Shown: in pieces, positions 1 through 64,000 of the stretch
Numbering within the stretch: the stretch's first letter is position 1
Layout: each line of letters starts with the position of its first letter
Assembly (NCBI RefSeq): GCF_002269345.1
Contig: NZ_CP022889.1
Span: 682,001-746,000 of the forward strand
Reading direction: 5' to 3'
Length of the DNA: 64,000 bases
Source: Tsuneonella mangrovi
GTDB taxonomy: Bacteria; Pseudomonadota; Alphaproteobacteria; Sphingomonadales; Sphingomonadaceae
Notes under the pieces: model-generated
What the model was told of the DNA's origin: nothing
Databases searched by the model: none
Seen by the model: the letters and a program-made list of their open reading frames with translations, nothing else
Made by a program: the position numbers and the translations under genes

Positions 1-1345
1 GCTCGGCCGACTTGCCTTTGATGATCTCCACCACGTCGCCATTGTTGAGCGGAGTGCGCAGCGGCATATGCCGCCCGTTGATCTTGGCCCCCACGGTCTG
101 CGCACCAAGGTCGGTGTGGACCGCGAACGCGAAATCGACTGCAGTCGCTCCCTTGGGTAGCTGGAACAGCGCACCTTTGGGGGTGAACGCGAAGATCCGG
201 TCCTGGTAGATCGCCAAGCGCGTGTGTTCGAGTAGCTCCTCGGGGTCGTTGCTGGCATCGACGATCTCGATCAGGTCGCGCAGCCAGCCGACCTGCCCAT
301 CGGGCCGGTCGCCTTGCTTGTAGGCCCAGTGCGCAGCCAGCCCGAACTCGTTCGTGCGGTGCATCTCGCGCGTGCGGATCTGCACCTCCACCCGCATCGA
401 GTTCTCGTAGATCAGCGAGGTGTGGAGTGAACGATATCCGTTTGTCTTGGGCGTCGAGATGTAGTCCTTGAACCGGCCCGGGATGAACTGCCACGTGTGG
501 TGCAGAACCCCCAATGCGCGGTAGCAATCGTCGACGGTTTCGGCGATCACGCGAAACGCCATAATGTCGGTCACCTGCTCGAAGTTGACGTGGCGTTCGG
601 CCATTTTGCGCCAGATCGAATAGGGGTGCTTCTCGCGGCCCGAAACTTCGACGGCAAGCCCCGCCCCGGCGAGCGCCTGCTTGATGTCGAGCGCGATCGC
701 ATCGACCTGCCCGCCGTCCTGCGCGCGGATCTGCTCAAGCCTCCCAGTGATCGTCTGGTAACCTTCGGGCTCGAGCTGCTCGAATGCGAGCAGCTGCATC
801 TCGCGCATGTATTCGTACATCCCCACCCGTTCGGCCAGCGGGGCGTAGATATCCATCGTTTCGCGAGCGATCCGCTGGCGCTTTTCGGGCGACCTTATGA
901 AATGCAGCGTGCGCATGTTGTGCAGCCGGTCGCCCAGCTTCACCAGCAGCACGCGGATATCCTCGCTCATCGCCAACAGGAACTTGCGCAGGTTCTCTGC
1001 CGCGCGCTCGTTTTCCGGCATGGCCTCGATCTTGGAGAGCTTGGTCACGCCATCGACCAAGCGGGCAACGTCGGTACCGAAATTGGCCTCGACGTCGTCG
1101 ATCGTCGCGAGCGTATCCTCGACAGTGTCGTGCAGCAGCGCAGTAATGATCGTTTCCTGGTCGAGCTTCAGGTCGGTCATCAGTCCCGCCACTTCGACCG
1201 GGTGGCTGAAATAGGGATCGCCGCTGGCGCGCTTCTGGGTGCCGTGTTTTTGCACCGTGTAGACGTAGGCGCGGTTGAGTAGCGCCTCGTCGGCGTCCGG
1301 ATCGTAGGCCTTGACCCGTTCAACAAGTTCGTACTGGCGCAGCAT
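1..1345 (-). CDS. rsh: bifunctional (p)ppGpp synthetase/hydrolase Rsh, 5' part (runs off the window)
   Basis: The reverse strand reads open from an ATG at 1345 to the window edge, giving about 448 N-terminal residues of a RelA/SpoT protein. In order it has an HD hydrolase domain with the intact HDTVEDT motif (His-Asp near residues 72-73), a synthetase domain with RFKDYISTPKTNGYRSLHT near residues 240-260, and the start of a TGS domain (FTPKGALFQLPKGATAVDF). The RFKD charge pattern is typical of bifunctional Rel/SpoT enzymes rather than synthetase-only RelA. An intact HD site also predicts both synthesis and breakdown of the stringent alarmone, as usual for the single long Rsh of alphaproteobacteria. 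The helical, zinc-finger and ACT regions lie outside the window. It is transcribed divergently from the bd oxidase operon. Confidence 0.95.
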   Translation of the reverse strand, partial: MLRQYELVERVKAYDPDADEALLNRAYVYTVQKHGTQKRASGDPYFSHPVEVAGLMTDLKLDQETIITALLHDTVEDTLATIDDVEANFGTDVARLVDGVTKLSKIEAMPENERAAENLRKFLLAMSEDIRVLLVKLGDRLHNMRTLHFIRSPEKRQRIARETMDIYAPLAERVGMYEYMREMQLLAFEQLEPEGYQTITGRLEQIRAQDGGQVDAIALDIKQALAGAGLAVEVSGREKHPYSIWRKMAERHVNFEQVTDIMAFRVIAETVDDCYRALGVLHHTWQFIPGRFKDYISTPKTNGYRSLHTSLIYENSMRVEVQIRTREMHRTNEFGLAAHWAYKQGDRPDGQVGWLRDLIEIVDASNDPEELLEHTRLAIYQDRIFAFTPKGALFQLPKGATAVDFAFAVHTDLGAQTVGAKINGRHMPLRTPLNNGDVVEIIKGKSAE

Positions 1346-1662
1346 ACAAGGCCAAACTTGCGGTGCAGTCAGGCGATACGCAAGCGAAAGTCTTTGCGGA
1401 GGAAATTTTTGACCGGACCTTTGCGCATGGCGACTCACAGCTATCAATTAACAAAAAACGCAATCGATGTTGCATGTAACGCAGGAGCCATCCGGATGAG
1501 GATCGGATAAAGATGCGGATAGATTTCTACTTTCCTGTTGTTTTCAAGTATATTAGTCATGATATGAGGGGATGCAGGTCGACAGGCGTCGATCGCGCTT
1601 GCGACAGCTCCGCGATTGCCCTATTGCGGAAACACTTACATGGTTTGATAAGGTATACACCG
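1346..1662. other. 317-bp divergent intergenic region between rsh and cydA
   Basis: This is the only stretch over 300 bp without a gene. It is noticeably AT-richer than its surroundings, with short A and T runs around 1441-1465 and 1525-1560, and must hold the promoters for rsh (leftward) and the cyd operon (rightward). I looked for an FNR/Anr-type TTGAT-N4-ATCAA site and did not find one. TATATT at 1549-1554 could be a -10 element for cydA, but I see no convincing -35 partner. The open frame extends upstream from cydA to 1513, but those 50 extra residues do not resemble the family. Confidence 0.5.
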
Positions 1663-3105
1663 ATGGAAACCGAGAGCGCCCTTCTCCTCGCGCGCATCCA
1701 GTTTGCCTTCACGGTCAGTTTCCACTTCATCTTCCCGTCGTTCTCGATCGGGCTGGCGAGCTATCTCGCGGTGCTCGAAGCGCTATGGCTCAAGACCGGC
1801 AAGCAACTCTACCTCGACCTGTTCAAGTACTGGCTCAAGATCTTCGCGGTGGCGTTCGCGATGGGCGTCGTCTCGGGCATCGTGATGAGCTACCAGTTCG
1901 GCACCAACTGGGCGGTGTTCTCCGACAAGGCAGGCCCCGTGATCGGGCCGCTGATGGCTTACGAAGTATTGACCGCGTTCTTCCTCGAAGCCGGGTTCCT
2001 CGGCGTGATGCTGTTCGGGATGGACAAGGTCGGGCCGAGGCTCCACTTCGTCGCCACGCTGATGGTCGCGGCGGGCACTTTTGTCTCGGCATTCTGGATC
2101 CTGTCGGTCAACAGCTGGATGCAGACCCCCACCGGCTATGTCATCGGTGCCAACGGCCAGTTCCTCCCCGGCCCGAGTTGGCTGGCGATTATCTTCAACC
2201 CCAGCTTCCCCTATCGGCTCATCCACACAGTCCTCGCGGCCTACCTCACCACCGCCTTCGTGGTTGGCGGGGTCGGTGCGTGGCACCTGCTGCGCGACAA
2301 GGCCAACCTCCACGCGCGTAAGATGTTCTCGATGGCGATGTGGATGGCGACGCTCGTCGCGCCGGTGCAGATCTTCATGGGCGATGCGCACGGCCTCAAC
2401 ACGCTTCAGCACCAGCCGGCCAAGGTCGCGGCAATGGAAGGACATTTTGCCGCCGAAGGCGACAACCAGCCGCTGATCCTGTTCGGCCTGCCCGACCAGG
2501 AAGCGGCCAAGGTCGATGACGCGATTTCGATCCCCTATGCCGGGTCGCTGATCCTCACGCATACGCTGCACGACCAGATCAGGGGGCTCGACACCTTCCC
2601 GCGCAACGATTGGCCCCCGGTGGCGATCGTATTCTGGTCGTTTCGGATCATGGTCGCGATCGGGTTTGCCATGCTCGGGCTGGGGCTGTGGAGCCTGTTC
2701 GCGCGCTGGCGCAAGCGGATGTACGAATGGAGCTGGCTGCACCGCGCGGCCGTGATCATGGGCCCTGCCGGGTTCGTCGCTGTGATCGCCGGATGGGTAA
2801 CGACCGAAGTCGGCCGCCAGCCATACGTGATCTATGGCCTCCTGCGCACAGCCGACGCGGCAAGCCCGCTGGCAGCGCCCGCCCTTGCAACATCGCTGGC
2901 AGCGTTCGCGGCGGTCTACTTCGCGGCGTTCGGCGCAGGGGTGTGGTACATCCTGCGCCTGATGAAAGCTCCTCCGAAGCAGGGCGAGTTCGGGGTGAAG
3001 CGTACCGAGAAGGGGCCGGTGCGGACCGCCGGATTCACGCCTGGCCTGCACCAGGACACACTCGGCACTCCGGAAGTGCCCGCCAAGGATGGGAGTGCGG
3101 AATGA
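1663..3105 (+). CDS. cydA: cytochrome bd-type ubiquinol oxidase subunit I (short Q-loop, CIO type)
   Basis: 480-residue integral membrane quinol oxidase subunit that carries the hemes and oxidises ubiquinol while reducing oxygen in the inner membrane. The start at 1663 gives METESALLLARIQFAF, the normal family N-terminus; the upstream extension to 1513 is unrelated. His21 corresponds to the high-spin heme b595 ligand, the His of LIHTVLAAY to a heme b558 ligand, and the Met of FRIMVAIGF to the other b558 ligand. EVGRQP is the conserved family signature. The periplasmic loop between the GLPDQE segment and FRIMV is much shorter than in E. coli CydA, the hallmark of the cyanide-insensitive (CioA) branch. 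The stop overlaps the cydB start (ATGATG), so the two are co-translated. Confidence 0.95.
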   Translation: METESALLLARIQFAFTVSFHFIFPSFSIGLASYLAVLEALWLKTGKQLYLDLFKYWLKIFAVAFAMGVVSGIVMSYQFGTNWAVFSDKAGPVIGPLMAYEVLTAFFLEAGFLGVMLFGMDKVGPRLHFVATLMVAAGTFVSAFWILSVNSWMQTPTGYVIGANGQFLPGPSWLAIIFNPSFPYRLIHTVLAAYLTTAFVVGGVGAWHLLRDKANLHARKMFSMAMWMATLVAPVQIFMGDAHGLNTLQHQPAKVAAMEGHFAAEGDNQPLILFGLPDQEAAKVDDAISIPYAGSLILTHTLHDQIRGLDTFPRNDWPPVAIVFWSFRIMVAIGFAMLGLGLWSLFARWRKRMYEWSWLHRAAVIMGPAGFVAVIAGWVTTEVGRQPYVIYGLLRTADAASPLAAPALATSLAAFAAVYFAAFGAGVWYILRLMKAPPKQGEFGVKRTEKGPVRTAGFTPGLHQDTLGTPEVPAKDGSAE

Positions 3106-4109
3106 TGGGCAGCATCGACCTCACCACCATCTGGGCGTTCATTATCGCCTTCGCCGTGTTCGCCTATGTCGTGATGGACGGGTTCGACCTCGGCATCGGA
3201 ATCCTGTTCCCCACGTTCGAAGTGGGCGCTGAGCGCGACCGGGCGATGAACGCGATCGCGCCGGTGTGGGACGGTAACGAAACCTGGCTAGTGCTCGGCG
3301 GCGGCGGCCTGTTCGCCGCCTTCCCGCTGGCATATTCGGTAGTATTGCCCGCGACCTACCCGCTGATCATCGCAATGCTGCTGGGCCTGGTGTTTCGCGG
3401 GGTCGCGTTCGAGTTTCGCTGGCGCGACCCGGATCACCGCAAATACTGGGATTTCGCCTTCACCGCAGGATCGTTCGTCGCTGCGATGGCGCAAGGGATG
3501 ACGCTCGGCGCGCTGCTGCAAGGGATCACCGTGGTCGATCGTGCCTATGCCGGCAGCTGGTTCGACTGGCTCACGCCCTACACGCTGCTGACCGGCCTTG
3601 GCACGGTCGCAGGCTACGCGCTGCTCGGATCGACCTGGCTGGTGTGGAAGCTCGACGGCGTCGGGCAGTTCCACGCGCGCAAGCTGGCCATTCGCTCGAC
3701 TGTCGCGACGCTGGTGCTGATGGGAGCTGTCAGCCTCTACACCCCGCTGCTCGATACGAACTATTACGCCCGCTGGTTCACCATGCCGAATTTCGTATTC
3801 GCGAGCCAGGTGCCGCTGTTGACGGTCATCATCGCCTATTTCCTGTTCCGCGGGCTGGTGAAGGGACGCGAGGCCTCGCCGTTTTTCCTCGCGCTGGGGC
3901 TGTTCCTCTTGGGCATGGCGGGACTCGGGGTTTCGATGTGGCCCTATGTCGTGCCGCCGGGAATTACTATCTGGGACGCAGCCGCACCGCACCGCAGCCA
4001 GGTGTTCATGCTGGTTGGCGTGGCGCTGACGATGCCGCTGATCATCGGATACACCGGGTGGGCCTATTGGGTGTTCCGCGGCAAGGTCGGCTCCGACGGA
4101 TATCATTGA
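3102..4109 (+). CDS. cydB: cytochrome bd-type ubiquinol oxidase subunit II
   Basis: 335-residue polytopic partner of CydA. It shows the typical N-terminal segment WAFIIAFAVFAYVVMDGFDLGIGILFP, then the VWDGNETWLVLGGGGLFAAFP signature in the next part of the chain, and about eight hydrophobic helices overall. The ATG at 3102 overlaps the cydA stop by 4 nt and is followed directly by a second ATG at 3105; either is usable and both give the same protein apart from one Met. Its own stop shares one base with the next gene (TGATG at 4107-4111), so all three cistrons form one unit. CydB is needed for assembly and stability of the heme-bearing subunit. Confidence 0.95.
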   Translation: MMGSIDLTTIWAFIIAFAVFAYVVMDGFDLGIGILFPTFEVGAERDRAMNAIAPVWDGNETWLVLGGGGLFAAFPLAYSVVLPATYPLIIAMLLGLVFRGVAFEFRWRDPDHRKYWDFAFTAGSFVAAMAQGMTLGALLQGITVVDRAYAGSWFDWLTPYTLLTGLGTVAGYALLGSTWLVWKLDGVGQFHARKLAIRSTVATLVLMGAVSLYTPLLDTNYYARWFTMPNFVFASQVPLLTVIIAYFLFRGLVKGREASPFFLALGLFLLGMAGLGVSMWPYVVPPGITIWDAAAPHRSQVFMLVGVALTMPLIIGYTGWAYWVFRGKVGSDGYH

Positions 4110-4237
4110 TGCCGCCCGACCCGACCGACCGGCCGCTGTGGCAGCGGCTGCTGTGGATGGCCGCGATATGGGCCACAAGCGTCGCGACCATCGGCGCGGT
4201 CGCAACGGTCCTGCGGCTGTGGCTCAGTCCTTCGTAA
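4109..4237 (+). CDS. DUF2474-type single-helix subunit of the bd oxidase (CydX-like)
   Basis: 42-residue protein whose ATG shares one base with the cydB stop. A short polar N-terminus (MPPDPTDRPLWQRLLW) is followed by one hydrophobic helix, roughly residues 14-36, ending in LRLWLSPS. Length, position as third cistron and the W-x-R-L-L-W pattern before the helix match the DUF2474 family, which sits behind cioAB/cydAB in many proteobacteria. A role like E. coli CydX, stabilising the heme site of the oxidase, is an inference from position and topology. Its last 14 nt overlap the 3' end of the convergent peptidase gene. Genes this small are often missed in automated annotation. Confidence 0.8.
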   Translation: MPPDPTDRPLWQRLLWMAAIWATSVATIGAVATVLRLWLSPS

Positions 4238-6137
4238 GCACCACCTTGTCGACCGCGCCCTGCGTCACGGCATGATAGCCTGACCGCGTCCTGGCGTAGA
4301 TCCGCCGCGCGATCGGCTGGCCCCACACGCCTTGCTGCATCAGCGTCGCGAACAACGGGCGGACGAACTTCGTACGACCCACCGTCGAGAGGAACGTGTC
4401 TGCTTCGGCAACCGCTGGCTCATAGCGATTGGCGAGCGCGAGGTTGAGCCACAGGAACAGCTCTTCGTTGTTGCCGGTCTTCGCCAATCCGAGGGCATTA
4501 TCGAGCGCTGCAAGCTGGTCCGCGCTCCGTTGCTGCGGCAATTCCTGCAGGAACCGTTGGCGTTCGGCGGAAGTCCACCCGTCCCATGCCGCCTTGACCG
4601 GGATCGTACCGCTCTCGGAATAGGCCTTGGCTGCTCCGTCGACCGCCGCAAAGGCCGCGGGATCGGGCTGATAGACGTTTGCTGGAAGGCCCGGATCGAA
4701 GATCCACTGGTGCAGCATCAGCGCCTTGGCTTCGGCCTTGCTCTTGACCAGGTGCGCCAGCATGTCGTCGTAGATCATCTGCGAGGTCGCGGGTTGGAAC
4801 GCGTGTCCATCGAACCACTGGCGCAGCCATGCGTCAAACCGCGCGCGGCCGACTGCGTGTTCGAGCGTCGCCATGAACGCTGCACCCTTGTTGTAGATGA
4901 TCGCGCTCCCCGCGCTTTCGGTTCCGTCGGGCTGGTGGAGCGCGGTGCCCGGCGCGTCGTAGCCAACCCGGTTGAGCGTGTTTTCCATCGCGGCAAACGA
5001 AAGCAGCGCCTCCTGCTCGGCGCGCTTCTTGCCGTAGATCTGCTCGACGATCCGGTTCTCGAAGTAGCTGGTAATCCCTTCGTTAAGCCAGCCGTCGCCC
5101 CACACCGCGTTGGTCACAAGGTTGCCCGACCAGCTGTGCGCCAGCTCGTGCGCGACCAGCCCGGTCAGGCTGCGGTCGCCCGCAATGAAGGTCGGTGTAA
5201 GGAAGGTCAGCGTGGGGTTCTCCATGCCGCCGTAAGGGAAGCTCGGCGGCAGCACGATCATGTCATACCGGCCCCAGCGGTATGGTCCGTAGAGCGTCTC
5301 GGCAGCACTCACCATCTTCTCGGTATCGGCGAGTTCGTTCGCGGCGGCATCGAGCATCGCAGGCTCGGTCCACACGCCCGTGCGGGGGCCGAGCGAGCGG
5401 AACGCGATGTCGCCCGCCGCCAACGCAATCAGGTAAGGCGCGACCGGATGGTCCATTTCGTAGGTGAACGCCCGGCGGCCATCGCCGAGATCTTCCGGTT
5501 CCCCGACCGCGAGGCCCGACATGACCACCGTCAGCGGCTTCGGCGCAGTAATCCGCGCTCGCCAGGTCTGGCGAATGCCGGGGCTGTCCTGCGTGGGAAT
5601 CCACGTGCGGTTGAGGATCGCTTCGCCCTGGCTGAACAAGTAAGGATACTTTCCGCCTGCAGTCTGCTGCGGCGAAAGCCATTGCAATGCGTCGGCGTCA
5701 TGCGCGGAATAGGCGATCTTGACCGTGCGGTTCGCGCCTCCAGGCCCGATATCGATCGTCAGCGGTGCTCCCTTGTCGCCGCTTGCCTCGCCTACGGCAT
5801 AGGCCAGCGCATGGCCCTGCCCATCAGTTACACTGGCGATATCGAGCCCGCGATCGTCGAGTACCAGTGTCTTCGCGCCAGGTGCTGCAAGCACAGATAG
5901 CGTTGCGATGCCACCGATCGTCCGCGCGTCGAAATCGAGCGCCAGGTCGAGATCGACATGCGTAACCCGCGCGACCTGCGGCTGCGCATAAGTCGAAGTA
6001 TCGAGCGCCTCGGGCGAATTCAGGATCGGCGCAACCGCGACAGAAGCCGGCGCCGCGTTGGTGTCGGCGTCTGCGGGCACTGTTGAACAGGCAGTGGAGG
6101 CCAGTAACAGGGATACGGTAGCAGCAAAACGGCGCAT
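4224..6137 (-). CDS. M1 family zinc metallopeptidase (LTA4H/aminopeptidase N-like), exported
   Basis: 637-residue gluzincin. The catalytic block is VAHELAHSWSGNLV followed about 19 residues later by NEGITSYFE, giving the HEXXH-x18-E zinc site, with the substrate-binding GGMENP loop just upstream. A beta-sheet N-terminal domain and a helical C-terminal domain like that of leukotriene-A4 hydrolase complete the layout. The start at 6137 has a good GGAGAG 5-10 nt upstream and opens with a signal sequence ending in ASTACSTVP; the Cys makes a lipoprotein possible though the lipobox is imperfect. An open frame continues upstream to 7118 but only across the GH16 gene on the other strand. It probably trims N-terminal residues from peptides in the periplasm. 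Confidence 0.92.
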   Translation of the reverse strand: MRRFAATVSLLLASTACSTVPADADTNAAPASVAVAPILNSPEALDTSTYAQPQVARVTHVDLDLALDFDARTIGGIATLSVLAAPGAKTLVLDDRGLDIASVTDGQGHALAYAVGEASGDKGAPLTIDIGPGGANRTVKIAYSAHDADALQWLSPQQTAGGKYPYLFSQGEAILNRTWIPTQDSPGIRQTWRARITAPKPLTVVMSGLAVGEPEDLGDGRRAFTYEMDHPVAPYLIALAAGDIAFRSLGPRTGVWTEPAMLDAAANELADTEKMVSAAETLYGPYRWGRYDMIVLPPSFPYGGMENPTLTFLTPTFIAGDRSLTGLVAHELAHSWSGNLVTNAVWGDGWLNEGITSYFENRIVEQIYGKKRAEQEALLSFAAMENTLNRVGYDAPGTALHQPDGTESAGSAIIYNKGAAFMATLEHAVGRARFDAWLRQWFDGHAFQPATSQMIYDDMLAHLVKSKAEAKALMLHQWIFDPGLPANVYQPDPAAFAAVDGAAKAYSESGTIPVKAAWDGWTSAERQRFLQELPQQRSADQLAALDNALGLAKTGNNEELFLWLNLALANRYEPAVAEADTFLSTVGRTKFVRPLFATLMQQGVWGQPIARRIYARTRSGYHAVTQGAVDKVVLTKD

Positions 6138-6245
6138 CGATCTCTCCAAGTGGGACGCTGGCTGGACCGATAGCGCGGCAGATAGGAACATGGCAACGCG
6201 TCCTTGGCGGCAGGTCCCAATCGCCACCGGGATATCGTATTCATC

Positions 6246-6274
6246 TTGGCAAACACGCGTCGCGCGACTTAAGT
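6246..6274 (+). promoter_or_regulatory. candidate promoter for the GH16 gene
   Basis: TTGGCA at 6246-6251 and TTAAGT at 6269-6274 are separated by 17 bp, a fair sigma-70 match. A transcript starting near 6281 would exclude the upstream in-frame start at 6273 and supports the signal-peptide start at 6309, which has GGAGAG just before it. Confidence 0.35.
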
Positions 6275-6308
6275 GAACGTTATCAACAAGGCGGCCGGAG
6301 AGATATCT

Positions 6309-7196
6309 ATGCGCACTTTTCTTGCATTGGCAGCGGTAATGGCGCTCAGCTCTGGCGGTGTCGCGGCCGGGAAGCAGGTGGACGCATCTCCGCCGACAGA
6401 CCAGGCTACGGGCGGGAAAGTGCTGTTCTACGACGGGTTCGATGGAACTGGCCTCGATCGCAAGGAATGGAACGTCGTCGGCACCGACTTCTGGGTCAAC
6501 AACGAGCAGCAGGCCTATGTCGATTCGCCGGAAACCGTCTCGATCGTTCAGGGTCTCGAGGGGGCAAACGGCGGCGCGCTGGCACTGACTCCGGTCTATC
6601 AACCCGGGGTCGATCCGAACCCGCAACGTCACGCCGATTTCCTCTCCGGCCGGATCAACAGCCGGGGAAAGTTCGACTTCACCTATGGCAAGGCTGAAGC
6701 GCGCATCCGCCTGCCAGCCGATACCGGCATCTGGCCCGCGTTCTGGCTGCTTGGCTATGGCGAGTGGCCGAAGACCGGCGAGATCGACATCATGGAGAAT
6801 GTCGGCGAGCCCGACTGGTACGGTGTCGCGCTCCACGGCAAGGGATATTCGGGCGAGACCCCGCTGGTGAACAAGTACTTCTTCCCCGCCGGTATCGACG
6901 TGACCCAGTGGCACACCTACGCGGTCGACTGGCGCAAGAACGAGATCCTGTTTTCGGTCGATGGGCGGCTGACCTACCGCGTCACCCGCCCGATGGTCGA
7001 ACATTACGGCAAGTGGGACTTCGCCAACCGCAAATACATCATCCTGAACTTCGCGCTCGGCGGAGCCTACCCCTACAAGACCAACGGCATCGAAGAGCCG
7101 TATCAGGGAATGCCGCAATCGACCGTCGAGCGGATCAAGGCGGGCAAGGTCGCGATGTACGTCGATTGGGTGAAGGTCACCGCATCGAAAAACTGA
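6309..7196 (+). CDS. secreted glycoside hydrolase family 16 (laminarinase/beta-glucanase-like)
   Basis: 295-residue GH16 enzyme. The catalytic signature GEIDIMENVG contains the nucleophile and acid/base glutamates in the E-I-D-I-M-E spacing typical of the laminarinase-like branch. GIWPAFWLLG before it and the WHTYAVDW block after it are also family-typical. The ATG at 6309 opens a classical signal peptide (MRTFLALAAVMALSSGGVAA) and is preceded by GGAGAG; the in-frame ATG at 6273 would put 12 non-signal residues in front and lies in a likely promoter. The exact substrate (beta-1,3-glucan, agar or another marine galactan) cannot be read from the sequence. It is divergent from the M1 peptidase and convergent, 4 bp apart, with hemF. 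Confidence 0.9.
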   Translation: MRTFLALAAVMALSSGGVAAGKQVDASPPTDQATGGKVLFYDGFDGTGLDRKEWNVVGTDFWVNNEQQAYVDSPETVSIVQGLEGANGGALALTPVYQPGVDPNPQRHADFLSGRINSRGKFDFTYGKAEARIRLPADTGIWPAFWLLGYGEWPKTGEIDIMENVGEPDWYGVALHGKGYSGETPLVNKYFFPAGIDVTQWHTYAVDWRKNEILFSVDGRLTYRVTRPMVEHYGKWDFANRKYIILNFALGGAYPYKTNGIEEPYQGMPQSTVERIKAGKVAMYVDWVKVTASKN

Positions 7197-7200
7197 TCCA

Positions 7201-8070
7201 TCAACTCCAGGTCGCTTCGGGCGGCAGGCTCATCAGGATTGCGTCGATATTGCCGCCGGTCCTGAGGCCGAACAGCGTGCCGCGATCGTAGACGAGGTTG
7301 AATTCGGCATAGCGTCCGCGCCATTCGAGCTGAGTCCGCTTGTCCTCGGCCGTAAACTCCGCCTGCATCCGCCGCCGGACGATCTTCGGGAACACATCGA
7401 GGAACGCGCGCCCGACGTCTTGCGTGAATGCGAAATTGCGCTCGAATGCAGCCGCTCCACCATCCTCGCCTTCGCATTCGAGATGGTCGTAGAAAATTCC
7501 GCCCACTCCACGCGCAACGCCGCGATGCGGGATGAAGAAATACTCGTCGGCCCACTTGCTGAACCTGTCGTAGTAAGTCGGGTTGTGGCCCGCACAGGCA
7601 GCGCGGAATGCAGCATGGAACTCGGCGGTGTCATCCTCGTAAGGGATCGGCGGATTGAGGTCCGCCCCGCCCCCGAACCATGCCTTGCCGGTCACGAGGA
7701 AGCGCGTGTTCATGTGAACCGCCGGCACGTGCGGGTTGGCCATGTGCGCCACCAGGCTGATGCCCGTCGCGGTAAAGCCCGGGTTCTCCTCGCTCGCCCC
7801 GTTGATCGTATCGGCAAAGCCCGGAGCGAAGTTGCCGTGGACGGTCGAGACATTGACCCCGACCTTCTCGAACACCTTGCCCTTCATCACCCCGCGCGTG
7901 CCGCCGCCGGGCTCGTCGTTGCCCTCTTCCTCGCGCTGCCACGAGGTGTATTCGAACGCTGCGTCCGATCCCGCCTCGCGCTCGATGCTCTCGAACGCAG
8001 CGCATATCTGGTCACGCAGGTCTTCGAACCAGTCCTTTGCGCGGGTGGTGTATGGGGCCCAGTCGGTCAT
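7201..8070 (-). CDS. hemF: oxygen-dependent coproporphyrinogen III oxidase
   Basis: 289-residue aerobic coproporphyrinogen oxidase, converting coproporphyrinogen III to protoporphyrinogen IX in heme synthesis. Family blocks include VNVSTVHGNF, SLVAHMANPHVPAVHMNTRF, AWFGGGADLNPPIPY, YFFIPHRGVARGVGGIFYD and the C-terminal RGRYAEFNLVYDRGTLFGL. The start at 8070 (MTDWAPYTTRAKDW) is chosen over one 48 nt upstream because the extra residues are not conserved-looking and would run towards the divergent pdeM start; only 46 bp separate the two genes. It is cytosolic and acts as a homodimer in known members. Being oxygen-dependent, it fits the aerobic respiratory genes elsewhere in the window. Confidence 0.95.
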   Translation of the reverse strand: MTDWAPYTTRAKDWFEDLRDQICAAFESIEREAGSDAAFEYTSWQREEEGNDEPGGGTRGVMKGKVFEKVGVNVSTVHGNFAPGFADTINGASEENPGFTATGISLVAHMANPHVPAVHMNTRFLVTGKAWFGGGADLNPPIPYEDDTAEFHAAFRAACAGHNPTYYDRFSKWADEYFFIPHRGVARGVGGIFYDHLECEGEDGGAAAFERNFAFTQDVGRAFLDVFPKIVRRRMQAEFTAEDKRTQLEWRGRYAEFNLVYDRGTLFGLRTGGNIDAILMSLPPEATWS

Positions 8071-8116
8071 CGCCCACACCCTTGCCAAGCCTGCGCGGCT
8101 GGGGCAAGAGCAAGCC

Positions 8117-8812
8117 ATGGTTCCCGTTTCGTTCGCAGGTGAGGAATTCGCCCTTATGGCCGGCCGCGCGCTCTACTGGCCGCGCGAGCGTGCGCTGCTG
8201 GTGGCCGACCTGCACCTTGAAAAGGCGAGCTTCTACGCCAGTCGCGCAGGGCAGATGCTGCCGCCCTACGATAGCCGCGAAACCCTCGAGCGGCTCGCGC
8301 TGGCGATCCGCGAAACCGGCGCGCGACGGGTGTTCACTCTGGGGGACAATTTCCACGACTCGGCAGGGCCAGAGCGGCTCGAGCCGCATGCCGCCGGGAT
8401 GCTCGCAGCGCTCACCCGCGCGACCGACTGGGTATGGATCACCGGCAATCACGACGCCCAGATGGAGCGCACTGCGGGCGGGACGCTGGCCGAAGAGCTC
8501 GAATTCGCCGGACTGGTGCTGCGGCACGAAGCCAAGCCCGGGGAAAGCCGCGCCGAGCTATCGGGCCATTTCCACCCGCGCCTGTACCTTACCGTGCGCG
8601 AACGCCATATCCGCCGCCCTTGCGCGGTAGTGGCTCGCGGCAAGCACGGGGCCGACCGGATGATCTTGCCCGCATTCGGCGCGCTGACCGGCGGGATGAA
8701 TGCGGCAGATCCGGCGATCGTGGAGGCACTCCAGCCCGCCAGCGAGATCGATGCACTGGTGCACGCGGGTGGCAAGCTGGCCACATTCCCGCTGTGGCGT
8801 GCGGCTGCGTAA
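8117..8812 (+). CDS. pdeM: PdeM-type metallophosphoesterase (ligase-associated DNA damage response family)
   Basis: 231-residue calcineurin-like phosphoesterase. The metal-binding series is complete: VADLHLEKASFY, LGDNFHDSAGP, ITGNHDAQ and LSGHFHPRLYL. The D-L-H-L-E-K start and overall length match the PdeM family, often found with ATP-dependent DNA ligase, an exonuclease and a Lhr-like helicase in a predicted DNA damage response set. Here none of those partners is adjacent; it sits alone between hemF and infC. The open frame begins at 7736, but that part lies antisense to hemF; the ATG at 8117 gives the correct family N-terminus. Function in DNA repair is inferred from family only. Confidence 0.82.
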   Translation: MVPVSFAGEEFALMAGRALYWPRERALLVADLHLEKASFYASRAGQMLPPYDSRETLERLALAIRETGARRVFTLGDNFHDSAGPERLEPHAAGMLAALTRATDWVWITGNHDAQMERTAGGTLAEELEFAGLVLRHEAKPGESRAELSGHFHPRLYLTVRERHIRRPCAVVARGKHGADRMILPAFGALTGGMNAADPAIVEALQPASEIDALVHAGGKLATFPLWRAAA

Positions 8813-8876
8813 GCAATCCCCTTTGCGATTTGCAGCGATAATCCCTAAGTAGCGCCCACGACAACACGGCAACCCC

Positions 8877-8893
8877 AAGGAGACTGCCCCATA
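8877..8893 (+). promoter_or_regulatory. Shine-Dalgarno with AUA start of infC
   Basis: AAGGAG at 8877-8882 lies 8 nt before an ATA codon at 8891-8893 that is in frame with infC. The first ATG (8915) is 32 nt from this site with no Shine-Dalgarno of its own. Rare start codons (AUU, AUC, AUA) on infC are the basis of IF-3 autoregulation in other bacteria, so this arrangement decides the start. Confidence 0.65.
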
Positions 8894-9433
8894 GCCCGTC
8901 CACCCCGGCGCTCGATGACGCCGCCCGTAAAGAGCGGCCCGCGCTTTGATAACATGATCCAGTCCGACAAGGTTCGCGTCATTGACGAGAACGGCGAGAA
9001 CCTCGGCGTAATGTACACCCGCGAAGCGATCGAACAGGCCGCCGACGTCGGCCTCAACCTCGTCGAGGTTTCGCCCAACGCTGACCCGCCGGTGTGCAAG
9101 TTCCTCGATGTCGGCAAGTACCGCTACGAAGCCCAGAAAAAGGCCAATGCCGCGCGCAAGACGCAAAAGACGCAGGAGATCAAGGAGATCAAGATGCGTC
9201 CCAACATCGACACGCACGATTATGACGTGAAGATGCGCAGCGTGATGAAGTTCATCGGCGAAGGCGACAAGGTCAAGATGACCCTGCGTTTCCGGGGCCG
9301 CGAAATGGCGCACCAGGAACTCGGCATGGACCTGCTCAGGCGGGTGCAGGAAGATGTGGCCGAAGTCGCCAAGGTCGAAGCGTTCCCGCGCCTCGAAGGC
9401 CGCCAGATGCTGATGGTGCTGGCTCCGAAATAG
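8891..9433 (+). CDS. infC: translation initiation factor IF-3
   Basis: 180 residues counted from the proposed AUA start, 172 from the first ATG at 8915. The N-domain carries [20 protein letters not shown] and [17 protein letters not shown]; the basic linker is rich in Lys ([20 protein letters not shown]); the C-domain holds [13 protein letters not shown] and VTLRFRGRE-like sequence ending LMVLAPK. IF-3 binds the 30S subunit, discriminates against non-canonical start codons and prevents subunit joining. The extra eight codons (ATA GCC CGT ...) encode a basic stretch, in keeping with the short Arg-rich leader seen in many IF-3 proteins. The choice of AUA rests on Shine-Dalgarno spacing and is less sure than the gene itself. 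Confidence 0.93.
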
Positions 9434-9548
9434 GCTGGCGGTGCCGCCATGGCAGCGGCATTTTCCCCACACACGACACTCCATCCCCTTTGTCCCGCCG
9501 CGCGTGCTTGCTAGGCCCGCGGCGGGCCAACGGGAGGATGCACGCGCG

Positions 9549-10967
9549 ATGACTGCTCAGCGGATCGGATTCATCGCCGGACTGGTCGCTTTCGGCCTGA
9601 CCGTTGCCCTGCCTGCGCCTGCCGGGATGCCGCCGCAGGCATGGCTCGTCGCCGGGCTGGTGGTATGGATGGCCGCGTGGTGGATGACCGAGGCGCTGCC
9701 GCTGACGGCGACCGCGCTGTTGCCGTTCCTCGTGCTGCCGATGTCGGGCGTGATGACGGCCAAGACAATAGCCAGCACCTATTATTCGCCGATCCTGTTC
9801 CTGATCCTCGGGGGTGCGTTCATCGCACTGGCGATCGAACGAACCGGGCTGCACCGCAGGCTCGCGCTCGCCCTGCTCAAGTCGGTCGGGGCGAGCGGCG
9901 GCCAGAGCCGCCTGCTGTTGGCGTTCATGGTGACCGCCGCGATCCTGTCGATGGCGATCTCGAATACTTCCACCTCGCTGATCATGATGCCGATGGCGCT
10001 CGCGGTGCTGAACGGCGGCGGAATGGACGAGAGCCACAAGGAGGGGCTCAACGGGGCGCTTCCGATGGGGATTGCGTTTGCCGCAAGTATCGGCGGGCTA
10101 GGAACGATCGTCGGTAGCCCGACCAACGCCATTGCCGTGGGGCTGGCGGCAGAGCTGACCGGTGTACGCATTACCTTCGCGCAATGGACGCTATACGGCC
10201 TGCCGATCGTGATCGTGGGCATTCCGCTCGCCGCATGGATCATTTCGCGCGTCCAGCGCGTGGCCGAGCACCCGTTCGATGTCGCCGGTGCGCGCGCAGC
10301 GATCGACACCCATTCGGCGTGGACTTTGCCCGAAAAGCGGTTGATCCCGCTGATTGCGGTCACCTTCGGCCTGTGGCTTACTCAGGCATGGATCGAGCCA
10401 TACCTGCCCAAGGGCGCGCTGACTGACGGGACGATTGCCGTCGCCGCCGGGCTTGCGCTGTTCATCCTGCCCGACGGGACCGGCCGCCCGCTACTCAACT
10501 GGGAAGAAGCCAATCGCGCCCCGTGGGGTGTGATCATGATGTTTGGCGGCGGTCTGGCGCTGGCCGCGGGCATGAGCACTTCGGGCCTTGCCGACTGGCT
10601 CGGCCATTCTCTGCTCCCGCTCGCCAGTGTGCCGCTGGTGGTCGTCGCGCTCGCTGTGGTCGCGATGATGATCGTGGTCACCGAGTTCGCCAGCAACGTC
10701 GCCACCGCCAGCGCGATTATGCCTGTCGTCGCCAGCCTAGCGGTGGCCTTGGGAGTAGATCCTATCCTGCTGGCGATGCCCGCTGCGCTGGCCGCGAGCT
10801 GGGGCTTCATGCTGCCCGCCGGAACCGGACCCAACGCGATCGCCTGGGCGACCGGGCGCATTTCCCTCCCCCGAATGCTCGGCGCGGGATTTGCACTCGA
10901 CATTGCCGGTGCGTTTCTGATCGTCGGACTGGTGTGGGGAATGATCTGGGCGACTGGTTACGGTTGA
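9549..10967 (+). CDS. SLC13/DASS-family sodium:anion (dicarboxylate) symporter
   Basis: 472-residue polytopic membrane carrier. The two sodium/substrate hairpins of the divalent anion:sodium symporter fold are visible: SNTSTSLIMMPMAL in the first half and EFASNVATASAIMP in the second, each holding the Ser-Asn-x-Thr-type motif that binds Na+ and the carboxylate. GTIVGSPTNAIAVG and LPAGTGPNAIAWATG are the matching re-entrant loops. The start at 9549 follows a GGGAGG about 11 nt upstream; an open frame to 9441 adds only non-hydrophobic residues. Likely substrates are C4-dicarboxylates, but sulfate cannot be excluded from sequence alone. It stands alone, 115 bp after infC. Confidence 0.9.
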   Translation: MTAQRIGFIAGLVAFGLTVALPAPAGMPPQAWLVAGLVVWMAAWWMTEALPLTATALLPFLVLPMSGVMTAKTIASTYYSPILFLILGGAFIALAIERTGLHRRLALALLKSVGASGGQSRLLLAFMVTAAILSMAISNTSTSLIMMPMALAVLNGGGMDESHKEGLNGALPMGIAFAASIGGLGTIVGSPTNAIAVGLAAELTGVRITFAQWTLYGLPIVIVGIPLAAWIISRVQRVAEHPFDVAGARAAIDTHSAWTLPEKRLIPLIAVTFGLWLTQAWIEPYLPKGALTDGTIAVAAGLALFILPDGTGRPLLNWEEANRAPWGVIMMFGGGLALAAGMSTSGLADWLGHSLLPLASVPLVVVALAVVAMMIVVTEFASNVATASAIMPVVASLAVALGVDPILLAMPAALAASWGFMLPAGTGPNAIAWATGRISLPRMLGAGFALDIAGAFLIVGLVWGMIWATGYG

Positions 10968-11004
10968 AATCAGTTTCTCAGCCCGGTAATCGGCACGTCT
11001 GACT

Positions 11005-11118
11005 CAGGCGTTTCGGCGGAGATGCGATCCTGCGGAGGTTAGGATCGCCAGCGCCCCGGATGCACGTATTGGCTCCCGCCTTCCTGGGAGCGTGAGACGC
11101 AAAGGAAGGACGCCTGCG
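11005..11118 (+). ncRNA. structured 5' leader: closing helix, hairpin and SD-sequestering pseudoknot (candidate riboswitch)
   Basis: Read directly from the sequence, three elements nest in order. CAGGCGT (11005-11011) pairs perfectly with ACGCCTG (11110-11116). Inside it, GCGATCCT (11024-11031) pairs with AGGATCGC (11041-11048) around a 9-nt loop. Then GCTCCC (11072-11077) pairs with GGGAGC (11086-11091), and the loop of that hairpin, CCTTCCT (11079-11085), is fully complementary to AGGAAGG (11103-11109). The last segment is the Shine-Dalgarno of the gene starting at 11119, so the H-type pseudoknot plus closing helix would hide the ribosome binding site. The downstream gene belongs to methionine/cysteine metabolism, where SAM-sensing pseudoknots are common, but I could not match the SAM-II, SAM-V or SAM/SAH consensus as I know them. 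Function is inference. Confidence 0.5.
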
Positions 11119-12384
11119 ATGGCTCATCCCAAGAATACCCGCGACTTGAGGCCCAGCACCTTGATGATGGGCCACGGCTACGATCCTGCACTGTCCGAAG
11201 GCAGCCTCAAGCCGCCGGTGTTCCTCACCAGCACCTTCGCATTCGAGAACGCGGCAGCGGGCAAGCGCCACTTCGAAGGGATCACCGGCAAGCGCCCCGG
11301 CGGCGCAGACGGCCTCGTCTATTCGCGGTTCAATGGCCCCAACCAGGAAATCCTCGAGGATCGGCTGGCGATCTGGGACGGCGCGGAAGACGCGCTGTGC
11401 TTCTCCAGCGGGATGACCGCAATCTGCGTGCTGATGATGAGCCTGTGCGCGGCGGGTGACGTGATCGTCCATTCCGGCCCACTTTATGCCGCGAGCGAAG
11501 GCTTCGTCGCCAAGACGCTCGCCAAGTTCGGCGTGACCTATGTGGACTTTCCCGCCGGCGCGAGCCGCGAGGAGCTCGACTCGGTGATCGCCAAGGCCAA
11601 GGCGCAGGCAGAGGCACAAGGCGGCAAGGTCGCGATGATCTACCTCGAAAGCCCGGGCAACCCGACAAACGCGCTGGTCGACGTCGAGGCAGTCTGCGCA
11701 GCGCGCGACGCAGCACTTGGCAACGACCATGCTTGCCCGATCGCGATCGACAATACCTTCCTCGGGCCGCTGTGGCAGCGCCCACTCGATCAAGGGGCGG
11801 ACATCGTGGTCTATTCGCTGACCAAGTACGTTGGCGGCCATTCGGACCTCGTGGCGGGCAGCGTCGCAGGTGCGAAGAAGTGGATCGACCCGGTGCGGAT
11901 GCTGCGCAACACGATGGGCGGGATTGCCGATCCCAACACCGCGTGGATGCTGCTGCGCAGTCTCGAGACGGTCGAACTGCGGATGAGCCGCGCGGGCGAG
12001 AATGCCGAGAAGGTCTGCGCCTTCCTGAAGGGGCACCCCAAGGTCGAACGGCTGGGCTATCTCGGGATGATCAACGATCCGCGCCAGCAGGACATCTTCA
12101 ACCGCCATTGCACCGGCGCGGGCAGCACGTTCTCGGTGTTCATCAAGGGCGGCGAGGCAGAGTGCTTCCGCTTCCTCGACGCGCTCAGGATCGCCAAGCT
12201 CGCGGTCAGCCTCGGCGGGACCGAGACGCTCGCCAGCCACCCGGCGAGCATGACCCACCTTTCGGTGCCCGACGCGCGCAAGACGAGCCTAGGGATCTCC
12301 GACAACCTCGTGCGGATCAGCATCGGGATCGAAGATGCCGACGACTTGATCGCCGACTTCGAGCAGGCGCTCGAAGCGGTCTGA
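11119..12384 (+). CDS. PLP-dependent transsulfuration enzyme (cystathionine gamma-synthase family)
   Basis: 421-residue member of the Cys/Met metabolism PLP fold I family. The cofactor lysine is in YSLTKYVGGHSDL; PLP-phosphate contacts are in LCFSSGMTAI and YSRFNGPN; the aspartate pairing with the pyridine nitrogen is in IAIDNTFLGPL. Length and C-terminal LGGTETLASHPASMTH are typical of homoserine-derived sulfur metabolism enzymes (cystathionine synthase or lyase, O-acyl-homoserine sulfhydrylase, methionine gamma-lyase). Sequence reading does not separate these activities. AAGGAAGG lies 9 nt before the ATG at 11119 but is tied up in the predicted leader structure, suggesting translational control. 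It is monocistronic and convergent with the M28 peptidase. Confidence 0.88.
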   Translation: MAHPKNTRDLRPSTLMMGHGYDPALSEGSLKPPVFLTSTFAFENAAAGKRHFEGITGKRPGGADGLVYSRFNGPNQEILEDRLAIWDGAEDALCFSSGMTAICVLMMSLCAAGDVIVHSGPLYAASEGFVAKTLAKFGVTYVDFPAGASREELDSVIAKAKAQAEAQGGKVAMIYLESPGNPTNALVDVEAVCAARDAALGNDHACPIAIDNTFLGPLWQRPLDQGADIVVYSLTKYVGGHSDLVAGSVAGAKKWIDPVRMLRNTMGGIADPNTAWMLLRSLETVELRMSRAGENAEKVCAFLKGHPKVERLGYLGMINDPRQQDIFNRHCTGAGSTFSVFIKGGEAECFRFLDALRIAKLAVSLGGTETLASHPASMTHLSVPDARKTSLGISDNLVRISIGIEDADDLIADFEQALEAV

Positions 12385-12397
12385 TCGGGCCGATCGA

Positions 12398-12420
12398 CCG
12401 GACGATCAATCGTCGTCCGG
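12398..12420. terminator. inverted repeat between convergent genes (possible bidirectional terminator)
   Basis: CCGGACGA (12398-12405) and TCGTCCGG (12413-12420) form a perfect 8-bp stem with a 7-nt loop. It lies between the stop of the transsulfuration enzyme and the last codons of the opposing M28 gene. No T-tract follows on either side, so intrinsic termination is uncertain. Confidence 0.35.
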
Positions 12421-14022
12421 GATCGTCACCTTGAACGGGTTGGACTTGCTCGGCTCGGTCGGCAACGGCGGTCGCGGAAGTTCTGCGTCGCTGTTGGCCG
12501 CTTGCCAGAGCATCGCCGCAAGGATCGTCGCCGCCTGGCGTACATCGTCCGACGGAGCATGGTCGAGCGTATCGATGCTCGAGTGATGCACGCGTGAGCC
12601 GTAGTCGAGCGGATCCTGGATGAACTGGAAGCCGGGCAGGCCCACCGCTTGCATATACTGGTGGTCAGTCCCGCCGGTCCGGCTCATCACCACTGCGGTC
12701 GCGCCCATCGACGCGAACGGTGCAAGCCATTTCTTGAGCATCGGTGCGGCGGCAACGTTGTCCTCGGCATAGATCCCGCGGATCTTGCCCGCGCCGTTGT
12801 CGAGGTTGAAGTAGGCCTTCATCCGGTCGTAGTCCGGTCCCTTGGTGATCGGGAACCTGGTGGTCCACTCGGCGAAACGGGCGACTCCGTAGGCATTCGT
12901 GTCGACAGGGCGGGTCGCCAGGTGCTTTTCGATGTAGGCGATCGAGCCGAGCAGGCCCTGCTCCTCACCAGACCATAGCGCGAAGCGGATCGTGCGCTTG
13001 GGCTTCACGCCCAGGCTCTTGATGATCCGCGCCGCCTCGATCACGACGACGCTCGGCACCCCGTCATCGGTCGCTCCATCGGCGGCGATCCAGCTGTCGA
13101 AGTGTCCGCCAGCCATCACGTAACCCGCCTTGGGATCGCTGCCCTGGATATCCGCCACGAGGTAATCGGCGGTCGTATCCTGCGGGTTTTCGTGGGTCGC
13201 AATATTGAGCTGGATTACCGGCGGCGTGCCCGCAACTTCGAGCCGGGCGAGCCGACGATAGTCTTCGCTAGAAAGCTCCATGAACGGCAGCGCCAACCGG
13301 TTGGCCGGGTCGATATTGTAGCCCTCGCCGGTCACGAGGCCGTTTTCACGGTAGCTCTTGCGAACGATCGCCAACGCCCCTTCGGCCTTGAGGAATCTGG
13401 AGAGTTTGAGCTCGAAATCGACCCGCTTCACGAACCCCTTGTACGGCTCGAGATTGTCGCTCGGCAGCGTGAATTCGTCCTTGCCCGAAAGATCCTTGGC
13501 ATCGAAACGGGTGAACATCGGCCTCGACGACTGGCTCGCTTCCCCCGGCAGGTTGACCATCACGATCTTGCCCTTGAGCTTGCCGCGCCAGCGTTCGAAA
13601 TCGGCCTCCTTGGCCATCGGGGCGAGGATCACCGGCGCGCTGACCGTGCCCTCGGTCGCAGGAGTCCACGCAACCGGCTGCGACGTCATTACTTTCATGC
13701 GCGGCGCGATCATCGTCGCATTCCACGAATCGAGATTCCAATTGACCCCGAACGGGTACGATTCCTTGTGGACGTTGGTCAGTCCGTACGCTTCGAACTT
13801 GGCCAGAGCCCATGCGGCCGCCTTGTCGAAATTCTCCGAATTGGTCAGCCGCGGGCCGATCCCGTCCATCAGCTGCGAGGCGTTGGCCATTGCCTGGCTG
13901 TGGCTCAGCCCTTCATCGATGATCTGCGCGATCTGCCCATCGGTGGCATCGGCTTGCACGCCGGATAGCGGCATTACGGCGAAAACCAGCGCAGCCGCGC
14001 CGGCAAGATACGTCTGCTTCAT
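12406..14022 (-). CDS. secreted M28 family metallopeptidase with PA-domain insertion
   Basis: 538-residue exported aminopeptidase/carboxypeptidase-like enzyme. An N-terminal signal peptide (MKQTYLAGAAALVFAVMPLSGVQA) is followed by a peptidase half, a protease-associated domain (about residues 130-270, LKGKIVMVNLPG) and the catalytic M28 core. Zinc and catalytic residues are visible in MAGGHFDSW, DGATDDG, WSGEEQGLLGS, NLDNGAGK and the C-terminal GGTDHQYM region. It probably removes residues from peptides in the periplasm as part of amino acid scavenging. It ends convergently with the transsulfuration gene and stands 98 bp downstream of the J-domain gene on the same strand. Confidence 0.9.
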   Translation of the reverse strand: MKQTYLAGAAALVFAVMPLSGVQADATDGQIAQIIDEGLSHSQAMANASQLMDGIGPRLTNSENFDKAAAWALAKFEAYGLTNVHKESYPFGVNWNLDSWNATMIAPRMKVMTSQPVAWTPATEGTVSAPVILAPMAKEADFERWRGKLKGKIVMVNLPGEASQSSRPMFTRFDAKDLSGKDEFTLPSDNLEPYKGFVKRVDFELKLSRFLKAEGALAIVRKSYRENGLVTGEGYNIDPANRLALPFMELSSEDYRRLARLEVAGTPPVIQLNIATHENPQDTTADYLVADIQGSDPKAGYVMAGGHFDSWIAADGATDDGVPSVVVIEAARIIKSLGVKPKRTIRFALWSGEEQGLLGSIAYIEKHLATRPVDTNAYGVARFAEWTTRFPITKGPDYDRMKAYFNLDNGAGKIRGIYAEDNVAAAPMLKKWLAPFASMGATAVVMSRTGGTDHQYMQAVGLPGFQFIQDPLDYGSRVHHSSIDTLDHAPSDDVRQAATILAAMLWQAANSDAELPRPPLPTEPSKSNPFKVTIPDDD

Positions 14023-14120
14023 CGAAATCCCCCAGGACTCAAATTGTCGTGGCGCGGTGCTCCCACTTTTTCACCGGCGGGGCAAGGCGACAATCCATCC
14101 TGCAGGTCTCTAGCGAGTGA

Positions 14121-14654
14121 TCAGCCTTTCCACTCGCGGCGCTCTTCGGCCTGCCGCAGGACTTCGTAGGCTACCTGAAGGGCGTGGAATTGCTTGGCGG
14201 CCTCCGCATCGCCCGGCTTCACATCGGGATGAACTTCCTTGGCCATCGCCCGCCAGGCCTTCTTGACCACCGCGAAATCGGCATCCACCTCGAGGCCGAG
14301 CAACTCGAGGGCACGCATTTCATCCGCACTGCGCGAACCATCACCGCTCCCTGCCCAGCCGTAGTGCGCGGCTTCGGCAAACCCCGCGTTGTCGCGCTTC
14401 TCGTTTGCGGCACGCTCGGCCGCCTCTTCCTTGGAAAGGCCTTCGAAGTAGTCCCACTTGGCATTGTATTCGGCTGCGTGCTGCTGGCAGAAGTACCACT
14501 TGTCCGGGCTGTTGGGTGATTTCGGCGCGGGGCAATCGCCCGGCTCCTTGCAACCGTGCCGATCGCACAACCGCACGGTCGTCGCTTCGCGCGACGAGCC
14601 ATATCCGCGCCAGCGCGGGAAGCCCCAATCGTTCGATCGGCGGGCTTTGGCCAT
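14121..14654 (-). CDS. J-domain (DnaJ-like) protein with N-terminal Cys/His-containing region
   Basis: 177-residue cytosolic protein with a C-terminal J domain (about residues 122-175: ALELLGLEVDAD, then MAKEVHPDVKPGD with the HPD tripeptide that stimulates Hsp70 ATPase). The N-terminal half contains RLCDRHGCKEPGDCPAPK and WYFCQQHAAEYN, four cysteines and two histidines that could form a metal-binding site, followed by a helical, Glu/Ala-rich stretch. There is no Gly/Phe region or DnaJ zinc-finger repeat, so it is a class III type co-chaperone. The ATG at 14654 starts a basic N-terminus; the frame upstream to 14744 is not convincing. The client is unknown. Confidence 0.85.
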   Translation of the reverse strand: MAKARRSNDWGFPRWRGYGSSREATTVRLCDRHGCKEPGDCPAPKSPNSPDKWYFCQQHAAEYNAKWDYFEGLSKEEAAERAANEKRDNAGFAEAAHYGWAGSGDGSRSADEMRALELLGLEVDADFAVVKKAWRAMAKEVHPDVKPGDAEAAKQFHALQVAYEVLRQAEERREWKG

Positions 14655-14764
14655 CAGGATTGTGCCTCGTTCACTTGGGTATCCTAGGGATCGGCGCGAT
14701 GTTTTGGAAGGCGCGCCAACGATTTCGCAACCAATATGTTGCAATGCAAAAAGTTAGTCCTTAA

Positions 14765-14959
14765 ATGCAACCTGTGATGTTCAAGATGAGCAAACAATTG
14801 ACAATTGCCGCCACCGCTTCGGTGCTCGCGCTGTCTGCGCTGGCACTCCACGCGCCCGCAATTGCGTCCGGATCACTAGTCGGCGGGGCGACTTTGCTGC
14901 CGGCAACCGCGCAAATGTCGGCGCCGGCACTGCCGACGCTCGACATCTTGCCGTTCTGA
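14765..14959 (+). CDS. small putative secreted protein
   Basis: 64-residue frame between the divergent J-domain gene and the convergent pal gene. From the internal Met at 14786 (MSKQLTIAATASVLALSALALHAPAIA) it has the shape of a signal peptide with a possible cleavage after AIA, leaving about 30 small, non-polar residues ending LPTLDILPF. No Shine-Dalgarno is obvious before 14765, 14777 or 14786, so the start is undecided. I do not recognise a family. It may be a real small exported peptide or chance coding; the signal-like N-terminus is the only positive evidence. Confidence 0.4.
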   Translation: MQPVMFKMSKQLTIAATASVLALSALALHAPAIASGSLVGGATLLPATAQMSAPALPTLDILPF

Positions 14960-14963
14960 GCGC

Positions 14964-15479
14964 TTACTCCACCACCACGGTCACGTCGCGGCGGTTCTTG
15001 GCCCACGCAGCCTCGTTCGAACCGAGCGCGACCGGGCGTTCCTTGCCATAGCTGACGGTGGTGATGCGATTGGCATCGACACCCAGCGAAACGAGGTAGT
15101 TCTTCGCCGCGTTCGCACGGCGCTCGCCCAGCGCGAGGTTGTATTCGCGCGTGCCGCGCTCGTCGCAATTGCCCTCCACCCGTACGTTTATGCTCGGGTA
15201 GCGCAGCAGGTACTGCGCCTGTGCCTGAAGAGCGGCCGCATCGGCGCTATCGATGTTGTACTTGTCGGTATCGAAGTAGATCACGTTCTGCCCGTTCACC
15301 GCATCGACGAAGTGTTCCTGCGTGCCCAGCGTCGGGCCGGTCGGCTGCTGCGGCGGGGTCGGGGTCGCGGCGACCGAGGGTTCCGGTTCGGGTGGAAGCG
15401 ATGCGGGCGGTTCCTTCTTGCAGCCCGCCAGCATGACGGTGCCCGCCATCAGCGCGGCGATTACGATGCGACGATCCAT
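14964..15479 (-). CDS. pal: peptidoglycan-associated outer membrane lipoprotein Pal
   Basis: 171-residue lipoprotein. The signal sequence ends in the lipobox LAGC (Cys25 acylated), followed by a Pro-rich linker and an OmpA-like domain with NVIYFDTDKYNIDSAD, VEGNCDERGTREYNLALGERRA and VSYGKERPVALG, the peptidoglycan-binding residues. AAGGAG stands just before the ATG at 15479. It is the last gene of the tol-pal operon, tying the outer membrane to the wall and to TolB for envelope constriction at division. About 70 bp separate it from tolB. Confidence 0.96.
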   Translation of the reverse strand: MDRRIVIAALMAGTVMLAGCKKEPPASLPPEPEPSVAATPTPPQQPTGPTLGTQEHFVDAVNGQNVIYFDTDKYNIDSADAAALQAQAQYLLRYPSINVRVEGNCDERGTREYNLALGERRANAAKNYLVSLGVDANRITTVSYGKERPVALGSNEAAWAKNRRDVTVVVE

Positions 15480-15551
15480 CTTGCGTCTCCTTCTCGATGA
15501 ATTCCCGGGGGGCCGGACGATTCCTGCCACCCTTGTATACCAGAAAACGAA

Positions 15552-16976
15552 TTACGGCAGGACCGGCCCCCAAGCCGGATCCGACGCATCGACCGGGGTC
15601 GGTAGGCGGCGCAAGTTGCGCCCGGTCAGGTCGACCTGCCACAAGGCGGTATGGCCCGAATTGGGCGCCGTGCGGAAGAACTGGATCACGCGACCGTTGG
15701 GCGACCACGTCGGACCTTCATCCTGCCAGCCGTTGGTCAGCACCCGCATGTCGCGGCCCTGCGGCGTCATCACCGCAATGTCGAAATCACCGCCGATATG
15801 GGTGAACGCGATCAGGTCGCCGCGCGGGCTCCATTCGGGCGTCGCGCAGCGTCCGCCGAAGAAACTGATGCGGTGCTGGTTCATTCCGTTGGCATCCATC
15901 ACGTAGCACTGCTGGCTGCCCGAACGGTCGCTCTCGAACACGATCTGGCTCCCGTCGGGCGAATACGAGCCACCGATATCGATTCCCGGGTTGTCGGTCA
16001 GTCGCACGCTCGGCCCACCGCTGGCGGAAATACGGTAGATGTCGGTGTTGCCGTTCACCGCCATCGAATAGAGAATCCACTTGCCGTCCGGGCTCCAGCG
16101 CGGCGCGAAAGTGGGATTGCGGCTCTGCGTGACGAGGTGCTGCTGGCCGGTTCCGATATCGTAGATGTAGATGCGCGGATTGCCGTCGAGATAGCTGAGA
16201 TACAGCAGCTTGCTATAGTCGGGCGAATAGCGCGGGGTCAGCGCAGTCGCCCGGCCGGTAGTGATGAAGCGGTGGTTGGCGCCGTCCGAATCCATGATCG
16301 CCAGCCGCTTGATACGGTGATCCTTCGGCCCAGTTTCCGCGATGTAGGCGATCTTGCTGTCGAAGAACGGACTTTCGCCCGACAGACGCGAATAGACGAG
16401 ATCCGAGCATTTGTGCGCCGCGCGCCGCCAATCCGCTGGGGGCACGATCCACCCGCCGCGCGTCAGCTCCTTCTGCAGCTGCACGTCGTAGAGGTAACAG
16501 CCTACGATCAGCTTGCCATCGCCGCGTGCGCGGACGTAGCCTTCGACGAGCATTTGCGCCCCGCGGCTCGACCAGGTCGCCCAGGTGGGAGCGGTAATCT
16601 CGCCATAGGCCGGCTGCGGCAAGGCGGCGGGACCGGTCGGTTTGAACAGGCCGTTGAACTTGAGGTCATGGTAGATCACTTGCGCCAGGCTCTTGCCGAG
16701 CGCTGCAGTGCCGCCGGTGCTCGCTGGCGTCGCCACATCGTAATCGGTCGCGAACCCGGGTATCGCGACGCCAAGGTCCTGCCATTGGCTTTCGTCGGTC
16801 ACGGTGAACGACAACCCGCCATCGTCGGGTTTGGCTTGATCGACCGTTTCTACCTTGCCGCCATCTGGTGCAGGGGTCGAAAGATCGCTCGGAGGCGCGC
16901 TCGAAGCGTCTTGGGCCAGCGCCGGACCAGCGGAGAGCGCCAACACGGCGGCGAGGAATACGATCAGCGGTTTCAT
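15552..16976 (-). CDS. tolB: Tol-Pal system periplasmic beta-propeller TolB
   Basis: 474-residue periplasmic protein with a cleavable signal peptide (MKPLIVFLAAVLALSAGPALA) followed by a low-complexity stretch, an N-terminal alpha/beta domain and a C-terminal propeller. The propeller shows repeated PD-x-x-x-L and W-S-P-D-G units, such as YSPDYSKLLYLS, WSPDGKWILYS, YSPDGSQIVFES and WSPNGRVIQF. The ATG at 16976 overlaps the tolA stop by 4 nt. TolB shuttles between Pal and the TolQRA motor. It is slightly longer than E. coli TolB because of the Ala/Pro/Asp-rich segment after the signal peptide. Confidence 0.96.
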   Translation of the reverse strand: MKPLIVFLAAVLALSAGPALAQDASSAPPSDLSTPAPDGGKVETVDQAKPDDGGLSFTVTDESQWQDLGVAIPGFATDYDVATPASTGGTAALGKSLAQVIYHDLKFNGLFKPTGPAALPQPAYGEITAPTWATWSSRGAQMLVEGYVRARGDGKLIVGCYLYDVQLQKELTRGGWIVPPADWRRAAHKCSDLVYSRLSGESPFFDSKIAYIAETGPKDHRIKRLAIMDSDGANHRFITTGRATALTPRYSPDYSKLLYLSYLDGNPRIYIYDIGTGQQHLVTQSRNPTFAPRWSPDGKWILYSMAVNGNTDIYRISASGGPSVRLTDNPGIDIGGSYSPDGSQIVFESDRSGSQQCYVMDANGMNQHRISFFGGRCATPEWSPRGDLIAFTHIGGDFDIAVMTPQGRDMRVLTNGWQDEGPTWSPNGRVIQFFRTAPNSGHTALWQVDLTGRNLRRLPTPVDASDPAWGPVLP

Positions 16977-17776
16977 TTCGAGAGGTTCCTGTCGAATTTG
17001 GCGCCGTCGATCGTCTTCCACACGTTGTAGTATTCGGGCGGCAAGTTGAACGGCGCGGCGAGTTCCACGGCGCGAATTGCCCGCTCGGCATGGAGCGGTG
17101 CTTGCGGCCGGTTGGATGCGGTAACACCCGATTGGCTAACAACGCGCGGCGTTCCCGCGAGCGAACCATCGGGATTGAGCCTAAACGAAAGCACAGTCAC
17201 GAGCAGGTCCGCGTCGGCACCTTGCGGCGCTTGCCAGTGCGGCTTGATCTGGCGGATGATCGCCTGGACCACCGAAGCGCGCGCGCTCGGCCCGATCTGG
17301 CTCGCCGGGATGCGGGTGTCGTCGGTCGTCGTGCTCGATCCGGAGCCCGCGAGGAAATTCGACCCGATTAGGCTGCCACCGGCCTTCTTGGATGGAGCCG
17401 ACTTTGCAGGTGCTTGCTTTGCGACCGGTTTGGGCGGCACGGTCTTGGGTTGTGGCACCGACTTGGGCGCCGGTTTGGGCTTGGGAGCGGTTGTCGCGAC
17501 CGGTCTCGGCGGCTCGGGCGCCGGCTGCACTTGCGGCAGCGGTGCCGGTTCGGGCGCGAGTTCGGGTGCCATCGCCGCACGACTATCGGGCACTGGAGCG
17601 GGTGCCTGCGCCTGCAATCCGACATCTGTTGCAAGATTGACCGTCATCCGCTCCGGCTGAGGCAGCGGCTGGCGACTGTTCGGCTGCAGGATCAGCACCA
17701 CCGCCAGCAGCACGTGCAGCCCCAGCGCGACGCCGAGGCCGATACGTTCTTCATGGCTGAGGTGTGCGAGTGCCAT
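16973..17776 (-). CDS. tolA: TolA-like/TonB-like energy transducer of the Tol-Pal system
   Basis: 267-residue protein with a short cytoplasmic N-terminus, one transmembrane helix (GVALGLHVLLAVVLILQ, about residues 14-30), a long Pro/Ala/Lys-rich periplasmic stretch, and a small C-terminal domain ending in YYNVWKTIDGAKFDRNLSK. The C-terminal domain with VTVLSFRLNPDGSL resembles TolA/TonB domain III. Sequence identity with enterobacterial TolA is low, as is usual for the alphaproteobacterial form, so the name depends largely on its place between tolR and tolB. The start at 17776 is 14 nt past the tolR stop. Confidence 0.85.
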   Translation of the reverse strand: MALAHLSHEERIGLGVALGLHVLLAVVLILQPNSRQPLPQPERMTVNLATDVGLQAQAPAPVPDSRAAMAPELAPEPAPLPQVQPAPEPPRPVATTAPKPKPAPKSVPQPKTVPPKPVAKQAPAKSAPSKKAGGSLIGSNFLAGSGSSTTTDDTRIPASQIGPSARASVVQAIIRQIKPHWQAPQGADADLLVTVLSFRLNPDGSLAGTPRVVSQSGVTASNRPQAPLHAERAIRAVELAAPFNLPPEYYNVWKTIDGAKFDRNLSK

Positions 17777-17790
17777 CTCCCGACCGGACG

Positions 17791-18233
<443 letters not shown>

Positions 18234-18234
<1 letters not shown>

Positions 18235-18941
18235 CAGAGCGATTCCAGCTGACGGCTGAGCCCCGCATGGAACTTGTCTGCAAACCGCTGAAGGCGCGCC
18301 TCGAAGGCGTTCACCGCATGGCTGAAACGATTGTAGGCGATAACCGCCGGGATCGCCGCGAACAGGCCGATCGCGGTGGCGAACAGAGCCTCGGAAATGC
18401 CCGGCGCGACTACCGCGAGCGAGGAATTCGACTGGCTGCCGATCTGGAAGAAGCTGTTCATGATCCCCCAGACGGTGCCGAACAGCCCGACAAACGGCGC
18501 CACCGAACCGACCGTCGCGAGGAAATTGAGCCGGTTGGCAAGATCGTCCGCTTCGGTCGCAACCTGCCCGCTCATCGCCCCGGCGAGACGCTGGCGCAGT
18601 CCTTCGCGATCCTTGACCCCGCCCTTGGTCGAACGGCGCCATTCGCTCATCGCCGCCGAGACGACCCGGGCCGACGGGTTGTCGCGCGCTCCACGCTGCT
18701 TCATCAGCGCGTCGAAATCGTCGGCCTGCCAAACCTCTTCCTCGAAGGCGTGGCTCTTGCGACGCACGCTACCCATGCGAAGCGAAAAGCTGACGATGAT
18801 CATCCACGTCCAGATACTCGCGAGCAGCAGCCCGGCGAGTACCGCCTTCACCACGATATCGGCGTCGAGAAACAGCTGCAGGGGATCGAGCCGGCTCGGC
18901 ACGGTCAGTGCAGACAGCATGAAGAATGCAGGATTGGTCAT
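18234..18941 (-). CDS. tolQ: MotA/TolQ/ExbB family motor subunit TolQ
   Basis: 235-residue membrane protein with three hydrophobic helices: one near residues 26-50 (VVKAVLAGLLLASIWTWMIIVSF) and a pair around FLATVGSVAPFVGLFGTVWGIMNSF and GISEALFATAIGLFAAIPAVIAYN, the family signature. A large cytoplasmic loop separates helix one from two. The ATG at 18941 overlaps the ybgC stop by 4 nt, so the operon order is ybgC-tolQ-tolR-tolA-tolB-pal. Confidence 0.96.
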
Positions 18942-19390
18942 TGATTTCCTTCGGAAAAACTGGCGAACGCCGTGCGCCATTCGGCTGGCTGGCGACGCGG
19001 GCGACCTTCCGGACTGATGAACCCGACGCGGACGGTCTGTTCGGCGACAAGCTCGTCGCCGCGCATCGCGCGCTGGACGATCCGGACGCTCGCCGCCCCC
19101 ATTTCGGTGCAGCGGCTTTCGATCACGATATCGTCGTCGAGCCGCGCGGGTGTGGCGTAGCGGATGTGCAGGTCGGCGACGGCATAGGCCCCCTCGCCCG
19201 CTTCGATCGCGGCACGCTGGTCGATGCCGAGCATCCGCACCAGGTCGCTGCGCGCACGTTCGAACCAGCGCAGGTAGTTGGCGTGATAGACAATGCCCGA
19301 CAGATCAGTGTCTTCATAATAGGCACGCACGGCGAACAGGTGCGTGTCGCCGCGGATCACTCCGCCAGGTGGGGTGGGCGTGGTCGTCAT
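18938..19390 (-). CDS. ybgC: YbgC-type acyl-CoA thioesterase (hotdog fold) of the tol-pal operon
   Basis: 150-residue 4-hydroxybenzoyl-CoA thioesterase-like protein. The signature YYEDTDLSGIVYHANYLRWFERAR holds the catalytic aspartate of the family (EDTD) and the tyrosine/histidine surroundings. The ATG at 19390 is taken as start; a GTG at 19423 is an alternative with no better ribosome binding site. YbgC-type genes begin the tol-pal operon in many proteobacteria, where they hydrolyse short- or medium-chain acyl-CoA. The link to envelope function is known only by association. Confidence 0.92.
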   Translation of the reverse strand: MTTTPTPPGGVIRGDTHLFAVRAYYEDTDLSGIVYHANYLRWFERARSDLVRMLGIDQRAAIEAGEGAYAVADLHIRYATPARLDDDIVIESRCTEMGAASVRIVQRAMRGDELVAEQTVRVGFISPEGRPRRQPAEWRTAFASFSEGNQ

Positions 19391-19474
19391 CTCCGGCTTG
19401 CGTCTAGCGGAGGGGCGAGTCACCCGGCAAGCGGCAATCTCGACGAACGGCGCGGGGCGCGCGACGAACCCCCT

Positions 19475-19849
19475 TCAGGCGATCATCCGGCCCAACGGCT
19501 GCCCGCCGAACAGGTGGACATGCAAGTGCGGGACTTCCTGGCCGCCGTGATAGCCGACATTGGCGAGCAAGCGGTATCCCGGCCCGACCAGGCCGTGCTC
19601 GCGCGCCACGTTGCCGACGGCGCGGATAAACCCGGCAATCTCTTCCGCCGGAGCCTTCGCCGCGAAATCGTCCCAGCTGACGTATTTCCCTCTCGGGATC
19701 ACCAGAATGTGCAGCTTTGCCTGCGGATTGATGTCGTGAAAGGCGATCGCCCATTGGTCCTCATAGACCCGCTTCGACGGGATTTCGTCGCGCAGGATCT
19801 TCGCGAAGATGTTGTCGTCGTCATACGGCAGGGTCGGATCGATCGGCAT
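19475..19849 (-). CDS. HIT-family (HinT-like) nucleotide phosphoramidase
   Basis: 124-residue histidine triad protein. NIFAKILRDEIPSKRVYED and AFHDINPQAKLHILVIPR form the first half; HLHVHLFGGQPLG near the C-terminus is the H-x-H-x-H active site with the catalytic middle histidine. Family members hydrolyse AMP-lysine or other nucleoside phosphoramidates in the cytosol. Its start shares one base with the hisE stop, a pairing of hisE and a HIT gene that recurs in alphaproteobacteria. Confidence 0.93.
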   Translation of the reverse strand: MPIDPTLPYDDDNIFAKILRDEIPSKRVYEDQWAIAFHDINPQAKLHILVIPRGKYVSWDDFAAKAPAEEIAGFIRAVGNVAREHGLVGPGYRLLANVGYHGGQEVPHLHVHLFGGQPLGRMIA

Positions 19850-20166
19850 CAGGAGCTCCTGCTGGCTTTCTCGTCGAGGCCCGAAATGCCCTCTCGCCGG
19901 TCGAGTTCGGCCAGTACGTCAGTAAGGGGCACGCCCTTTTCGGCGAGCAGGACGAGCAGGTGGAACAATACGTCCGCGGCTTCCCCTGTCAGCTCCTCAT
20001 CGGAACCGGACAGCGCGGCAACTACCGCCTCGACCGCTTCCTCGCCCAACTTGCGGGCAATTAACGGCAGGCCGCGCGCGTGGAGCTGCGCGACATAGCT
20101 ACCCGATGCATCGCCGGATGCGATCCGCTGGCGGATTGTGGCTTCGAGGCGGTTTAAGGTATCCAT
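19849..20166 (-). CDS. hisE: phosphoribosyl-ATP pyrophosphatase
   Basis: 105-residue MazG-like alpha-helical pyrophosphohydrolase catalysing the second step of histidine synthesis, PR-ATP to PR-AMP. The metal-binding pattern is clear in ARKLGEEAVEAVVAAL and LTGEAADVLFHLLVLL (E-E-x2-E and E-x2-D). It lies downstream of hisF but is separated from it by the PEP-CTERM gene, and it overlaps the HIT gene by 1 nt. HisI is not in the window. Confidence 0.95.
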   Translation of the reverse strand: MDTLNRLEATIRQRIASGDASGSYVAQLHARGLPLIARKLGEEAVEAVVAALSGSDEELTGEAADVLFHLLVLLAEKGVPLTDVLAELDRREGISGLDEKASRSS

Positions 20167-20208
20167 CGCCTTCGCTCATGGCGGGGCGCGAGGGCACTGG
20201 TCAAGCGA

Positions 20209-20370
20209 TCAGTCGCGTTTGGAGCGCTTCTTGGCCGCCTGGCGACCAACAATGACGCCGATCACGCCAAGCCCGAACAGGCCCATGCTGCCCGGTTCGG
20301 GCACTGGAGTGCTGGCTGCAAAGGCCGGGCTGGCGGTAAGCAGGAGGGCGATAACAGGGAGATAGCGCAT
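20209..20370 (-). CDS. minimal PEP-CTERM sorting-domain protein
   Basis: 53-residue protein consisting of a signal peptide (MRYLPVIALLLTASPAFA) followed after only about four residues by a PEP-CTERM signal: VPEPGSMGLFGLGVIGVIVGR and a basic tail AAKKRSKRD. The PEP motif, hydrophobic helix and Arg/Lys end are the recognised exosortase substrate signature. There is almost no mature domain between the two signals, so the processed product would be a very short peptide. It sits between hisF and hisE on the same strand, with 38-42 bp to hisE and about 85 bp to hisF. Function is unknown. Confidence 0.75.
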   Translation of the reverse strand: MRYLPVIALLLTASPAFAASTPVPEPGSMGLFGLGVIGVIVGRQAAKKRSKRD

Positions 20371-20422
20371 GGTGCGGTTTGCCGTAATCCCGGATGATTC
20401 GGCAATCGACCAGCGCAGTCCT

Positions 20423-20437
20423 GTCCCGCAACGGGAC
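20423..20437. other. short perfect hairpin between hisF and the PEP-CTERM gene
   Basis: GTCCCG (20423-20428) and CGGGAC (20432-20437) form a 6-bp stem with a 3-nt loop, 19 nt after the hisF stop on the reverse strand. No T-tract follows, so it could be an attenuating or RNA-stabilising hairpin rather than an intrinsic terminator. Confidence 0.3.
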
Positions 20438-20455
20438 CGCATTTAAGTCGAAACT

Positions 20456-21214
20456 TCAGGCCCGTGCGGGCAGTCCGGCGGCGCGCAGCGCTTCGTGCGC
20501 TTCCGCGATGGTGTAGGTGCCGAAATGGAAAATGCTGGCAGCCAGCACCGCGCTGGCGTGGCCCTCGGTCACACCTTCGACGATGTGCTCGAGCGTACCG
20601 ACGCCTCCGCTGGCAATGACCGGGACCGATACCGCATCGGCAATCGCGCGGGTCAGCTCCAGATCGTACCCGGCTTGTGTGCCATCACCGTCCATCGAAG
20701 TAACCAGCAATTCGCCGGCGCCAAGCTCTGCCAGCCGCACCGCATGTTCGAGCGCGTCGATCCCGGTTTCCTTGCGTCCGCCGTGGGTGAATATCTCCCA
20801 GTGATCGCCGACCCGGCGCGCATCGACCGAGGCAACCACACACTGGCTGCCCATCTTGTGCGCGATATCGGCGACGACTTCGGGCCGCGAGACGGCGGCG
20901 GAATTGACCGCCACCTTGTCCGCCCCGGCAAGCAGCAGCGCGCGGGCATCCTCTACCGTGCGCACCCCGCCGCCGACGGTCAAAGGCATGAAGCACACTT
21001 CCGCCGTCCGCCGCACGATATCGAGCAGGGTCCCGCGCCCTTCGTGACTGGCGGAAATATCGAGGAAGCACAGCTCGTCCGCGCCGGCCTCGTCGTAGGC
21101 CTTGGCCTGCTCGACCGGATCACCCGCATCCTTCAGGTCGACGAAATTGACCCCCTTGACCACGCGCCCGTCGGCAACGTCGAGACAAGGGATGACGCGG
21201 ATACGGACGGTCAT
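20456..21214 (-). CDS. hisF: imidazole glycerol phosphate synthase, cyclase subunit
   Basis: 252-residue (beta/alpha)8 barrel that, with HisH, forms imidazole glycerol phosphate and AICAR from PRFAR. The N-terminus [20 protein letters not shown] contains the catalytic aspartate (CLDV), and [16 protein letters not shown] contains the second one. Phosphate loops [10 protein letters not shown] and [11 protein letters not shown] are intact. The ATG at 21214 overlaps the preceding small membrane gene by 4 nt; the longer open frame to 21478 is its antisense-free continuation through that gene in another frame and is rejected. Confidence 0.97.
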
Positions 21215-21447
21215 GATCCAATGATCCAGATTAGGCTTCCAACAAGGAAGAGTAGTGCGCAGAAGCAGTTCCATGCCGTCGCGAACCAAAAAGCCCTTGG
21301 TCGATCCTGACGTGAGAAATGGGGCTCGGGGGTCCCTATGGGAATAAGCGGTGTCATATTCCCGCTCCGAAGTCCTTTGGCGATCCAAACTGCCATGACA
21401 GCAAATGAAAACAACCCAATGACCACCCAGAATGGCGAACTGTTCAC
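21211..21447 (-). CDS. small two-helix membrane protein embedded in the his operon
   Basis: 78-residue protein with a GTG start at 21447 that overlaps the hisA stop (GTGA) and a stop that overlaps the hisF start (ATGA), so it is almost certainly translated. Two hydrophobic helices are visible, about residues 6-24 ([19 protein letters not shown]) and 54-76 ([21 protein letters not shown]), with a polar stretch between. I recognise no family. Its base composition is clearly more AT-rich than hisA and hisF on either side, suggesting recent insertion or loose constraint. It has no known role in histidine synthesis. Confidence 0.75.
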
Positions 21448-22172
21448 GCCCGCGCCCCCATCGCAATTGCGGCGGCAAGGTCCAGCTTGCCCTCGTAGAG
21501 CGCGCGGCCGGTTATCACGCCTTCGATCCCGTCTCGCGCGTGGAGCGAGAGGACATGGATATCGTCGAGCCCCTTCACACCGCCGCTGGCGATCACCGGG
21601 ATATCGACGCTGCGCGCCAATTCCACCGTCGCATCGATGTTGCAGCCCTTGAGCAGCCCGTCGCGGCCGATGTCGGTGAACAGCAGCGAGGCGACCCCGG
21701 CATCCTCGAACCGGCGGGCAAGATCGACCACCGGCACGTCGGACACTTCGGCCCAGCCTTCGGTCGCCACCATCCCGTCACGCGCATCGACCGCAACCAC
21801 GATCCCGCCCTCGAACTCGCGCGCCATGTCCTTCACGAACTGCGGGTCCTTGAGCGCTGCCGAGCCCATGACCACCCGCGCCACGCCGAGGTCGAACCAG
21901 CCCTCGACCGCCTCGCGGTTGCGGATGCCGCCGCCTAGCTGTACATAACCGGGGAACTCCGCGACGATCGCCTCGACCGCTTCACGGTTCTCCGCTCGCC
22001 CCGCAAACGACCCGTCGAGGTCGACCACGTGCAAGTGCTCCGCACCGGCTCCAGCGAAGATCATCGCCTGCGCGGCGGGGTTATCGCCATAAACGGTTGC
22101 GCGGCCCATATCGCCTTCGGCCAGCCGCACGACTTCGCCGCCCTTGAGGTCGATGGCGGGGAACACGATCAT
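21444..22172 (-). CDS. hisA: phosphoribosylformimino-AICAR ribotide isomerase
   Basis: 242-residue (beta/alpha)8 barrel isomerising ProFAR to PRFAR. The N-terminal [18 protein letters not shown] carries the catalytic aspartate (AIDL), [14 protein letters not shown] the second; phosphate loops are [11 protein letters not shown] and [10 protein letters not shown]. The ATG at 22172 overlaps the hisH stop by 4 nt; a second ATG 9 nt upstream is less likely. It is part of hisB-hisH-hisA-(small gene)-hisF. Confidence 0.97.
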
Positions 22173-22798
22173 GGCTTCCACTCCAGGAACCGTTCGAGCA
22201 GCGCAAGGCCATAGGCCTGGCTCTTTTCCGGGTGGAACTGCACGCCCAGCAGGTTGTCGCGCGCGACCGCTGCGACCAATCCCCCGCCGTGGTCGGTCAT
22301 CGCGGCGATGTCGTGCCCGCTGTCGGGCTGGAAATGGTATGAATGGAGGAAATAGGCCTCGCCCACCTCGACCAGTTCGGCCCCGTCGTGGTGCGGCATC
22401 GGGCGCACGTCGTTCCAGCCCATGTGCGGCACCTTGATCGCAGGGTCGGTCCGCTCGATCGGCAGGACTTCGCCTTCGATCCAGCCGAGGCCGAGCGTGC
22501 TGCCGTGCTCCCTGCCTCGGGTGGCGAGTAGCTGCATCCCGACGCAGATCCCGAGGAACGGGACGCCGTCCTGCAGCACCCGCTGTTCCATCGCCTCGAC
22601 CAGCCCGGGGATCTTCTTGAGCCCGTGCGCGCAGGCCTTGAACGAGCCGACGCCGGGCAGCACCACGCGCCGCGCACCTGCGACGATTTCCGGGTCCGAG
22701 GTGACATGGACATGCCGCGCTCCGGCGGCGAGCAGCGCGTTATGGACCGACTGGAGGTTGCCCGCGCCATAGTCGATTAGCGCGAGTGCTTCAGCCAC
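22169..22798 (-). CDS. hisH: imidazole glycerol phosphate synthase, glutaminase subunit
   Basis: 209-residue class I glutamine amidotransferase. The nucleophile is in [12 protein letters not shown] (GICVG), and the His-Glu pair in VQFHPEKSQ. It supplies ammonia to HisF through the barrel. The start is a GTG at 22798 ([14 protein letters not shown]) that overlaps the hisB stop by 8 nt; longer upstream reading merely runs over hisB. Confidence 0.96.
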
Positions 22799-23384
22799 CC
22801 AGTTGCCCCTTGGTACTGGGGATCGCCCCGCCCTTGCGCGGGTCGAGCTCCACTGCCGCGCGCATTGCGCGGGCAAATCCCTTGTAGATGCTCTCGCAGA
22901 TATGGTGGTTGTTGGTGCCGTAAATCAGCTCGACGTGCAGCGTGATGCCGCAGGCTTGCGCCACCGAATGGAACCAGTGTTCGATCAGCTCGGTATCCCA
23001 TTCGCCGAGCTTTTCCTGGCTGAACCCTGCGCGCCACACCAGGAACGGGCGACCGGAGATATCGAGCGCGACGCGCGCCAGCGTTTCGTCCATCGGCGAA
23101 TAGGCGCTGCCGTATCGCCCGATCCCGCCCTTGTCGCCCAGCGCCTGAGCAAGCGCCTGGCCGAGCGCGATCGCGCTGTCCTCGGTAGTATGGTGCTGGT
23201 CGACATGCAGGTCGCCATCGACCTTCATCGTCACGTCGATCAGCGAATGGCGCGAGAACTGCTCGACCATGTGGTCGAGAAAGCCGATCCCGGTGGCCAC
23301 GTCATAGCTGCCGCTGCCGTCGAGGTTCACCTCGACGAGGATCGCGGTTTCGCTGGTCTTTCGCTCAATTTTGCCGGTGCGCAT
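22791..23384 (-). CDS. hisB: imidazoleglycerol-phosphate dehydratase
   Basis: 197-residue dehydratase of the monofunctional (HisB-only) type. The manganese-binding repeats are visible: [29 protein letters not shown], and [16 protein letters not shown]. The ATG at 23384 gives [15 protein letters not shown], the usual N-terminus. It heads the run of histidine genes read leftwards and is divergent from sspB, about 85 bp away. Confidence 0.97.
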
Positions 23385-23469
23385 GGGTTGCCGCCTATAC
23401 GCGCGGCTGGGCATGGCGCAAGCTTTCCCGCTTGACCGGGCGCGCGCGGATAGCCACCTAAAGCACGCA

Positions 23470-23973
23470 ATGAGTGATGAAACGCCCGATAGCCTGATCC
23501 CGTACGACGAAATCGTGCAGGAGGCGCTGCGCGCCGTGGTGGGCCGTGTGCTGGGCGAAATCGAAGCCGGCGGCGGCACCCTGCCGGGCGAGCATCACTT
23601 CTACATCACGTTTAAGACCGGCGCGCCCGGGGTCACCATCCCGCCGCACCTGCGCGAGCGCTTCCCCGACGAGATGACCATCGTCCTGCAGAACAAGTTC
23701 TGGGACCTGAAGGTCGACGAGGACGGATTCACCGTGGGCCTCAGCTTCAACCAGGTTCCCGCGAAGCTCGATGTCCCGTTTTCCGCAATCACCGCTTTCG
23801 TCGATCCGGCGGTCGATTTCGGACTGCAATTCCAGGCAACCTCGGGCGAGGTCGAGCCCGAAGCGCACGACGATGCCGAAAACGACGGTGGAGAGGGCAA
23901 GCCTCACCCCGCGGTCACCGAAAGCGAAGACGGCTCGAACGTCGTCACGGTCGATTTCGGCAAGAAGAAGTAG
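23470..23973 (+). CDS. sspB: ClpXP adaptor SspB (alphaproteobacterial type)
   Basis: 167-residue adaptor that delivers ssrA-tagged proteins to ClpXP. The substrate-binding domain includes [30 protein letters not shown] and [19 protein letters not shown]; an acidic flexible linker follows, ending in the short C-terminal [11 protein letters not shown] that resembles the ClpX-binding (XB) tail. The ATG at 23470 is chosen since upstream codons reach into the hisB promoter region. It is followed 27 bp later by a conserved-looking hypothetical gene. Confidence 0.9.
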
Positions 23974-24000
23974 GCTGCACCTACGGCCAAGGGAGCATCG

Positions 24001-24456
24001 ATGTTCGGTCGCTCGAAACGCACCAAGGAAAATCTGGTCGAGCCGGAAGCGGAAGCTCCGGATTTGGCCGAGGACGCGCCCGAGCCGCTTGCGCCCGCGA
24101 TCGAACAAGAGGCGATGCGTGGCCCGTCCCCCAACCCCGCCACCAACCTGATGATCCACGACGTTGCACTGCGGGTCGGCGGACGGATGCTGCGCACGTC
24201 GCTTGAAAAAGGGCTGCTATCCAACCGCTACGGCCAATCGCGCGCCAAAGAGATGATCGATGGCCGCTCGGGCACGTCGGCGCTGGCCAGTTACCTCGCA
24301 ACGCGCATGGCGACACGCTCGCTGCCCGGCGCAATCGTGGTCGGCACGGGACTGTTCGCCAAGACGATGTTCGACCGTAGCAGGGCAAAGCGAAGGGTGC
24401 GGCGCGAAGCCGAACGCGCGCTGCGCAAGCAGAAGAAGCTGCCGCCCGCAGATTGA
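24001..24456 (+). CDS. hypothetical protein downstream of sspB
   Basis: 151-residue protein with a basic start (MFGRSKRTKENL), an acidic/Pro-rich stretch (residues 13-45), then an Arg/Ala-rich helical part including LRVGGRMLRTSLEKGLLSNRYG and LATRMATRSLPGAIVVGTGLFAKTMFDRSRA, ending in a very basic helix (RRVRREAERALRKQKKLPPAD). The hydrophobic segment LPGAIVVGTGLFAKTMF could be membrane-associated. I recognise no characterised family. Codon use looks native and it is 27 bp after sspB, so co-transcription is likely. Confidence 0.75.
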   Translation: MFGRSKRTKENLVEPEAEAPDLAEDAPEPLAPAIEQEAMRGPSPNPATNLMIHDVALRVGGRMLRTSLEKGLLSNRYGQSRAKEMIDGRSGTSALASYLATRMATRSLPGAIVVGTGLFAKTMFDRSRAKRRVRREAERALRKQKKLPPAD

Positions 24457-24509
24457 CCATCGCGACGTGCGGGGTTGATTTCTTTACCGCCTATGCGGCA
24501 ACAGCGCGC

Positions 24510-25157
24510 ATGGCCGACTCCACATCCGCAACGTCTCCCCTCGCCCGGCGCGGACTGATGTTCATCCTGTCCTCGCCAAGCGGCGCAGGCAAGACGACGA
24601 TCAGCCGGATGCTTCTTGCAGCGGACGGCGAGATCAAGCTCTCGGTCTCGGTCACCACCAGGCCGCCACGCCCCGGCGAGATCGATGGGGTCCATTACCA
24701 CTTCGTGTCGGACGAAAGGTTCGACGCAATGGTGGCGGAAGACGACTTTTACGAATGGGCCCCGGTGTTCGGGTATCGCTATGGCACCCCCAAGGGTCAT
24801 ATCCGCAACGCGCTGAAAGATGGGCAGGATTTCCTGTTCGACATCGACTGGCAAGGCACCCAGCAGCTCTACCAGAAAGACCAGCAGGATGTTGTGCGGG
24901 TATTCATCCTGCCGCCGAGCATCAAGGAACTGCGCCGTCGCCTCGAATCGCGCGCGCAAGATAGCGATGACGTAATCGACAGCCGGATGGAGCGCGCCCG
25001 CGGCGAAATCAGCCACTGGGACGCTTACGACTACGTAGTGATCAACGACGACGTTGACGCGTGCTTCGCCAAGGTCGCCAAAATCCTCCACGCCGAGCGC
25101 ATGAAGCGCCAGCGCCAGACCGGCCTGATCCCGTTCGTGCGCGAATTGATGAGCTAG
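24510..25157 (+). CDS. gmk: guanylate kinase
   Basis: 215-residue kinase converting GMP to GDP with ATP. The P-loop SSPSGAGKTT, the GMP-binding VSVTTRPPRPGEIDGVHYHF with SerThrThr-Arg, and the lid region RLESRAQDSDDVIDSRMERA are all present. The ATG at 24510 (MADSTSATSPLARRG) is preferred; an open frame to 24453 adds only a non-family extension. It is the last housekeeping gene before the accessory UrcA module. Confidence 0.96.
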   Translation: MADSTSATSPLARRGLMFILSSPSGAGKTTISRMLLAADGEIKLSVSVTTRPPRPGEIDGVHYHFVSDERFDAMVAEDDFYEWAPVFGYRYGTPKGHIRNALKDGQDFLFDIDWQGTQQLYQKDQQDVVRVFILPPSIKELRRRLESRAQDSDDVIDSRMERARGEISHWDAYDYVVINDDVDACFAKVAKILHAERMKRQRQTGLIPFVRELMS

Positions 25158-25210
25158 CGACGGCGGAAAGCTGACTGGCAGCGAACGAAACGTTTGCGGA
25201 CTGCCATCAC

Positions 25211-25236
25211 GCCAATTTTTTATCCCAGAAATTGGC
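25211..25236. terminator. hairpin with T-run between gmk and urcA1
   Basis: GCCAATTT (25211-25218) pairs perfectly with AAATTGGC (25229-25236) around a 10-nt loop, between the convergent ends of gmk and the first urcA gene. The local sequence is AT-rich, and either direction could use it as a weak terminator, though the T-run is in the stem rather than after it. Confidence 0.4.
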
Positions 25237-25277
25237 CAGCGACAGTCCTCTAAAATCCAAAGCCGAGCCTTGTTGGT

Positions 25278-25607
25278 TCAACGTGTTGAGCGAAATGCCA
25301 GATCAGTCGCGGCGGACCGCTTCCCCATTGCGCGAGCAATGGCGACCTGACGTTGATCGGCAGCGGAAGCGCGAGCTGCTTTCACGCATTGCCTTATTTC
25401 GGATAGATCTTCCTCATTCCACCAGCTGGTGGTCCGACAGGCACGACGTATAGCATGGGCGATCCGGTGATCGAGTTCGGCTTGACCTTCCTGTGTTGTG
25501 ATGTCGATGTCGTGGTATCCGACGATTACTGTCTTTGGCTCCTGCGCCATAGCAGGTGAAGCCACGGCGACCAAAGCGATGGTCGCGGCTATAATAACTT
25601 TCAGCAT
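25278..25607 (-). CDS. UrcA family exported protein (copy 1)
   Basis: 109-residue protein with a signal peptide (MLKVIIAATIALVAVASPAMA) and an UrcA-type mature part: VGYHDIDITTQEGQAELDHRIAHAI, one cysteine in RRACRTT and another in RQCVKAA, likely forming a disulfide, and an Ala/Arg-rich tail. UrcA proteins are small periplasmic proteins abundant in sphingomonads and other alphaproteobacteria; no activity is known. AGAGGA precedes the ATG. It is read divergently from the winged-helix regulator and paralogous to the gene at 27462-27791, with the same length. Eighty-six bases upstream lies the four-unit 11-bp repeat. Confidence 0.85.
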   Translation of the reverse strand: MLKVIIAATIALVAVASPAMAQEPKTVIVGYHDIDITTQEGQAELDHRIAHAIRRACRTTSWWNEEDLSEIRQCVKAARASAADQRQVAIARAMGKRSAATDLAFRSTR

Positions 25608-25693
25608 GGCAAAGTCCTCTCGATAGTGCGGCAGTCAAAGCGCCGCAGAGGGGAAATGATGCCACCTTGAAAGCGAGCGGGCCTGACCCCGGA

Positions 25694-25737
25694 GCTAATC
25701 ATTCGCGCATCGGAAGCTGATCCTTCGCTGATCAGGC
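25694..25737. promoter_or_regulatory. four-unit 11-bp direct repeat operator (copy 1) between urcA1 and the wHTH regulator
   Basis: Four 11-bp units follow each other without gaps: GCTAATCATTC, GCGCATCGGAA, GCTGATCCTTC, GCTGATCAGGC. The ATC core recurs at 25698, 25709, 25720 and 25731, exactly one helical turn apart. Tandem 11-bp repeats are the classical binding pattern of OmpR/PhoB-type winged-helix proteins, and such a protein is encoded next door. The block lies in the divergent promoter region, so it could control both urcA1 and the regulator itself. A near-identical block stands before urcA2. Confidence 0.7.
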
Positions 25738-25818
25738 TTCCGTGCTTCAAAATCGTATGGTCTTCATTCGATGGATGTTCTGGAGTAATTCAGACCGAGA
25801 ATGTCGGAGTGATCGCCA

Positions 25819-27432
25819 ATGCCTCCCGCCGCTGCATTCGAACAAACGAATGGCTTTGCTCCAGAAGAGCGGATCGATCTCGCGCATCAGGATTCGTTTG
25901 TTCTTGGACCGCTGACGATCCAGCCTGCGCTGCGTCGGATAGCTCATTCGGACGGCGAAGAGGAATTCCTGCAGCCACGTGTCATGCAGGTGCTGGTGGC
26001 GCTCTTTCGCGCAAATGGCCGGATTCTATCGCGGGATGATCTCATCCAGTCGTGCTGGGATGGCAGGATCGTGGGAGAAGCATCGATCGATCGCGTGATT
26101 TCGCAATTGCGCAGGGTTTCGGAGGGAATCGGGCGGCGCGCGTTCTCAATCGAAACTATCAAACGGGTTGGGTATCGCCTTGCCTTTGCGGAGGGCATTT
26201 CGGCCGAGGATGCGTACAGCACAACTGCGGTTGGAAATTCGGACCTGCAGTCAACTTTTGTGGGAAGACTTCCCCGCCGACGGATCCTGGTGTTCGGCGG
26301 CGGCGCAGTTCTGCTCGCAGCTGCGAGCGCAGGCGGATTTTTCATTCGGCGGCTCACTGATCCGGCGATACCGCCCGAAGCTCAAGCGCTCATTGCGCAA
26401 GGTTGGCAAGCGTGGGCTCAGGCGACAGCCGATGGTCCTGACCAGGCGTTGGGATTCTTCCGAAGGGCGACCGAATTGGCACCTAACTATGCCGACGCCT
26501 GGGGACTGCTTGGTTGCGTCTACGCGGATGCCTCGCATCGCGATACGATAGAGCGCGTCGCGACGTTGCGTGATCATTCGCGATCCGCAGCGCAACAGGC
26601 ACTGGAGCTAGACCCACACAATGCCTACGCTCGTGTCGCTTTAGCTTATGACCGACCGATGATGGGCAATTGGCTGCACATGGAACGGGAATTCCAGCGT
26701 TCACACCGGGAGCAGCCCGATCGGCAGATCGTTATTCATGCAATCGGAAGCACGCTTCTTCGGGTGGGACGCTGTGCCGAAGCTGCCTCCGAACTGAAGC
26801 GTATTCGGATCAAGCCCGATGCTCCAATTACCTACCTGTTGAGGGTTGTCGCGGAGTGGGGGGCGAATCGTATCGAGCAGGCAGATCGGCTGATGGAAGA
26901 AGGTGTCGGGCTCTACCCTGCTCACTCTGCTCTCTGGGAAATGAACCTACAGCTCGCCATGTTTGGGGGCAATCCGCGCAAGGCAATCGCGCTGATTGAC
27001 GACGAGCAAGCGCGTCCGGCAGGCATGGATCAAGGCGAGATCGATCGCCTGCTTCTCCTTGGGGAAGCGATCGCGAGCCGTGATCCTGACAAGGTCGAGC
27101 GTGCGGCGAAGAACGAAAAGGCAAGGGCGCATCGAAGTGAGATCGATGCTCAGAATGCCATTCTTGCCGCTGCAGCGCTCGGGCGAACGAACGACGCCTT
27201 CGTTATCCTAGATGCGTTCTATTTTTCGCGTGGTTTCTTAGTGCCCGACAGCCCGCCGCAGAGCGGTGACGCAAGCGAGGCGAGGCTGGACGAGCGCAGC
27301 ACCGCATTTCTCTTCTTGCCAGTAATGCGACCGATTTGGGCCGATCCGAGGTTTGGTAGTATCACTTCGGCTCTCGGTTTGGAGCGCTACTGGCAAGAAG
27401 CTGGAGTTCAGCCGGATTTTCGTCGGGCCTAG
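25819..27432 (+). CDS. OmpR/CadC-type winged-helix transcriptional regulator with TM helix and TPR-like domain
   Basis: 537-residue protein. Residues about 25-125 form an OmpR/PhoB-type DNA-binding domain (FVLGPLTIQPALRRI, LQPRVMQVLVALFRANGRILSRDDLI, IDRVISQLRR, IKRVGYRL). RRRILVFGGGAVLLAAASAGG, about residues 153-173, is a single transmembrane helix, so the DNA-binding domain is cytoplasmic and the rest periplasmic. The C-terminal 360 residues contain TPR-like helical repeats (ALGFFRRATELAPNYADAWGLLGCVY, AAQQALELDPHNAYARVALAYD). The layout is that of CadC/ToxR-like one-component membrane sensors. It sits between two urcA paralogs, and base composition looks lower in GC than neighbouring housekeeping genes. 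Confidence 0.88.
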   Translation: MPPAAAFEQTNGFAPEERIDLAHQDSFVLGPLTIQPALRRIAHSDGEEEFLQPRVMQVLVALFRANGRILSRDDLIQSCWDGRIVGEASIDRVISQLRRVSEGIGRRAFSIETIKRVGYRLAFAEGISAEDAYSTTAVGNSDLQSTFVGRLPRRRILVFGGGAVLLAAASAGGFFIRRLTDPAIPPEAQALIAQGWQAWAQATADGPDQALGFFRRATELAPNYADAWGLLGCVYADASHRDTIERVATLRDHSRSAAQQALELDPHNAYARVALAYDRPMMGNWLHMEREFQRSHREQPDRQIVIHAIGSTLLRVGRCAEAASELKRIRIKPDAPITYLLRVVAEWGANRIEQADRLMEEGVGLYPAHSALWEMNLQLAMFGGNPRKAIALIDDEQARPAGMDQGEIDRLLLLGEAIASRDPDKVERAAKNEKARAHRSEIDAQNAILAAAALGRTNDAFVILDAFYFSRGFLVPDSPPQSGDASEARLDERSTAFLFLPVMRPIWADPRFGSITSALGLERYWQEAGVQPDFRRA

Positions 27433-27461
27433 TCAGTCGGCGTCCTTCGCAGATGCTCAAA

Positions 27462-27791
27462 TTATGGCTTTGAACGCAACGCGACAATCGTAACCGTAGG
27501 GCGTCGTTCCATCCTGCGTGCGATCGCAGCCTGACGCTGCGCGCGCGCGTCAGCATAAGCGGCTTTCATGCAGTGATCGATGTCAAAGTACTCTTTCGCA
27601 TTCATCCAGACGTCTGCACCGCAGACATTTCGAACGGCTTCGTCGATCCGATTGTCGAACGCAGCCTGTCCTTGCGGGGTTGAAATATCGAGATCTTCGT
27701 ATCGCACTGGGACCTTTACCGGCTTTTGCGCCATGACTGGCGATGCGACAGCGACCAACGCTAATCCCAAGAAGGCAGTAGTTCGTAGCAT
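27462..27791 (-). CDS. UrcA family exported protein (copy 2)
   Basis: 109-residue paralog of the gene at 25278-25607: a signal peptide (MLRTTAFLGLALVAVASPVMA), then VRYEDLDISTPQGQAAFDNRIDEAV, the conserved cysteines in RNVCGAD and DHCMKAA, and a basic tail. The ATG at 27791 (with CGAGAGGA 8-10 nt upstream) is preferred; the open frame runs a further 20 codons upstream without signal character. Non-coding DNA upstream is also alike between the two copies for about 130 bp, pointing to duplication of a gene-plus-promoter unit. It converges with the regulator gene, 29 bp apart. Function is unknown. Confidence 0.83.
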   Translation of the reverse strand: MLRTTAFLGLALVAVASPVMAQKPVKVPVRYEDLDISTPQGQAAFDNRIDEAVRNVCGADVWMNAKEYFDIDHCMKAAYADARAQRQAAIARRMERRPTVTIVALRSKP

Positions 27792-27879
27792 GGCAAGATT
27801 CCTCTCGATGCCGCAGCCAACAAAGGTGCCGCGGAAAGGAAAACTTGCCACTTTAAACGCGGGCGCACCTTACCATGAA

Positions 27880-27923
27880 GCTAATCGTTCGCGTATCGGA
27901 GGCTGATCCTTCGCTGATCAAGG
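27880..27923. promoter_or_regulatory. four-unit 11-bp direct repeat operator (copy 2) upstream of urcA2
   Basis: Units GCTAATCGTTC, GCGTATCGGAG, GCTGATCCTTC and GCTGATCAAGG run head to tail; ATC cores are at 27884, 27895, 27906 and 27917, again 11 bp apart. The block ends 88 bp before the urcA2 start, compared with 86 bp for copy 1 before urcA1. Only urcA2 is nearby, which argues that the repeat serves urcA expression rather than solely the regulator. Confidence 0.7.
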
Positions 27924-27977
27924 CTTCGATCGACCATTCCACACCAATCTAGATGTTTCCTGCTGCGTCGGAATAAC

Positions 27978-28008
27978 AATGTCCGCTAACCACCCCATTG
28001 CAGACATT
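27978..28008. repeat. imperfect palindrome, REP-like
   Basis: AATGTCCGC (27978-27986) and GCAGACATT (28000-28008) form a 9-bp inverted repeat with one mismatch around a 13-nt loop in the intergenic space between the urcA2 operator and the VOC gene. Short hairpins of this kind are often dispersed in genomes; only one copy is visible here, so repeat status is inferred. Confidence 0.35.
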
Positions 28009-28054
28009 GAGTTGCCAGTACCAGATCCTGAGAGCGGCCAGTCCGGAATTTCCC

Positions 28055-28417
28055 TCACTCCTCGGGCGGCTGCCACAGTTCCAGCTTCACGCCCGCCGGA
28101 TCGACGATCCACGCGAATTTGCCATAGTCCTCGCTTTGGCGATCGAGCACTTCGACGCCTTCGCTCTCGATCCGCGCGACCATTCCATCGAGGTCGTCGA
28201 CCATCAGGTTGATCATGAACGGCTGGTCTGATGGCTTCATGTAGTCGGTGTCCGCCGGGAACAGGCTCCATTGCTGGAAGCCTTTCGAGACGTCGGTGAA
28301 CATCGCGCTGCCCCAGTCGGTCAGGTCGAACCCGAGCACGCGTTGGTACCAATCGCGCATCGCGTCAGGGTCCGCCGCCTTGTAGAAAATACCGCCTATG
28401 CCGAATACTTTGGCCAT
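28055..28417 (-). CDS. VOC (glyoxalase/bleomycin resistance) superfamily protein
   Basis: 120-residue single-domain vicinal oxygen chelate protein. It starts MAKVFGIGGIFYKAADPDAM and shows the typical DWYQRVLGFDL helix-strand, the LMVDDLDGMVARIESEGVEV middle and the closing WIVDPAGVKLELWQPPE, whose Glu is a usual metal ligand. The ATG at 28417 was chosen for its AGGAACGA upstream. Substrate cannot be read; neighbours suggest lactone, sugar acid or lipid-derived intermediates. It is the last gene of a leftward cluster that includes SMP-30, SDR and two acyl-CoA dehydrogenases. Confidence 0.85.
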   Translation of the reverse strand: MAKVFGIGGIFYKAADPDAMRDWYQRVLGFDLTDWGSAMFTDVSKGFQQWSLFPADTDYMKPSDQPFMINLMVDDLDGMVARIESEGVEVLDRQSEDYGKFAWIVDPAGVKLELWQPPEE

Positions 28418-28490
28418 CGTTCGTTCCTCCCCAGGAAGCGAACGCGATAACACGGACTATCCGTTCCGGCGAGCGCCCGATTGATCCGTT

Positions 28491-29381
28491 TCAGGGCCGT
28501 CCGGCGCGCGGCACGTCGACCTTGGCGGCAACGATCTTGCCGAGTTTTTCCGCCGAAACGATATCGCGGTGCGACGTGGGGGCGACCGCCATGAACAGCG
28601 TCTTCCCGTCCGCCCCGCCCAACATGCAGGCAAACGTGTTGAGATCGCCGGTCGGCACCGTGTCGAGCACCTTGCCGCCCTCCCCGATGCGAACGCATTG
28701 CGGCGAGAGCGGATCGGCGATCCACACCGCACCTTCGGCATCGAGGCAGATTCCGTCGGGCACGTGCGGCGCGGTCGGCGCCCACACCCGGCGATTGGAA
28801 AGTGAGCCGTCAGTACCGATATCGAACGTGGTCAGGCACATCGCCAGCGTTTCGCCGATGATCATCGTCTTGCCATCGGGCGTGATGACCGTGCCGTTAG
28901 GGAAACTGAGCCCGTCCGCCGCATCGCTGACGCTGCCGTCCGGTTCGACCAGCGCGAGCACGGTCTTCGGGTGGTCGGCAATCACAGCTTCCGGCCCGCG
29001 CGCATCGAGATCGGCATCGAGGTCGAACCCGAAGTTGCCGACATAGGCACGGCCATGCGCGTCGACGACCATGTCATTGGCCCAGAAATTGGCATGACCC
29101 GAGAGATCCGCATGGAGCGCGAACCGCCCGTCAGGCCAGCGCCGCCACACCTCCTGCGCTTGCATCTTGACGACCAGCAGCGAACCGTCGGGCATCCATC
29201 CGAGACCCGACGGCTGTCCGCCGTCGTCGAACTGCACTTCGACCCGAAGGTCGCTACCGTCCTCGTTTACCGAGCAGACCTGGTGAGCATAGAAGTCCGA
29301 GAACCACAGCCGACCGTCATGCCACCGCGGCCCTTCGCCGAAATGGATACCCGAAACGACTTCGTGCAGTTCGCTGGCCAT
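28491..29381 (-). CDS. SMP-30/gluconolactonase/LRE family lactonase
   Basis: 296-residue six-bladed beta-propeller. Metal ligands of the family are visible as the Glu of HFGEGPRW, the Asn of NFWANDMVVD, and the Asp of VPDGICLDAEG. Members hydrolyse sugar lactones or organophosphates in the cytosol. It begins 3 bp after the SDR stop on the same strand, so they are co-transcribed and possibly sequential in one pathway: oxidation to a lactone, then ring opening. Which sugar or lactone is unknown. Confidence 0.88.
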   Translation of the reverse strand: MASELHEVVSGIHFGEGPRWHDGRLWFSDFYAHQVCSVNEDGSDLRVEVQFDDGGQPSGLGWMPDGSLLVVKMQAQEVWRRWPDGRFALHADLSGHANFWANDMVVDAHGRAYVGNFGFDLDADLDARGPEAVIADHPKTVLALVEPDGSVSDAADGLSFPNGTVITPDGKTMIIGETLAMCLTTFDIGTDGSLSNRRVWAPTAPHVPDGICLDAEGAVWIADPLSPQCVRIGEGGKVLDTVPTGDLNTFACMLGGADGKTLFMAVAPTSHRDIVSAEKLGKIVAAKVDVPRAGRP

Positions 29382-29384
29382 GGC

Positions 29385-30191
29385 TCAGCGCCCCGCTGCC
29401 GGGTCCGCGAAGTGGGTCGGCAGGTGCGCGTTCACGATGCCGCCATCGACAGTGAGCGTTTCGCCGATCGTGTAGTCTCCCGCGCGACTGGCGAGATAGA
29501 CCGCCGTTCCGCCCATATCCCACTTGTCGCCCACGCGCTTGCTGGGAATGCCCTTGGCGCTTTCCGCTTCCATGTCGCGCGCCACGCGGTTCATGTTCGA
29601 CGGGAACGCCCCCGGTGCGAGGCTCGTCACGTAGATATGATCCTTCACTAGCCGCGCGGCCATGCGACGGGTCAAGTGGATCAGCGCCGCCTTGCTCGCC
29701 TGGTAGCTATAGGTCTCCCACGGATTGACGCGCTGCCCATCGACCGAGGTGATGTTGATCACCTTGGCAGGACGATCGGCGCTGGCCGCAGCCTTGAGCA
29801 GACCGTGCAGCTTTTGCGTGAGGAAGAACGGCGTCTTGACGTTCAGGTCCATCACTTTGTCCCAGCCAGCCTCGGGGAACTCGTCGAATTCCGCGCCCCA
29901 CGCCGCACCGGCGTTGTTGACGAGGATGTCCAGCTTCGTCTCGCGGCTGGAAATTTCCGCCACCAGCTCGTCGATCCCTTCCATGGTCGAGATATCGCCC
30001 TGGATCGGGATGACCTTTTCGCCCAGTTCAGCGGCAGCCTCGTGCAATTCGCCGCCCTTACGCGCGGTGATATAGACCTTGGCACATCCGGCAGCGAGGA
30101 AGCCTTCGACGATCATCCGTCCGATACCCCGGCTACCACCGGTGACGAGCGCGATCCGGCCATCGAGGCCGAACATTTCCTGCAGGTTCAT
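29385..30191 (-). CDS. short-chain dehydrogenase/reductase (SDR)
   Basis: 268-residue classical SDR. The nucleotide motif TGGSRGIG lies at residues 17-24, the stabilising NNAG follows in the usual place, and the active site has a serine in NITSVDGQ with the Tyr-Lys pair in YSYQASKAALIHL. An Arg after the first glycine motif rather than an acidic residue hints at NADP preference, but this is weak. Codons and spacing tie it to the downstream SMP-30 gene and upstream acyl-CoA dehydrogenases. The alcohol or ketone substrate is not evident. Confidence 0.92.
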   Translation of the reverse strand: MNLQEMFGLDGRIALVTGGSRGIGRMIVEGFLAAGCAKVYITARKGGELHEAAAELGEKVIPIQGDISTMEGIDELVAEISSRETKLDILVNNAGAAWGAEFDEFPEAGWDKVMDLNVKTPFFLTQKLHGLLKAAASADRPAKVINITSVDGQRVNPWETYSYQASKAALIHLTRRMAARLVKDHIYVTSLAPGAFPSNMNRVARDMEAESAKGIPSKRVGDKWDMGGTAVYLASRAGDYTIGETLTVDGGIVNAHLPTHFADPAAGR

Positions 30192-30210
30192 CCAATCTCT
30201 CCCGTTCGGC

Positions 30211-31350
30211 TCAGTAGCCGCTCATCTCTGCCACACGGCCCGCGTGGTAATAGACATCGCCCATGAACTCGGCGAGCGCGCGGTCGCGCTTCATATAAAG
30301 CCCGATGTCGTACTCGTCGGTCATACCGATGCCGCCGTGCATCTGCACGCCTTCCTTTACCGCGAGGCCCGCCGCCTTGCCGACCTTGGCCTTCGCGACC
30401 GAGGCCATCAGCGAGGCGTTCTCGGCCCCGGCATCGAGCAGTTGCTGCGCCTTGATGACCACGGCACGGGCGATCTCGACCTCCGAATAGAGGTGCGCCG
30501 CACGGTGCTGCAGCGCCTGGAATTCACCGATCAGACGCCCAAACTGCTTGCGCTGCTTGAGGTAGTCGATGGTCATGTCCATCGATCCACGCGCCACGCC
30601 GACGCCTTCGGCCGCCGCGCCGACGCGCCCGGCATCGAGCACGCGATTGAGTACGTCGCGACCACCGTCGACTTCGCCGATCACGGCATCGCCATCGAGC
30701 TCGACAGCGTCGAAGGTCACATGGCTTGCCATCGAGCTGTCCACCAGCCGCACCGAGTTATGGCCCACGCCGGCGGCATCCTTGGGCACCGCGAACAGGG
30801 TCACGCCCTCAGCATCGTCGTCAGACCCGGCGGTACGCGCAGCGACGACGATCATGTCCGCGCTCGCGCCCTGGACCACGAAGTCCTTCTTGCCGGTCAG
30901 CTTGAACCCGTTGCCCGACTTCTCAGCCTTGCAGGCGATCCGGTCGGGATTGTGCTTGGGGCCTTCGTCAATCGCCACGGCGAACACGCTGTCGCCCGCC
31001 AGCAGGCCCGGCAGGTAGCGGCCCTTGAGGTCGTCGCTGCCCAGGCCCAACGCGGTCGCAGCCATCACCGAGCTAGTAAGGAACGGCGAAGGGGTCAGGT
31101 TGCGTCCGATTTCCTCGAGCACGATCCCGGCTTCGACATTACCCATGCCCATGCCGCCATCGGCTTCGGGAACGAGTATCCCGGTGAAGCCCATTTCGGC
31201 CATCTGCTTCCACAGGGCATGGCCGAAACCATCCTTGCAGCCCTTATCGCGCCAGTGGCGCAGCTGCTTGGCGATCGCGCCTTCCTCGCCCATGAACTGG
31301 GCAGCGGTGTCGGCCAGCATCGTCTGGTCGTCGTCGTAATAAAGAGGCAT
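30211..31350 (-). CDS. acyl-CoA dehydrogenase family protein (shorter partner)
   Basis: 379-residue flavoprotein-type subunit. It has the N-terminal helical domain (MPLYYDDDQTMLADTAAQFM), the middle beta domain (FKLTGKKDFVVQGASADMIVVAAR), and the C-terminal four-helix domain with QMHGGIGMTDEYDIGLYMKR, but the usual catalytic Glu region is not strongly preserved. It ends 19 bp before the SDR gene and starts 3 bp after the stop of another acyl-CoA dehydrogenase. Such adjacent large/small pairs form heterocomplexes in some actinobacterial and alphaproteobacterial sterol or branched acyl-CoA pathways; that role is an inference. Confidence 0.9.
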   Translation of the reverse strand: MPLYYDDDQTMLADTAAQFMGEEGAIAKQLRHWRDKGCKDGFGHALWKQMAEMGFTGILVPEADGGMGMGNVEAGIVLEEIGRNLTPSPFLTSSVMAATALGLGSDDLKGRYLPGLLAGDSVFAVAIDEGPKHNPDRIACKAEKSGNGFKLTGKKDFVVQGASADMIVVAARTAGSDDDAEGVTLFAVPKDAAGVGHNSVRLVDSSMASHVTFDAVELDGDAVIGEVDGGRDVLNRVLDAGRVGAAAEGVGVARGSMDMTIDYLKQRKQFGRLIGEFQALQHRAAHLYSEVEIARAVVIKAQQLLDAGAENASLMASVAKAKVGKAAGLAVKEGVQMHGGIGMTDEYDIGLYMKRDRALAEFMGDVYYHAGRVAEMSGY

Positions 31351-31353
31351 CGA

Positions 31354-32538
31354 TCAGGCTCCCGGCAGTTCGAGGATACGTTTGGCGACGACGTTGAGCA
31401 TGACCTCGCTGGTCCCGCCCTCGATCGAGTTGGCCTTGGTCCGCAGCCAGCTGCGGGCCTTCGAGCCGCCGTTCGATTCCTCGCTGTCCCATTCAAGCGC
31501 GGCCGAACCGCCCGCCGCCATGATCAGCTCGTTGCGACGCTTATTGAGCTCGGTCCCGGCGTATTTCATCATGTTCGGCTGGGCGGGGTGCGCCTTGCCG
31601 ACCTTGATCTCGTCGAGGAACTTCTCGCCCATCGCCGAATAGGCCAGCGCGTCGACGTCGAACATCGCCAACTCTGCACGCAGCACCGGATCGAGAACGC
31701 CTCCGGCCGCACGAGTAAGCATCGCGCCGATCCCGGCCCCGCGCTCGGTATCGCCAGCGCCAGAGATCATCTCGCGCTCGTGGCCAAGCAGGTACTTGGC
31801 TACGTCCCACCCGCGATTCACTTCGCCTACCTGCGCGGGGATGCCGTCGGCGTATTCCTTGGGCACCTTCACGTCGTCGAAGAAGGTCTCGCAGAACGGG
31901 CTGTTGCCGCTGATCAGCAGGATCGGCTTGGTCGAAACGCCTGGCGAGGTCATATCGAACAGCATGAAGGTGATGCCGCGATACTTGTCGTTCTTGTCGG
32001 TGCGGACGAGGCAGAAGATCCAGTCCGCCTTGTCGGCGTAGCTGGTCCAGATCTTCTGGCCATTGACGACCCAGTGATCGCCCTTGTCTTCGCCGAACGT
32101 CTGCAACGACACCAGGTCCGACCCGCTGCCCGGCTCCGAATAGCCCTGGCACCAGCGGATTTCGCCGCGGGCGATTTCATTGAGGAAACGCTGCTTCTGC
32201 ACCTCGGTGCCGAAATGAAGCAGCGCCGGGCCAAGCATCCAGATACCAAAGCTCTGAAGCGGGGCGCGCGCGTGGATCCGCGCCATTTCCTCGCGCAAGA
32301 CCTTCGCTTCTGCCGGGGAGAGCCCTGCGCCGCCATATTCCTTGGGCCACGCCGGGACGGTGTAGCCCTTGTCGCGGCACACTTCGAACCATGCTTTCTG
32401 CGCATCGTTCTTGAAAGTGGCATTGCGCCCGCCCCAATAGATATCGGCGTCTTCGCGCACGGGCTCGCGCATTTCGGCGGGGCAGTTCGCTTCCAGCCAC
32501 GCGCGGGTTTCTGACCGGAACTGGTCGAGATCGGACAT
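31354..32538 (-). CDS. acyl-CoA dehydrogenase family protein (larger partner)
   Basis: 394-residue FAD-dependent acyl-CoA dehydrogenase. The flavin region RWCQGYSEPGSGSDLVSLQT, the strand VNGQKIWTSYADKADW and the C-terminal SIEGGTSEVMLNVVAKRILELP are all family-typical; the Glu of EGGTSEV is in the place of a catalytic base in many members. It abstracts the alpha proton of an acyl-CoA and passes electrons to ETF. Three bases separate it from the next acyl-CoA dehydrogenase. It is divergent from the MFS carrier with 239 bp between. Confidence 0.92.
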   Translation of the reverse strand: MSDLDQFRSETRAWLEANCPAEMREPVREDADIYWGGRNATFKNDAQKAWFEVCRDKGYTVPAWPKEYGGAGLSPAEAKVLREEMARIHARAPLQSFGIWMLGPALLHFGTEVQKQRFLNEIARGEIRWCQGYSEPGSGSDLVSLQTFGEDKGDHWVVNGQKIWTSYADKADWIFCLVRTDKNDKYRGITFMLFDMTSPGVSTKPILLISGNSPFCETFFDDVKVPKEYADGIPAQVGEVNRGWDVAKYLLGHEREMISGAGDTERGAGIGAMLTRAAGGVLDPVLRAELAMFDVDALAYSAMGEKFLDEIKVGKAHPAQPNMMKYAGTELNKRRNELIMAAGGSAALEWDSEESNGGSKARSWLRTKANSIEGGTSEVMLNVVAKRILELPGA

Positions 32539-32652
32539 CGCTCTCTCCTTCTCTTTCGGCGCGACCGTAGGAGCGATTCCCGCCCCATCGCAAGGCCTGA
32601 ATTGATGCCATACCGCTGCTACCGCCTTGCCGTAGCGTCAAGCGATCGAGCG

Positions 32653-32680
32653 TTGACGAAACGCGGCAGTCCAGTAACGT
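32653..32680 (+). promoter_or_regulatory. candidate promoter of the MFS carrier
   Basis: TTGACG at 32653-32658 and TAACGT at 32675-32680 are 16 bp apart. The pair resembles the promoter proposed for rplU (TTGACT, TAACGG). It would give a leader of about 90 nt before the start at 32778. Confidence 0.35.
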
Positions 32681-32777
32681 ACCCGGTATACGAAAGGCCC
32701 GTGCACAGAGGCCGCAGGAGAGCGATGCAAGCCCCCGATTCCCCCCGCAGCTCGGTCGGCGCGCGAGTCGCCAACTG

Positions 32778-34226
32778 ATGATTCCCGCATCGGAAAAGCT
32801 GCCGACCCGGATCGTGGTCGCCAACGGCTTCGGGTCGATCGCTTACGGGGTCAAGGACAACGGCTTTTCGACATTCCTGCTGATCTTCTACAGCCAGGTC
32901 GTGGGGCTCGATGCCAAGCTCGTCAGCCTTGCGCTGATGTTCGCCCTCATGGCCGACGCCTTCGTCGATCCTCTGATCGGCCACCTGTCCGACCGGACAT
33001 ACACCCGCTGGGGTCGCCGGCACCCGTGGCTCTATATCGCGCCTTGGCCGCTCGCGGTCGCGTGGATGATGCTGTGGTCCCCGCCCGAGGACCATACCCA
33101 TATCTTCCTCTACCTCGTGGTGGTCGCGATCCTCGTACGGACGCTGGTTTCGGCTTGTGAGGTGCCTTCGCAGTCGCTCGTGGCAGAGCTCACCACCGAC
33201 TACGAGGAGCGCACCCGGCTGACGCGCTTTCGATACCTGTTCGGGTGGGCCGGAGGATTGCTCGCTTTCTTCCTCGCCAACGCGGTGTTCCTGCGTTCCG
33301 ACGCGACCCACAAGTTCGGCCAGCTCAATCCCGATGGCTATTGGAAATATGGCCTCGCCGGTGCGATCATCATGCTCAGCGCGGTGCTGATCTCGGCGAT
33401 CGGTCTCCACCGCCGGGTTGCGCACTTGCCGGCAACGCGGCCCGAGCCAAGCTCGCCGCTCCATGCCTTGAAGGAAATTGGCCAGTCGCTGCGTCATCCC
33501 GCGGCAGTCATCCTGCTTTCCGCCGCGCTGATCGCGATTTCAAGCACGCAGATGACCTTCACCATCGCCAACTTCCTGTACCTCTATGTGTGGCAGTTCA
33601 GCGAGTTCTTCTTCGCGCTGCTGCCGTTCCTGCTGATGGCTTCGGTGTTCCTCGCGTTCACAGTGGTCCAGCCGCTCCATCGCCGGATCGGCAAGCGCGC
33701 CACTGCGGTTGCATGCGGGTTCGTGACGACCGGCTTCTGGATTACGCCCTATGCCTTGCGTCTCGGCGGGATCTGGCCGGTCGAGGGCACGACCTTTTCC
33801 AGCATCCTGTTGATGAGCTTCATGTTCGTTTCGAACGCCGCCGCGGTCTCCGGCATGGTTTCCGCACAATCGATGCTCGCAGATGTCGTCGAGGCTTCGC
33901 AGCAGGAAACCGGGCGCCGCACCGAAGGGGTGTTCGCATCCGGCTGGATGTTCGTCCAGAAATGCGGGACAGCTGTCGGCATCGGCATCACCGGCGTGCT
34001 GCTCGATTATGCCGGGCTGCGCAGCCATGCGATCCCCGGCCAGGTCGATCCGCTGGTGATCGACAAACTGACGATCGCCTACGCGGGGATCGTGGTTGTC
34101 GCGGCAGCGGCCTCGACCTACACCTTCAGCCGGTTCCCGATCTCGCGCGCCGACCACGAAGCACGGCTGAGTGCGCTGGCGGCCGCCGCAACTATCGATC
34201 ACGACGCGGATGGAGCTCATCCGTAG
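32778..34226 (+). CDS. MFS carrier of the GPH (glycoside-pentoside-hexuronide) cation symporter type
   Basis: 482-residue membrane protein with about twelve helices. Early motifs NGFGSIAYGVKDNGFSTFLLIFYSQVVGL and DAFVDPLIGHLSDRTYTRWGRRHPWL are the usual GPH/MelB-like signature (D-P-L-I-G-x-L-S-D-R and R-W-G-R-R). A second half carries VSAQSMLADVVEASQQETGRRTEG, also typical. Substrates of this family are sugars or sugar acids moved with Na+ or H+. Its position between catabolic operons suggests it brings in the substrate for the acyl-CoA dehydrogenase/SDR/SMP-30 genes. The start at 32778 lacks a strong Shine-Dalgarno. Confidence 0.9.
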   Translation: MIPASEKLPTRIVVANGFGSIAYGVKDNGFSTFLLIFYSQVVGLDAKLVSLALMFALMADAFVDPLIGHLSDRTYTRWGRRHPWLYIAPWPLAVAWMMLWSPPEDHTHIFLYLVVVAILVRTLVSACEVPSQSLVAELTTDYEERTRLTRFRYLFGWAGGLLAFFLANAVFLRSDATHKFGQLNPDGYWKYGLAGAIIMLSAVLISAIGLHRRVAHLPATRPEPSSPLHALKEIGQSLRHPAAVILLSAALIAISSTQMTFTIANFLYLYVWQFSEFFFALLPFLLMASVFLAFTVVQPLHRRIGKRATAVACGFVTTGFWITPYALRLGGIWPVEGTTFSSILLMSFMFVSNAAAVSGMVSAQSMLADVVEASQQETGRRTEGVFASGWMFVQKCGTAVGIGITGVLLDYAGLRSHAIPGQVDPLVIDKLTIAYAGIVVVAAAASTYTFSRFPISRADHEARLSALAAAATIDHDADGAHP

Positions 34227-34338
34227 AAATTGACGAACGGCCTTGGCGGGCGAATGCGACTCTGCCACGGTCCTGAATTGAAACCGACTCGCGAATGGCC
34301 TGTTTCGAGGGCGAGTCACCAAAAGAGGAATAGCGGAC

Positions 34339-35625
34339 ATGGATTTCGACCCCACCGAACGGCAGACCCACTGGCGCGACCGCGTGCGCAACTTCATCGA
34401 AAACCATGTCCGTCCGCGCGTCGGCGACTACGTCGCACAGGACAAGGAAGGCGAGCGCTGGAAAGTGATCCCGGTGATCGAAGAGGAAAAAGCCCGGGCC
34501 AAGGCGCAAGGGATCTGGAACCTGTTCATGCCGCCTCAGTCCGGTCGCGCACACGTCGACGACACGTTCGAATTTGAAGGGCCTGGCCTGACAAACCTCG
34601 AATACGCGTTGTGCGCGGAAGAAATGGGCCGCATCGGTTGGGCCAGCGAAGTATTCAACTGCTCCGCCCCCGACACCGGCAACATGGAAGTGTTCCACCG
34701 CTACGGAACCCGCGAGCAGAAGGAACAGTGGCTCAGGCCGCTGATGAACGGCGAGATCCGCTCCGCCTTCCTGATGACCGAGCCGCAGGTCGCCAGTTCG
34801 GATGCGACCAACATCGAATGCTCGATCAAACGCGACGGCGACGAATACGTCATCAACGGGCGCAAGTGGTGGTCGTCGGGCGCGGGCGATCCGCGCTGCT
34901 CGGTCGCAATCGTGATGGGCAAGACCGATTTCGAGGCCAAGCGCCACCAGCAGCAATCGATGATTGTGATGCCAATGGACGCGGAAGGCGTCGAGATCCT
35001 CCGCTACCTGCCGGTGTTCGGCTATGACGACGCGCCGCACGGTCACATGGAAATCAAGCTCAACAACGTGCGCGTTCCCGCCAGCAACATGCTGCTTGGC
35101 GAAGGGCGCGGGTTCGAAATCGCGCAGGGCCGCCTCGGGCCGGGCCGCATTCACCACTGCATGCGCACGATCGGGGTTGCCGAGGAAGCGCTTGAGAAGA
35201 TGTGCAAGCGGCTCCAATCGCGCGTCGCATTCGGCAAGCCGATCTTCCAGCATTCGATCTGGGAACAGCGCGTGGCGCAGGCACGGATCAATATCGACAT
35301 GACACGCCTGTTGTGCCTCAAGGCAGCCGACATGATGGACAAGGTCGGCAACAAGGCCGCCGCGCAGGAAATCGCCATGATCAAGGTCCAGGCGCCGAAC
35401 ATGGCGCTACGGATCATCGACGATGCGATCCAGGCTCACGGCGGCGGCGGCGTGTCGGACGACTATGGTCTGGCCAGCGCCTACGCCCACCAGCGCACGC
35501 TGCGCCTGGCGGACGGACCGGACGAAGTCCACGCCCGCGCGATCGCCCGGATGGAATTCGCCCGCCACGCACCGTCGCCTGACGAGGAATCGTTCAGCTC
35601 GGGCGACATGGGGGCCACCCGATGA
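34339..35625 (+). CDS. acyl-CoA dehydrogenase (ACAD10/11-like branch)
   Basis: 428-residue acyl-CoA dehydrogenase. Conserved blocks are [21 protein letters not shown] (FAD-binding), [44 protein letters not shown], and the C-terminal [33 protein letters not shown]. The GPDEVH ending and the [18 protein letters not shown] motif are typical of the branch that travels with an APH-like kinase, as it does here. In eukaryotic ACAD10/11 the two activities are fused and process 4-hydroxy acyl-CoAs; the same link for the bacterial pair is an inference. AAGAGGAA precedes the ATG. It overlaps the next gene by 4 nt. Confidence 0.92.
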
Positions 35626-36710
35626 AGGCTGCCGTCCTTATCGAGCCGAACAAGCCGCTGGAGATCGAGGAACTCTCGATCTCCAAGCCGGGCCCGCATG
35701 AAGTGCTGATCCGGACTGCGGCTTGCGGGCTTTGCCATTCGGATCTCCACTTCATCGAAGGAACCTATCCGCACGCCCTGCCCGCTGTGCCCGGACACGA
35801 AGCTGCGGGGATCGTCGAAGCGGTCGGCAGCGAGGTTCGCACCGTCAAGCCGGGCGATCACGTCGTTTCGTGCCTCAGCGCGTTCTGCGGTCACTGCGAG
35901 TTCTGCGTGACTGGCCGAATGGCGCTGTGCCTCGGGGGTGAGACCCGCCGAACCGCAGACCAGGCCCCGCGCATCACCCGGCCTGACGGCAGTACGGTCA
36001 ACCAGATGCTCAACCTCTCGGCCTTTGCCGAACAGATGCTGATCCACGAGCACGCCTGCGTGCGGATCAATCCCGAAATGCCGCTCGACCGGGCGGCAGT
36101 GATCGGATGCGCGGTCACCACCGGTGCCGGTGCGGTGTTCAACGCCTGCAAGCTGGTGCCGGGTGAGACCGTTGCAGTGGTCGGTTGCGGCGGCGTAGGA
36201 CTTGCGGCCATCAACGCCGCCAAGATTGCCGGCGCGGGCCGCGTGATTGCCTGCGACCCGGTGCCCGAGAAGCGCGAGCTGGCCAAGGCCTTAGGTGCTA
36301 CCGATGCTGTCGATGCGCTGGCCGAAGACGCCGCCCAGCAGGTCATCGCCATGACCGGCGGCGGGGTCGACCACGCGATCGAGGCGGTCGGACGGCAGGC
36401 ATCGGCCGACCTGGCCGTAAAAGTACTGCGGCGCGGCGGAACAGCCACGATCCTCGGGATGATGCCGCTCGACTGCAAGGTCGGGCTTGGCGCGCTGGAC
36501 CTGCTCGGCGGCAAGAAGCTGCAGGGCGCGATCATGGGGATGAACCGCTTTCCAGTCGACCTGCCGCGCCTGGTCGATTTCTACATGCGCGGCTTGCTCG
36601 ATCTCGACACGATCATTGCCGAAAGGATCCCGCTGTCCGGCGTCAACGACGGATTCGAGAAGATGAAAAAGGGCGACAGCGCGCGCAGCGTGATCGTGTT
36701 CGATCAATGA
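35622..36710 (+). CDS. zinc-dependent alcohol dehydrogenase (MDR superfamily)
   Basis: 362-residue medium-chain dehydrogenase. Catalytic zinc ligands are in AACGLCHSD and PGHEAAG; the structural zinc site is complete in [18 protein letters not shown] binding is by [28 protein letters not shown], whose Asp after the last strand fits NAD rather than NADP. The ATG overlaps the acyl-CoA dehydrogenase stop (ATGA), and its stop overlaps the kinase start (ATGA), so the three are one operon. It probably oxidises a primary alcohol to the aldehyde as part of the same catabolic route. Confidence 0.92.
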
Positions 36711-37795
36711 GCGTGCCCAGCCCCGAAATCGCCGACGCGACGAAGGCGTTCTCGGGCACGGTCGAACCGTCCGAGGCCGATCATCTCGACGAAGCCAGGC
36801 TCACCGCGTGGATGGAAGCCAACGTCGAAGGGTTCGAAGGACCGCTGACGCAGGCCAAGTTCAAAGGCGGACAGTCGAACCCGACCTACAAGATATCGAC
36901 CCCGAACAAGAACTATGTCCTGCGCCGCAAGCCATTCGGCAAACTGCTACCCAGCGCGCACGCGGTGGACCGCGAGTTCCGTGTCCAGTCCGGCTTGCAC
37001 AAGGTCGGCTTCCCGGTCGCGCGGCAGTTCGGCCTGTGCACCGACGACGATGTGGTCGGTTCGTGGTTCTACGTGATGGACATGGTCGACGGCCGCACGA
37101 TCTGGGATGGTGCCATGCCCGGTGCCACTGCCAACGAACGCCGTGCAGTCTACGATGCGATGGTCGATACCCTCGCCGCGCTCCACAACGTCGATATCGA
37201 GGAAGCGGGGCTCGAAACGTTCGGCAAGCCGGGCAACTACTTCGGCCGCCAGGTCGATCGCTGGACCAAGCAGTATCGCCTGTCGGAAACCGACACGCTG
37301 CCGTCGATGGAGAAGCTGATCGAGTATCTCCCGGCGACCCTTCCCGAGCAAACCCGGACGAGCGTGGTCCACGGCGATTACCGCATCGACAACATGATCT
37401 TCGCGAAGGATCGCCCCGAGGTACTCGCTGTGCTCGATTGGGAGCTGTCGACGCTCGGCGATCCAATGTCGGATTTCACCTACTTGTGCATGATGTACGT
37501 CACCGAGAACGGCGGCCGGTCAGGCGTGATGGACCTCGACCGCACGGCATTGGGCATTCCCGAACTCGACGAAGTCGTCGAACGCTATTGCAATGCCACT
37601 GGCCGCACCGAAGTGCCCGACATGAACTGGTTCTTCGCCTACAACTTCTTCCGCCTTGCGGGCATCCTCCAGGGGATCAAGAAGCGGGTGATCGATGGCA
37701 CCGCCAGTTCGGCTCATGCCAAGGCGCAATCGGACCGGGTTGCTCCTCTGGCCGACAAGGCATGGGAATTCGCGGTGAAAGCAGGCGCCAGCTAG
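36707..37795 (+). CDS. APH-like phosphotransferase (ACAD10-associated)
   Basis: 362-residue aminoglycoside phosphotransferase-fold kinase. QAKFKGGQSNPTYKI contains the Gly-rich nucleotide loop, YVLRRKP the ATP-binding lysine, VVHGDYRIDNMIF the catalytic HGDxxxxN loop and AVLDWELSTLGDP the metal-binding DxD-like segment. Together with the acyl-CoA dehydrogenase two genes upstream it matches the ACAD10/11 kinase-dehydrogenase pair thought to phosphorylate the hydroxyl of 4-hydroxyacyl-CoA; antibiotic resistance is unlikely. The ATG at 36707 overlaps the alcohol dehydrogenase stop. A longer open frame upstream lies in another reading frame of that gene and is rejected. Confidence 0.9.
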   Translation: MSVPSPEIADATKAFSGTVEPSEADHLDEARLTAWMEANVEGFEGPLTQAKFKGGQSNPTYKISTPNKNYVLRRKPFGKLLPSAHAVDREFRVQSGLHKVGFPVARQFGLCTDDDVVGSWFYVMDMVDGRTIWDGAMPGATANERRAVYDAMVDTLAALHNVDIEEAGLETFGKPGNYFGRQVDRWTKQYRLSETDTLPSMEKLIEYLPATLPEQTRTSVVHGDYRIDNMIFAKDRPEVLAVLDWELSTLGDPMSDFTYLCMMYVTENGGRSGVMDLDRTALGIPELDEVVERYCNATGRTEVPDMNWFFAYNFFRLAGILQGIKKRVIDGTASSAHAKAQSDRVAPLADKAWEFAVKAGAS

Positions 37796-37802
37796 GCGCG
37801 CG

Positions 37803-40187
37803 TCAGAACCGGGTATTCCAGCGCAGCGCCACGCCCTTGTCGTCGGGCAATGATGCGATGTGCCCCGGATCCTTGCGGTAGAACAGGCTGGCCGAAGCGC
37901 TGCCGCCCCACAGCGGGCCGCTCCACGCCAGTTCACCGTCCATCTCGCGTCCGTGCGGGGTGAGCGGCAGTGTGCGAATGCCGTAGGTCGTTCCCAGCGT
38001 CGCATAGTCGTAGGAAATCGGCAGATCGAGCGCGAGCCCGCCGCTTTCGACCCGTAACGGCTGCGAAACCCGCAAGCCAAGCCTGTCGGCATGTGCGAAA
38101 ATCCCGATCCGCTGCACGTCGAGCGACCACGCACGGCTTGTCAGGTTGGAACCTGAAGTTATGAACCCGGCATGGTCGGCGCGGGTCCATCCCTGGCGAA
38201 ACGCACCGCCCAGTCGCCAGCCCTCGGCAAACCGCCACCCGGCAGTGGCATCGACGAACAGCGTATTCGCCCCGCCCCCACCGAGCGAATTGGCGAAATA
38301 TCCGCCGAGCACGGTGCGATCTTCCTGCAACCACGTCGCTCCCAGCGAAGTATCGACCGGACCGAAGCGCCGGTCGGCAGTGAGCGCGAAGTTGCGGGTG
38401 CCGTATCGTGCACGCCAGCGATCGAGCACGCCGTTGGCCTCGCGAACCGTGCCGAGCCACGCCTGTCCGCTTTGCCCGCTGAAGGTCAGGCCCCAGCGCC
38501 CCAACCGCTGTCGAAACGCGAATGAGGCATCGGCGCTCTCTGAGAAACCCGTGTCGCCATTGGCGTCGCGTGCGATCAGGAATGCTGGCCGCTCCTGCCC
38601 TTGAACCTGTGCGACAAGCCCATTGGCGCTCTCGCGAATGGCAAATCCCATCGTCGTGGTCGGCGCAAGCTTGAGCGCGACCTGAGCAGCCAGCACCCGC
38701 GACTGTTCGGCATCCTCCTGCGTCAGGCGAAGCGGTGCGGACCAGCCGGGCGTGCCCTGCGCGCCACCAGCCACCGTGAAAGCCAGCGACACATTCTTGC
38801 CGCTCGCACCAAGCTGCCTTGTCCCGGCGTCGACCGCGCCAAGCAGGCGCGGCATGACGGCCGCTGTGCGCATCGTCGGCCCCAGGTTCACGTTGTAGGC
38901 CCGCCGGTAACCGTCGAGGACCACTGCATCGAGCGTGATCTGAGTCATCGAATCGCCCATCGCCGAGGAAGCGACGGCCGCGCTGTCGGCCAGCGGGACC
39001 AGAGTCGAGCTGCCCGCCATAGTCGTCGTGCCCTGCGGTGCAAACGCGGCAGCAATGTCGAGAATTCCGTGACCGTAAGTGGAATCGACGCCTGTCACCC
39101 CTGCGTCGGTTGCCGAATCAAGCAGTATCTTGACCATTTCAGCACCGGTGAGGTTGGGAAAAGCCTGCTTGAGCAGTGCGACCGCCCCCGCCACTTGCGG
39201 CGCGGAAAAGCTCGTGCCCGACAGGACCGTGACGTAATCGCCATCGGCCTTGTGGGTGATCAGCATCGTGCCGTTCTGGTATTCGCAGCACACTCCCTCG
39301 CCGAGCGCGGTGAGGTAATAGGCCGCGTCGCTGCCCGCACGGTTGCTGAAGCTCGAGATCACGCCTTTGTCGTTGACCGACCCGACAATGATGACATTGG
39401 CGCCACCGGCAGCCCTGACCTGGCTGGCAAAAGGATCGGGGTTGTTGGGGTCGATCTTGGGATCGCTTCCATCCCCCCCATTGCCAGCTGCGACCACGAC
39501 CACCACGCCCGCTGCGGCGGCATTGGCGATCGCCTGTTGCATCGTTGCCGTGATGCCGTCCGCGCCACCGAGGCTGAGGTTGATCACCGTCGCTCCGGCT
39601 GCGACCGCATGGTTGACCCCCTTGGCAATATCAGTGTCGTCGAACAGGCAGCCGCTATCCGGATTGTTGGGGTCGAACGTCGCGCAAGACCCCGGCTGGT
39701 CGGCCCGCAAAGCGACGATCGTGGCATCGAAGGCAATCCCCATTACGCCGGAATTGTTTCGCGCCGCTGCTGCTACGAGCGCAACCTGCGTGCCATGACC
39801 GTCCTGGTCGTCGATCGAGCGTGTTCCGGCGACATCGACGCTCTTGGGATCGATCCGTCCGGTGAATTCGGAAGTCGTCGTGTCGATCCCTGTATCGACA
39901 ATCCCGATCTTGATGCCCTGTCCGGTCGCTCCTTGCTGCCATGCGGTGATTGCATTGTGGAACGCGGGCCCGGTCGATTGCTGGTATTCGGTGGTGTTGA
40001 AGTTGGTCGTCGATGGCGTGGGAGTCGGCGTCGAAGGAGTGGTCGTCGTGGGAGGCGGAGTCGAGGCAACGCTTCCACCGGAGCCGCCGCATCCGCTCAA
40101 GACGACAACGAAGAGGGCCACAACACCGCATCTCAAGCGCGTTTGCGCTCCAGCTTTGCGACTTGCCGATGTTCCGTTGCGTCCCAT
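37803..40187 (-). CDS. S8 subtilisin-family autotransporter with lipobox and C-terminal barrel
   Basis: 794-residue surface protease. The N-terminus has a hydrophobic segment ending VVLSGC (Cys33), a good lipobox, then a Thr/Pro-rich linker (about residues 43-62). The catalytic triad is complete: Asp98 in GIVDTGID, His131 in DGHGTQVA and Ser326 in LSGTSFSAP, with the oxyanion Asn in AAGNGG. The C-terminal 260 or so residues are alternating polar/hydrophobic and end in RWNTRF, as expected of an autotransporter-like beta barrel. The start at 40187 is chosen over earlier in-frame codons because it gives a conventional signal. A lipid-modified passenger joined to a barrel is unusual. It converges with the kinase gene 7 bp away. 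Confidence 0.88.
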   Translation of the reverse strand: MGRNGTSASRKAGAQTRLRCGVVALFVVVLSGCGGSGGSVASTPPPTTTTPSTPTPTPSTTNFNTTEYQQSTGPAFHNAITAWQQGATGQGIKIGIVDTGIDTTTSEFTGRIDPKSVDVAGTRSIDDQDGHGTQVALVAAAARNNSGVMGIAFDATIVALRADQPGSCATFDPNNPDSGCLFDDTDIAKGVNHAVAAGATVINLSLGGADGITATMQQAIANAAAAGVVVVVAAGNGGDGSDPKIDPNNPDPFASQVRAAGGANVIIVGSVNDKGVISSFSNRAGSDAAYYLTALGEGVCCEYQNGTMLITHKADGDYVTVLSGTSFSAPQVAGAVALLKQAFPNLTGAEMVKILLDSATDAGVTGVDSTYGHGILDIAAAFAPQGTTTMAGSSTLVPLADSAAVASSAMGDSMTQITLDAVVLDGYRRAYNVNLGPTMRTAAVMPRLLGAVDAGTRQLGASGKNVSLAFTVAGGAQGTPGWSAPLRLTQEDAEQSRVLAAQVALKLAPTTTMGFAIRESANGLVAQVQGQERPAFLIARDANGDTGFSESADASFAFRQRLGRWGLTFSGQSGQAWLGTVREANGVLDRWRARYGTRNFALTADRRFGPVDTSLGATWLQEDRTVLGGYFANSLGGGGANTLFVDATAGWRFAEGWRLGGAFRQGWTRADHAGFITSGSNLTSRAWSLDVQRIGIFAHADRLGLRVSQPLRVESGGLALDLPISYDYATLGTTYGIRTLPLTPHGREMDGELAWSGPLWGGSASASLFYRKDPGHIASLPDDKGVALRWNTRF

Positions 40188-40357
40188 GCCTGCGTCCCAC
40201 GGTGCAATTTGCAGCGGATAGTCCATAGCACGGATTGCTAAAGCGTCCCTGAACACGAATTCATGGACCTTTGCATATTGCCGCGCACCCAATCGGCTTG
40301 CAGCGGGCCACCGGTCTCGCTAGCGCCTCCCCGACCAACCCAACAGGATTTGCAGCT

Positions 40358-41206
40358 ATGCCCGACGACACCGCCCAGCTTGCCGCCGCCATCGATGCCG
40401 CGTGGGAATCGCGGACCGAGGTCACGCCCGGTAGCGTCGAGGTGGCCGATTCCGTTGCGGAGGCGCTGCAATTGCTCGACGATGGCAATGCGCGGGTGGC
40501 CGAGCCTGACGGCAACGGCGGCTGGCACGTCAACCAGTGGCTCAAGAAGGCCGTGCTGCTCAGCTTCCGCCTGCAAGACAACCGAGTGATGGAAGGCGGC
40601 AGCGCAGGCACCCCCGCTTTCGACAAGGTTCCCAGCAAGTTCGCCGGCTGGGGCGACAACCGCTTTCGCGATGCAGGGTTCAGGGTCGTGCCCGGCGCTG
40701 TGGTGCGGCGCGGCAGCTATATCGCGCCCGGTGCGGTTCTGATGCCGAGTTTCGTCAATATCGGCGCATATGTCGGCGAGGGTGCGATGATCGACACCTG
40801 GGCGACGGTCGGTTCGTGCGCGCAGATTGGCAAGAACGTGCATATCTCGGGCGGCGCAGGCATCGGGGGCGTGCTCGAACCGCTCCAGGCCGACCCGGTG
40901 ATTATCGGCGACGGGGCCTTTATCGGCGCGCGCGCCGAGGTTGCCGAAGGCGTGCGGGTGGGCGAAGGCGCGGTGCTGTCGATGGGCGTCTATCTCGGCG
41001 CATCGACCAAGATCGTCGATCGGGCGACCGGCGAAGTACACATGGGCAAAGTGCCGCCTTATGCAGTGGTCGTGCCCGGTTCGCTGCCGGGCAAGCCTTT
41101 GCCCGACGGCACGCCGGGCCCGAACCTTTACTGCGCTGTGATCGTCAAAACGGTGGACGCGCAAACCCGCTCCAAGACCGGCATCAACGAGCTCTTGCGC
41201 GACTGA
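40358..41206 (+). CDS. dapD: 2,3,4,5-tetrahydropyridine-2,6-dicarboxylate N-succinyltransferase
   Basis: 282-residue left-handed beta-helix acyltransferase of the succinylase branch of lysine and diaminopimelate synthesis. An N-terminal helical domain is followed by isoleucine-patch hexapeptide repeats ([35 protein letters not shown], in pieces) and the C-terminal [15 protein letters not shown]. The active-site Asp/Glu lie in GEGAMIDT. The start at 40358 gives [12 protein letters not shown], typical for alphaproteobacterial DapD. The gene is alone; other dap genes are elsewhere. Confidence 0.96.
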
Positions 41207-41290
41207 CACGATCTCATAGCGGATCGGAACGCTCGCTCGCCCGGATCGTTGGAGTGGCGGACGGGTAATCCGATCAGGAGATCGTGAGCC

Positions 41291-41623
41291 ATGAACACCC
41301 GAACCGACCAGATAGTCGAAACCGAAACCCATGCCAGCGGCGGCTCGAAGGAAGGTGTCGTTCGTTGGGTGCTGGGGGTCGGTCTGATCCTCGCCATCGC
41401 GTCTCTCTCGCTGATCTGGATCAACGGAGCGACCGACCACCCGATCAGTTCCGGCCAGGGCGACGTGAGCGCACAAATTGCCCAACAAAAGGCGCAGGAT
41501 GACGATATGCCCGATGCAATCGCGGCCAACAAATCAGACGAACTCAGCCCCGGAAGCGAGAATTACAGCTACAATGGCATGCTCGAGATCGAGCAAAACA
41601 GGCACGCGACACAGCAGCAGTAA
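41291..41623 (+). CDS. hypothetical single-pass membrane protein
   Basis: 110-residue protein with GGAG 9 nt before the ATG. A polar N-terminus is followed by one hydrophobic helix, VRWVLGVGLILAIASLSLIWI (about residues 24-44), and a 65-residue acidic, Gln-rich tail (DVSAQIAQQKAQDDDMPDA) with no cysteines. The topology suggests a bitopic inner membrane protein with the tail in the periplasm. I recognise no family. It lies between dapD and the convergent M19 dipeptidase. Confidence 0.7.
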   Translation: MNTRTDQIVETETHASGGSKEGVVRWVLGVGLILAIASLSLIWINGATDHPISSGQGDVSAQIAQQKAQDDDMPDAIAANKSDELSPGSENYSYNGMLEIEQNRHATQQQ

Positions 41624-41662
41624 CGCGCGCGTCGATGACCTGAGAAAGACAGTAGCCTGAGA

Positions 41663-42916
41663 CTAGAACGCAGTCGGATTCTCGATCGGCGGATCCGAAC
41701 GATGCGCTGTCGCATAGGCTTCGGCAGCCTTCATCACCCGCATGATGTTTCCACTCGATATCTTCTCGAGGTCAGTCTTCGAATATCCGCGCCGCGCGAG
41801 TTCGGTGAACAGTGCGGGATACCCGCTCACATCCTCTGCCCCGACCGGCCCGACTTCCATCCCGTCGTAATCGCCGCCTACGCCGACATGGTCGATCCCG
41901 GCCACTGCACGGATATGGTCGATATGGTCGGCCCAGTCGCTGATGGTCGCCTGAGGAGCGGGATTGGCCGCTTCCCACGCCTTCATCGCCGCGGCAGCCT
42001 TGTCGGGCTGGCCGAGCCACAATGCGTTGAGTCGGGCTTCCTCTCCCGCCTTGGCGGCACCCCATTGGCGCAGCTTTTCGCTAAGGAACGGCGGATACCC
42101 GACGCTCATCACCACCCCGCCGTTGTCCTTCAGGCGCGCCAGCACGGCATCGGGAACGTTGCGGGAGTGGCCATCGACCGCCCGCGAGCCGGAATGGCTG
42201 AAGATCACGGGCACCTTGGCTACGTCGAGCGCATCCATCATCGTTTTCTCGCTGACATGGCTGAGATCGACCAGCATCCCCAACCGGTTCATCTCGCGCA
42301 CTACGTCGCGGCCGAAGTCGGTGAGTCCGTTATGAGCGGGCGTATCGGTGGCGCTGTCGGCCCACGGGGTGTTTTTCGAGTGGGTCAGCGTCATGTAGCG
42401 CGCGCCGAGTGCATACATCTGCCGCAGGACCGCGAGGCTGCCGTTGATCGAATGGCCGCCCTCCATCCCGATCAGCGAAGCGATCTTGCCCGCCTTGCGC
42501 GCAGCAATCACGTCAGCGGTCGAAGTGGCGAGCTGCATCCGGTCGGGGTGGCGCGCCACCACCCGCTTGATCACGTCGATCTGCTCGAGCGTGGCCTGCA
42601 CCGGCGCGGAACCTTGCAGGTCGGCGCTGACATAGACCGACCAGAACTGCGCCCCGACATGCCCCTTGGCCAATCTCGGCAAGTCGGTGTGCATCGACGG
42701 CCCGCCGTATTCAGTGACCGGCTCATCGGTGGTGTCGTTGAAGTCGAAACTGGCGAGGACATCGCGCATCCGCTCACGCAGCTGCTCGGGTACGTCGTTA
42801 TGCCCGTCCCACACCGGTGCTTCAGATAAAGCAGCTTCAGCCACCTGTTGCGGGGTCTGCGCGAACGACGGCGTCGCCACCATCAATGCCGCCATGCCGA
42901 TCGCCAGGTATTTCAT
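41663..42916 (-). CDS. exported M19 (renal dipeptidase-like) membrane dipeptidase
   Basis: 417-residue amidohydrolase-fold enzyme with an N-terminal signal peptide ([19 protein letters not shown]). Zinc ligands of the family appear as His and Asp in [12 protein letters not shown], the Glu in [10 protein letters not shown], and the His residues in [11 protein letters not shown] and [11 protein letters not shown]; the substrate Asp is in GVGGDYDG. Such enzymes hydrolyse L-X-D/L-X dipeptides. The start at 42916 is preferred to one 15 nt upstream since it gives a normal signal peptide with AAGG before it. Confidence 0.9.
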
Positions 42917-43033
42917 TGCCTTGCCCCCCATTCACCGATTTCCCCAGGAGAAGTGGTAACCCTTCTTAGGACGTGTGACCATCTCCAACCTTCACGCTAC
43001 AAACGTGGCCATCTGCAAGCAACCGGAGGAACC

Positions 43034-43516
43034 GTGAGCGAAGCCGACAGGATCATCGAACGACTGGACCTTGCACCGCATCCCGAAGGCGGTTGGTTCA
43101 AGGAAACGTGGCGTGCGCCGATTGCGAGCGGGCAACGCGCATCGTCGACCGCTATCCTGTTCCTGCTGAAGGCAGGCGAGTGCTCGCATTGGCACCGCGT
43201 CGATGCCGCCGAGATTTGGCTGTGGCACGCCGGCGATCCGCTGATGCTGTCAATGTGCGAATCCGACGAAGGACCGGCGGAGCGGATCGAACTCGGGCCG
43301 CCGTCGACCGCAACCAGATTGCTCCAGGCCGTCGTCCCGCCCTACTGGTGGCAGGCAGCCGAACTCGCTGGTGGCGGCCAGGAAGGATATACGCTTGTGT
43401 CCTGCGTGGTTGCGCCGGGCTTCGAGTTCGCGGGGTTCGAACTCGCACCGCCGGATTGGAAGCCGGGCAAAGGCGGCCAAGCAAGCGAGATGCACCAGCA
43501 CGAGAGGAAACTCTGA
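43034..43516 (+). CDS. cupin superfamily protein (DUF985/cupin_5)
   Basis: 160-residue small beta-barrel protein starting at a GTG (43034) placed 3-5 nt after GGAGGA. The start segment ADRIIERLDLAPHPEGGWFKETWRA and the SSTAILFLLKAGECSHWHRVDAAEIWLWHAGDPL block are typical of DUF985 cupins, whose His residues (HWHRVDAAE) may bind a metal. YTLVSCVVAPGFEFAGFEL closes the fold. No activity is established for the family. It is followed 1 bp later by the DoxX-like gene. Confidence 0.87.
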   Translation: MSEADRIIERLDLAPHPEGGWFKETWRAPIASGQRASSTAILFLLKAGECSHWHRVDAAEIWLWHAGDPLMLSMCESDEGPAERIELGPPSTATRLLQAVVPPYWWQAAELAGGGQEGYTLVSCVVAPGFEFAGFELAPPDWKPGKGGQASEMHQHERKL

Positions 43517-43517
43517 C

Positions 43518-43931
43518 GTGACTCGCAAACGTAGCGCCACTCGCTGGTTACTGGCGGTTCTCTATGCCGCCGCCGGCTACCTGCACATCATGCTGCCCGC
43601 GCCGTTCGTGAAGATCACGCCGACTTGGGTGCCTTACCCGGGGATCGTCATCGCACTGACGGGAATCGCCGAACTGCTCGGTGCGGTGGGATTGTCGCAG
43701 CCATGGTCACCGCGACTGCGGCGAGCGGCGGGAATTGGTCTGGCACTCTATGCTCTGTGTGTCTGGCCCGCCAACTTCCATCATATGGCGCTGGACATGG
43801 CACGCCCCGATCACGGGCTGGGGTTGGCCTATCATGTCCCCAGACTGCTCGCACAACCGCTGCTGATCTGGGCTGCGCTGTGGGCGAGCGAAGCGACCGA
43901 TTGGCCGTTCGCTCGCCACACGAAACGCTAG
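43518..43931 (+). CDS. DoxX-like small integral membrane protein
   Basis: 137-residue protein beginning at a GTG one base after the cupin stop. Four hydrophobic helices can be seen: ATRWLLAVLYAAAGYLHI, YPGIVIALTGIAELLGAVGL, AAGIGLALYALCVWPANF and LLAQPLLIWAALWAS. The HIMLPAPFVKITPTW and GIAELLGAVGL motifs resemble the DoxX/DUF4267 group of membrane proteins. The function of this branch is unknown. GAGAGG before the GTG supports the start. Confidence 0.75.
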   Translation: MTRKRSATRWLLAVLYAAAGYLHIMLPAPFVKITPTWVPYPGIVIALTGIAELLGAVGLSQPWSPRLRRAAGIGLALYALCVWPANFHHMALDMARPDHGLGLAYHVPRLLAQPLLIWAALWASEATDWPFARHTKR

Positions 43932-43950
43932 GTGCTGTTCGCCGGAGCGA

Positions 43951-44202
43951 TCAGCTCATGTGCTTCGAAACGGCACCGGTCATCTTGAACATCGAGATCT
44001 GGGCCGAGCCGGTCACCTTGCCGAGCGCACCATCGGGATTGATCTGGCGCTTGTCCTTGCTGTCCTGCAGGCCGTGCTTCTTGATGTAGTCCCACACCTT
44101 CGAAGTCACCTGGGCGCGAGTCATCGGACCCTTGCCGACAACGGCTTCGAGTTCCGGCGTCAGGTTGACCGGCTTCTGGAGTGCATTGTTCTTACCAGCC
44201 AT
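43951..44202 (-). CDS. stand-alone SWIB/MDM2 domain protein
   Basis: 83-residue protein that is a single SWIB domain: KPVNLTPELEAVVGKGPMTRAQVTSKVWDYIKKHGLQD, then KRQINPDGALGKV and a final helix. SWIB domains are best known from eukaryotic chromatin remodelling complexes and the MDM2 p53-binding fold. Stand-alone forms occur in chlamydiae and a number of proteobacteria and are thought to bind DNA or its packaging proteins, which here is inference. AAAGGACC precedes the ATG. Confidence 0.88.
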   Translation of the reverse strand: MAGKNNALQKPVNLTPELEAVVGKGPMTRAQVTSKVWDYIKKHGLQDSKDKRQINPDGALGKVTGSAQISMFKMTGAVSKHMS

Positions 44203-44236
44203 AATCTGGTCCTTTCGTGTTTGTTATGGTCAAAAG

Positions 44237-44848
44237 TTAGTCGAAATCGTCGCCTTCGGTCCAGTCCTCCTCCGCTTCGGACCGGGCATAACTGCCTGTG
44301 CAAACCGCCGCAGCGACCACATGACCGTCGATTGCGGCGAAAACCTCGTCTTTTCCGGCGCCCGGCATCAGCGTGAGAGGCAAGTCGAGCGCGAACAGTT
44401 GGAACACGTAATCGTGCGCCTCATCGTCGTGCGGGGGCTGCGGCAAGAGCCATTCGGAATTGCCGAACCCGTTCTTGCCGACGCGCGGCGGAACTTCGCC
44501 TTCGAGCAGCTTTCCCTTCTGCGCAGGCAGGCCCCAGACCAGCCAGTGGACGAACGGGTCGTCGCCCACCGCATCGGGATCTTCCACTACCAGCACGAGT
44601 TCGTGCGCGCCGGGCGGCGGCGCGGTCCACTCCAGAGGCGGGGCGACGGCGTCCTCCTCGTCGGCGGTAAAGCAGGGATCGAGTTCCTCGCCATCGCGAA
44701 AAGCCGGGCTCGACAGCGTGAACCCGCCGCGCCCGAGCGTCTTCTCATCGGCCATGCGGGCAATCGCCAGCCGACCGTGCGCCGGCCGAGGTGCACCTCG
44801 GGGCGAACGCAATGCCGGCGCGAGCCACGCTGGAACCGTATCTGCCAT
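44237..44848 (-). CDS. YbhB/YbcL-type Raf kinase inhibitor-like (PEBP) protein
   Basis: 203-residue PEBP family member. The core FTLSSPAFRDGEELDPCFTADEEDAVAPPLEWTAPP and LVLVVEDPDAVGDDPFVHWLVWGLP motifs, with the anion-pocket DPDA and HW residues, are clear. Near the end it has HDYVFQLFALD. The N-terminal extension of about 40 residues is unlike E. coli YbhB and may be partly mis-started; an internal ATG at residue 32 (MADEKTLGRGG) would be an alternative start at 44755. Molecular function in bacteria is not established. Confidence 0.85.
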   Translation of the reverse strand: MADTVPAWLAPALRSPRGAPRPAHGRLAIARMADEKTLGRGGFTLSSPAFRDGEELDPCFTADEEDAVAPPLEWTAPPPGAHELVLVVEDPDAVGDDPFVHWLVWGLPAQKGKLLEGEVPPRVGKNGFGNSEWLLPQPPHDDEAHDYVFQLFALDLPLTLMPGAGKDEVFAAIDGHVVAAAVCTGSYARSEAEEDWTEGDDFD

Positions 44849-45018
44849 CCGGCCCTTCTCCCTTTCCTACGCCGCTGACCCTAGGCGCATCGCGGTCCCG
44901 CCGCGTCTAAGCAACCCCGTAAAGGCGCTTTTCGACACCATTGTGGGGCGTTTCGTCGCGCTTTTGATGCTATTTTCTTGGATTCGCGACCTTTTCGCAG
45001 GTTGGCGATGCCGTTTAC

Positions 45019-45633
45019 CTAGCCTTCGCCCCGGATGGACGGGATATCGATCACGTCGAGCGACTCGCGCAGCAGCCGCTCGGCCCGGTTCCGGGCTGCC
45101 GTATCCGGCAAGTTGAGCGAGCGCGCTAGCGCCTTGCCCATCAGCGCATCGCCCAGCGCCATCAGGACAAGGGTCAGGGTGTTTTCGTGCAGCGCCTGGA
45201 CGCCTTCGTGGGTCGCCGCTTCCCCCGGGGCGATTTCGTCGACCAGTTCGTGGATCGTCTCGACAATCGGATCGAGCGCGTCTTCGTTGCCGCTGAGCAG
45301 CATCCAGCTGGCGAGCGCGCCGGCCCCCTCCTTGTCGAACGCATCGAATGTCAGGTCGACCACTTCGCGCGGCGAACCCAACCCCGCGCGGCTTGCCTCG
45401 ACCGCTTCCTTGATGGTTGCGCAAACTGTTTGCGCGAGGTGCGCGGCGAGCGCTTTCTGAAGGCCGGAAGCCGATCCGAAGTGGTGCAGCAGGTTCGCAT
45501 GCGTGCGTCCAATGCGTCCACCGACCGCCTTGAGCGTGACCGATTGCGGCCCGGTTTCGATCAGCAGGTGGCGTGCTGCTTCGAGCGCAGCGGTGCGCGA
45601 TTCTTCAGGGCTGAGGCGCTTGCGACTTGCCAT
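45019..45633 (-). CDS. TetR/AcrR family transcriptional regulator
   Basis: 204-residue helical repressor. The N-terminal helix-turn-helix reads ARHLLIETGPQSVTLKAVGGRIGRTHANLLHHFGSASGLQKAL (residues about 20-62), a classic TetR domain, followed by a ligand-binding C-terminal domain. It is divergent from a PF10118 gene with only 29 bp between the two start codons. The next PF10118 paralog has a perfect inverted repeat overlapping its promoter that could be its operator. The ligand is not evident. Confidence 0.9.
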   Translation of the reverse strand: MASRKRLSPEESRTAALEAARHLLIETGPQSVTLKAVGGRIGRTHANLLHHFGSASGLQKALAAHLAQTVCATIKEAVEASRAGLGSPREVVDLTFDAFDKEGAGALASWMLLSGNEDALDPIVETIHELVDEIAPGEAATHEGVQALHENTLTLVLMALGDALMGKALARSLNLPDTAARNRAERLLRESLDVIDIPSIRGEG

Positions 45634-45662
45634 CGATTCACATGCTTAATAAAATCATAATC

Positions 45663-46571
45663 ATGAGCGACACCGAACATGCACGCCTAGAGCGCCCGGT
45701 CGCTGCGGGCAAGCCCGCGAATGGTCCACCCAGCGCGACTCCGGCCGAACACGAGCTGATCGTGCGCGACGAGCGGTTCTGCCGCGAGAGCCGCCCCCCG
45801 CGCTGGTGGCACTCGAACGATCCTGTGGCGACTGCATGGTACAACTCGGTCAGCGCCAGCCTTCCGCGCGGCGAAGCATTCTTCATCGACACGCTCAAGA
45901 AGTTCCGCGGCAAGATGCCGCCACACCTCGAAGCGCAAGTGAAGGCTTTCGTGCGGCAGGAAGTGAACCACACCCGCGAACACGTCGCTTTCAACCGCCT
46001 GACCGCCGCGCACGGCTACGACGTCGAGTCGATCGATCGCGGGATCTACGACATGCTGGAGATGATCGACGGACGTCCGGACGAATTCTACCTTGCGGTC
46101 AGCTTCTCGCTCGAACATTTCGCTGCCGTCATCAGCAACCGCCTGCTGTCCGATCCGCGCTATCTCGAAGGGGCTGATCCGGAGGTCGCGCACCTGTGGC
46201 GCTGGCACGCGGCAGAGGAAATCGAGCACAAGGGGCTGGTTTACGACGTGTGGCTCTATGCCACCCGCAATTGGTCGGCGTGGAAGCGTTACAAGACCCG
46301 CGCTTTGGTCGCGGCGCTCATCACCAAGAAGTATTTCGGCAACCGCATCCGCGATGCGGTCGGCCTGCTCGAGCAGGACGGGTTCGACAAGCGCATCGCG
46401 CGGCGCAAGCTCTATGCTTTCCTGTGGCTCAAGCCGGGCATGATGCGGCGGATGTTCTTCGAGTGGGCCGCGATCCTGATGCCCGGCTTCCACCCCTGGA
46501 AGCACGACAACAGGGCGCTGATCCAACGATACGAGAGCGATTATCCCGCTGCCGTGATGCCCGCAGAATAG
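45663..46571 (+). CDS. PF10118-type metal-dependent protein, ferritin-like (copy 1)
   Basis: 302-residue protein annotated generally as metal-dependent hydrolase. Metal-binding residues fall in ExxH patterns: VRQEVNHTREHVAFN (EVNH and the following REH), LEHFAAV, and WRWHAAEEIEHKGLVYD (EIEH). Such paired E-x-x-H motifs are typical of diiron carboxylate proteins with a ferritin-like four-helix bundle, so a diiron oxidase or oxygenase is as likely as a hydrolase. An N-terminal extension of about 35 residues is Pro-rich. It shares about half of its residues by eye with the next gene (46710-47588). TetR control is suggested by the divergent arrangement. Confidence 0.85.
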   Translation: MSDTEHARLERPVAAGKPANGPPSATPAEHELIVRDERFCRESRPPRWWHSNDPVATAWYNSVSASLPRGEAFFIDTLKKFRGKMPPHLEAQVKAFVRQEVNHTREHVAFNRLTAAHGYDVESIDRGIYDMLEMIDGRPDEFYLAVSFSLEHFAAVISNRLLSDPRYLEGADPEVAHLWRWHAAEEIEHKGLVYDVWLYATRNWSAWKRYKTRALVAALITKKYFGNRIRDAVGLLEQDGFDKRIARRKLYAFLWLKPGMMRRMFFEWAAILMPGFHPWKHDNRALIQRYESDYPAAVMPAE

Positions 46572-46630
46572 CCGCTACGAGGCAAATTCCTTGTTTTTTC
46601 TGAAGTCTTCGCACCTCTGCGAGGGGTAAA

Positions 46631-46645
46631 TTGTGCGTCGCACAA
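46631..46645. promoter_or_regulatory. perfect 15-bp palindrome TTGTGCG-T-CGCACAA
   Basis: TTGTGCG (46631-46637), central T, and CGCACAA (46639-46645) are perfectly symmetric. A 1-nt centre is unfit for an RNA hairpin, so this looks like a dimeric protein's DNA operator. It is 8 bp upstream of the likely -35 element of the second PF10118 gene. Confidence 0.5.
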
Positions 46646-46652
46646 TCCACTA

Positions 46653-46683
46653 TTGACACTTGTGTAAGTTATTTATACTTACA
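46653..46683 (+). promoter_or_regulatory. promoter with embedded inverted repeat upstream of PF10118 copy 2
   Basis: TTGACA at 46653-46658 is a consensus -35 element; TACTTA at 46676-46681 (17-bp spacing) or TATACT at 46674-46679 would be the -10. TGTAAGT (46663-46669) and ACTTACA (46677-46683) form a perfect 7-bp inverted repeat with a 7-nt spacer, lying across the spacer and -10. A repressor bound there would block RNA polymerase, and the TetR protein nearby is the obvious candidate. Confidence 0.6.
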
Positions 46684-46709
46684 TTCATGTCAGTAATTGG
46701 AGCTCCGCC

Positions 46710-47588
46710 ATGAATGCGCCTGTCACCTTCGACGACGTGAAATCGGTTACCCCTACCCCTGAAGACCTTACCATCACCGTTCGCGACCGCCGGTTTGCGC
46801 GCGGCGCACAGCCGCGCCACTGGTGGCTCAATGACGATCCGGTCGCAACGGCCTGGTTCAACGCCCTGTCCGCCACATTCCCGCGCGGCGAAGCGTTCTT
46901 CATCGAAGCGGTCAAGGCGCACCGTGACGGCGCCGATCCCAAGCTCGAGGCAGAAATCCGCGCGTTCGTCCGCCAGGAAATAAACCACACCCGCGAACAT
47001 ATCGTGTTCAACAAGCTCGCCGAAGCGAGCGGCTATGACGTCGCCTTCATCGACAAGCGGGTCGAGGAAATGCTCGCACTGACCAAGGACCGCCCGGTGA
47101 TCCTCAACCTCGCGGCAACGATGGCGCTCGAGCACTTTACCGCGATGCTGGGTCACGAACTGCTGGCCGATCCGCGCCACCTCGAAGGTGCGGAAGGCGA
47201 TTTCGGCGACCTGTGGCGCTGGCATTCGGCGGAAGAGATCGAACACAAGGGCGTTTCCTACGACACCTGGCTGCACGCGACCCGCGACTGGAGCCGTTGG
47301 AAGCGCTGGAAGGTGAAGAGCCTGATGATGCTCGTCGTCACCCGTCGGTTCATCCACCACCGGGTGCAGGACACCGCCGCGCTGCTCGCGCAGGATGGTC
47401 TCACAGGGTGGAAGTGGAAGGCGAAAATCTGGGCCTACCTGCTGGTCAAGCCCGGCTTCCTGCGCAAGATCACCGGCCAGTGGCTCGCCTACTTCCTGCC
47501 CGGCTTCCACCCGTGGAACCATGACGATCGCGCGTTGATCGCGCAGTACGCCGACGGCGAGTTTCCCGACGCGGTGCTCGCAGCCTGA
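46710..47588 (+). CDS. PF10118-type metal-dependent protein, ferritin-like (copy 2)
   Basis: 292-residue paralog of the gene at 45663-46571. The same metal-binding blocks are present: VRQEINHTREHIVFN, LEHFTAMLGHELL and WRWHSAEEIEHKGVSYDTW; the C-terminal YFLPGFHPWNHDDRALI is shared as well. GGAG precedes the ATG at 46710. It has its own promoter and possible operator, in contrast to copy 1, suggesting the paralogs are controlled separately or with different strength. Substrate is unknown. Confidence 0.87.
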   Translation: MNAPVTFDDVKSVTPTPEDLTITVRDRRFARGAQPRHWWLNDDPVATAWFNALSATFPRGEAFFIEAVKAHRDGADPKLEAEIRAFVRQEINHTREHIVFNKLAEASGYDVAFIDKRVEEMLALTKDRPVILNLAATMALEHFTAMLGHELLADPRHLEGAEGDFGDLWRWHSAEEIEHKGVSYDTWLHATRDWSRWKRWKVKSLMMLVVTRRFIHHRVQDTAALLAQDGLTGWKWKAKIWAYLLVKPGFLRKITGQWLAYFLPGFHPWNHDDRALIAQYADGEFPDAVLAA

Positions 47589-47611
47589 TTCGGCCCGAAA
47601 TCGAGTGACGG

Positions 47612-48157
47612 CTACGCCGCACGCATTTGCGGCGCACCGTCCTCGTCCTGCTCTGCCTCGCGCACCAGCTCCACCGCCGGGGCATCGCCGCCACGGCCGA
47701 GTGAGACGTGCGGACGCACGATTCCGGTCGGACGGAAGCCCGCCTTGCGCAGCACCCTGCCCGACGCAGGGTTGTCGACGAAATGGCTTGCTATCAGCCG
47801 CTTATGGCCGATAGCTGAGGCAATGTCGCACACCGCCCGAGCCGCCTCGGTAGCGAGACCACGGCCCCACCACGGGCGCGCCAGCCAATAGCCGAGCTCG
47901 GTCTCGCCGTCGCGATCGTGGATCCCGATGCACCCGATCGGCTGCGCTCGATTGGCGTCAGGCAACACCATCAGGAACGTAGGATAGTACGGATCGTGCT
48001 CGCGCGAGACGAACGCGCGGGCATGGTCGGGCTCATATGGCCATGGGGCACGCGCGAGGTTCTTCACTACCCCTTCGTCGGCAATGCCGGCGAACACGGC
48101 CTGCCAGTCCTCGGGCCAGGCAGGGCGCAGGAACAGGCGCTCGCTGCGATGGAACAT
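47612..48157 (-). CDS. GNAT family N-acetyltransferase (RimJ/RimL-like)
   Basis: 181-residue acetyltransferase. It opens with LFLRPAWPEDWQAVFAGI, and the acetyl-CoA binding region reads ETELGYWLARPWWGRGLATEAARAVCDIA, with the Q/R-x-x-G-x-A/G pattern as RGLA. SDNP-like and VRKAGFRPTGIVRPH complete the RimL-type fold. AGAGTGAGAG precedes the ATG. Substrates may be N-terminal amines of a protein or a small molecule; nothing nearby tells which. A 200-bp gap follows to rpmA with a strong hairpin in it. Confidence 0.87.
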   Translation of the reverse strand: MFHRSERLFLRPAWPEDWQAVFAGIADEGVVKNLARAPWPYEPDHARAFVSREHDPYYPTFLMVLPDANRAQPIGCIGIHDRDGETELGYWLARPWWGRGLATEAARAVCDIASAIGHKRLIASHFVDNPASGRVLRKAGFRPTGIVRPHVSLGRGGDAPAVELVREAEQDEDGAPQMRAA

Positions 48158-48258
48158 CTCTCACTCTCCTCGGCTCCATGCGTTGGCCCGATAAGGCTGG
48201 CGCATGACAACGGCGTTGCGGCGAACCGGAATTCGCCGGGTTGTGAGGGAGATACGAC

Positions 48259-48291
48259 AAGAGGGAGACGGGTTGGCCCCATCTCCCTCTT
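48259..48291. terminator. 10-bp stem-loop downstream of rpmA
   Basis: AAGAGGGAGA (48259-48268) and TCTCCCTCTT (48282-48291) pair perfectly around a 13-nt loop, in the gap between rpmA and the GNAT gene. There is no clear T-tract; it may end rplU-rpmA transcription with Rho or protect the 3' end. Confidence 0.5.
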
Positions 48292-48357
48292 CGTGCCGGT
48301 TTTCGAGTCCCGGCGGGGGGCCATCCCGTGGACGGCCCCTTTATCGGTCCGTCCGGT

Positions 48358-48627
48358 TTACTCGGCGGCTTGGGCCTGCATGTCGACCGAAACGTATTTG
48401 CGGCCGAGCTTGCCCTTGTGGAATCGCACGCGGCCCTCGGTGAGGGCGAACAGCGTGTGATCCTTGCCCATCCCGACGTTGGCGCCCGGATAGAACTTGG
48501 TCCCGCGCTGGCGCACGATAATGTTGCCCGGAATCACTTCCTGGCTGCCGAACTTCTTGACCCCGAGGCGACGGCCAACGGAATCGCGACCGTTACGCGA
48601 CGAACCGCCTGCTTTCTTGTGTGCCAT
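48358..48627 (-). CDS. rpmA: 50S ribosomal protein L27
   Basis: 89-residue basic ribosomal protein beginning [16 protein letters not shown], whose N-terminal tail reaches the peptidyl transferase centre. [27 protein letters not shown] and [15 protein letters not shown] are family-typical. The N-terminus has no cleavable extension as in Firmicutes. It lies 15 bp after rplU in the usual order. Confidence 0.97.
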
Positions 48628-48642
48628 TGTCTCGTGCCTTCC

Positions 48643-49137
48643 TTACTTGTCTTCGGTCTTCTTGGCGGCCGGCTTCTTGGCCGGGGCCTTCTTCGCCGGA
48701 GCCTTTTCGGCAGCAGCAGCCTTCGGGGCAGCAGCCTTCTTGGCCGGAGCCTTCTTCGGAGCAGCAGCCTTGGCAGGCGCTTCTTCCTTCGGAGCTTCGG
48801 CCTTCTTCGCCGGAGCCGCCTTCTTCGCGGCGGCCTTGCCCTCACCCACGTCGGTGATGCGCAGCAGGGTCATCTGCTGGCGGTGGCCAGCCTTGCGGCG
48901 ATAATTGTGGCGGCGCCGCTTCTTGAACACGACGACCTTCTCGCTCTTGGCCTGAGCGATGATTTCGGCCGACACGACAACCTTGCCGGCATCGGCCAGC
49001 TTGTCGCCTTCGCCGGCGAGCAGGACGTCGCCCAGCGTAACGGTGTCGCCGGCATCGCCTGCCAGCTTCTCAACCGCGATCTTGTCTCCGGCGGCAACCC
49101 GGTATTGCTTGCCGCCCGTGCGCACTACAGCGAACAT
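48643..49137 (-). CDS. rplU: 50S ribosomal protein L21 with Ala/Lys-rich tail
   Basis: 164 residues: the L21 core ([25 protein letters not shown] ... [26 protein letters not shown]) occupies about the first 104, as in E. coli L21. The remaining 60 are a repetitive Ala/Lys/Pro extension made of AKKAP-type repeats, ending AAKKTEDK. The tail resembles histone H1-like sequence and probably reaches RNA or solvent. Its presence does not alter the core. The start at 49137 follows GAGAGAAAA. Confidence 0.95.
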
Positions 49138-49228
49138 GGTGGTTTTCTCTCAATCTCGTGTGGTCCGCCCCCTAGGGAGCGACGCATCCGGCCACCCGCC
49201 GATTGGCAGGTGCTCGGAAAGATGGGTG

Positions 49229-49257
49229 CCGTTAGGGGAAAGGGTGCGCCAAGTCAA
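49229..49257 (-). promoter_or_regulatory. rplU-rpmA promoter
   Basis: On the reverse strand TTGACT (49257-49252) and TAACGG (49234-49229) are 17 bp apart, a strong match to a sphingomonad housekeeping promoter. It would give about an 85-nt leader before rplU. Confidence 0.55.
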
Positions 49258-49309
49258 CGCCGTCCGGGGCGGAATTGCGCCAATGCTGGATTGGCGTGTC
49301 GCGCGTGCT

Positions 49310-49840
49310 ATGGGCCGACGAGTGAAGTCAATAACGCGCCTCCTCGCCCTTGCCCCACTGGCACTCGTTGCGGCCTGCGCGACGCCGTCGAACTATCCCT
49401 CGCTAGCGATCCGCCCAGGCGAGCGGGTGCAAGGTACCTTCCAGCCCGATGTAGCACCAAGCGATTCGCCGAGTCTGGCACCTGTTCCAGACGCTCCTTC
49501 TGCAGCAGACCAGCAGGCGAAGATTGCAGCGCTCGTCACACTCGCCCAGAACAGGCACGCGCAATTCGAAAGCGCGGTCCCGGCGGCAGTCCAACTCGTC
49601 GCCGCCGCCGGGGAAACGGGCAGCGACAGCTGGGCCACCGCGCAAATCGCGCTAGCCGACCTCGACGCGAAGCGCAGCCTTGTCGCAGTCCCGCTGGCAG
49701 ACGTCGACGCGATGTATGTCGACGATACGCTGGCGGCGGCCCATCGGCATGATGCCGACGCAGCGCGCGGTACGATCCTGGACCTGCTCCGTCAGGAAGA
49801 CTCGGTGCTGGCGGGCTTGCGGGCTAGATTGCCCGGGTGA
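49310..49840 (+). CDS. putative lipoprotein of unknown function
   Basis: 176-residue protein with a basic signal region (MGRRVKSITRLLALAPLALVAAC) ending in a VAAC lipobox. The mature part starts ATPSNYPSLAIRPGERVQGTF, then a Pro/Ala-rich linker and a helical region (QQAKIAALVTLAQNRHAQFESAVPAAVQLVAAAG, ALADLDAKRSLVAVPLADVDAMYVDDTLAAA). It lacks cysteines after the acylated one. An in-frame ATG at 49283 is an alternative start. I do not recognise a family; it sits alone and convergent with moaE, 4 bp apart. Confidence 0.75.
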   Translation: MGRRVKSITRLLALAPLALVAACATPSNYPSLAIRPGERVQGTFQPDVAPSDSPSLAPVPDAPSAADQQAKIAALVTLAQNRHAQFESAVPAAVQLVAAAGETGSDSWATAQIALADLDAKRSLVAVPLADVDAMYVDDTLAAAHRHDADAARGTILDLLRQEDSVLAGLRARLPG

Positions 49841-49844
49841 CAGG

Positions 49845-50306
49845 TCAATCGGTCCACCGCGCCCGGTCCGCGTAGTCCGCATCGCGCGGCTCGATCCAAT
49901 GCCACCCGTCGGCGCGCTTCTCGCGCTTCCAGAACCATGCGGCGGATTTCAGGTGGTCCATCAGGAAGTCGACTGCCTCGATCGCATCGCGGCGGTGTTT
50001 GGAGGCGGCGGCGACCAGCACGATCGGATCGCCGAGCACCATCTGCCCAACCCGGTGCCACGCCAGCACGCCATCGAGCGGCCAGCGTTCAAGTGCAACG
50101 CCGACCAGCCGCTCCATTTCAGGCAAGGTAAGCGGCTCGTAGTGGCTGAGTTCGAGCGCCTCGACGGCTTCATCCGGACGGACTTGCCCGGAGAAGCTGG
50201 CAATCCCTCCGCTGGCAGTGTGGACCGCCGAGAATGCCGCGAGGGCTGCGCTGGGCTCCAATCCGGCGTCGAGCAGCCGCACATCGGCAGGCACCGCGAT
50301 TTGCAT
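49845..50306 (-). CDS. moaE: molybdopterin synthase catalytic subunit
   Basis: 153-residue subunit that transfers sulfur from MoaD thiocarboxylate to precursor Z. The catalytic lysine area reads FWKREKRADGWHWIE, the arginine/lysine clamp KHRRDAIEAVDFLMDHLKS; GIASFSGQVR is the conserved strand. It begins 1 nt after moaD and is the last gene of moaA-moaD-moaE. Confidence 0.95.
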   Translation of the reverse strand: MQIAVPADVRLLDAGLEPSAALAAFSAVHTASGGIASFSGQVRPDEAVEALELSHYEPLTLPEMERLVGVALERWPLDGVLAWHRVGQMVLGDPIVLVAAASKHRRDAIEAVDFLMDHLKSAAWFWKREKRADGWHWIEPRDADYADRARWTD

Positions 50307-50307
50307 C

Positions 50308-50550
50308 TTAGCCGCCGCTGACAGGCGGCAGGAGCGCCACTTCATCGCCGTCTTGCGCGGCAAGTGCGGTCTTGTCGGCAAGCACCTTGCCGCCACAGGC
50401 GACGTTGACCCGTTCGAGCTGTAACTGCTCAGCGACTGCTTCGGGAACAGCGGCCAGCAACCCGCTCCAGCTCAGCGGAGCGGCCATCTCGGTTTCGGAC
50501 ATTCCGGCCAGATCGCGCAAGGGGCCGAGGAAAAGCACCTTCACCGCCAC
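50308..50550 (-). CDS. moaD: molybdopterin synthase sulfur carrier subunit
   Basis: 80-residue ubiquitin-like protein that ends in the required Gly-Gly (PPVSGG), thiocarboxylated in the working enzyme. The GTG at 50550 follows GGAGG at the end of moaA by about 8 nt; a second GTG at 50544 is possible. The longer open frame to 50619 overlaps moaA and is rejected. Confidence 0.9.
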   Translation of the reverse strand: MAVKVLFLGPLRDLAGMSETEMAAPLSWSGLLAAVPEAVAEQLQLERVNVACGGKVLADKTALAAQDGDEVALLPPVSGG

Positions 50551-50554
50551 TCGA

Positions 50555-51544
50555 TCAGCCTCCGGTGACGGACATGTGGCGCGGCTGAGCCGGATCGGCA
50601 CCGCGCTCCGAGATCGCAAAGTGGTGCCGCTCGGGCTTGATCAGCATCGCTTCGTCGAGCGCAGTCGCCAGCGCCGCGTCGGGGTCGCCAGAGCGCATCG
50701 CAGCACGCAGATCGACCCGCTCCCCGCCGCCGAGGCAGGGATAGAGCTGCCCGGTCGTCGTCACGCGAATGCGGTTGCATCCGGCGCAGAAGTTGTTGGT
50801 CAGCGGCGTGATCAGACCCAGCCGACCGCCGGTCTCCGCTACGTCGAAATACCGTGCCGGGCCTCCCGTGCGGTAGTCGGTCGGGCTGAGCGTCCAGCGC
50901 TCTTCCAGCGCGTCCTGAACTGCAGGCAATGGCAGGTAATGGTCGACCCGGTCGCCCTCGATCTCGCCCAGCGGCATGACTTCGATCAGCGTGACGTCGT
51001 GCCCTTCGCCATGCGCCCACTCGATCAGGTCCGGCAGCTCGTGCTCGTTGATCCCCTTGAGCGCGACCGCGTTGATCTTGACCGCGAGCCCCGCTGCCTT
51101 CGCCGCCGCGATCCCGGCGAGTACGTGCGGCAGACGGTCGCGGCGGGAGAGCATCGCGAATTTCTCTCGGTCGAGCGTGTCGAGCGAGACGTTGATCCGC
51201 CGCACTCCGGCCCCGGCAAGCGCCACCGCGTGCTGCGCCAACTGGGTGCCGTTGGTGGTCAGCGTCAGCTCGTCGAGACCGTCGCCCAGCTTGCGCCCCA
51301 GCGCCTGGATCAGCTCGATCACGTCGCGCCTCACCAACGGTTCGCCCCCGGTGATGCGAATCTTGCGAATCCCGCGATCGATGAACCCCAGCGCCAGCCC
51401 GTGCAGCTCTTCGAGGCTCAACACCTCACGCTTTGGGAGGAACTTCATAGCCTCGGGCATGCAGTAGCTGCAGCGCAAGTCGCACCGGTCGGTAACCGAG
51501 AGGCGCAGGTAGGTTATCTGGCGCTGGAACTGGTCGACGAGCAT
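50555..51544 (-). CDS. moaA: GTP 3',8-cyclase (radical SAM)
   Basis: 329-residue radical SAM enzyme making the first molybdenum cofactor precursor. The SAM [4Fe-4S] cluster motif is DRCDLRCSYC, the second cluster is C-terminal in NNFCAGCNRIRVTTTGQLYPCL, and ITGGEPL is the SAM-binding GGE. Its stop is 4 nt from the moaD start, with the moaD Shine-Dalgarno inside the last moaA codons. The start at 51544 is the family one; upstream in-frame sequence to 51733 covers the preceding gene antisense-free in another frame. Confidence 0.96.
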   Translation of the reverse strand: MLVDQFQRQITYLRLSVTDRCDLRCSYCMPEAMKFLPKREVLSLEELHGLALGFIDRGIRKIRITGGEPLVRRDVIELIQALGRKLGDGLDELTLTTNGTQLAQHAVALAGAGVRRINVSLDTLDREKFAMLSRRDRLPHVLAGIAAAKAAGLAVKINAVALKGINEHELPDLIEWAHGEGHDVTLIEVMPLGEIEGDRVDHYLPLPAVQDALEERWTLSPTDYRTGGPARYFDVAETGGRLGLITPLTNNFCAGCNRIRVTTTGQLYPCLGGGERVDLRAAMRSGDPDAALATALDEAMLIKPERHHFAISERGADPAQPRHMSVTGG

Positions 51545-51548
51545 CGCG

Positions 51549-51902
51549 CTACCCTGCCGCAATTCCGCCTGCGTGGCTATCACCCTTACTGATAAGCGGC
51601 AGGTACTGGCCAGTGACGCCCGGCGCACGGTCGAGATAGGCGAGCGCTTCGGCAAGCGCTTCACCGCTGCCTCCCGCCACGAGATTGACGCGTTTGGGAG
51701 CGGCCTTGCGTGCAAGATCACGAACCGCCGCAAGGCGCCAGTCGCGATGATCGTAAGCCGCAGGCGGCATCACGATTACCAGCCCGTCTTCCGCATTGGC
51801 GATTGCGGCCAGCACGCGAGGGAGCCATTCGGCATGAAAGCGGGATGCGGCAGCCAGCGCGCCCTCGGGAAGGGTATCGATCCGCAGTACCGCCTGCGGC
51901 AT
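51549..51902 (-). CDS. small Rossmann-like hypothetical protein between folB and moaA
   Basis: 117-residue protein with the alternating strand-helix look of half a Rossmann fold: MPQAVLRIDTLPEGALAAASRFHAEWL, LVIVMPPAAYDHRDWRLAAVRDLARKAAPKRVNLVAGG, then GEALAEALAYLDRAPGVTGQYLPL. It shares one base (TGATG) with the FolB-like gene and stops 4 nt before moaA, so it is part of this operon. No family is recognised with certainty; some sphingomonad genomes carry an SDR-like remnant here. Function is unknown. Confidence 0.7.
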   Translation of the reverse strand: MPQAVLRIDTLPEGALAAASRFHAEWLPRVLAAIANAEDGLVIVMPPAAYDHRDWRLAAVRDLARKAAPKRVNLVAGGSGEALAEALAYLDRAPGVTGQYLPLISKGDSHAGGIAAG

Positions 51903-52273
51903 CAGCGGCGTTCCCGGCGCAGGGTCATCCCGATCTTCTCATCCGCCTCGGCGATCGCCAGCTTGACGATCTTGACCGTCACGGCGGAGACCCGCGCGTC
52001 GGCGACGAACAGCGTCTCGCAGATATGATCCGCCACCGCTTCGATCAGCTTGAAATGAACCCCCGGCGGCAAGGCCTGCGTCGCCGCGAACTTCAGGTCC
52101 ATGTAGTTCTTGCTCGCTTCGAGCGGGGTATCGTGCGCGTAGTGGTCCGCCGGCTTCATTTCGGCGGTGATCGAAATGCGCAGCGGTTGCGGCTTGCCGG
52201 TCTCTTCTGAATAGATCCCGGTCAGCACGTCGACCTCGAGGTCGGCAACTTCAAGCGTGAGCGAATCAGCCAT
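51902..52273 (-). CDS. FolB-like dihydroneopterin aldolase
   Basis: 123-residue tunnelling-fold protein. LEVADLEVDVLTGIYSEETGKPQPL contains the conserved Glu/Tyr stretch, ASKNYMDLKFA the substrate-facing tyrosine, FKLIEAVADHICETLF the catalytic-lysine helix and VTVKIVKLAIAEADEKIGM the last strand. It acts in folate synthesis, releasing glycolaldehyde from dihydroneopterin. The ATG at 52273 has AAGGG a few bases upstream. Whether it is FolB or the related FolX epimerase is not certain. Confidence 0.85.
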   Translation of the reverse strand: MADSLTLEVADLEVDVLTGIYSEETGKPQPLRISITAEMKPADHYAHDTPLEASKNYMDLKFAATQALPPGVHFKLIEAVADHICETLFVADARVSAVTVKIVKLAIAEADEKIGMTLRRERR

Positions 52274-52282
52274 CAATTGCCC

Positions 52283-53173
52283 TTAGCCCGGATTCGACCA
52301 TCGCGCGAAGATCGCGGTCGGAAGCAGACGCGCGCCTTCCCCCTCCTCGCGCACGGCAAGATCGCCATGCTCGATCTTGCCCGGTAGCCCAGCAAACAGC
52401 TCCGCGAGCAATCCGCCCAGCGCAAGGCTGCTCATTCGCACCGCATAGACAGTGAGGAACAGGAAGCGGCTGTCACCGTCGAGCAGTTGGCGGCAATCGG
52501 AAACCAGCGGCGCAAGCCCTTCTTCGATCCGCCAGGTCTCGCCGTTCGGCCCGCGCCCGAACTTGGGCGGATCGAGAATGATCCCGTCATAACGCCGCCC
52601 GCGCCGCACTTCGCGCGCGGCGAACTTGGCGGCGTCGTCGACCAGCCAGCGGATCGGGCGCTCGGCCATTCCCGCCAGTTGGGCGTTCTCGCGCGCCTGC
52701 GCGATCGATTTCTTGCTGGCATCGACGTGCGCGACGGGCCCGTGCGCGCTCAGCGCCAGGCTGCCAACGCCGGTATAGCCGAACAGGTTGAGCGTTTGCG
52801 CATCGTCGCGCCCGGCCAATTGCCCGCGCATCCAGCGCCACACCGGGTCCATGTCGGGGAAGAAGCCGAGATGGCGGAACGGAGTGCAACTGGCGGTAAA
52901 GCGCACTTCGTTCCACGCCAGTGGCCAGCCATCCTGCGGCACTTCGCGCGCGAACTGCCAACGACCACCGCCGTCCTCGTCGGAACCCGATACGAACTCG
53001 CCATCCGCATCCCAATCGCCGATGCGCGGCGACCACATGGCCTGCGGCTCCGGACGGATGAACTTGTAGGGGCCGTAGCGTTCGAGTTTCCGGCCATGCC
53101 CCGAATCGACGAGGCCATAATCGGGCCACCCCTCGCCCGCCATCAGGACCGGTTGTTCGATCAGCCCCGCCAT
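52283..53173 (-). CDS. class I SAM-dependent methyltransferase (RlmI/RsmL-like)
   Basis: 296-residue methyltransferase. An N-terminal stretch (GEGWPDYGLVDSGHGRKLERYG) lacks the PUA domain of RlmI; the Rossmann core has LNLFGYTGVGSLALSAHG (SAM motif I), VDASKKSIAQARENAQLAG, and the catalytic IILDPPKFGRGPNGETW. The DPPKFGRG motif suggests 5-methylcytosine- or 2-methylguanosine-type rRNA methylation, not certain. Its start shares one base with the thrC stop (TGATG). Confidence 0.88.
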   Translation of the reverse strand: MAGLIEQPVLMAGEGWPDYGLVDSGHGRKLERYGPYKFIRPEPQAMWSPRIGDWDADGEFVSGSDEDGGGRWQFAREVPQDGWPLAWNEVRFTASCTPFRHLGFFPDMDPVWRWMRGQLAGRDDAQTLNLFGYTGVGSLALSAHGPVAHVDASKKSIAQARENAQLAGMAERPIRWLVDDAAKFAAREVRRGRRYDGIILDPPKFGRGPNGETWRIEEGLAPLVSDCRQLLDGDSRFLFLTVYAVRMSSLALGGLLAELFAGLPGKIEHGDLAVREEGEGARLLPTAIFARWSNPG

Positions 53174-54573
53174 CAGGCCGACGGGGTTGCGTGCTCGGCG
53201 ACGAACGCGCGCACCGCTTCGTAATCGCCCGGAAGCTCGACGTAGCGCTCTTCGCGCGAGAACAGCTCGCCCACGCGCGCGGGCAGGTGCGGGCGGGTGC
53301 CGGTCGCGCGTTCGACTGCATCGCGGAACTTGGCCGGGTGCGCAGTCGCGAGCGTGACGATCGGAATGTTCCCGGGCAGGTCCGCATTGCGCGCGGCATG
53401 GAGCCCGATCGCAGTGTGCGGATCGAGCACTTCGCCGCAGCTCTCCCACGCCCAGCGCATCGCCTGGCCCATCTCGTTCGGATCGGCCCGCGCGCTGGTG
53501 AACAGCGCGGCTGCACCGTCCCGCTGGGCATTGGTCAGGCGCATTGCCTTGCTGGCTTCGAACCCGCGCATCTGCTCCGCCAGCGCCGCGCCATTGCGCC
53601 CACCGACATCGAACAGCAGCCGCTCGAAATTCGAACTGACCTGGATGTCCATGCTCGGCGCAGCAGTGGAAGTCACAGTCCCGGCGGAATAGTCGCCATC
53701 GGCCAGCGCGCGGTGGAGGATGTCGTTGACGTTGGTCGCGACGATCAGCCGCTCGATCGGCAGGCCCATCTGCGCCGCGACATACCCGGCGAATACGTCA
53801 CCGAAATTGCCCGTGGGCACTGCGAACGCAACCTTGCGCTCGGGCGCACCGAGTTGGAGCGCGGCGGCAAAATAATAGACCACCTGCGCCATTAGCCGCG
53901 CCCAGTTGATCGAGTTGACCGCGCTGATGCGGAACCGTCCGGTCATCTCCGGATCGGCAAACATCCGCTTCACCATCGCCTGGGCATCATCGAACGAGCC
54001 GTCGATCGCGATGTTGTGGATGTTCGGCGCGAGCACCGTGGTCATCTGGCGGCGCTGGACGTCGCTTACCCGGCCGTTGGGGTGGAGCATGAACACGTCG
54101 ACCTGCGCGCGGTTCGCCAGCGCATCGATAGCCGCGCTGCCGGTATCGCCGCTGGTCGCTCCGACGATCGTCAGGTGGTCGCTACGGCGCGAAAGGAACT
54201 CCTCGAACAACAGCCCGAGCAGTTGCAACGCCACGTCCTTGAACGCCAGCGTCGGACCGTGGAACAGCTCAAGCACCCAATGCTGTTCGTCGAGCTGGAC
54301 GAGCGGCGTCACCGCGGCATGGGCGAACCGCCCGTAAGCATCCTGGCACAGATCGAGCAGGCGTTCCGGCGCGAGGCTGTCGCCGACGAACGGCTGCATG
54401 ACCTTCGCCGCCAGTTCGGCATAAGGAAGCCCGCGCAGGTCAGCGATTTCGGCAGGCGAAAACTTTGGCCAAGCACTGGGTAGATAGAGCCCGCCATCGC
54501 TGGCAAGCCCGGCCAGCGTGACCGCCTCGAAATTGAGCGCCGGTGCGCTTCCACGGGTGGAGATATAGTCCAT
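53173..54573 (-). CDS. thrC: threonine synthase
   Basis: 466-residue PLP enzyme converting O-phosphohomoserine to threonine. The cofactor lysine is in FHGPTLAFKDVALQLLG, and IVGATSGDTGSAAIDAL contains the phosphate-binding loop. The N-terminal MDYISTRGSAPALNFEAV is typical of the long (class II) threonine synthases of proteobacteria and yeast. It is 50 bp from the SURF1 stop and the first of a leftward unit with the methyltransferase. Confidence 0.96.
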   Translation of the reverse strand: MDYISTRGSAPALNFEAVTLAGLASDGGLYLPSAWPKFSPAEIADLRGLPYAELAAKVMQPFVGDSLAPERLLDLCQDAYGRFAHAAVTPLVQLDEQHWVLELFHGPTLAFKDVALQLLGLLFEEFLSRRSDHLTIVGATSGDTGSAAIDALANRAQVDVFMLHPNGRVSDVQRRQMTTVLAPNIHNIAIDGSFDDAQAMVKRMFADPEMTGRFRISAVNSINWARLMAQVVYYFAAALQLGAPERKVAFAVPTGNFGDVFAGYVAAQMGLPIERLIVATNVNDILHRALADGDYSAGTVTSTAAPSMDIQVSSNFERLLFDVGGRNGAALAEQMRGFEASKAMRLTNAQRDGAAALFTSARADPNEMGQAMRWAWESCGEVLDPHTAIGLHAARNADLPGNIPIVTLATAHPAKFRDAVERATGTRPHLPARVGELFSREERYVELPGDYEAVRAFVAEHATPSA

Positions 54574-54623
54574 CGGGAAGCGCGGTTAGCCCGTGGCCGC
54601 GCGCGCGGCAAGCAAACCCGGCT

Positions 54624-55256
54624 TTAGTCCTGCGAAGCGCGCCATTTCTTGCGCAGGCTCAGTCCGTAGATCACCAATGCAGTCGCCGCGAACAGGAACC
54701 ATTGCACCGCATAGAACCACGACCGATTGTTTTCGTCGTTCGGATCGGGCTGCTTGGACGCCAGCAAGCCGGGTGCGGGATCCTCGGCAACGATCATCAG
54801 CGGCCGTTCGATCTTGCCTCCGAAGAGTTTGTCGGACCCGGTCCGCTCATCGGGTGCGCGGATGGCGATTCCGGTCACTTTCCCGCCTTGCCAGCTTGGC
54901 TTGAAGCCGGGCTGAAGGGCGACACCTGCATCCACCGGGAAACGCGCGTTGTTGCTTGTGGAAAGGCACTCTGCGATCTGCCGCCAACCGGCATCGCCGT
55001 TGGCACTTTCGCCCCCGCGAACCGACCAGCCCAGCACCTTGTCGCACGTCGCCTCAAGGCGCCGATAGCGCAAACTTTCATCGGTCGGGTTGCGATAGGG
55101 ATACGCGGCGACCGGCAGTCGTGCGCGCTCGAACATTGCTTCGTGCATCGCATCGCGTTCGCGCGCACGCCCGATCTGCCACACGCCCAGCGCAGCCATT
55201 GTCGCTGCGGCCGCCAACACCATGATCGTTGGAACCACCGGGACGCGCCTGCTCAC
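54624..55256 (-). CDS. SURF1-family cytochrome oxidase assembly protein
   Basis: 210-residue inner membrane protein with helices at both ends (VVPTIMVLAAAATMAALGVWQIGRA near the start and SWFYAVQWFLFAATALVIYGLSL near the end) and a periplasmic middle domain. SURF1/Shy1 assists heme a insertion into subunit I. The start is a GTG at 55256 that overlaps the DUF983 stop (GTGA). Position behind the cta genes agrees with the family. Confidence 0.88.
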   Translation of the reverse strand: MSRRVPVVPTIMVLAAAATMAALGVWQIGRARERDAMHEAMFERARLPVAAYPYRNPTDESLRYRRLEATCDKVLGWSVRGGESANGDAGWRQIAECLSTSNNARFPVDAGVALQPGFKPSWQGGKVTGIAIRAPDERTGSDKLFGGKIERPLMIVAEDPAPGLLASKQPDPNDENNRSWFYAVQWFLFAATALVIYGLSLRKKWRASQD

Positions 55257-55639
55257 TTGCGCAGCTTCCCCTCGCCGGCCTTGTTGCGAAACTCGCTCGC
55301 GAGCAATGCCGCCTTCGAAATCCTCAGGCCGCCCAGCACCAGCACAGTCGTCAGCGGGATCCAGATCACCGCTTGCAGCCAATATGGCGGATCGACCGCG
55401 AGCTGGAGCCAGATCGCAAGACCTGCCACCAGCCCGCCGATCACAAGGATCAGGATCGCCGCGGGTCCGTCACCGACGTTATACTTGGCAAAGTCCAATC
55501 CGCAGGCGCGGCACCTGGGGGCGAAGTTCACCAGCCCGGCAAACAGCGTCTTCGCGCCGCACTGGGGGCACAAACCGGAAAGGGCAGCCTGGCCGATGCC
55601 GGGCTGCCCCTTCGGTGAATCCGAGTTGTCCGGCATCAT
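55253..55639 (-). CDS. DUF983 zinc-ribbon membrane protein of the cox cluster
   Basis: 128-residue protein. Two CxxC pairs (LCPQCGAKTLF and RCRACGLDF) form a probable zinc ribbon, followed by two helices (AAILILVIGGLVAGLAIWL and WLQAVIWIPLTTVLVLGGL). The family is found beside cytochrome oxidase genes in alphaproteobacteria; its role is unknown. Two adjacent ATG codons at 55639 and 55636 overlap the ctaE stop. Confidence 0.87.
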   Translation of the reverse strand: MMPDNSDSPKGQPGIGQAALSGLCPQCGAKTLFAGLVNFAPRCRACGLDFAKYNVGDGPAAILILVIGGLVAGLAIWLQLAVDPPYWLQAVIWIPLTTVLVLGGLRISKAALLASEFRNKAGEGKLRK

Positions 55640-56466
55640 CCGTGGATCGGTGCGCCCCAGCCGCCCCAGATGTAGACGACCACGAACAGGAACAGCCACA
55701 CCACGTCGACGAAGTGCCAATACCACGCAGCCGCTTCGAAACCGAAGTGCTGCTTGGGGGTGAAGTGGCCCTTGTATGCGCGCACGAGGCACACGGTCAG
55801 GAAGATCGTGCCGACAATCACGTGGAAGCCGTGGAAGCCGGTCGCCATGAAGAAACCCGAGCCGTAAGTATTCTCGCCGAACGCGAACGGTGCATGGGCA
55901 TATTCATATGCCTGGATGCTGGTGAACAGCATGCCGAGCAGGATCGTGAGCCACAGTCCCTGCTTGGTACCCTTGCGATCGCCATTGATGAGGCAGTGAT
56001 GCGCCCAGGTAACCGTAGTTCCCGAGCAAAGCAGGATCAGCGTGTTGAGCAGCGGCAGGTCGAACGGATCCATTACCGCTTCGATCGCCTTGGGTGGGAA
56101 CACCCCGCCGATCACGTCGGACAGTTGGCTGGGGAACAGCGCGAAATCGAACCACGCCCAGAACCAGCCGACGAAGAACATCACTTCCGAAGCGATGAAC
56201 AGGATCATGCCGTAGCGCAGGTGCAGCTGCACCACCGGGGTATGATCGCCCGCCTGCGCTTCCTTCACGATGTTCGAGAACCAGCTGAAGAACGTTGCGA
56301 TCAGGCCCGCGATGCCCAGGCCCAGCACGATGTGCCAGCCATGCATCGTGTCACGGTGCATGAACAGCACCATGCCGCTGGTGAAAGTCAGCGCCGAGAT
56401 CGATCCGATCAGCGGCCAGATGTCGGGCGGAAGGATATGATATTGGTGGTTTTTGGCGCCGGCCAT
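55636..56466 (-). CDS. ctaE: cytochrome c oxidase subunit III
   Basis: 276-residue seven-helix subunit of the aa3-type oxidase. FISSEVMFFVGWFWAWF-like sequence (IASEVMFFVGWFWAWF), the ATGFHGFHVIVGTIFL block with its conserved HGFH, and the C-terminal YWHFVDVVWLFLFVVVYIWG are signatures. It stabilises proton pumping. One hundred and nineteen bp separate it from the preceding ctaG stop. Confidence 0.96.
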   Translation of the reverse strand: MAGAKNHQYHILPPDIWPLIGSISALTFTSGMVLFMHRDTMHGWHIVLGLGIAGLIATFFSWFSNIVKEAQAGDHTPVVQLHLRYGMILFIASEVMFFVGWFWAWFDFALFPSQLSDVIGGVFPPKAIEAVMDPFDLPLLNTLILLCSGTTVTWAHHCLINGDRKGTKQGLWLTILLGMLFTSIQAYEYAHAPFAFGENTYGSGFFMATGFHGFHVIVGTIFLTVCLVRAYKGHFTPKQHFGFEAAAWYWHFVDVVWLFLFVVVYIWGGWGAPIHG

Positions 56467-56585
56467 GTCAGTTCAGTCCCTATTCGAGCTCGCCCTGATC
56501 GAGCATTTGCATCAGCTTTAGTGCGCAGCTCCCACCGGGTCCAGTGGTCAATGCGCGGGTTTCCCGCATTCGCTTCGCGCGCACC

Positions 56586-57155
56586 TTAATCGATGTCGTC
56601 GACCCTATGGAAGGTGTAGCTCAGCGTAATCTGTTCGACCGGTGCCGCATCGGGGTCGTTGCGGATCGCCGGATCGACGTAATACAGCACCGGCATCACC
56701 ACTTCCTGCCCCGGCTGGAGCGTCTGTTGCGTGAAGCAGAAGCACTGTATCTTGTTGAAATAAAACCCAGTCTGTTCCGGAGACACATTAAAGCTCGCGG
56801 CCCCGACGATCGGCACGTTCGAATTGTTCTTCGCGCGGTAGAACGCCATGTGGCGCTCCCCCAGCTTGACCGTCTGGGTGATCTGTTCGGGCCCGAAGCT
56901 CCACGGCATGTCGGGGGCAGTGTTGCCGTCGAACCGCACCGATATTTTCGCGGCCCCGAGCTTCGCACCCTCGGCCGCCGCAGCCGCCGCCTTGGATTCG
57001 CTTGCTCGCTGGGTCGTACCCGCAAACCCGGTCACCTGGCAGAACAGGCGATAGAGCGGAACCGCGGCGAACCCGAGCCCGAGCATCGCCAGCGCGACGG
57101 TCAGCCCGATAAGGCCGAGCCGCAGGTTGCTGCGTTCGAGGCTCAACGTGCTCAT
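56586..57155 (-). CDS. ctaG: cytochrome c oxidase assembly protein CtaG/Cox11
   Basis: 189-residue bitopic protein, N-terminal helix about residues 12-34 (LGLIGLTVALAMLGLGFAAVPL), and a periplasmic copper domain with the CFCF motif (KIQCFCFTQQTL) that delivers Cu to the CuB site of subunit I. AAVPLYRLFCQVTGFAGTTQR is the conserved region after the helix. The start is 3 bp from the 40-residue gene. Confidence 0.95.
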   Translation of the reverse strand: MSTLSLERSNLRLGLIGLTVALAMLGLGFAAVPLYRLFCQVTGFAGTTQRASESKAAAAAAEGAKLGAAKISVRFDGNTAPDMPWSFGPEQITQTVKLGERHMAFYRAKNNSNVPIVGAASFNVSPEQTGFYFNKIQCFCFTQQTLQPGQEVVMPVLYYVDPAIRNDPDAAPVEQITLSYTFHRVDDID

Positions 57156-57158
57156 CGG

Positions 57159-57281
57159 CTAGTGGATCCGGACGAGCGTGATCGCGTAGAACAGCACCAC
57201 GACGAACGTGAGTGCGAGCGCCAGCGCGACGTTGCGCCCTTTGCGGCGACGCTTGTATTCGGCTTCTTCTTCAGGAGTCAT
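57159..57281 (-). CDS. 40-residue membrane protein between ctaB and ctaG (CoxF-like position)
   Basis: [21 protein letters not shown] leads into one hydrophobic helix (about residues 18-36, [18 protein letters not shown]). The ATG overlaps the ctaB stop (ATGA) and its stop is 3 nt before the ctaG start. A short acidic/basic single-helix gene in this place is general in alphaproteobacterial cox clusters (called CoxF or unnamed). The function is not known; a role in assembly is likely from position. Confidence 0.8.
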
Positions 57282-58222
57282 CCCAACAGCCCCTGCCCAG
57301 AAAAAGCGTGGTCCGCAACCAGCATCGCGAACAGCGCGAAAAGATAGACAATACTGAAACCGAAAAGCCGCTTTTCGGGCTTCATCGTATCGCTTTCCTG
57401 CGTGCGGCGCAGGGCAACTGGCAGCGACAGCGCAAGGAATGCCAGCGACAATCCGATGGCAGAGATGCCGTAGATCGCACCGGTCCCGCCGATCCACCAC
57501 GGCGCGGCGGCCAGCGGCACCAGCAATACCGTGTAGAGCAGGATCTGGTGGCGGGTTGCCACTTCCCCCTTCACCACCGGCATCATCGGGATCCCCACCT
57601 TGGCATAATCGCTCTGCACGAACAGCGCGAGCGCCCAGAAGTGAGGCGGCGTCCAGAAGAAGATGATCGCGAACAGCAGCACCGGCATCAGCGTGATGTG
57701 ACCGGTCACCGCAATCCACCCGATCAGCGGAGGGAAAGCTCCCGCGCCGCCTCCGATGACGATATTCTGCGGCGTCCGCGGCTTGAGCCAGATGGTGTAG
57801 ACTACCGCGTAGTAGACGATCGAAACCGCCAGGATCGTTGCGGCCAGCCAATGGATCGCAAGACCCATGATTACTACCGAAGCGGCGGACAGGAAGATCC
57901 CGAAATCGCGCGCGTCGACGCGGTGCATCCGGCCTTCGGGAAGCGGGCGCCGAGCCGTGCGCTTCATCCCGGCGTCAAGGTCGGCTTCCCACCACTGATT
58001 GAGCGCTGCCGCCCCTCCCGCACCCAGCGCGATGCACAGGATCGCAGTGAAACCAAGCACGGGATGGATATGACCGGGGGCTGCCAACAGCCCGCACAGC
58101 CCGGTGAAGATCACCAGGCTCATCACGCGCGGTTTGGTCAACGCGAGGAAGTCGCGCCAGTCGGTCGGCAGCTGGAGGACGGCAGGCTGGGTCATCGAAA
58201 CACGGTCGCTATAGGTCGGCAT
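57278..58222 (-). CDS. ctaB: protoheme IX farnesyltransferase (heme O synthase)
   Basis: 314-residue UbiA-type prenyltransferase that makes heme O for the oxidase. [21 protein letters not shown] (the N-x-x-x-D-x-x-x-D motif) and the second loop [16 protein letters not shown] bind the prenyl diphosphate. About nine helices follow. The ATG at 58222 has GAGG 8 nt before it; an internal ATG at 58195 is less likely. Confidence 0.95.
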
Positions 58223-58232
58223 TCGGCAAGCC

Positions 58233-59204
58233 TCAATGCCCCTGCGGCAGTCTGCCGAGCCAGTCGAGCAGCAGCCGGTTGACCTCTTCGGGCTTCTCCT
58301 GCTGCGTCCAGTGGCCGGTGCCGGGCAAGATATGCCCCTCAACCTTCGGAGCGAACATTTTCACCAGTGCGACAGGGTCAGCGACGGCACCGAACAGCGT
58401 CGTCGCCGGATCGCGTTCGCCGCCGATGAACAGCGCGGGTTGCTCGATCCGCCGGCCCTTCCAGCCTTGCAGCCACGCGAAGTCGTTCTCGTGGTTGCGG
58501 TAACGGTTGAGCGGACCGCGAAAGCCCGAACGGCGGAATTCGCCTTCGTAGAAATCGAGGTCGGCCTCGGTCAGCCACGGCACCGGCTTGGGATCGGGCA
58601 AGCCTTCGAGGAAGGTCGCACCGAGCGGTTTGTCCCACGACGAGCTGGGCGGCACATCGCCGCTGATCGAATACATCATGCGGTGGACCCAATCGCGCGG
58701 ATCGGCTTCCGCTTCCGCCTCGGCCACACCCGGCTCCTGGAAATATTCCTGGTAGAAGAACTTGCCTTGCGAGGTGAAGTGCTCGCGGAACACCTCGGTG
58801 AACGGACGGTTCGGAACCCCGGCGAACGGCACCGACAAGCCCGCGACTGCGCTGAATTGCTCGGGGTGGGTCAATGCCGAATTCCACACGATCGGCGCGC
58901 CCCAGTCGTGCCCGACCAGGATTGCCGGTGATTCGGGCTGGAGCGCCTTCGCCAGCCCCACCAGATCGCCGACGATATGTGCGAGCGCGTATGCTTCGAC
59001 CGGGTGCGGCTTGCCCGACCCGCCATAGCCGCGAACGTCGATCGCACATGCGGTGAAGCCTGCGTCAGCCAGCGGGGCAAGCTGGTGGCGCCACGAATAC
59101 CAGCTTTCGGGAAAACCGTGGACGAGGATCACCAGCGGTCCGCTGCCTTCGATGGCGCAGCGCAGGCTCAGCTCACCGACATCGATCATGCGCATTTCGG
59201 GCAT
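58233..59204 (-). CDS. alpha/beta hydrolase (epoxide hydrolase-like) inside the cox cluster
   Basis: 323-residue alpha/beta hydrolase. [18 protein letters not shown] is the HGxP oxyanion motif, [12 protein letters not shown] holds the nucleophilic Asp typical of epoxide hydrolases and haloalkane dehalogenases, and [15 protein letters not shown] has the catalytic His. Aromatic residues in the cap ([10 protein letters not shown]) fit epoxide hydrolases. It sits between ctaD and ctaB, 10 bp from the latter, though nothing in the fold suggests a part in oxidase assembly. It is likely co-transcribed with ctaC-ctaD. Confidence 0.87.
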
Positions 59205-59298
59205 CGCGAATCTCCCTCTCCCCCGGATAGCAAGCGACCGGCCCACGATGGACCGGCCGGATGCTCTTTGTCGAGCCGCGATGCGGCGCGAGATCGGC

Positions 59299-60981
59299 TT
59301 AGTGGTGATCGGCCTCAATCACCGGCAGCGTCTCGAACTGGTGGAACGGCGGCGGGCTGGACAGGGTCCATTCCAGCGTCGTCGCGCCTTCGCCCCAGTA
59401 GTTCGCCGGGGCCTTCTTGCCCATGGTGAACGCGTAGACGATGTTGGCGAAGAAGAAGATCATCGACCCGGCCATGATTTCGTAGCCGTGTGACGCGATG
59501 CTGTTCCAGTACTCGAACGCCGGGGTGTAGTCCGGGATACGGCGCGGCATACCGTCGAGGCCGAGGAAGTGCATCGGGAAGAAGATCACGTTCACGCCGA
59601 TGAAAAAGCCCCAGAAGTGCAGGTGCGCGAGCAGTTCGGAGTGCATCCGCCCGCTCATCTTCGGGAACCAGTAGTAGAAACCCGCGAACAGCGAGAACAC
59701 CGCGCCCATCGACAGCACGTAGTGGAAGTGCGCCACAACGAAGTAAGTGTCGTGCACTACGTCGTCGATACCGCCGTTGGCGAGATAGACGCCGGTCACG
59801 CCGCCGACGGTGAACAGGAAGATCATGCCCAGCGCCCAGACCATCGGGCTCTTGAACTCGATCGAACCGCCCCACATCGTCGCGATCCAGCTGAAGATCT
59901 TCACGCCGGTCGGCACAGCGATGACCATCGTCGCGGCGGTGAAGTACATCTTCTCGTTCACCGAGAGGCCGGTGGTGTACATGTGGTGCGCCCACACGAT
60001 GAACCCGACCACGCCGATGGCGACCATCGCGTAGGCCATCCCGAGGTAGCCGAACACCGGCTTCTTCGAGAAGGTAGAGACGATCTGGCTGATCATGCCG
60101 AAGCCCGGCAGGATCATGATGTACACTTCGGGGTGGCCGAAGAACCAGAACAGGTGCTGGTAGAGGATCGGATCGCCACCGCCAGACGGCTCGAAGAAAG
60201 TCGTGCCGAAGTTGCGGTCGGTGATCAGCATGGTGATCGCTGCGGCGAGCACAGGCAGTGCCAGCAGCAGCAGGAACGCGGTGACCAGGATCGACCACAC
60301 GAACAGCGGCATCTTGTGCAGCGTCATGCCCGGGGCACGCATGTTGAAGATCGTGGTGATGAAGTTGATCGCGCCCATGATCGAGGCCGCACCGGCAAGG
60401 TGCAGCGAGAAGATCGCGAAGTCGACCGCCGGCCCTTGGGACCCGACCGTCGATAGCGGTGCATAGACCGTCCAGCCCGTACCCGCGCCGTTACCGGCGA
60501 CGTCGCCTGGAAGGAATGCGGAAATCATCAGCGAGGTGAAGCCCGCAACGGTCAGCCAGAACGAAATGTTGTTCATGCGCGGGAACGCCATGTCCGGCGC
60601 GCCGATCATGATCGGAACGAACCAGTTGCCGAAGCCGCCGATCATCGCCGGCATGACCATGAAGAACACCATGATCAGGCCGTGCGCGGTAATCAGCACG
60701 TTCCACAGGTGGGTGTTGGCGTCAAACGAGGCCTGGCCGCCCATGAAATCGACCCACCAGCCGAGATACTGGATGCCCGGATGCGCCAGCTCGGCACGCA
60801 TGATGCCCGAGATGGCACCGCCGATGATCCCCGCGGTAATCGCGAAGATCAGGTACAGCGTGCCGATATCCTTGTGGTTGGTGGACATGAACCAGCGGGC
60901 GAAAAAGCCCGGCTTGTGGTCCGCATCGTGATGCTCGTGCCCGTCGTCGTGGGCCTGGAAAGTATCGGCGGTAGTGGCCAT
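59299..60981 (-). CDS. ctaD: cytochrome c oxidase subunit I
   Basis: 560-residue heme-copper oxidase subunit I of the aa3 type. [21 protein letters not shown] contains the CuB/heme-binding His and the cross-linked Tyr; [11 protein letters not shown] has the next CuB histidines, and [14 protein letters not shown] the two heme a/a3 His ligands. It also has the proton-channel features of the A1 family. It is 54 bp from ctaC, with a hairpin in the gap. Confidence 0.97.
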
Positions 60982-61004
60982 CGATCTGGTCTCTCAGTCT
61001 TTAT

Positions 61005-61024
61005 ATATTAGCGTGTTCTAATAT
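61005..61024. other. AT-rich hairpin between ctaC and ctaD
   Basis: ATATTAG (61005-61011) and CTAATAT (61018-61024) pair perfectly around a 6-nt loop in the short gap between the ctaC stop and the ctaD start. It may protect or process the mRNA so that subunits are made at different levels. Confidence 0.35.
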
Positions 61025-61035
61025 CAGTGCGCGGC

Positions 61036-62085
61036 TCAGGCGGCAACCTTGGCGTCCGCCGGAGCGTCCGAAGCGGTTGCCGAGGCGTCGGTCTTTGCTG
61101 CTTCGGCAGCGGCGGCTGCCGGATCGGCCTTCAGCCCCGCCTTGTCGATCGTGCCGCCCTGCAGCTTGATCCAGGCATCGAACTGCGCCCGCGGCACCGC
61201 CTCGACGGCGATCGGCATATAGCCGTGCTTCGAACCGCAAAGTTCCGAACACTGGCCATAGTAGATGCCCGGCTGGTCGACGTAGAACCGGCGCTCGTTC
61301 AGGCGGCCCGGGACCGCGTCGAGCTTGAACCACAGCGACGGCACGGCAAACGAGTGAATGACGTCGGCGCCGGTGGTCTGTAGGCGAATCCATTCACCCG
61401 CCGGGACGACCATGCGATTGTCGACCGCCAGCTGCGCGGGCAGGCCGCGCTTTACCGCTTCGGCGTCGGGAAGCATGTTCGAGATCACTTCGAACCCGCC
61501 GTTGTCGGGGTAAGTATAGCCCCAGTACCACTGGTAGCCGGTGACCTTGATGGTCAACGCATCCTTCGGCGGCGACTTGTACTGGATCGAGAGCAAGTGG
61601 ATCGACGGCAACGCGATCCCGACCAGGATCAGCACCGGAACCAACGTCCACACCACTTCGATCAGCGTGTTATGCGTGGTCTTCGAAGGGACCGGGTTCT
61701 TGCTCGCCCGGAAGCGCCACATGACATAGAGCATCAGCACCAGCACGAACGCGCTGATCAAAACCATCACCCAAACGAGCGCGAAGTGGAATTTCTCTGC
61801 AGTGATCCCGATCGGCGAATACTGCTTCTGCACATCGACCCCGCCAACGGTCGGCTGGCCCTTGATCCATTCGGGGCCGAGCGGCTTGTAGACGACCGCA
61901 TCGGTCACCTTGGCCGCATTGTCGTTGGCTGCCGTCGCCGCGCTGGCGGCAGGTGCAGCGGCTTCGGTTGCGGCGGGCGCGCCTTGCGCCAACGCCGCTT
62001 GCGGGCTCAGCGCCAACATCATTGCAGCCCACAGCGGAGCGAGGAAACGCACGATAGTGCGAACGGTCAATTTGCCGGGAATCAT
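61036..62085 (-). CDS. ctaC: cytochrome c oxidase subunit II
   Basis: 349-residue subunit with signal peptide (MIPGKLTVRTIVRFLAPLWAAMML...), an Ala-rich stretch, two helices, and a cupredoxin domain with the CuA ligands in YGQCSELCGSKHGYMPI. VTGYQWYWGYTYP is the aromatic entry for electrons from cytochrome c. A 40-residue Ala/Asp/Lys-rich tail ends the protein. It heads the cox cluster and has its own promoter. Confidence 0.96.
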   Translation of the reverse strand: MIPGKLTVRTIVRFLAPLWAAMMLALSPQAALAQGAPAATEAAAPAASAATAANDNAAKVTDAVVYKPLGPEWIKGQPTVGGVDVQKQYSPIGITAEKFHFALVWVMVLISAFVLVLMLYVMWRFRASKNPVPSKTTHNTLIEVVWTLVPVLILVGIALPSIHLLSIQYKSPPKDALTIKVTGYQWYWGYTYPDNGGFEVISNMLPDAEAVKRGLPAQLAVDNRMVVPAGEWIRLQTTGADVIHSFAVPSLWFKLDAVPGRLNERRFYVDQPGIYYGQCSELCGSKHGYMPIAVEAVPRAQFDAWIKLQGGTIDKAGLKADPAAAAAEAAKTDASATASDAPADAKVAA

Positions 62086-62178
62086 TGGTGCGAAGCTTTC
62101 CGTTACCCTGTGTTTTCGTATCGAACCTGCGTGCGAGCGACACAGGATTCGCCCCCCTGAAGAGGCTTTGCGGTCAGG

Positions 62179-62207
62179 GCTATACGCGCGCTTGCCCCAT
62201 GCCTCAA
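62179..62207 (-). promoter_or_regulatory. candidate promoter of the cox cluster
   Basis: Reverse-strand TTGAGG (62207-62202) and TATAGC (62184-62179) are 17 bp apart, about 95 bp upstream of the ctaC start. They lie in the divergent region shared with pyrE. Confidence 0.45.
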
Positions 62208-62278
62208 GCGCTTCTAGGGAGATTTTCACCCGGCCGTTGCGCCAATCCCACAAGCCCCCTTTGCGAGCGAGCTGTTCG

Positions 62279-62857
62279 ATGACCGACGACGAGGTATTGC
62301 AGGAATTCCGCGCCAGCCAGGCACTGCTCGAAGGGCACTTCCTGCTCTCGAGCGGGCGACACAGCGCGCAATACCTGCAATGCGCCCGGGTGCTGATGAA
62401 CCCGGAACGGGCCGACCGGCTGGCCCGCGCGCTGGCACAGAAACTGCCGCGAGAGATTCGCTCCGAGATCGATGTGGTCGTCAGCCCGGCGATGGGTGGG
62501 ATCATTATCGGCCAGGAAATGGGCCGGGTGCTTGGCAAGGACGCGATCTTCCTCGAGCGCCCCACCGGCACGTTCGAGCTGCGCCGCGGCTTCGCGCTCG
62601 ATTCGGGCGCGAAAGTGCTGATGGTCGAGGATGTCGTAACCACCGGCCTGTCCAGCCGCGAAGCGATCGAGGCGGTCGGGCGCGAAGGCAGCGAAGTGAT
62701 TGCCGAAGTCTCGCTGGTCGACCGCTCGGCCGGCGAAGCGGACCTGGGCGTGCCGTTCTTCCCGCTTATCGAACTCGCCGTGCCCAGCTATGCCGACGAC
62801 GAAGTGCCGCCGGAATTGGCATCAATCGAAATCACCAAGCCGGGCAGCCGGAAGTAA
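62279..62857 (+). CDS. pyrE: orotate phosphoribosyltransferase
   Basis: 192-residue enzyme joining orotate and PRPP to OMP in pyrimidine synthesis. The PRPP motif is [17 protein letters not shown] (V-E-D-V-V-T-T-G), and [16 protein letters not shown] and [16 protein letters not shown] are the N-terminal substrate parts. The ATG at 62279 ([14 protein letters not shown]) is family-typical. It is 1 nt from the pdxJ start. Confidence 0.96.
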
Positions 62858-62858
62858 C

Positions 62859-63596
62859 GTGACCAACCCACGTCCCCTCCGCCTCGGGGTCAACATCGAC
62901 CACGTCGCCACGATCCGCAACGCGCGTGGCGGCGACCATCCCGATCCGGTGCGCGCCGCGGAAATCGTCGCGGCAGTCGGCGGCGACGGGATCACTGCGC
63001 ACTTGCGCGAAGACCGCCGCCATATCCGCGACGAAGACCTTGCCCGGATTCAGGCGGCGACCGACCTGCCGCTCAACCTCGAGATGGCGGCAACCGAGGA
63101 GATGCTTGCCATCGCGCTCCGGCACAGTCCACACGCCGCGTGCATCGTGCCGGAAAAGCGCGAGGAAGTGACCACCGAAGGCGGACTCGACGCAGCCGGA
63201 CTGCACAACCGGCTCGCCCCGATCGTCGCGCGGCTGAGCGATGCGGGCATCCGCGTCAGCCTGTTCATCGAACCGAGCGAGCACCAGCTGGAAGCGGCGC
63301 GCAAGCTCGGCGCCCCGGTGGTCGAATTCCATACCGGCGAATACGCGCATGCTTCAGGCGAGGAGCAGGCCCGCCAGCTCGAAAGAATCGCACAAATGGC
63401 AGCACACGCGGTCGATCTCGGCATCGAGCCGCACGCGGGGCACGGCCTGACCTACGACAACGTCCAGCCGGTTGCCGCGATTCCGCAGCTCGCCGAACTC
63501 AACATCGGGCATTACCTGATCGGGGAGGCGGTGTTCGTCGGGCTCGAGACCGCTGTCAGGCGGATGCGCCAGCTGATGGACGAGGCCCGCGCATGA
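62859..63596 (+). CDS. pdxJ: pyridoxine 5'-phosphate synthase
   Basis: 245-residue (beta/alpha)8 barrel that closes the vitamin B6 ring from 1-deoxyxylulose 5-phosphate and aminoacetone 3-phosphate. [19 protein letters not shown] and [16 protein letters not shown] contain the catalytic His/Arg residues, and [22 protein letters not shown] the active-site loop. The GTG at 62859 starts 1 nt after pyrE; its stop overlaps acpS by 4 nt. Confidence 0.96.
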
Positions 63597-63994
63597 TCAT
63601 CGGCGTCGGATCGGACCTCACCAATATGGACCGCATCGCCAATTCGCTCGAACGGTGGGGGGAGCGCTTCGAACGGCGCTGCTTTACCGAAATCGAGCGC
63701 GCCAAGGCCGCCAGGCGCCCCTACACCCGCGTCGGCACATTCGCTAAGCGGTGGGCCGCCAAGGAGGCGTTCGTCAAGGCGGTCGGCACCGGGTTCAAGC
63801 GCGGGGTCTACCAGATCGACATCGGGGTTGTGAACGCGCGCTCGGGTGCCCCTACCCTCGCCCTCACCAATGGAGCAGCGGCAAGGCTTGCGGAAATCGT
63901 TCCCGATGGCCATGAGCCGATCATTCATCTTACCCTAACCGACGATCATCCATGGGCGCAGGCCTTCGTCGTAATCGAGGCCAGACCGCTTTGA
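63593..63994 (+). CDS. acpS: holo-[acyl-carrier-protein] synthase
   Basis: 133-residue phosphopantetheinyl transferase. [14 protein letters not shown] has the Mg-binding Asp, and [19 protein letters not shown] the second metal-binding Glu (W-A-A-K-E-A). It activates acyl carrier protein with CoA. The ATG overlaps the pdxJ stop (ATGA). Genes lepB, rnc and era usually follow in alphaproteobacteria; they would lie past the window. Confidence 0.96.
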
Positions 63995-64000
63995 CCCCTC

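Follow-up and report, generated by a model that had tools for sequence, protein, structure and literature searches.

The window analyzed here, a stretch of 64,000 nucleotides of Tsuneonella mangrovi DNA, holds a regulator gene between two urcA genes, and the question it raises is whether the regulator controls these neighbors and through which DNA element. Both urcA1 (25278–25607, minus strand) and urcA2 (27462–27791, minus strand) encode exported proteins of 109 residues and are predicted targets. An earlier note on this DNA had called them flanking UrcA paralogs, and both do match the UrcA family TIGR04433 above its curated cut-off of 25 (61.7 bits, E 5.4e-17 for urcA1; 69.9 bits, E 1.5e-19 for urcA2). 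For urcA2 the open reading frame (27462–27851, minus strand) starts at a GTG, and it is the inner ATG at 27791 that gives the 109-residue protein. Signal peptides were called in both proteins by a crude rule and inspection by eye, and all 26 aligned UrcA proteins linked to an operator or a regulator, including the two from the window, have the same two cysteines.

The regulator (25819–27432, plus strand, as are its parts; 537 residues) combines an OmpR/CadC-type winged helix, a twin-arginine membrane segment and a TPR domain. The winged helix-turn-helix (25885–26187, approximately residues 23–123, with a candidate recognition helix at 87–102) matches Trans_reg_C (PF00486, E 4e-12) and the protein also matches TPR_17 (E 5e-7), in agreement with the OmpR-type DNA-binding domain and TPR-like part proposed earlier. 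Across 22 aligned family members, PF00486 is found in 21, TPR_19 in 17 and TPR_14 likewise in 17; a receiver domain has no Pfam match in the window regulator and does not appear among the families listed for the 22. The closest PDB match of the DNA-binding domain by sequence is CadC (5ju7, E 1.2e-20). A structure model built with 12 sequences reached a mean pLDDT of 79.6 (a single-sequence fold, at 38.9, was useless). Its winged helix has strands and helices present, with pLDDT blocks mostly of 78–88 and one of 55, and its TPR solenoid (26374–27402, approximately residues 186–528), the predicted periplasmic sensor, shows 16 helices between residues 186 and 469 and short ones beyond, with blocks mostly of 81–98 and a low one at 471–490. 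The hydrophobic segment between the two, at approximately residues 156–178, is of low confidence in the model. The best Foldseek matches of the regulator were TPR superhelices, and those listed were all generic, with no hint of a ligand for the TPR part. The regulator is a one-component protein of the CadC/ToxR-like kind and is predicted to be membrane-bound.

Predicted operator 1 (25695–25732, plus strand), between urcA1 and the regulator, reads CTAAT/CGCAT/CTGAT/CTGAT, and predicted operator 2 (27881–27918, plus strand), upstream of urcA2, reads CTAAT/CGTAT/CTGAT/CTGAT, both with a period of 11 bp. Of the four 11-mers with an 11-bp-phased core described in the earlier note, the period proves exact at both urcA genes, but CYGAT-N6 is the better notation for the unit (plus-strand CTGAT being ATCAG in the direction of urcA). 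Over the 64 kb, on both strands and at periods from 6 to 20, four ATC cores at one fixed period occur only at period 11 and only in the two operators, and throughout the organism's own genome a four-unit pattern fitted to both has zero-mismatch matches only at these two urcA genes (reversed control, 0). Both operators are weak by consensus count (13/15); a leave-one-out matrix assigns them 11.1 and 12.9 bits, respectively, the highest reversed control being 7.2. They are not independent of each other, because both are part of one upstream region of 98 nucleotides duplicated at 79% identity, the 42-nucleotide repeat portion being identical at 39 of 42 positions by manual count. At the level of sequence, the stronger support for the repeat comes from intergenic regions of other genomes rather than from the window's own two sites.

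Relatives of the regulator, 26–46% identical, have CYGAT every 11 bp upstream of a neighboring gene on the opposite strand, and the genes downstream of these sites mostly encode exported proteins. Period-11 CYGAT accompanies the regulator family, which is the conservation at other loci on which the earlier proposal had been made to depend. In a first set, scored at no less than 14/15, period-11 sites were present in 11 of 34 loci (15 sites), against 1 site for seven other periods together. The CYGAT core had been picked after being seen by eye in 5 of 7 initially inspected loci, so that only the held-out set, 20 loci fetched once the motif had been fixed, and the genome-wide motif scan test unseen loci. 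The held-out set gave 27 period-11 sites scoring at least 13 in 14 of its 20 loci, with 0–6 sites at each of nine other periods; at a threshold of at least 14 it gave 9 sites in 6 loci and 0 at each of the nine. By the leave-one-out matrix, 41 of 54 loci exceed the highest reversed-sequence control and 13 have no site above it, and three more are barely above (7.7–9.5 bits). A cores-only matrix placed 32 loci above 15 bits at period 11 against 7 at period 9. Three loci that encode the same TPR part with no winged helix found (L073, L077, and L191, the domains of L077 being judged by eye) score below the highest reversed control. L050, which has an interrupted frame, was retained in the site scans and excluded from protein counts and the tree, and the PWM and hexamer counts exclude L093 and L123, which were placed in the wrong register.

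Site clusters scoring at least 14 precede an opposite-strand signal-peptide gene in 20 of 21 cases, against 6 of 21 for the same strand by the same crude rule; for clusters scoring at least 13 the corresponding counts are 35 and 15 of 42. At one locus where urcA adjoins the regulator (L188) the intergenic site is weak, below 13/15 by consensus and 18.0 bits by matrix, and at another (L060) the site lies 207 nucleotides away from the start of urcA and overlaps with that of the regulator. The winged helix encoded at L121 is 69% identical to that of L055 and is followed by a differing middle part, with the site and the urcA neighbor present; judged from the sequences, this is a sensor swap.

Scanning 84,980 species genomes for the motif yielded 42 stretches, of which 19 have the regulator within 3 kb, 16 have urcA at the site, 14 have both and 21 have neither. 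The scan thus returns to the regulator and to urcA, in line with the proposed association of regulator, urcA and repeat; approximately 10 of the 19 regulator-linked matches are near-copies from related Sphingomonas. The 21 matches with neither gene comprise 14 from outside Alphaproteobacteria (7 of these from one Chitinophagales bin), 6 from Alphaproteobacteria and 1 unclassified. Among the best-scoring 30 urcA loci of a longer list, the 29 that lack a regulator neighbor have no site at 13/15 or better, and the sole locus with a regulator neighbor has one; the third urcA of the window genome also has no site at 13/15 or better. urcA was found in 27 of 29 sampled genomes, and Sphingomonas leidyi DSM 4733 (L215) is one laboratory sphingomonad with the regulator-urcA cassette. 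One genome (G053) has a urcA with a perfect site and no regulator within 1.5 kb, its one listed regulator lying 240 kb away on the same contig, and so offers by its gene layout a trans case, a site-bearing urcA and a distant regulator in one genome. A bare three-unit pattern has 33 matches, spread over 27 of the 199 family genomes (reversed control, 3). Of the 30 loci fetched for it, only 5 show a strong match to the regulator at a distance of up to 1.5 kb; as a sole target caller it was rejected as too unspecific. The pattern GATNNGCNNNNGATCAGC with 2 mismatches, run over the whole genome, proved too permissive (332 matches forward and 331 reverse, against 44 and 66 in the reversed control). 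A protein scan of the genome contigs with the regulator as query found no relative. In a tree that took 12 near-full-length regulators from the 19 regulator matches of the genome-wide scan and that excludes L050, L061, L070, L077, L191, and L196, the regulators beside urcA cluster on one side; other regulators of the family adjoin PEP-CTERM, PD40, YadA-like or barrel proteins. The earlier suggestion that the regulator controls urcA is supported by these comparisons, with the addition that the family has several exported targets, urcA among them.

With the domains, the operator family, its position and orientation, and its co-occurrence with urcA established by sequence, we infer binding, activation and periplasmic sensing by the regulator. 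Probably, a membrane-anchored protein of the CadC/ToxR kind binds the CYGAT-N6 units and activates urcA1 and urcA2 according to what its TPR part senses in the periplasm. The cytoplasmic winged-helix domains would occupy up to four units head to tail and, because the 11-bp unit is approximately one helical turn, several copies would lie on one face of the DNA, immediately upstream of the RNA polymerase site, to activate the gene next to them (urcA1 and urcA2 in the window). Lying between urcA1 and the regulator, operator 1 may in addition have a role in autoregulation. The TPR domain would be the sensor, its likeliest input being the exported product or something handled by it, so that regulator and target would form a feedback loop.

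The promoter layout bears on the direction of control. Among the 37 sites examined (those whose first unit is clear), 26 are followed by a -10-like hexamer at a distance of 22 bp, with A at position 2 in 22/26 and T at position 6 in 18/26 (Bonferroni 7.5e-10 and 2e-5, respectively); the fixed distance suggests activation, so that the geometry in the relatives would favor it over repression. The -10-like hexamers of the window, CATCAT for urcA1 (25656–25661, minus strand, with A2 and T6, at 33 bp from the core of the proximal repeat) and CAAGTT for urcA2 (27842–27847, minus strand; at equal spacing), are 11 bp farther from the repeats than the 22 bp of the relatives, so the activation geometry does not hold exactly here. 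This offset speaks for a regulator that binds the repeats but represses urcA until a periplasmic signal releases it and turns the gene on, and OmpR/CadC-type proteins can activate or repress. Given the 26 family sites upstream of a hexamer at a fixed distance, as would suit an activator positioned over the -35 region or in its place, we regard repression as unlikely. It is less likely still that the neighboring regulator is a bystander and another OmpR-type factor binds the repeats, for example a response regulator like UzcR, which is of the OmpR type. Some urcA genes do have a site although their fetched flank shows no regulator (L123, L203, and L210), and UzcR controls urcA in Caulobacter crescentus according to the accessible part of PMC8963506. 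The UzcR half sites CATTAC-N6-TTAA, however, have no match near either window urcA with up to 2 mismatches, the repeat accompanies the regulator to targets other than urcA, and the 29 regulator-lacking urcA loci among the best-scoring 30 are without it. That the repeats are no operator at all, but arose incidentally through local duplication or from promoter composition, would fit the origin of both window sites in one duplicated region; we consider this highly improbable in view of the strong preference for period 11 beside the regulators of other genomes and the fixed distance to the -10-like hexamer.

How the regulator would enter the membrane bears on its export route and not on the operator. 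Of 53 regulators, 48 have a Gly-rich membrane helix preceded by twin arginine (42 of 47 counted by script and 6 of 6 by eye); in the window regulator this segment begins RRR (26275–26352, plus strand, residues 153–178). In 22 aligned regulators Arg-154 is invariant and Arg-155 conserved in at least 90%, the surrounding linker being otherwise variable, and the segment after the pair is moderately hydrophobic (median KD 1.76 for the 42 parsed members with the pair). The resemblance suggests a candidate internal Tat signal anchor, and hence Tat export, and the organism's own genome encodes tatC. Among 16 other winged-helix proteins of congeners, one has the pair directly ahead of its most hydrophobic segment; this is no clean control, because the segment is defined as the hydrophobicity maximum across the greater part of each protein. 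The twin arginine may instead do no more than anchor the protein by the positive-inside rule, with the Gly-rich helix serving for packing and insertion proceeding by Sec/YidC, an explanation that we neither favor nor discount. The regulators are Arg-rich (K/(K+R) of 0.127), so a basic pair would usually be twin arginine by chance, and members with the pair share part of the helix hydrophobicity range of the others (reaching 2.23, and 2.83 in L066). On the other side stand the near-invariant position and identity of the pair within a variable linker, and those members without it that do have a membrane helix (L067, L184, and L192), at KD values of 2.0–2.8 against the median of 1.76. With Tat insertion, the TPR sensor would fold in the cytoplasm and might take up a ligand or partner there. 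The candidate anchor-TPR module may have been shuffled to other outputs, TIR in L191 and L077 and a putative other HTH in L073. A broader reading, which we hold tentatively and lean slightly against, is of a Tat-inserted regulator family whose TPR sensor folds before export, in which the module serves several outputs and the winged-helix form is the dedicated sphingomonad switch for urcA and for further exported proteins or PEP-CTERM surface proteins.

Uranium induces urcA more specifically than any other gene in Caulobacter, as stated in the accessible part of PMC8963506. For sphingomonads, the regulator, operator and promoter layout proposed here open a first way to learn under which conditions the exported UrcA protein, whose function is unknown, is produced, and for the regulator family they offer an operator code that would predict targets across genomes. 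The candidate Tat-anchored sensor, if true, would tie transcription to the export route for folded proteins. Among the literature matches listed, seen as title and abstract opening and with most subscription journals beyond reach, none dealt with this regulator family.

Transmembrane transcription regulators have been surveyed (PMC10269533, accessible in part), and the CadC/ToxR-like kind is known; the form with CYGAT-N6 repeats and a TPR sensor is a variant of it. An N-terminal OmpR-type winged helix is shared, as a single membrane helix and a C-terminal sensor would be. CadC itself prefers AT-rich DNA with few specific contacts and has a head-to-head pair, TTANNNNT, at Cad1 (-153 to -113; PMC5430869, in the part accessible), whereas in the family described here the CYGAT-N6 units, at most four of them, follow one another head to tail and keep a constant spacing to a -10-like hexamer, a TPR solenoid would serve as sensor, and the membrane segment is Tat-like in appearance. 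With the PhoB/OmpR response regulators the regulator has the winged-helix fold in common. The pho box consists of tandem 11-bp direct repeats, a period common to the CYGAT repeat, but in the regulator no receiver domain was found, the protein is predicted to be membrane-bound, and the repeat core is different. Models of HilA, a winged helix-TPR regulator, and of YgeH match its winged helix weakly (35.7 bits, far under the curated cut-off of 589), and HilA is not known to have a membrane helix such as the one predicted here. UzcRS places urcA of Caulobacter under a regulator answering to U, Zn, and Cu (PMC8963506, accessible part); the window regulator is one-component rather than two-component and has a different DNA site, and the letters of the UzcR site did not appear in the accessible parts of PMC12864828 or PMC11481889. 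A further comparison is with FecR, a sigma regulator for which Passmore in 2020 reportedly described Tat-dependent translocation. FecR has a cytoplasmic N-terminal domain, a twin-arginine membrane segment and a periplasmic domain, a layout that resembles that of the window regulator. FecR acts on a sigma factor, whereas in the window regulator the cytoplasmic part is itself the DNA-binding domain.

The regulator gene of the window (25819-27432, + strand; 537 residues) encodes an OmpR-type winged helix and TPR repeats and lies between urcA1 (25278-25607, - strand) and urcA2 (27462-27791, - strand). Both flanking open reading frames score above the UrcA cut-off, and four tandem 11-bp units are present upstream of each, between urcA1 and the regulator gene in the first case, confirming the arrangement described in the earlier note. 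Its assignment of an OmpR-type DNA-binding domain and a TPR part to the regulator agrees with the domain matches and with a structure model built from 12 sequences (the window protein and relatives from the DNA-search loci; mean pLDDT 79.6). The model places OmpR-type strands, three helices and a wing at residues 27-123, a low confidence linker and membrane segment at 130-178, and 16 helices at 186-469 with a few shorter ones beyond. TPR superhelices were its top Foldseek matches, and CadC has the nearest DNA-binding domain by sequence in the PDB.

Directly ahead of the membrane helix is a twin arginine, in which Arg-154 is invariant and Arg-155 nearly so among 22 aligned regulators. Across 53 regulators (54 loci minus the interrupted L050), the pair was found in 42 of the 47 parsed by script and in all six examined by eye. 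The helix is glycine-rich and moderately hydrophobic (median KD 1.76 in the 42 twin-arginine members). Among members lacking the pair, L067, L184 and L192 have helices at KD 2.0-2.8, and no clear helix was seen in L072 and L196; L066 keeps the pair with a helix at 2.83, and the KD ranges of the two groups overlap. The segment has the look of a Tat signal, a predicted assignment, and because lysine is scarce in these regulators the twin arginine as sole evidence is weaker than it appears. A precedent is FecR, a regulator that depends on Tat and has its N-terminal part in the cytoplasm.

Could the 11-bp repeat have arisen by chance? With periods of 6-20 searched on both strands of the 64 kb, four ATC cores at one fixed period occur only at period 11 and only at these two places. 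The upstream regions of urcA1 and urcA2 are duplicates (79% over 98 nt), and the repeat was therefore examined outside the window. Relatives of the regulator occur in at least 21 of 199 sampled family genomes (E ≤ 1e-30) and, with a profile, in at least 41 of 397 (E ≤ 1e-60), own genome included; these are lower bounds, as few candidates were scored per genome. CTGAT or CCGAT recurs every 11 bp in five of seven loci inspected by eye. In the flanks of a first set of 34 regulator loci, window included, a search for three CYGAT cores (≥14 of 15 letters matching) found 15 period-11 sites spread over 11 loci, against a single site for period 12 and nothing for periods 8, 9, 10, 13, 14 or 15. As the core had been picked partly from these loci, 20 further regulator loci (35-66% identity to the closest first-set member) were scanned with the core unchanged. 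At ≥14, six of these loci held nine period-11 sites, and the nine other periods gave nothing; lowering the threshold to ≥13 gave 27 period-11 sites in 14 loci, as opposed to 0-6 sites at each other period. With a leave-one-out matrix, 41 of 54 loci exceed the highest reversed control (7.2 bits), three of them barely, and the window sites score 11.1 and 12.9 bits. For the cores alone, the number of loci exceeding 15 bits is 32 for period 11, seven for period 9 and 0-4 for each of five further periods. The period-11 sites thus recur beside regulator relatives, held-out loci included, and judged from sequence the repeat is not a chance pattern.

urcA adjoins the regulator family in the window and at loci L055-L058, L060, L093, L179, L182 and L188 of other genomes. 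When 60 regulators were placed in a tree, all 19 that have a urcA neighbor fell within one side of 24 rows (SH-aLRT 87), a grouping that is not firm; the 18-row part holding the window regulator has a value of 98. The tree requires six label changes versus a mean of 16.4 in shuffles, the urcA labels of L179 and L188 having been revised after the first labeling. A scan of 84,980 species genomes with AKGATG-N5-CYGAT-N6-CYGAT-N6-CYGAT, ignoring neighbors, supported the proposed association of regulator, urcA and repeat, returning the regulator in 19 of 42 stretches and urcA in 16 (14 with both, five with the regulator alone, two with urcA alone and 21 with neither); about 10 of the 19 are near-copies in related Sphingomonas. 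The 21 comprise 14 from outside Alphaproteobacteria, six alphaproteobacterial and one unclassified. Seven of the 14 (L198, L208, L223, L228, L229, L236 and L237) come from a single Chitinophagales bin, where an 11-bp tandem repeat, GCGCCACTGAT, mimics the motif and is a source of false positives. Reduced to three units, the pattern has 33 matches distributed over 27 of 199 genomes (reversed control, 3), with a strong regulator match in just five of 30 fetched loci.

Among the best-scoring 30 urcA loci of a longer list, a site is present at the single locus with a regulator and, at ≥13, absent from the 29 without one and from the third urcA of the window genome. At L188 urcA adjoins the regulator, yet the intergenic site is weak (18.0 bits, below 13/15), and at L060 the site lies 207 nt from the urcA start. 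L123 (genome G053) and L203 (Sphingomonas sp. PR090111-T3T-6A) each carry a perfect four-unit site at urcA with no regulator in the fetched flank, which for L123 spans 1.5 kb; the L123 genome has one regulator listed, 240 kb away. The two are probably one genome with the regulator located elsewhere. Overlapping CYGAT triplets at L112/L136 (G188:C1:2943965) lie upstream of a Ser/Gln/Asn-rich signal-peptide protein, a possible trans target, with no regulator within 1.5 kb.

Other neighbors of the family encode PD40 proteins (L054, L076), a YadA-head protein (L064), a Slam-like protein (L074), a beta-barrel protein (L178) and a HAF-repeat protein (L180). PEP-CTERM or PEPxxWA-CTERM proteins are operator-linked at L062, L065, L075, L180, L183, L184, L186, L187 and L211, pointing to a possible tie to exosortase-sorted surface proteins; by eye, the L071 target resembles this set. 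Eight targets (L028, L029, L046, L177, L185, L189, L190 and L212), searched against one library apiece, gave no family match. L028 and L029 have two operators each, with a small exported protein (NHIYTPTPF or NHIFTPTAF) after one site in each and, in L029, an additional site ahead of a Pro/Thr-rich lipoprotein-like gene.

Exchange of parts between family members bears on which domain the operator accompanies. The winged helix of L121 (1-1437, - strand) is 69% identical to that of L055; L121 has TPR repeats, its middle part differs from L055 and no membrane helix is evident by eye, and it is adjoined by a site and urcA. On its domain makeup, L121 is a sensor swap with operator and target retained. 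The Tat-like anchor and TPR part are joined, in place of the winged helix, to a TIR domain in L191 (2001-3602, - strand; Pfam TIR_2) and, by eye, in L077 (703-2673, + strand), and to a different N-terminal region in L073 (1501-3018, - strand), which has no Pfam match and is read as a putative different HTH. None of the three has a site above control by the matrix. Because the swap keeps its site and these fusions have none above control, the operator seems to accompany the winged helix rather than the sensor.

The sites lie upstream of a neighboring gene that is read from the strand opposite the CYGAT cores. By a crude signal-peptide rule, an exported-protein gene is found on that strand for 35 of the 42 clusters of sites (20 of 21 when ≥14 letters match); on the CYGAT strand the rule is met in 15 of 42 (6 of 21), several of these matches being frames of the regulator itself. 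An extra unit, AKGAT, marks the gene side of the operator. At the 26 of 37 sites where this unit is clear, some of them close kin, a hexamer 22 bp downstream has A2 in 22 and T6 in 18 (Bonferroni over 280 tests, 7.5e-10 and 2e-5); the next best column is a C right after the repeats (0.012). A2 and T6 are the two best-conserved letters of the sigma-70 -10 box, and the fixed spacing would set the repeats against the -35 region, as expected for an activator. The window hexamers, CATCAT and CAAGTT, lie 11 bp further off than in relatives, about one helical turn. Membrane-anchored subunits carrying a TPR sensor in the periplasm would occupy three or four 11-bp units head to tail and bring RNA polymerase to the adjacent promoter, and the sensor would monitor the compartment into which the target product is exported. 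All 26 aligned UrcA proteins (26 of 26) share two invariant cysteines, an indication of a disulfide and of a role in the periplasm.

One-component regulators that span the membrane are an established class (PMC10269533). The best matches in the open-licence literature included no publication on this family. As far as our literature searches reach, the new elements are an operator code with its promoter geometry, an association with urcA and with exported proteins, the swapping of sensor and DNA-binding parts, and a predicted Tat-like anchor. In Caulobacter, urcA responds to U, Zn and Cu via UzcRS (PMC8963506), whereas the window urcA genes have no UzcR site nearby (up to 2 mismatches allowed) and lie beside a one-component regulator; the two lineages seem to have placed urcA under different sensors.
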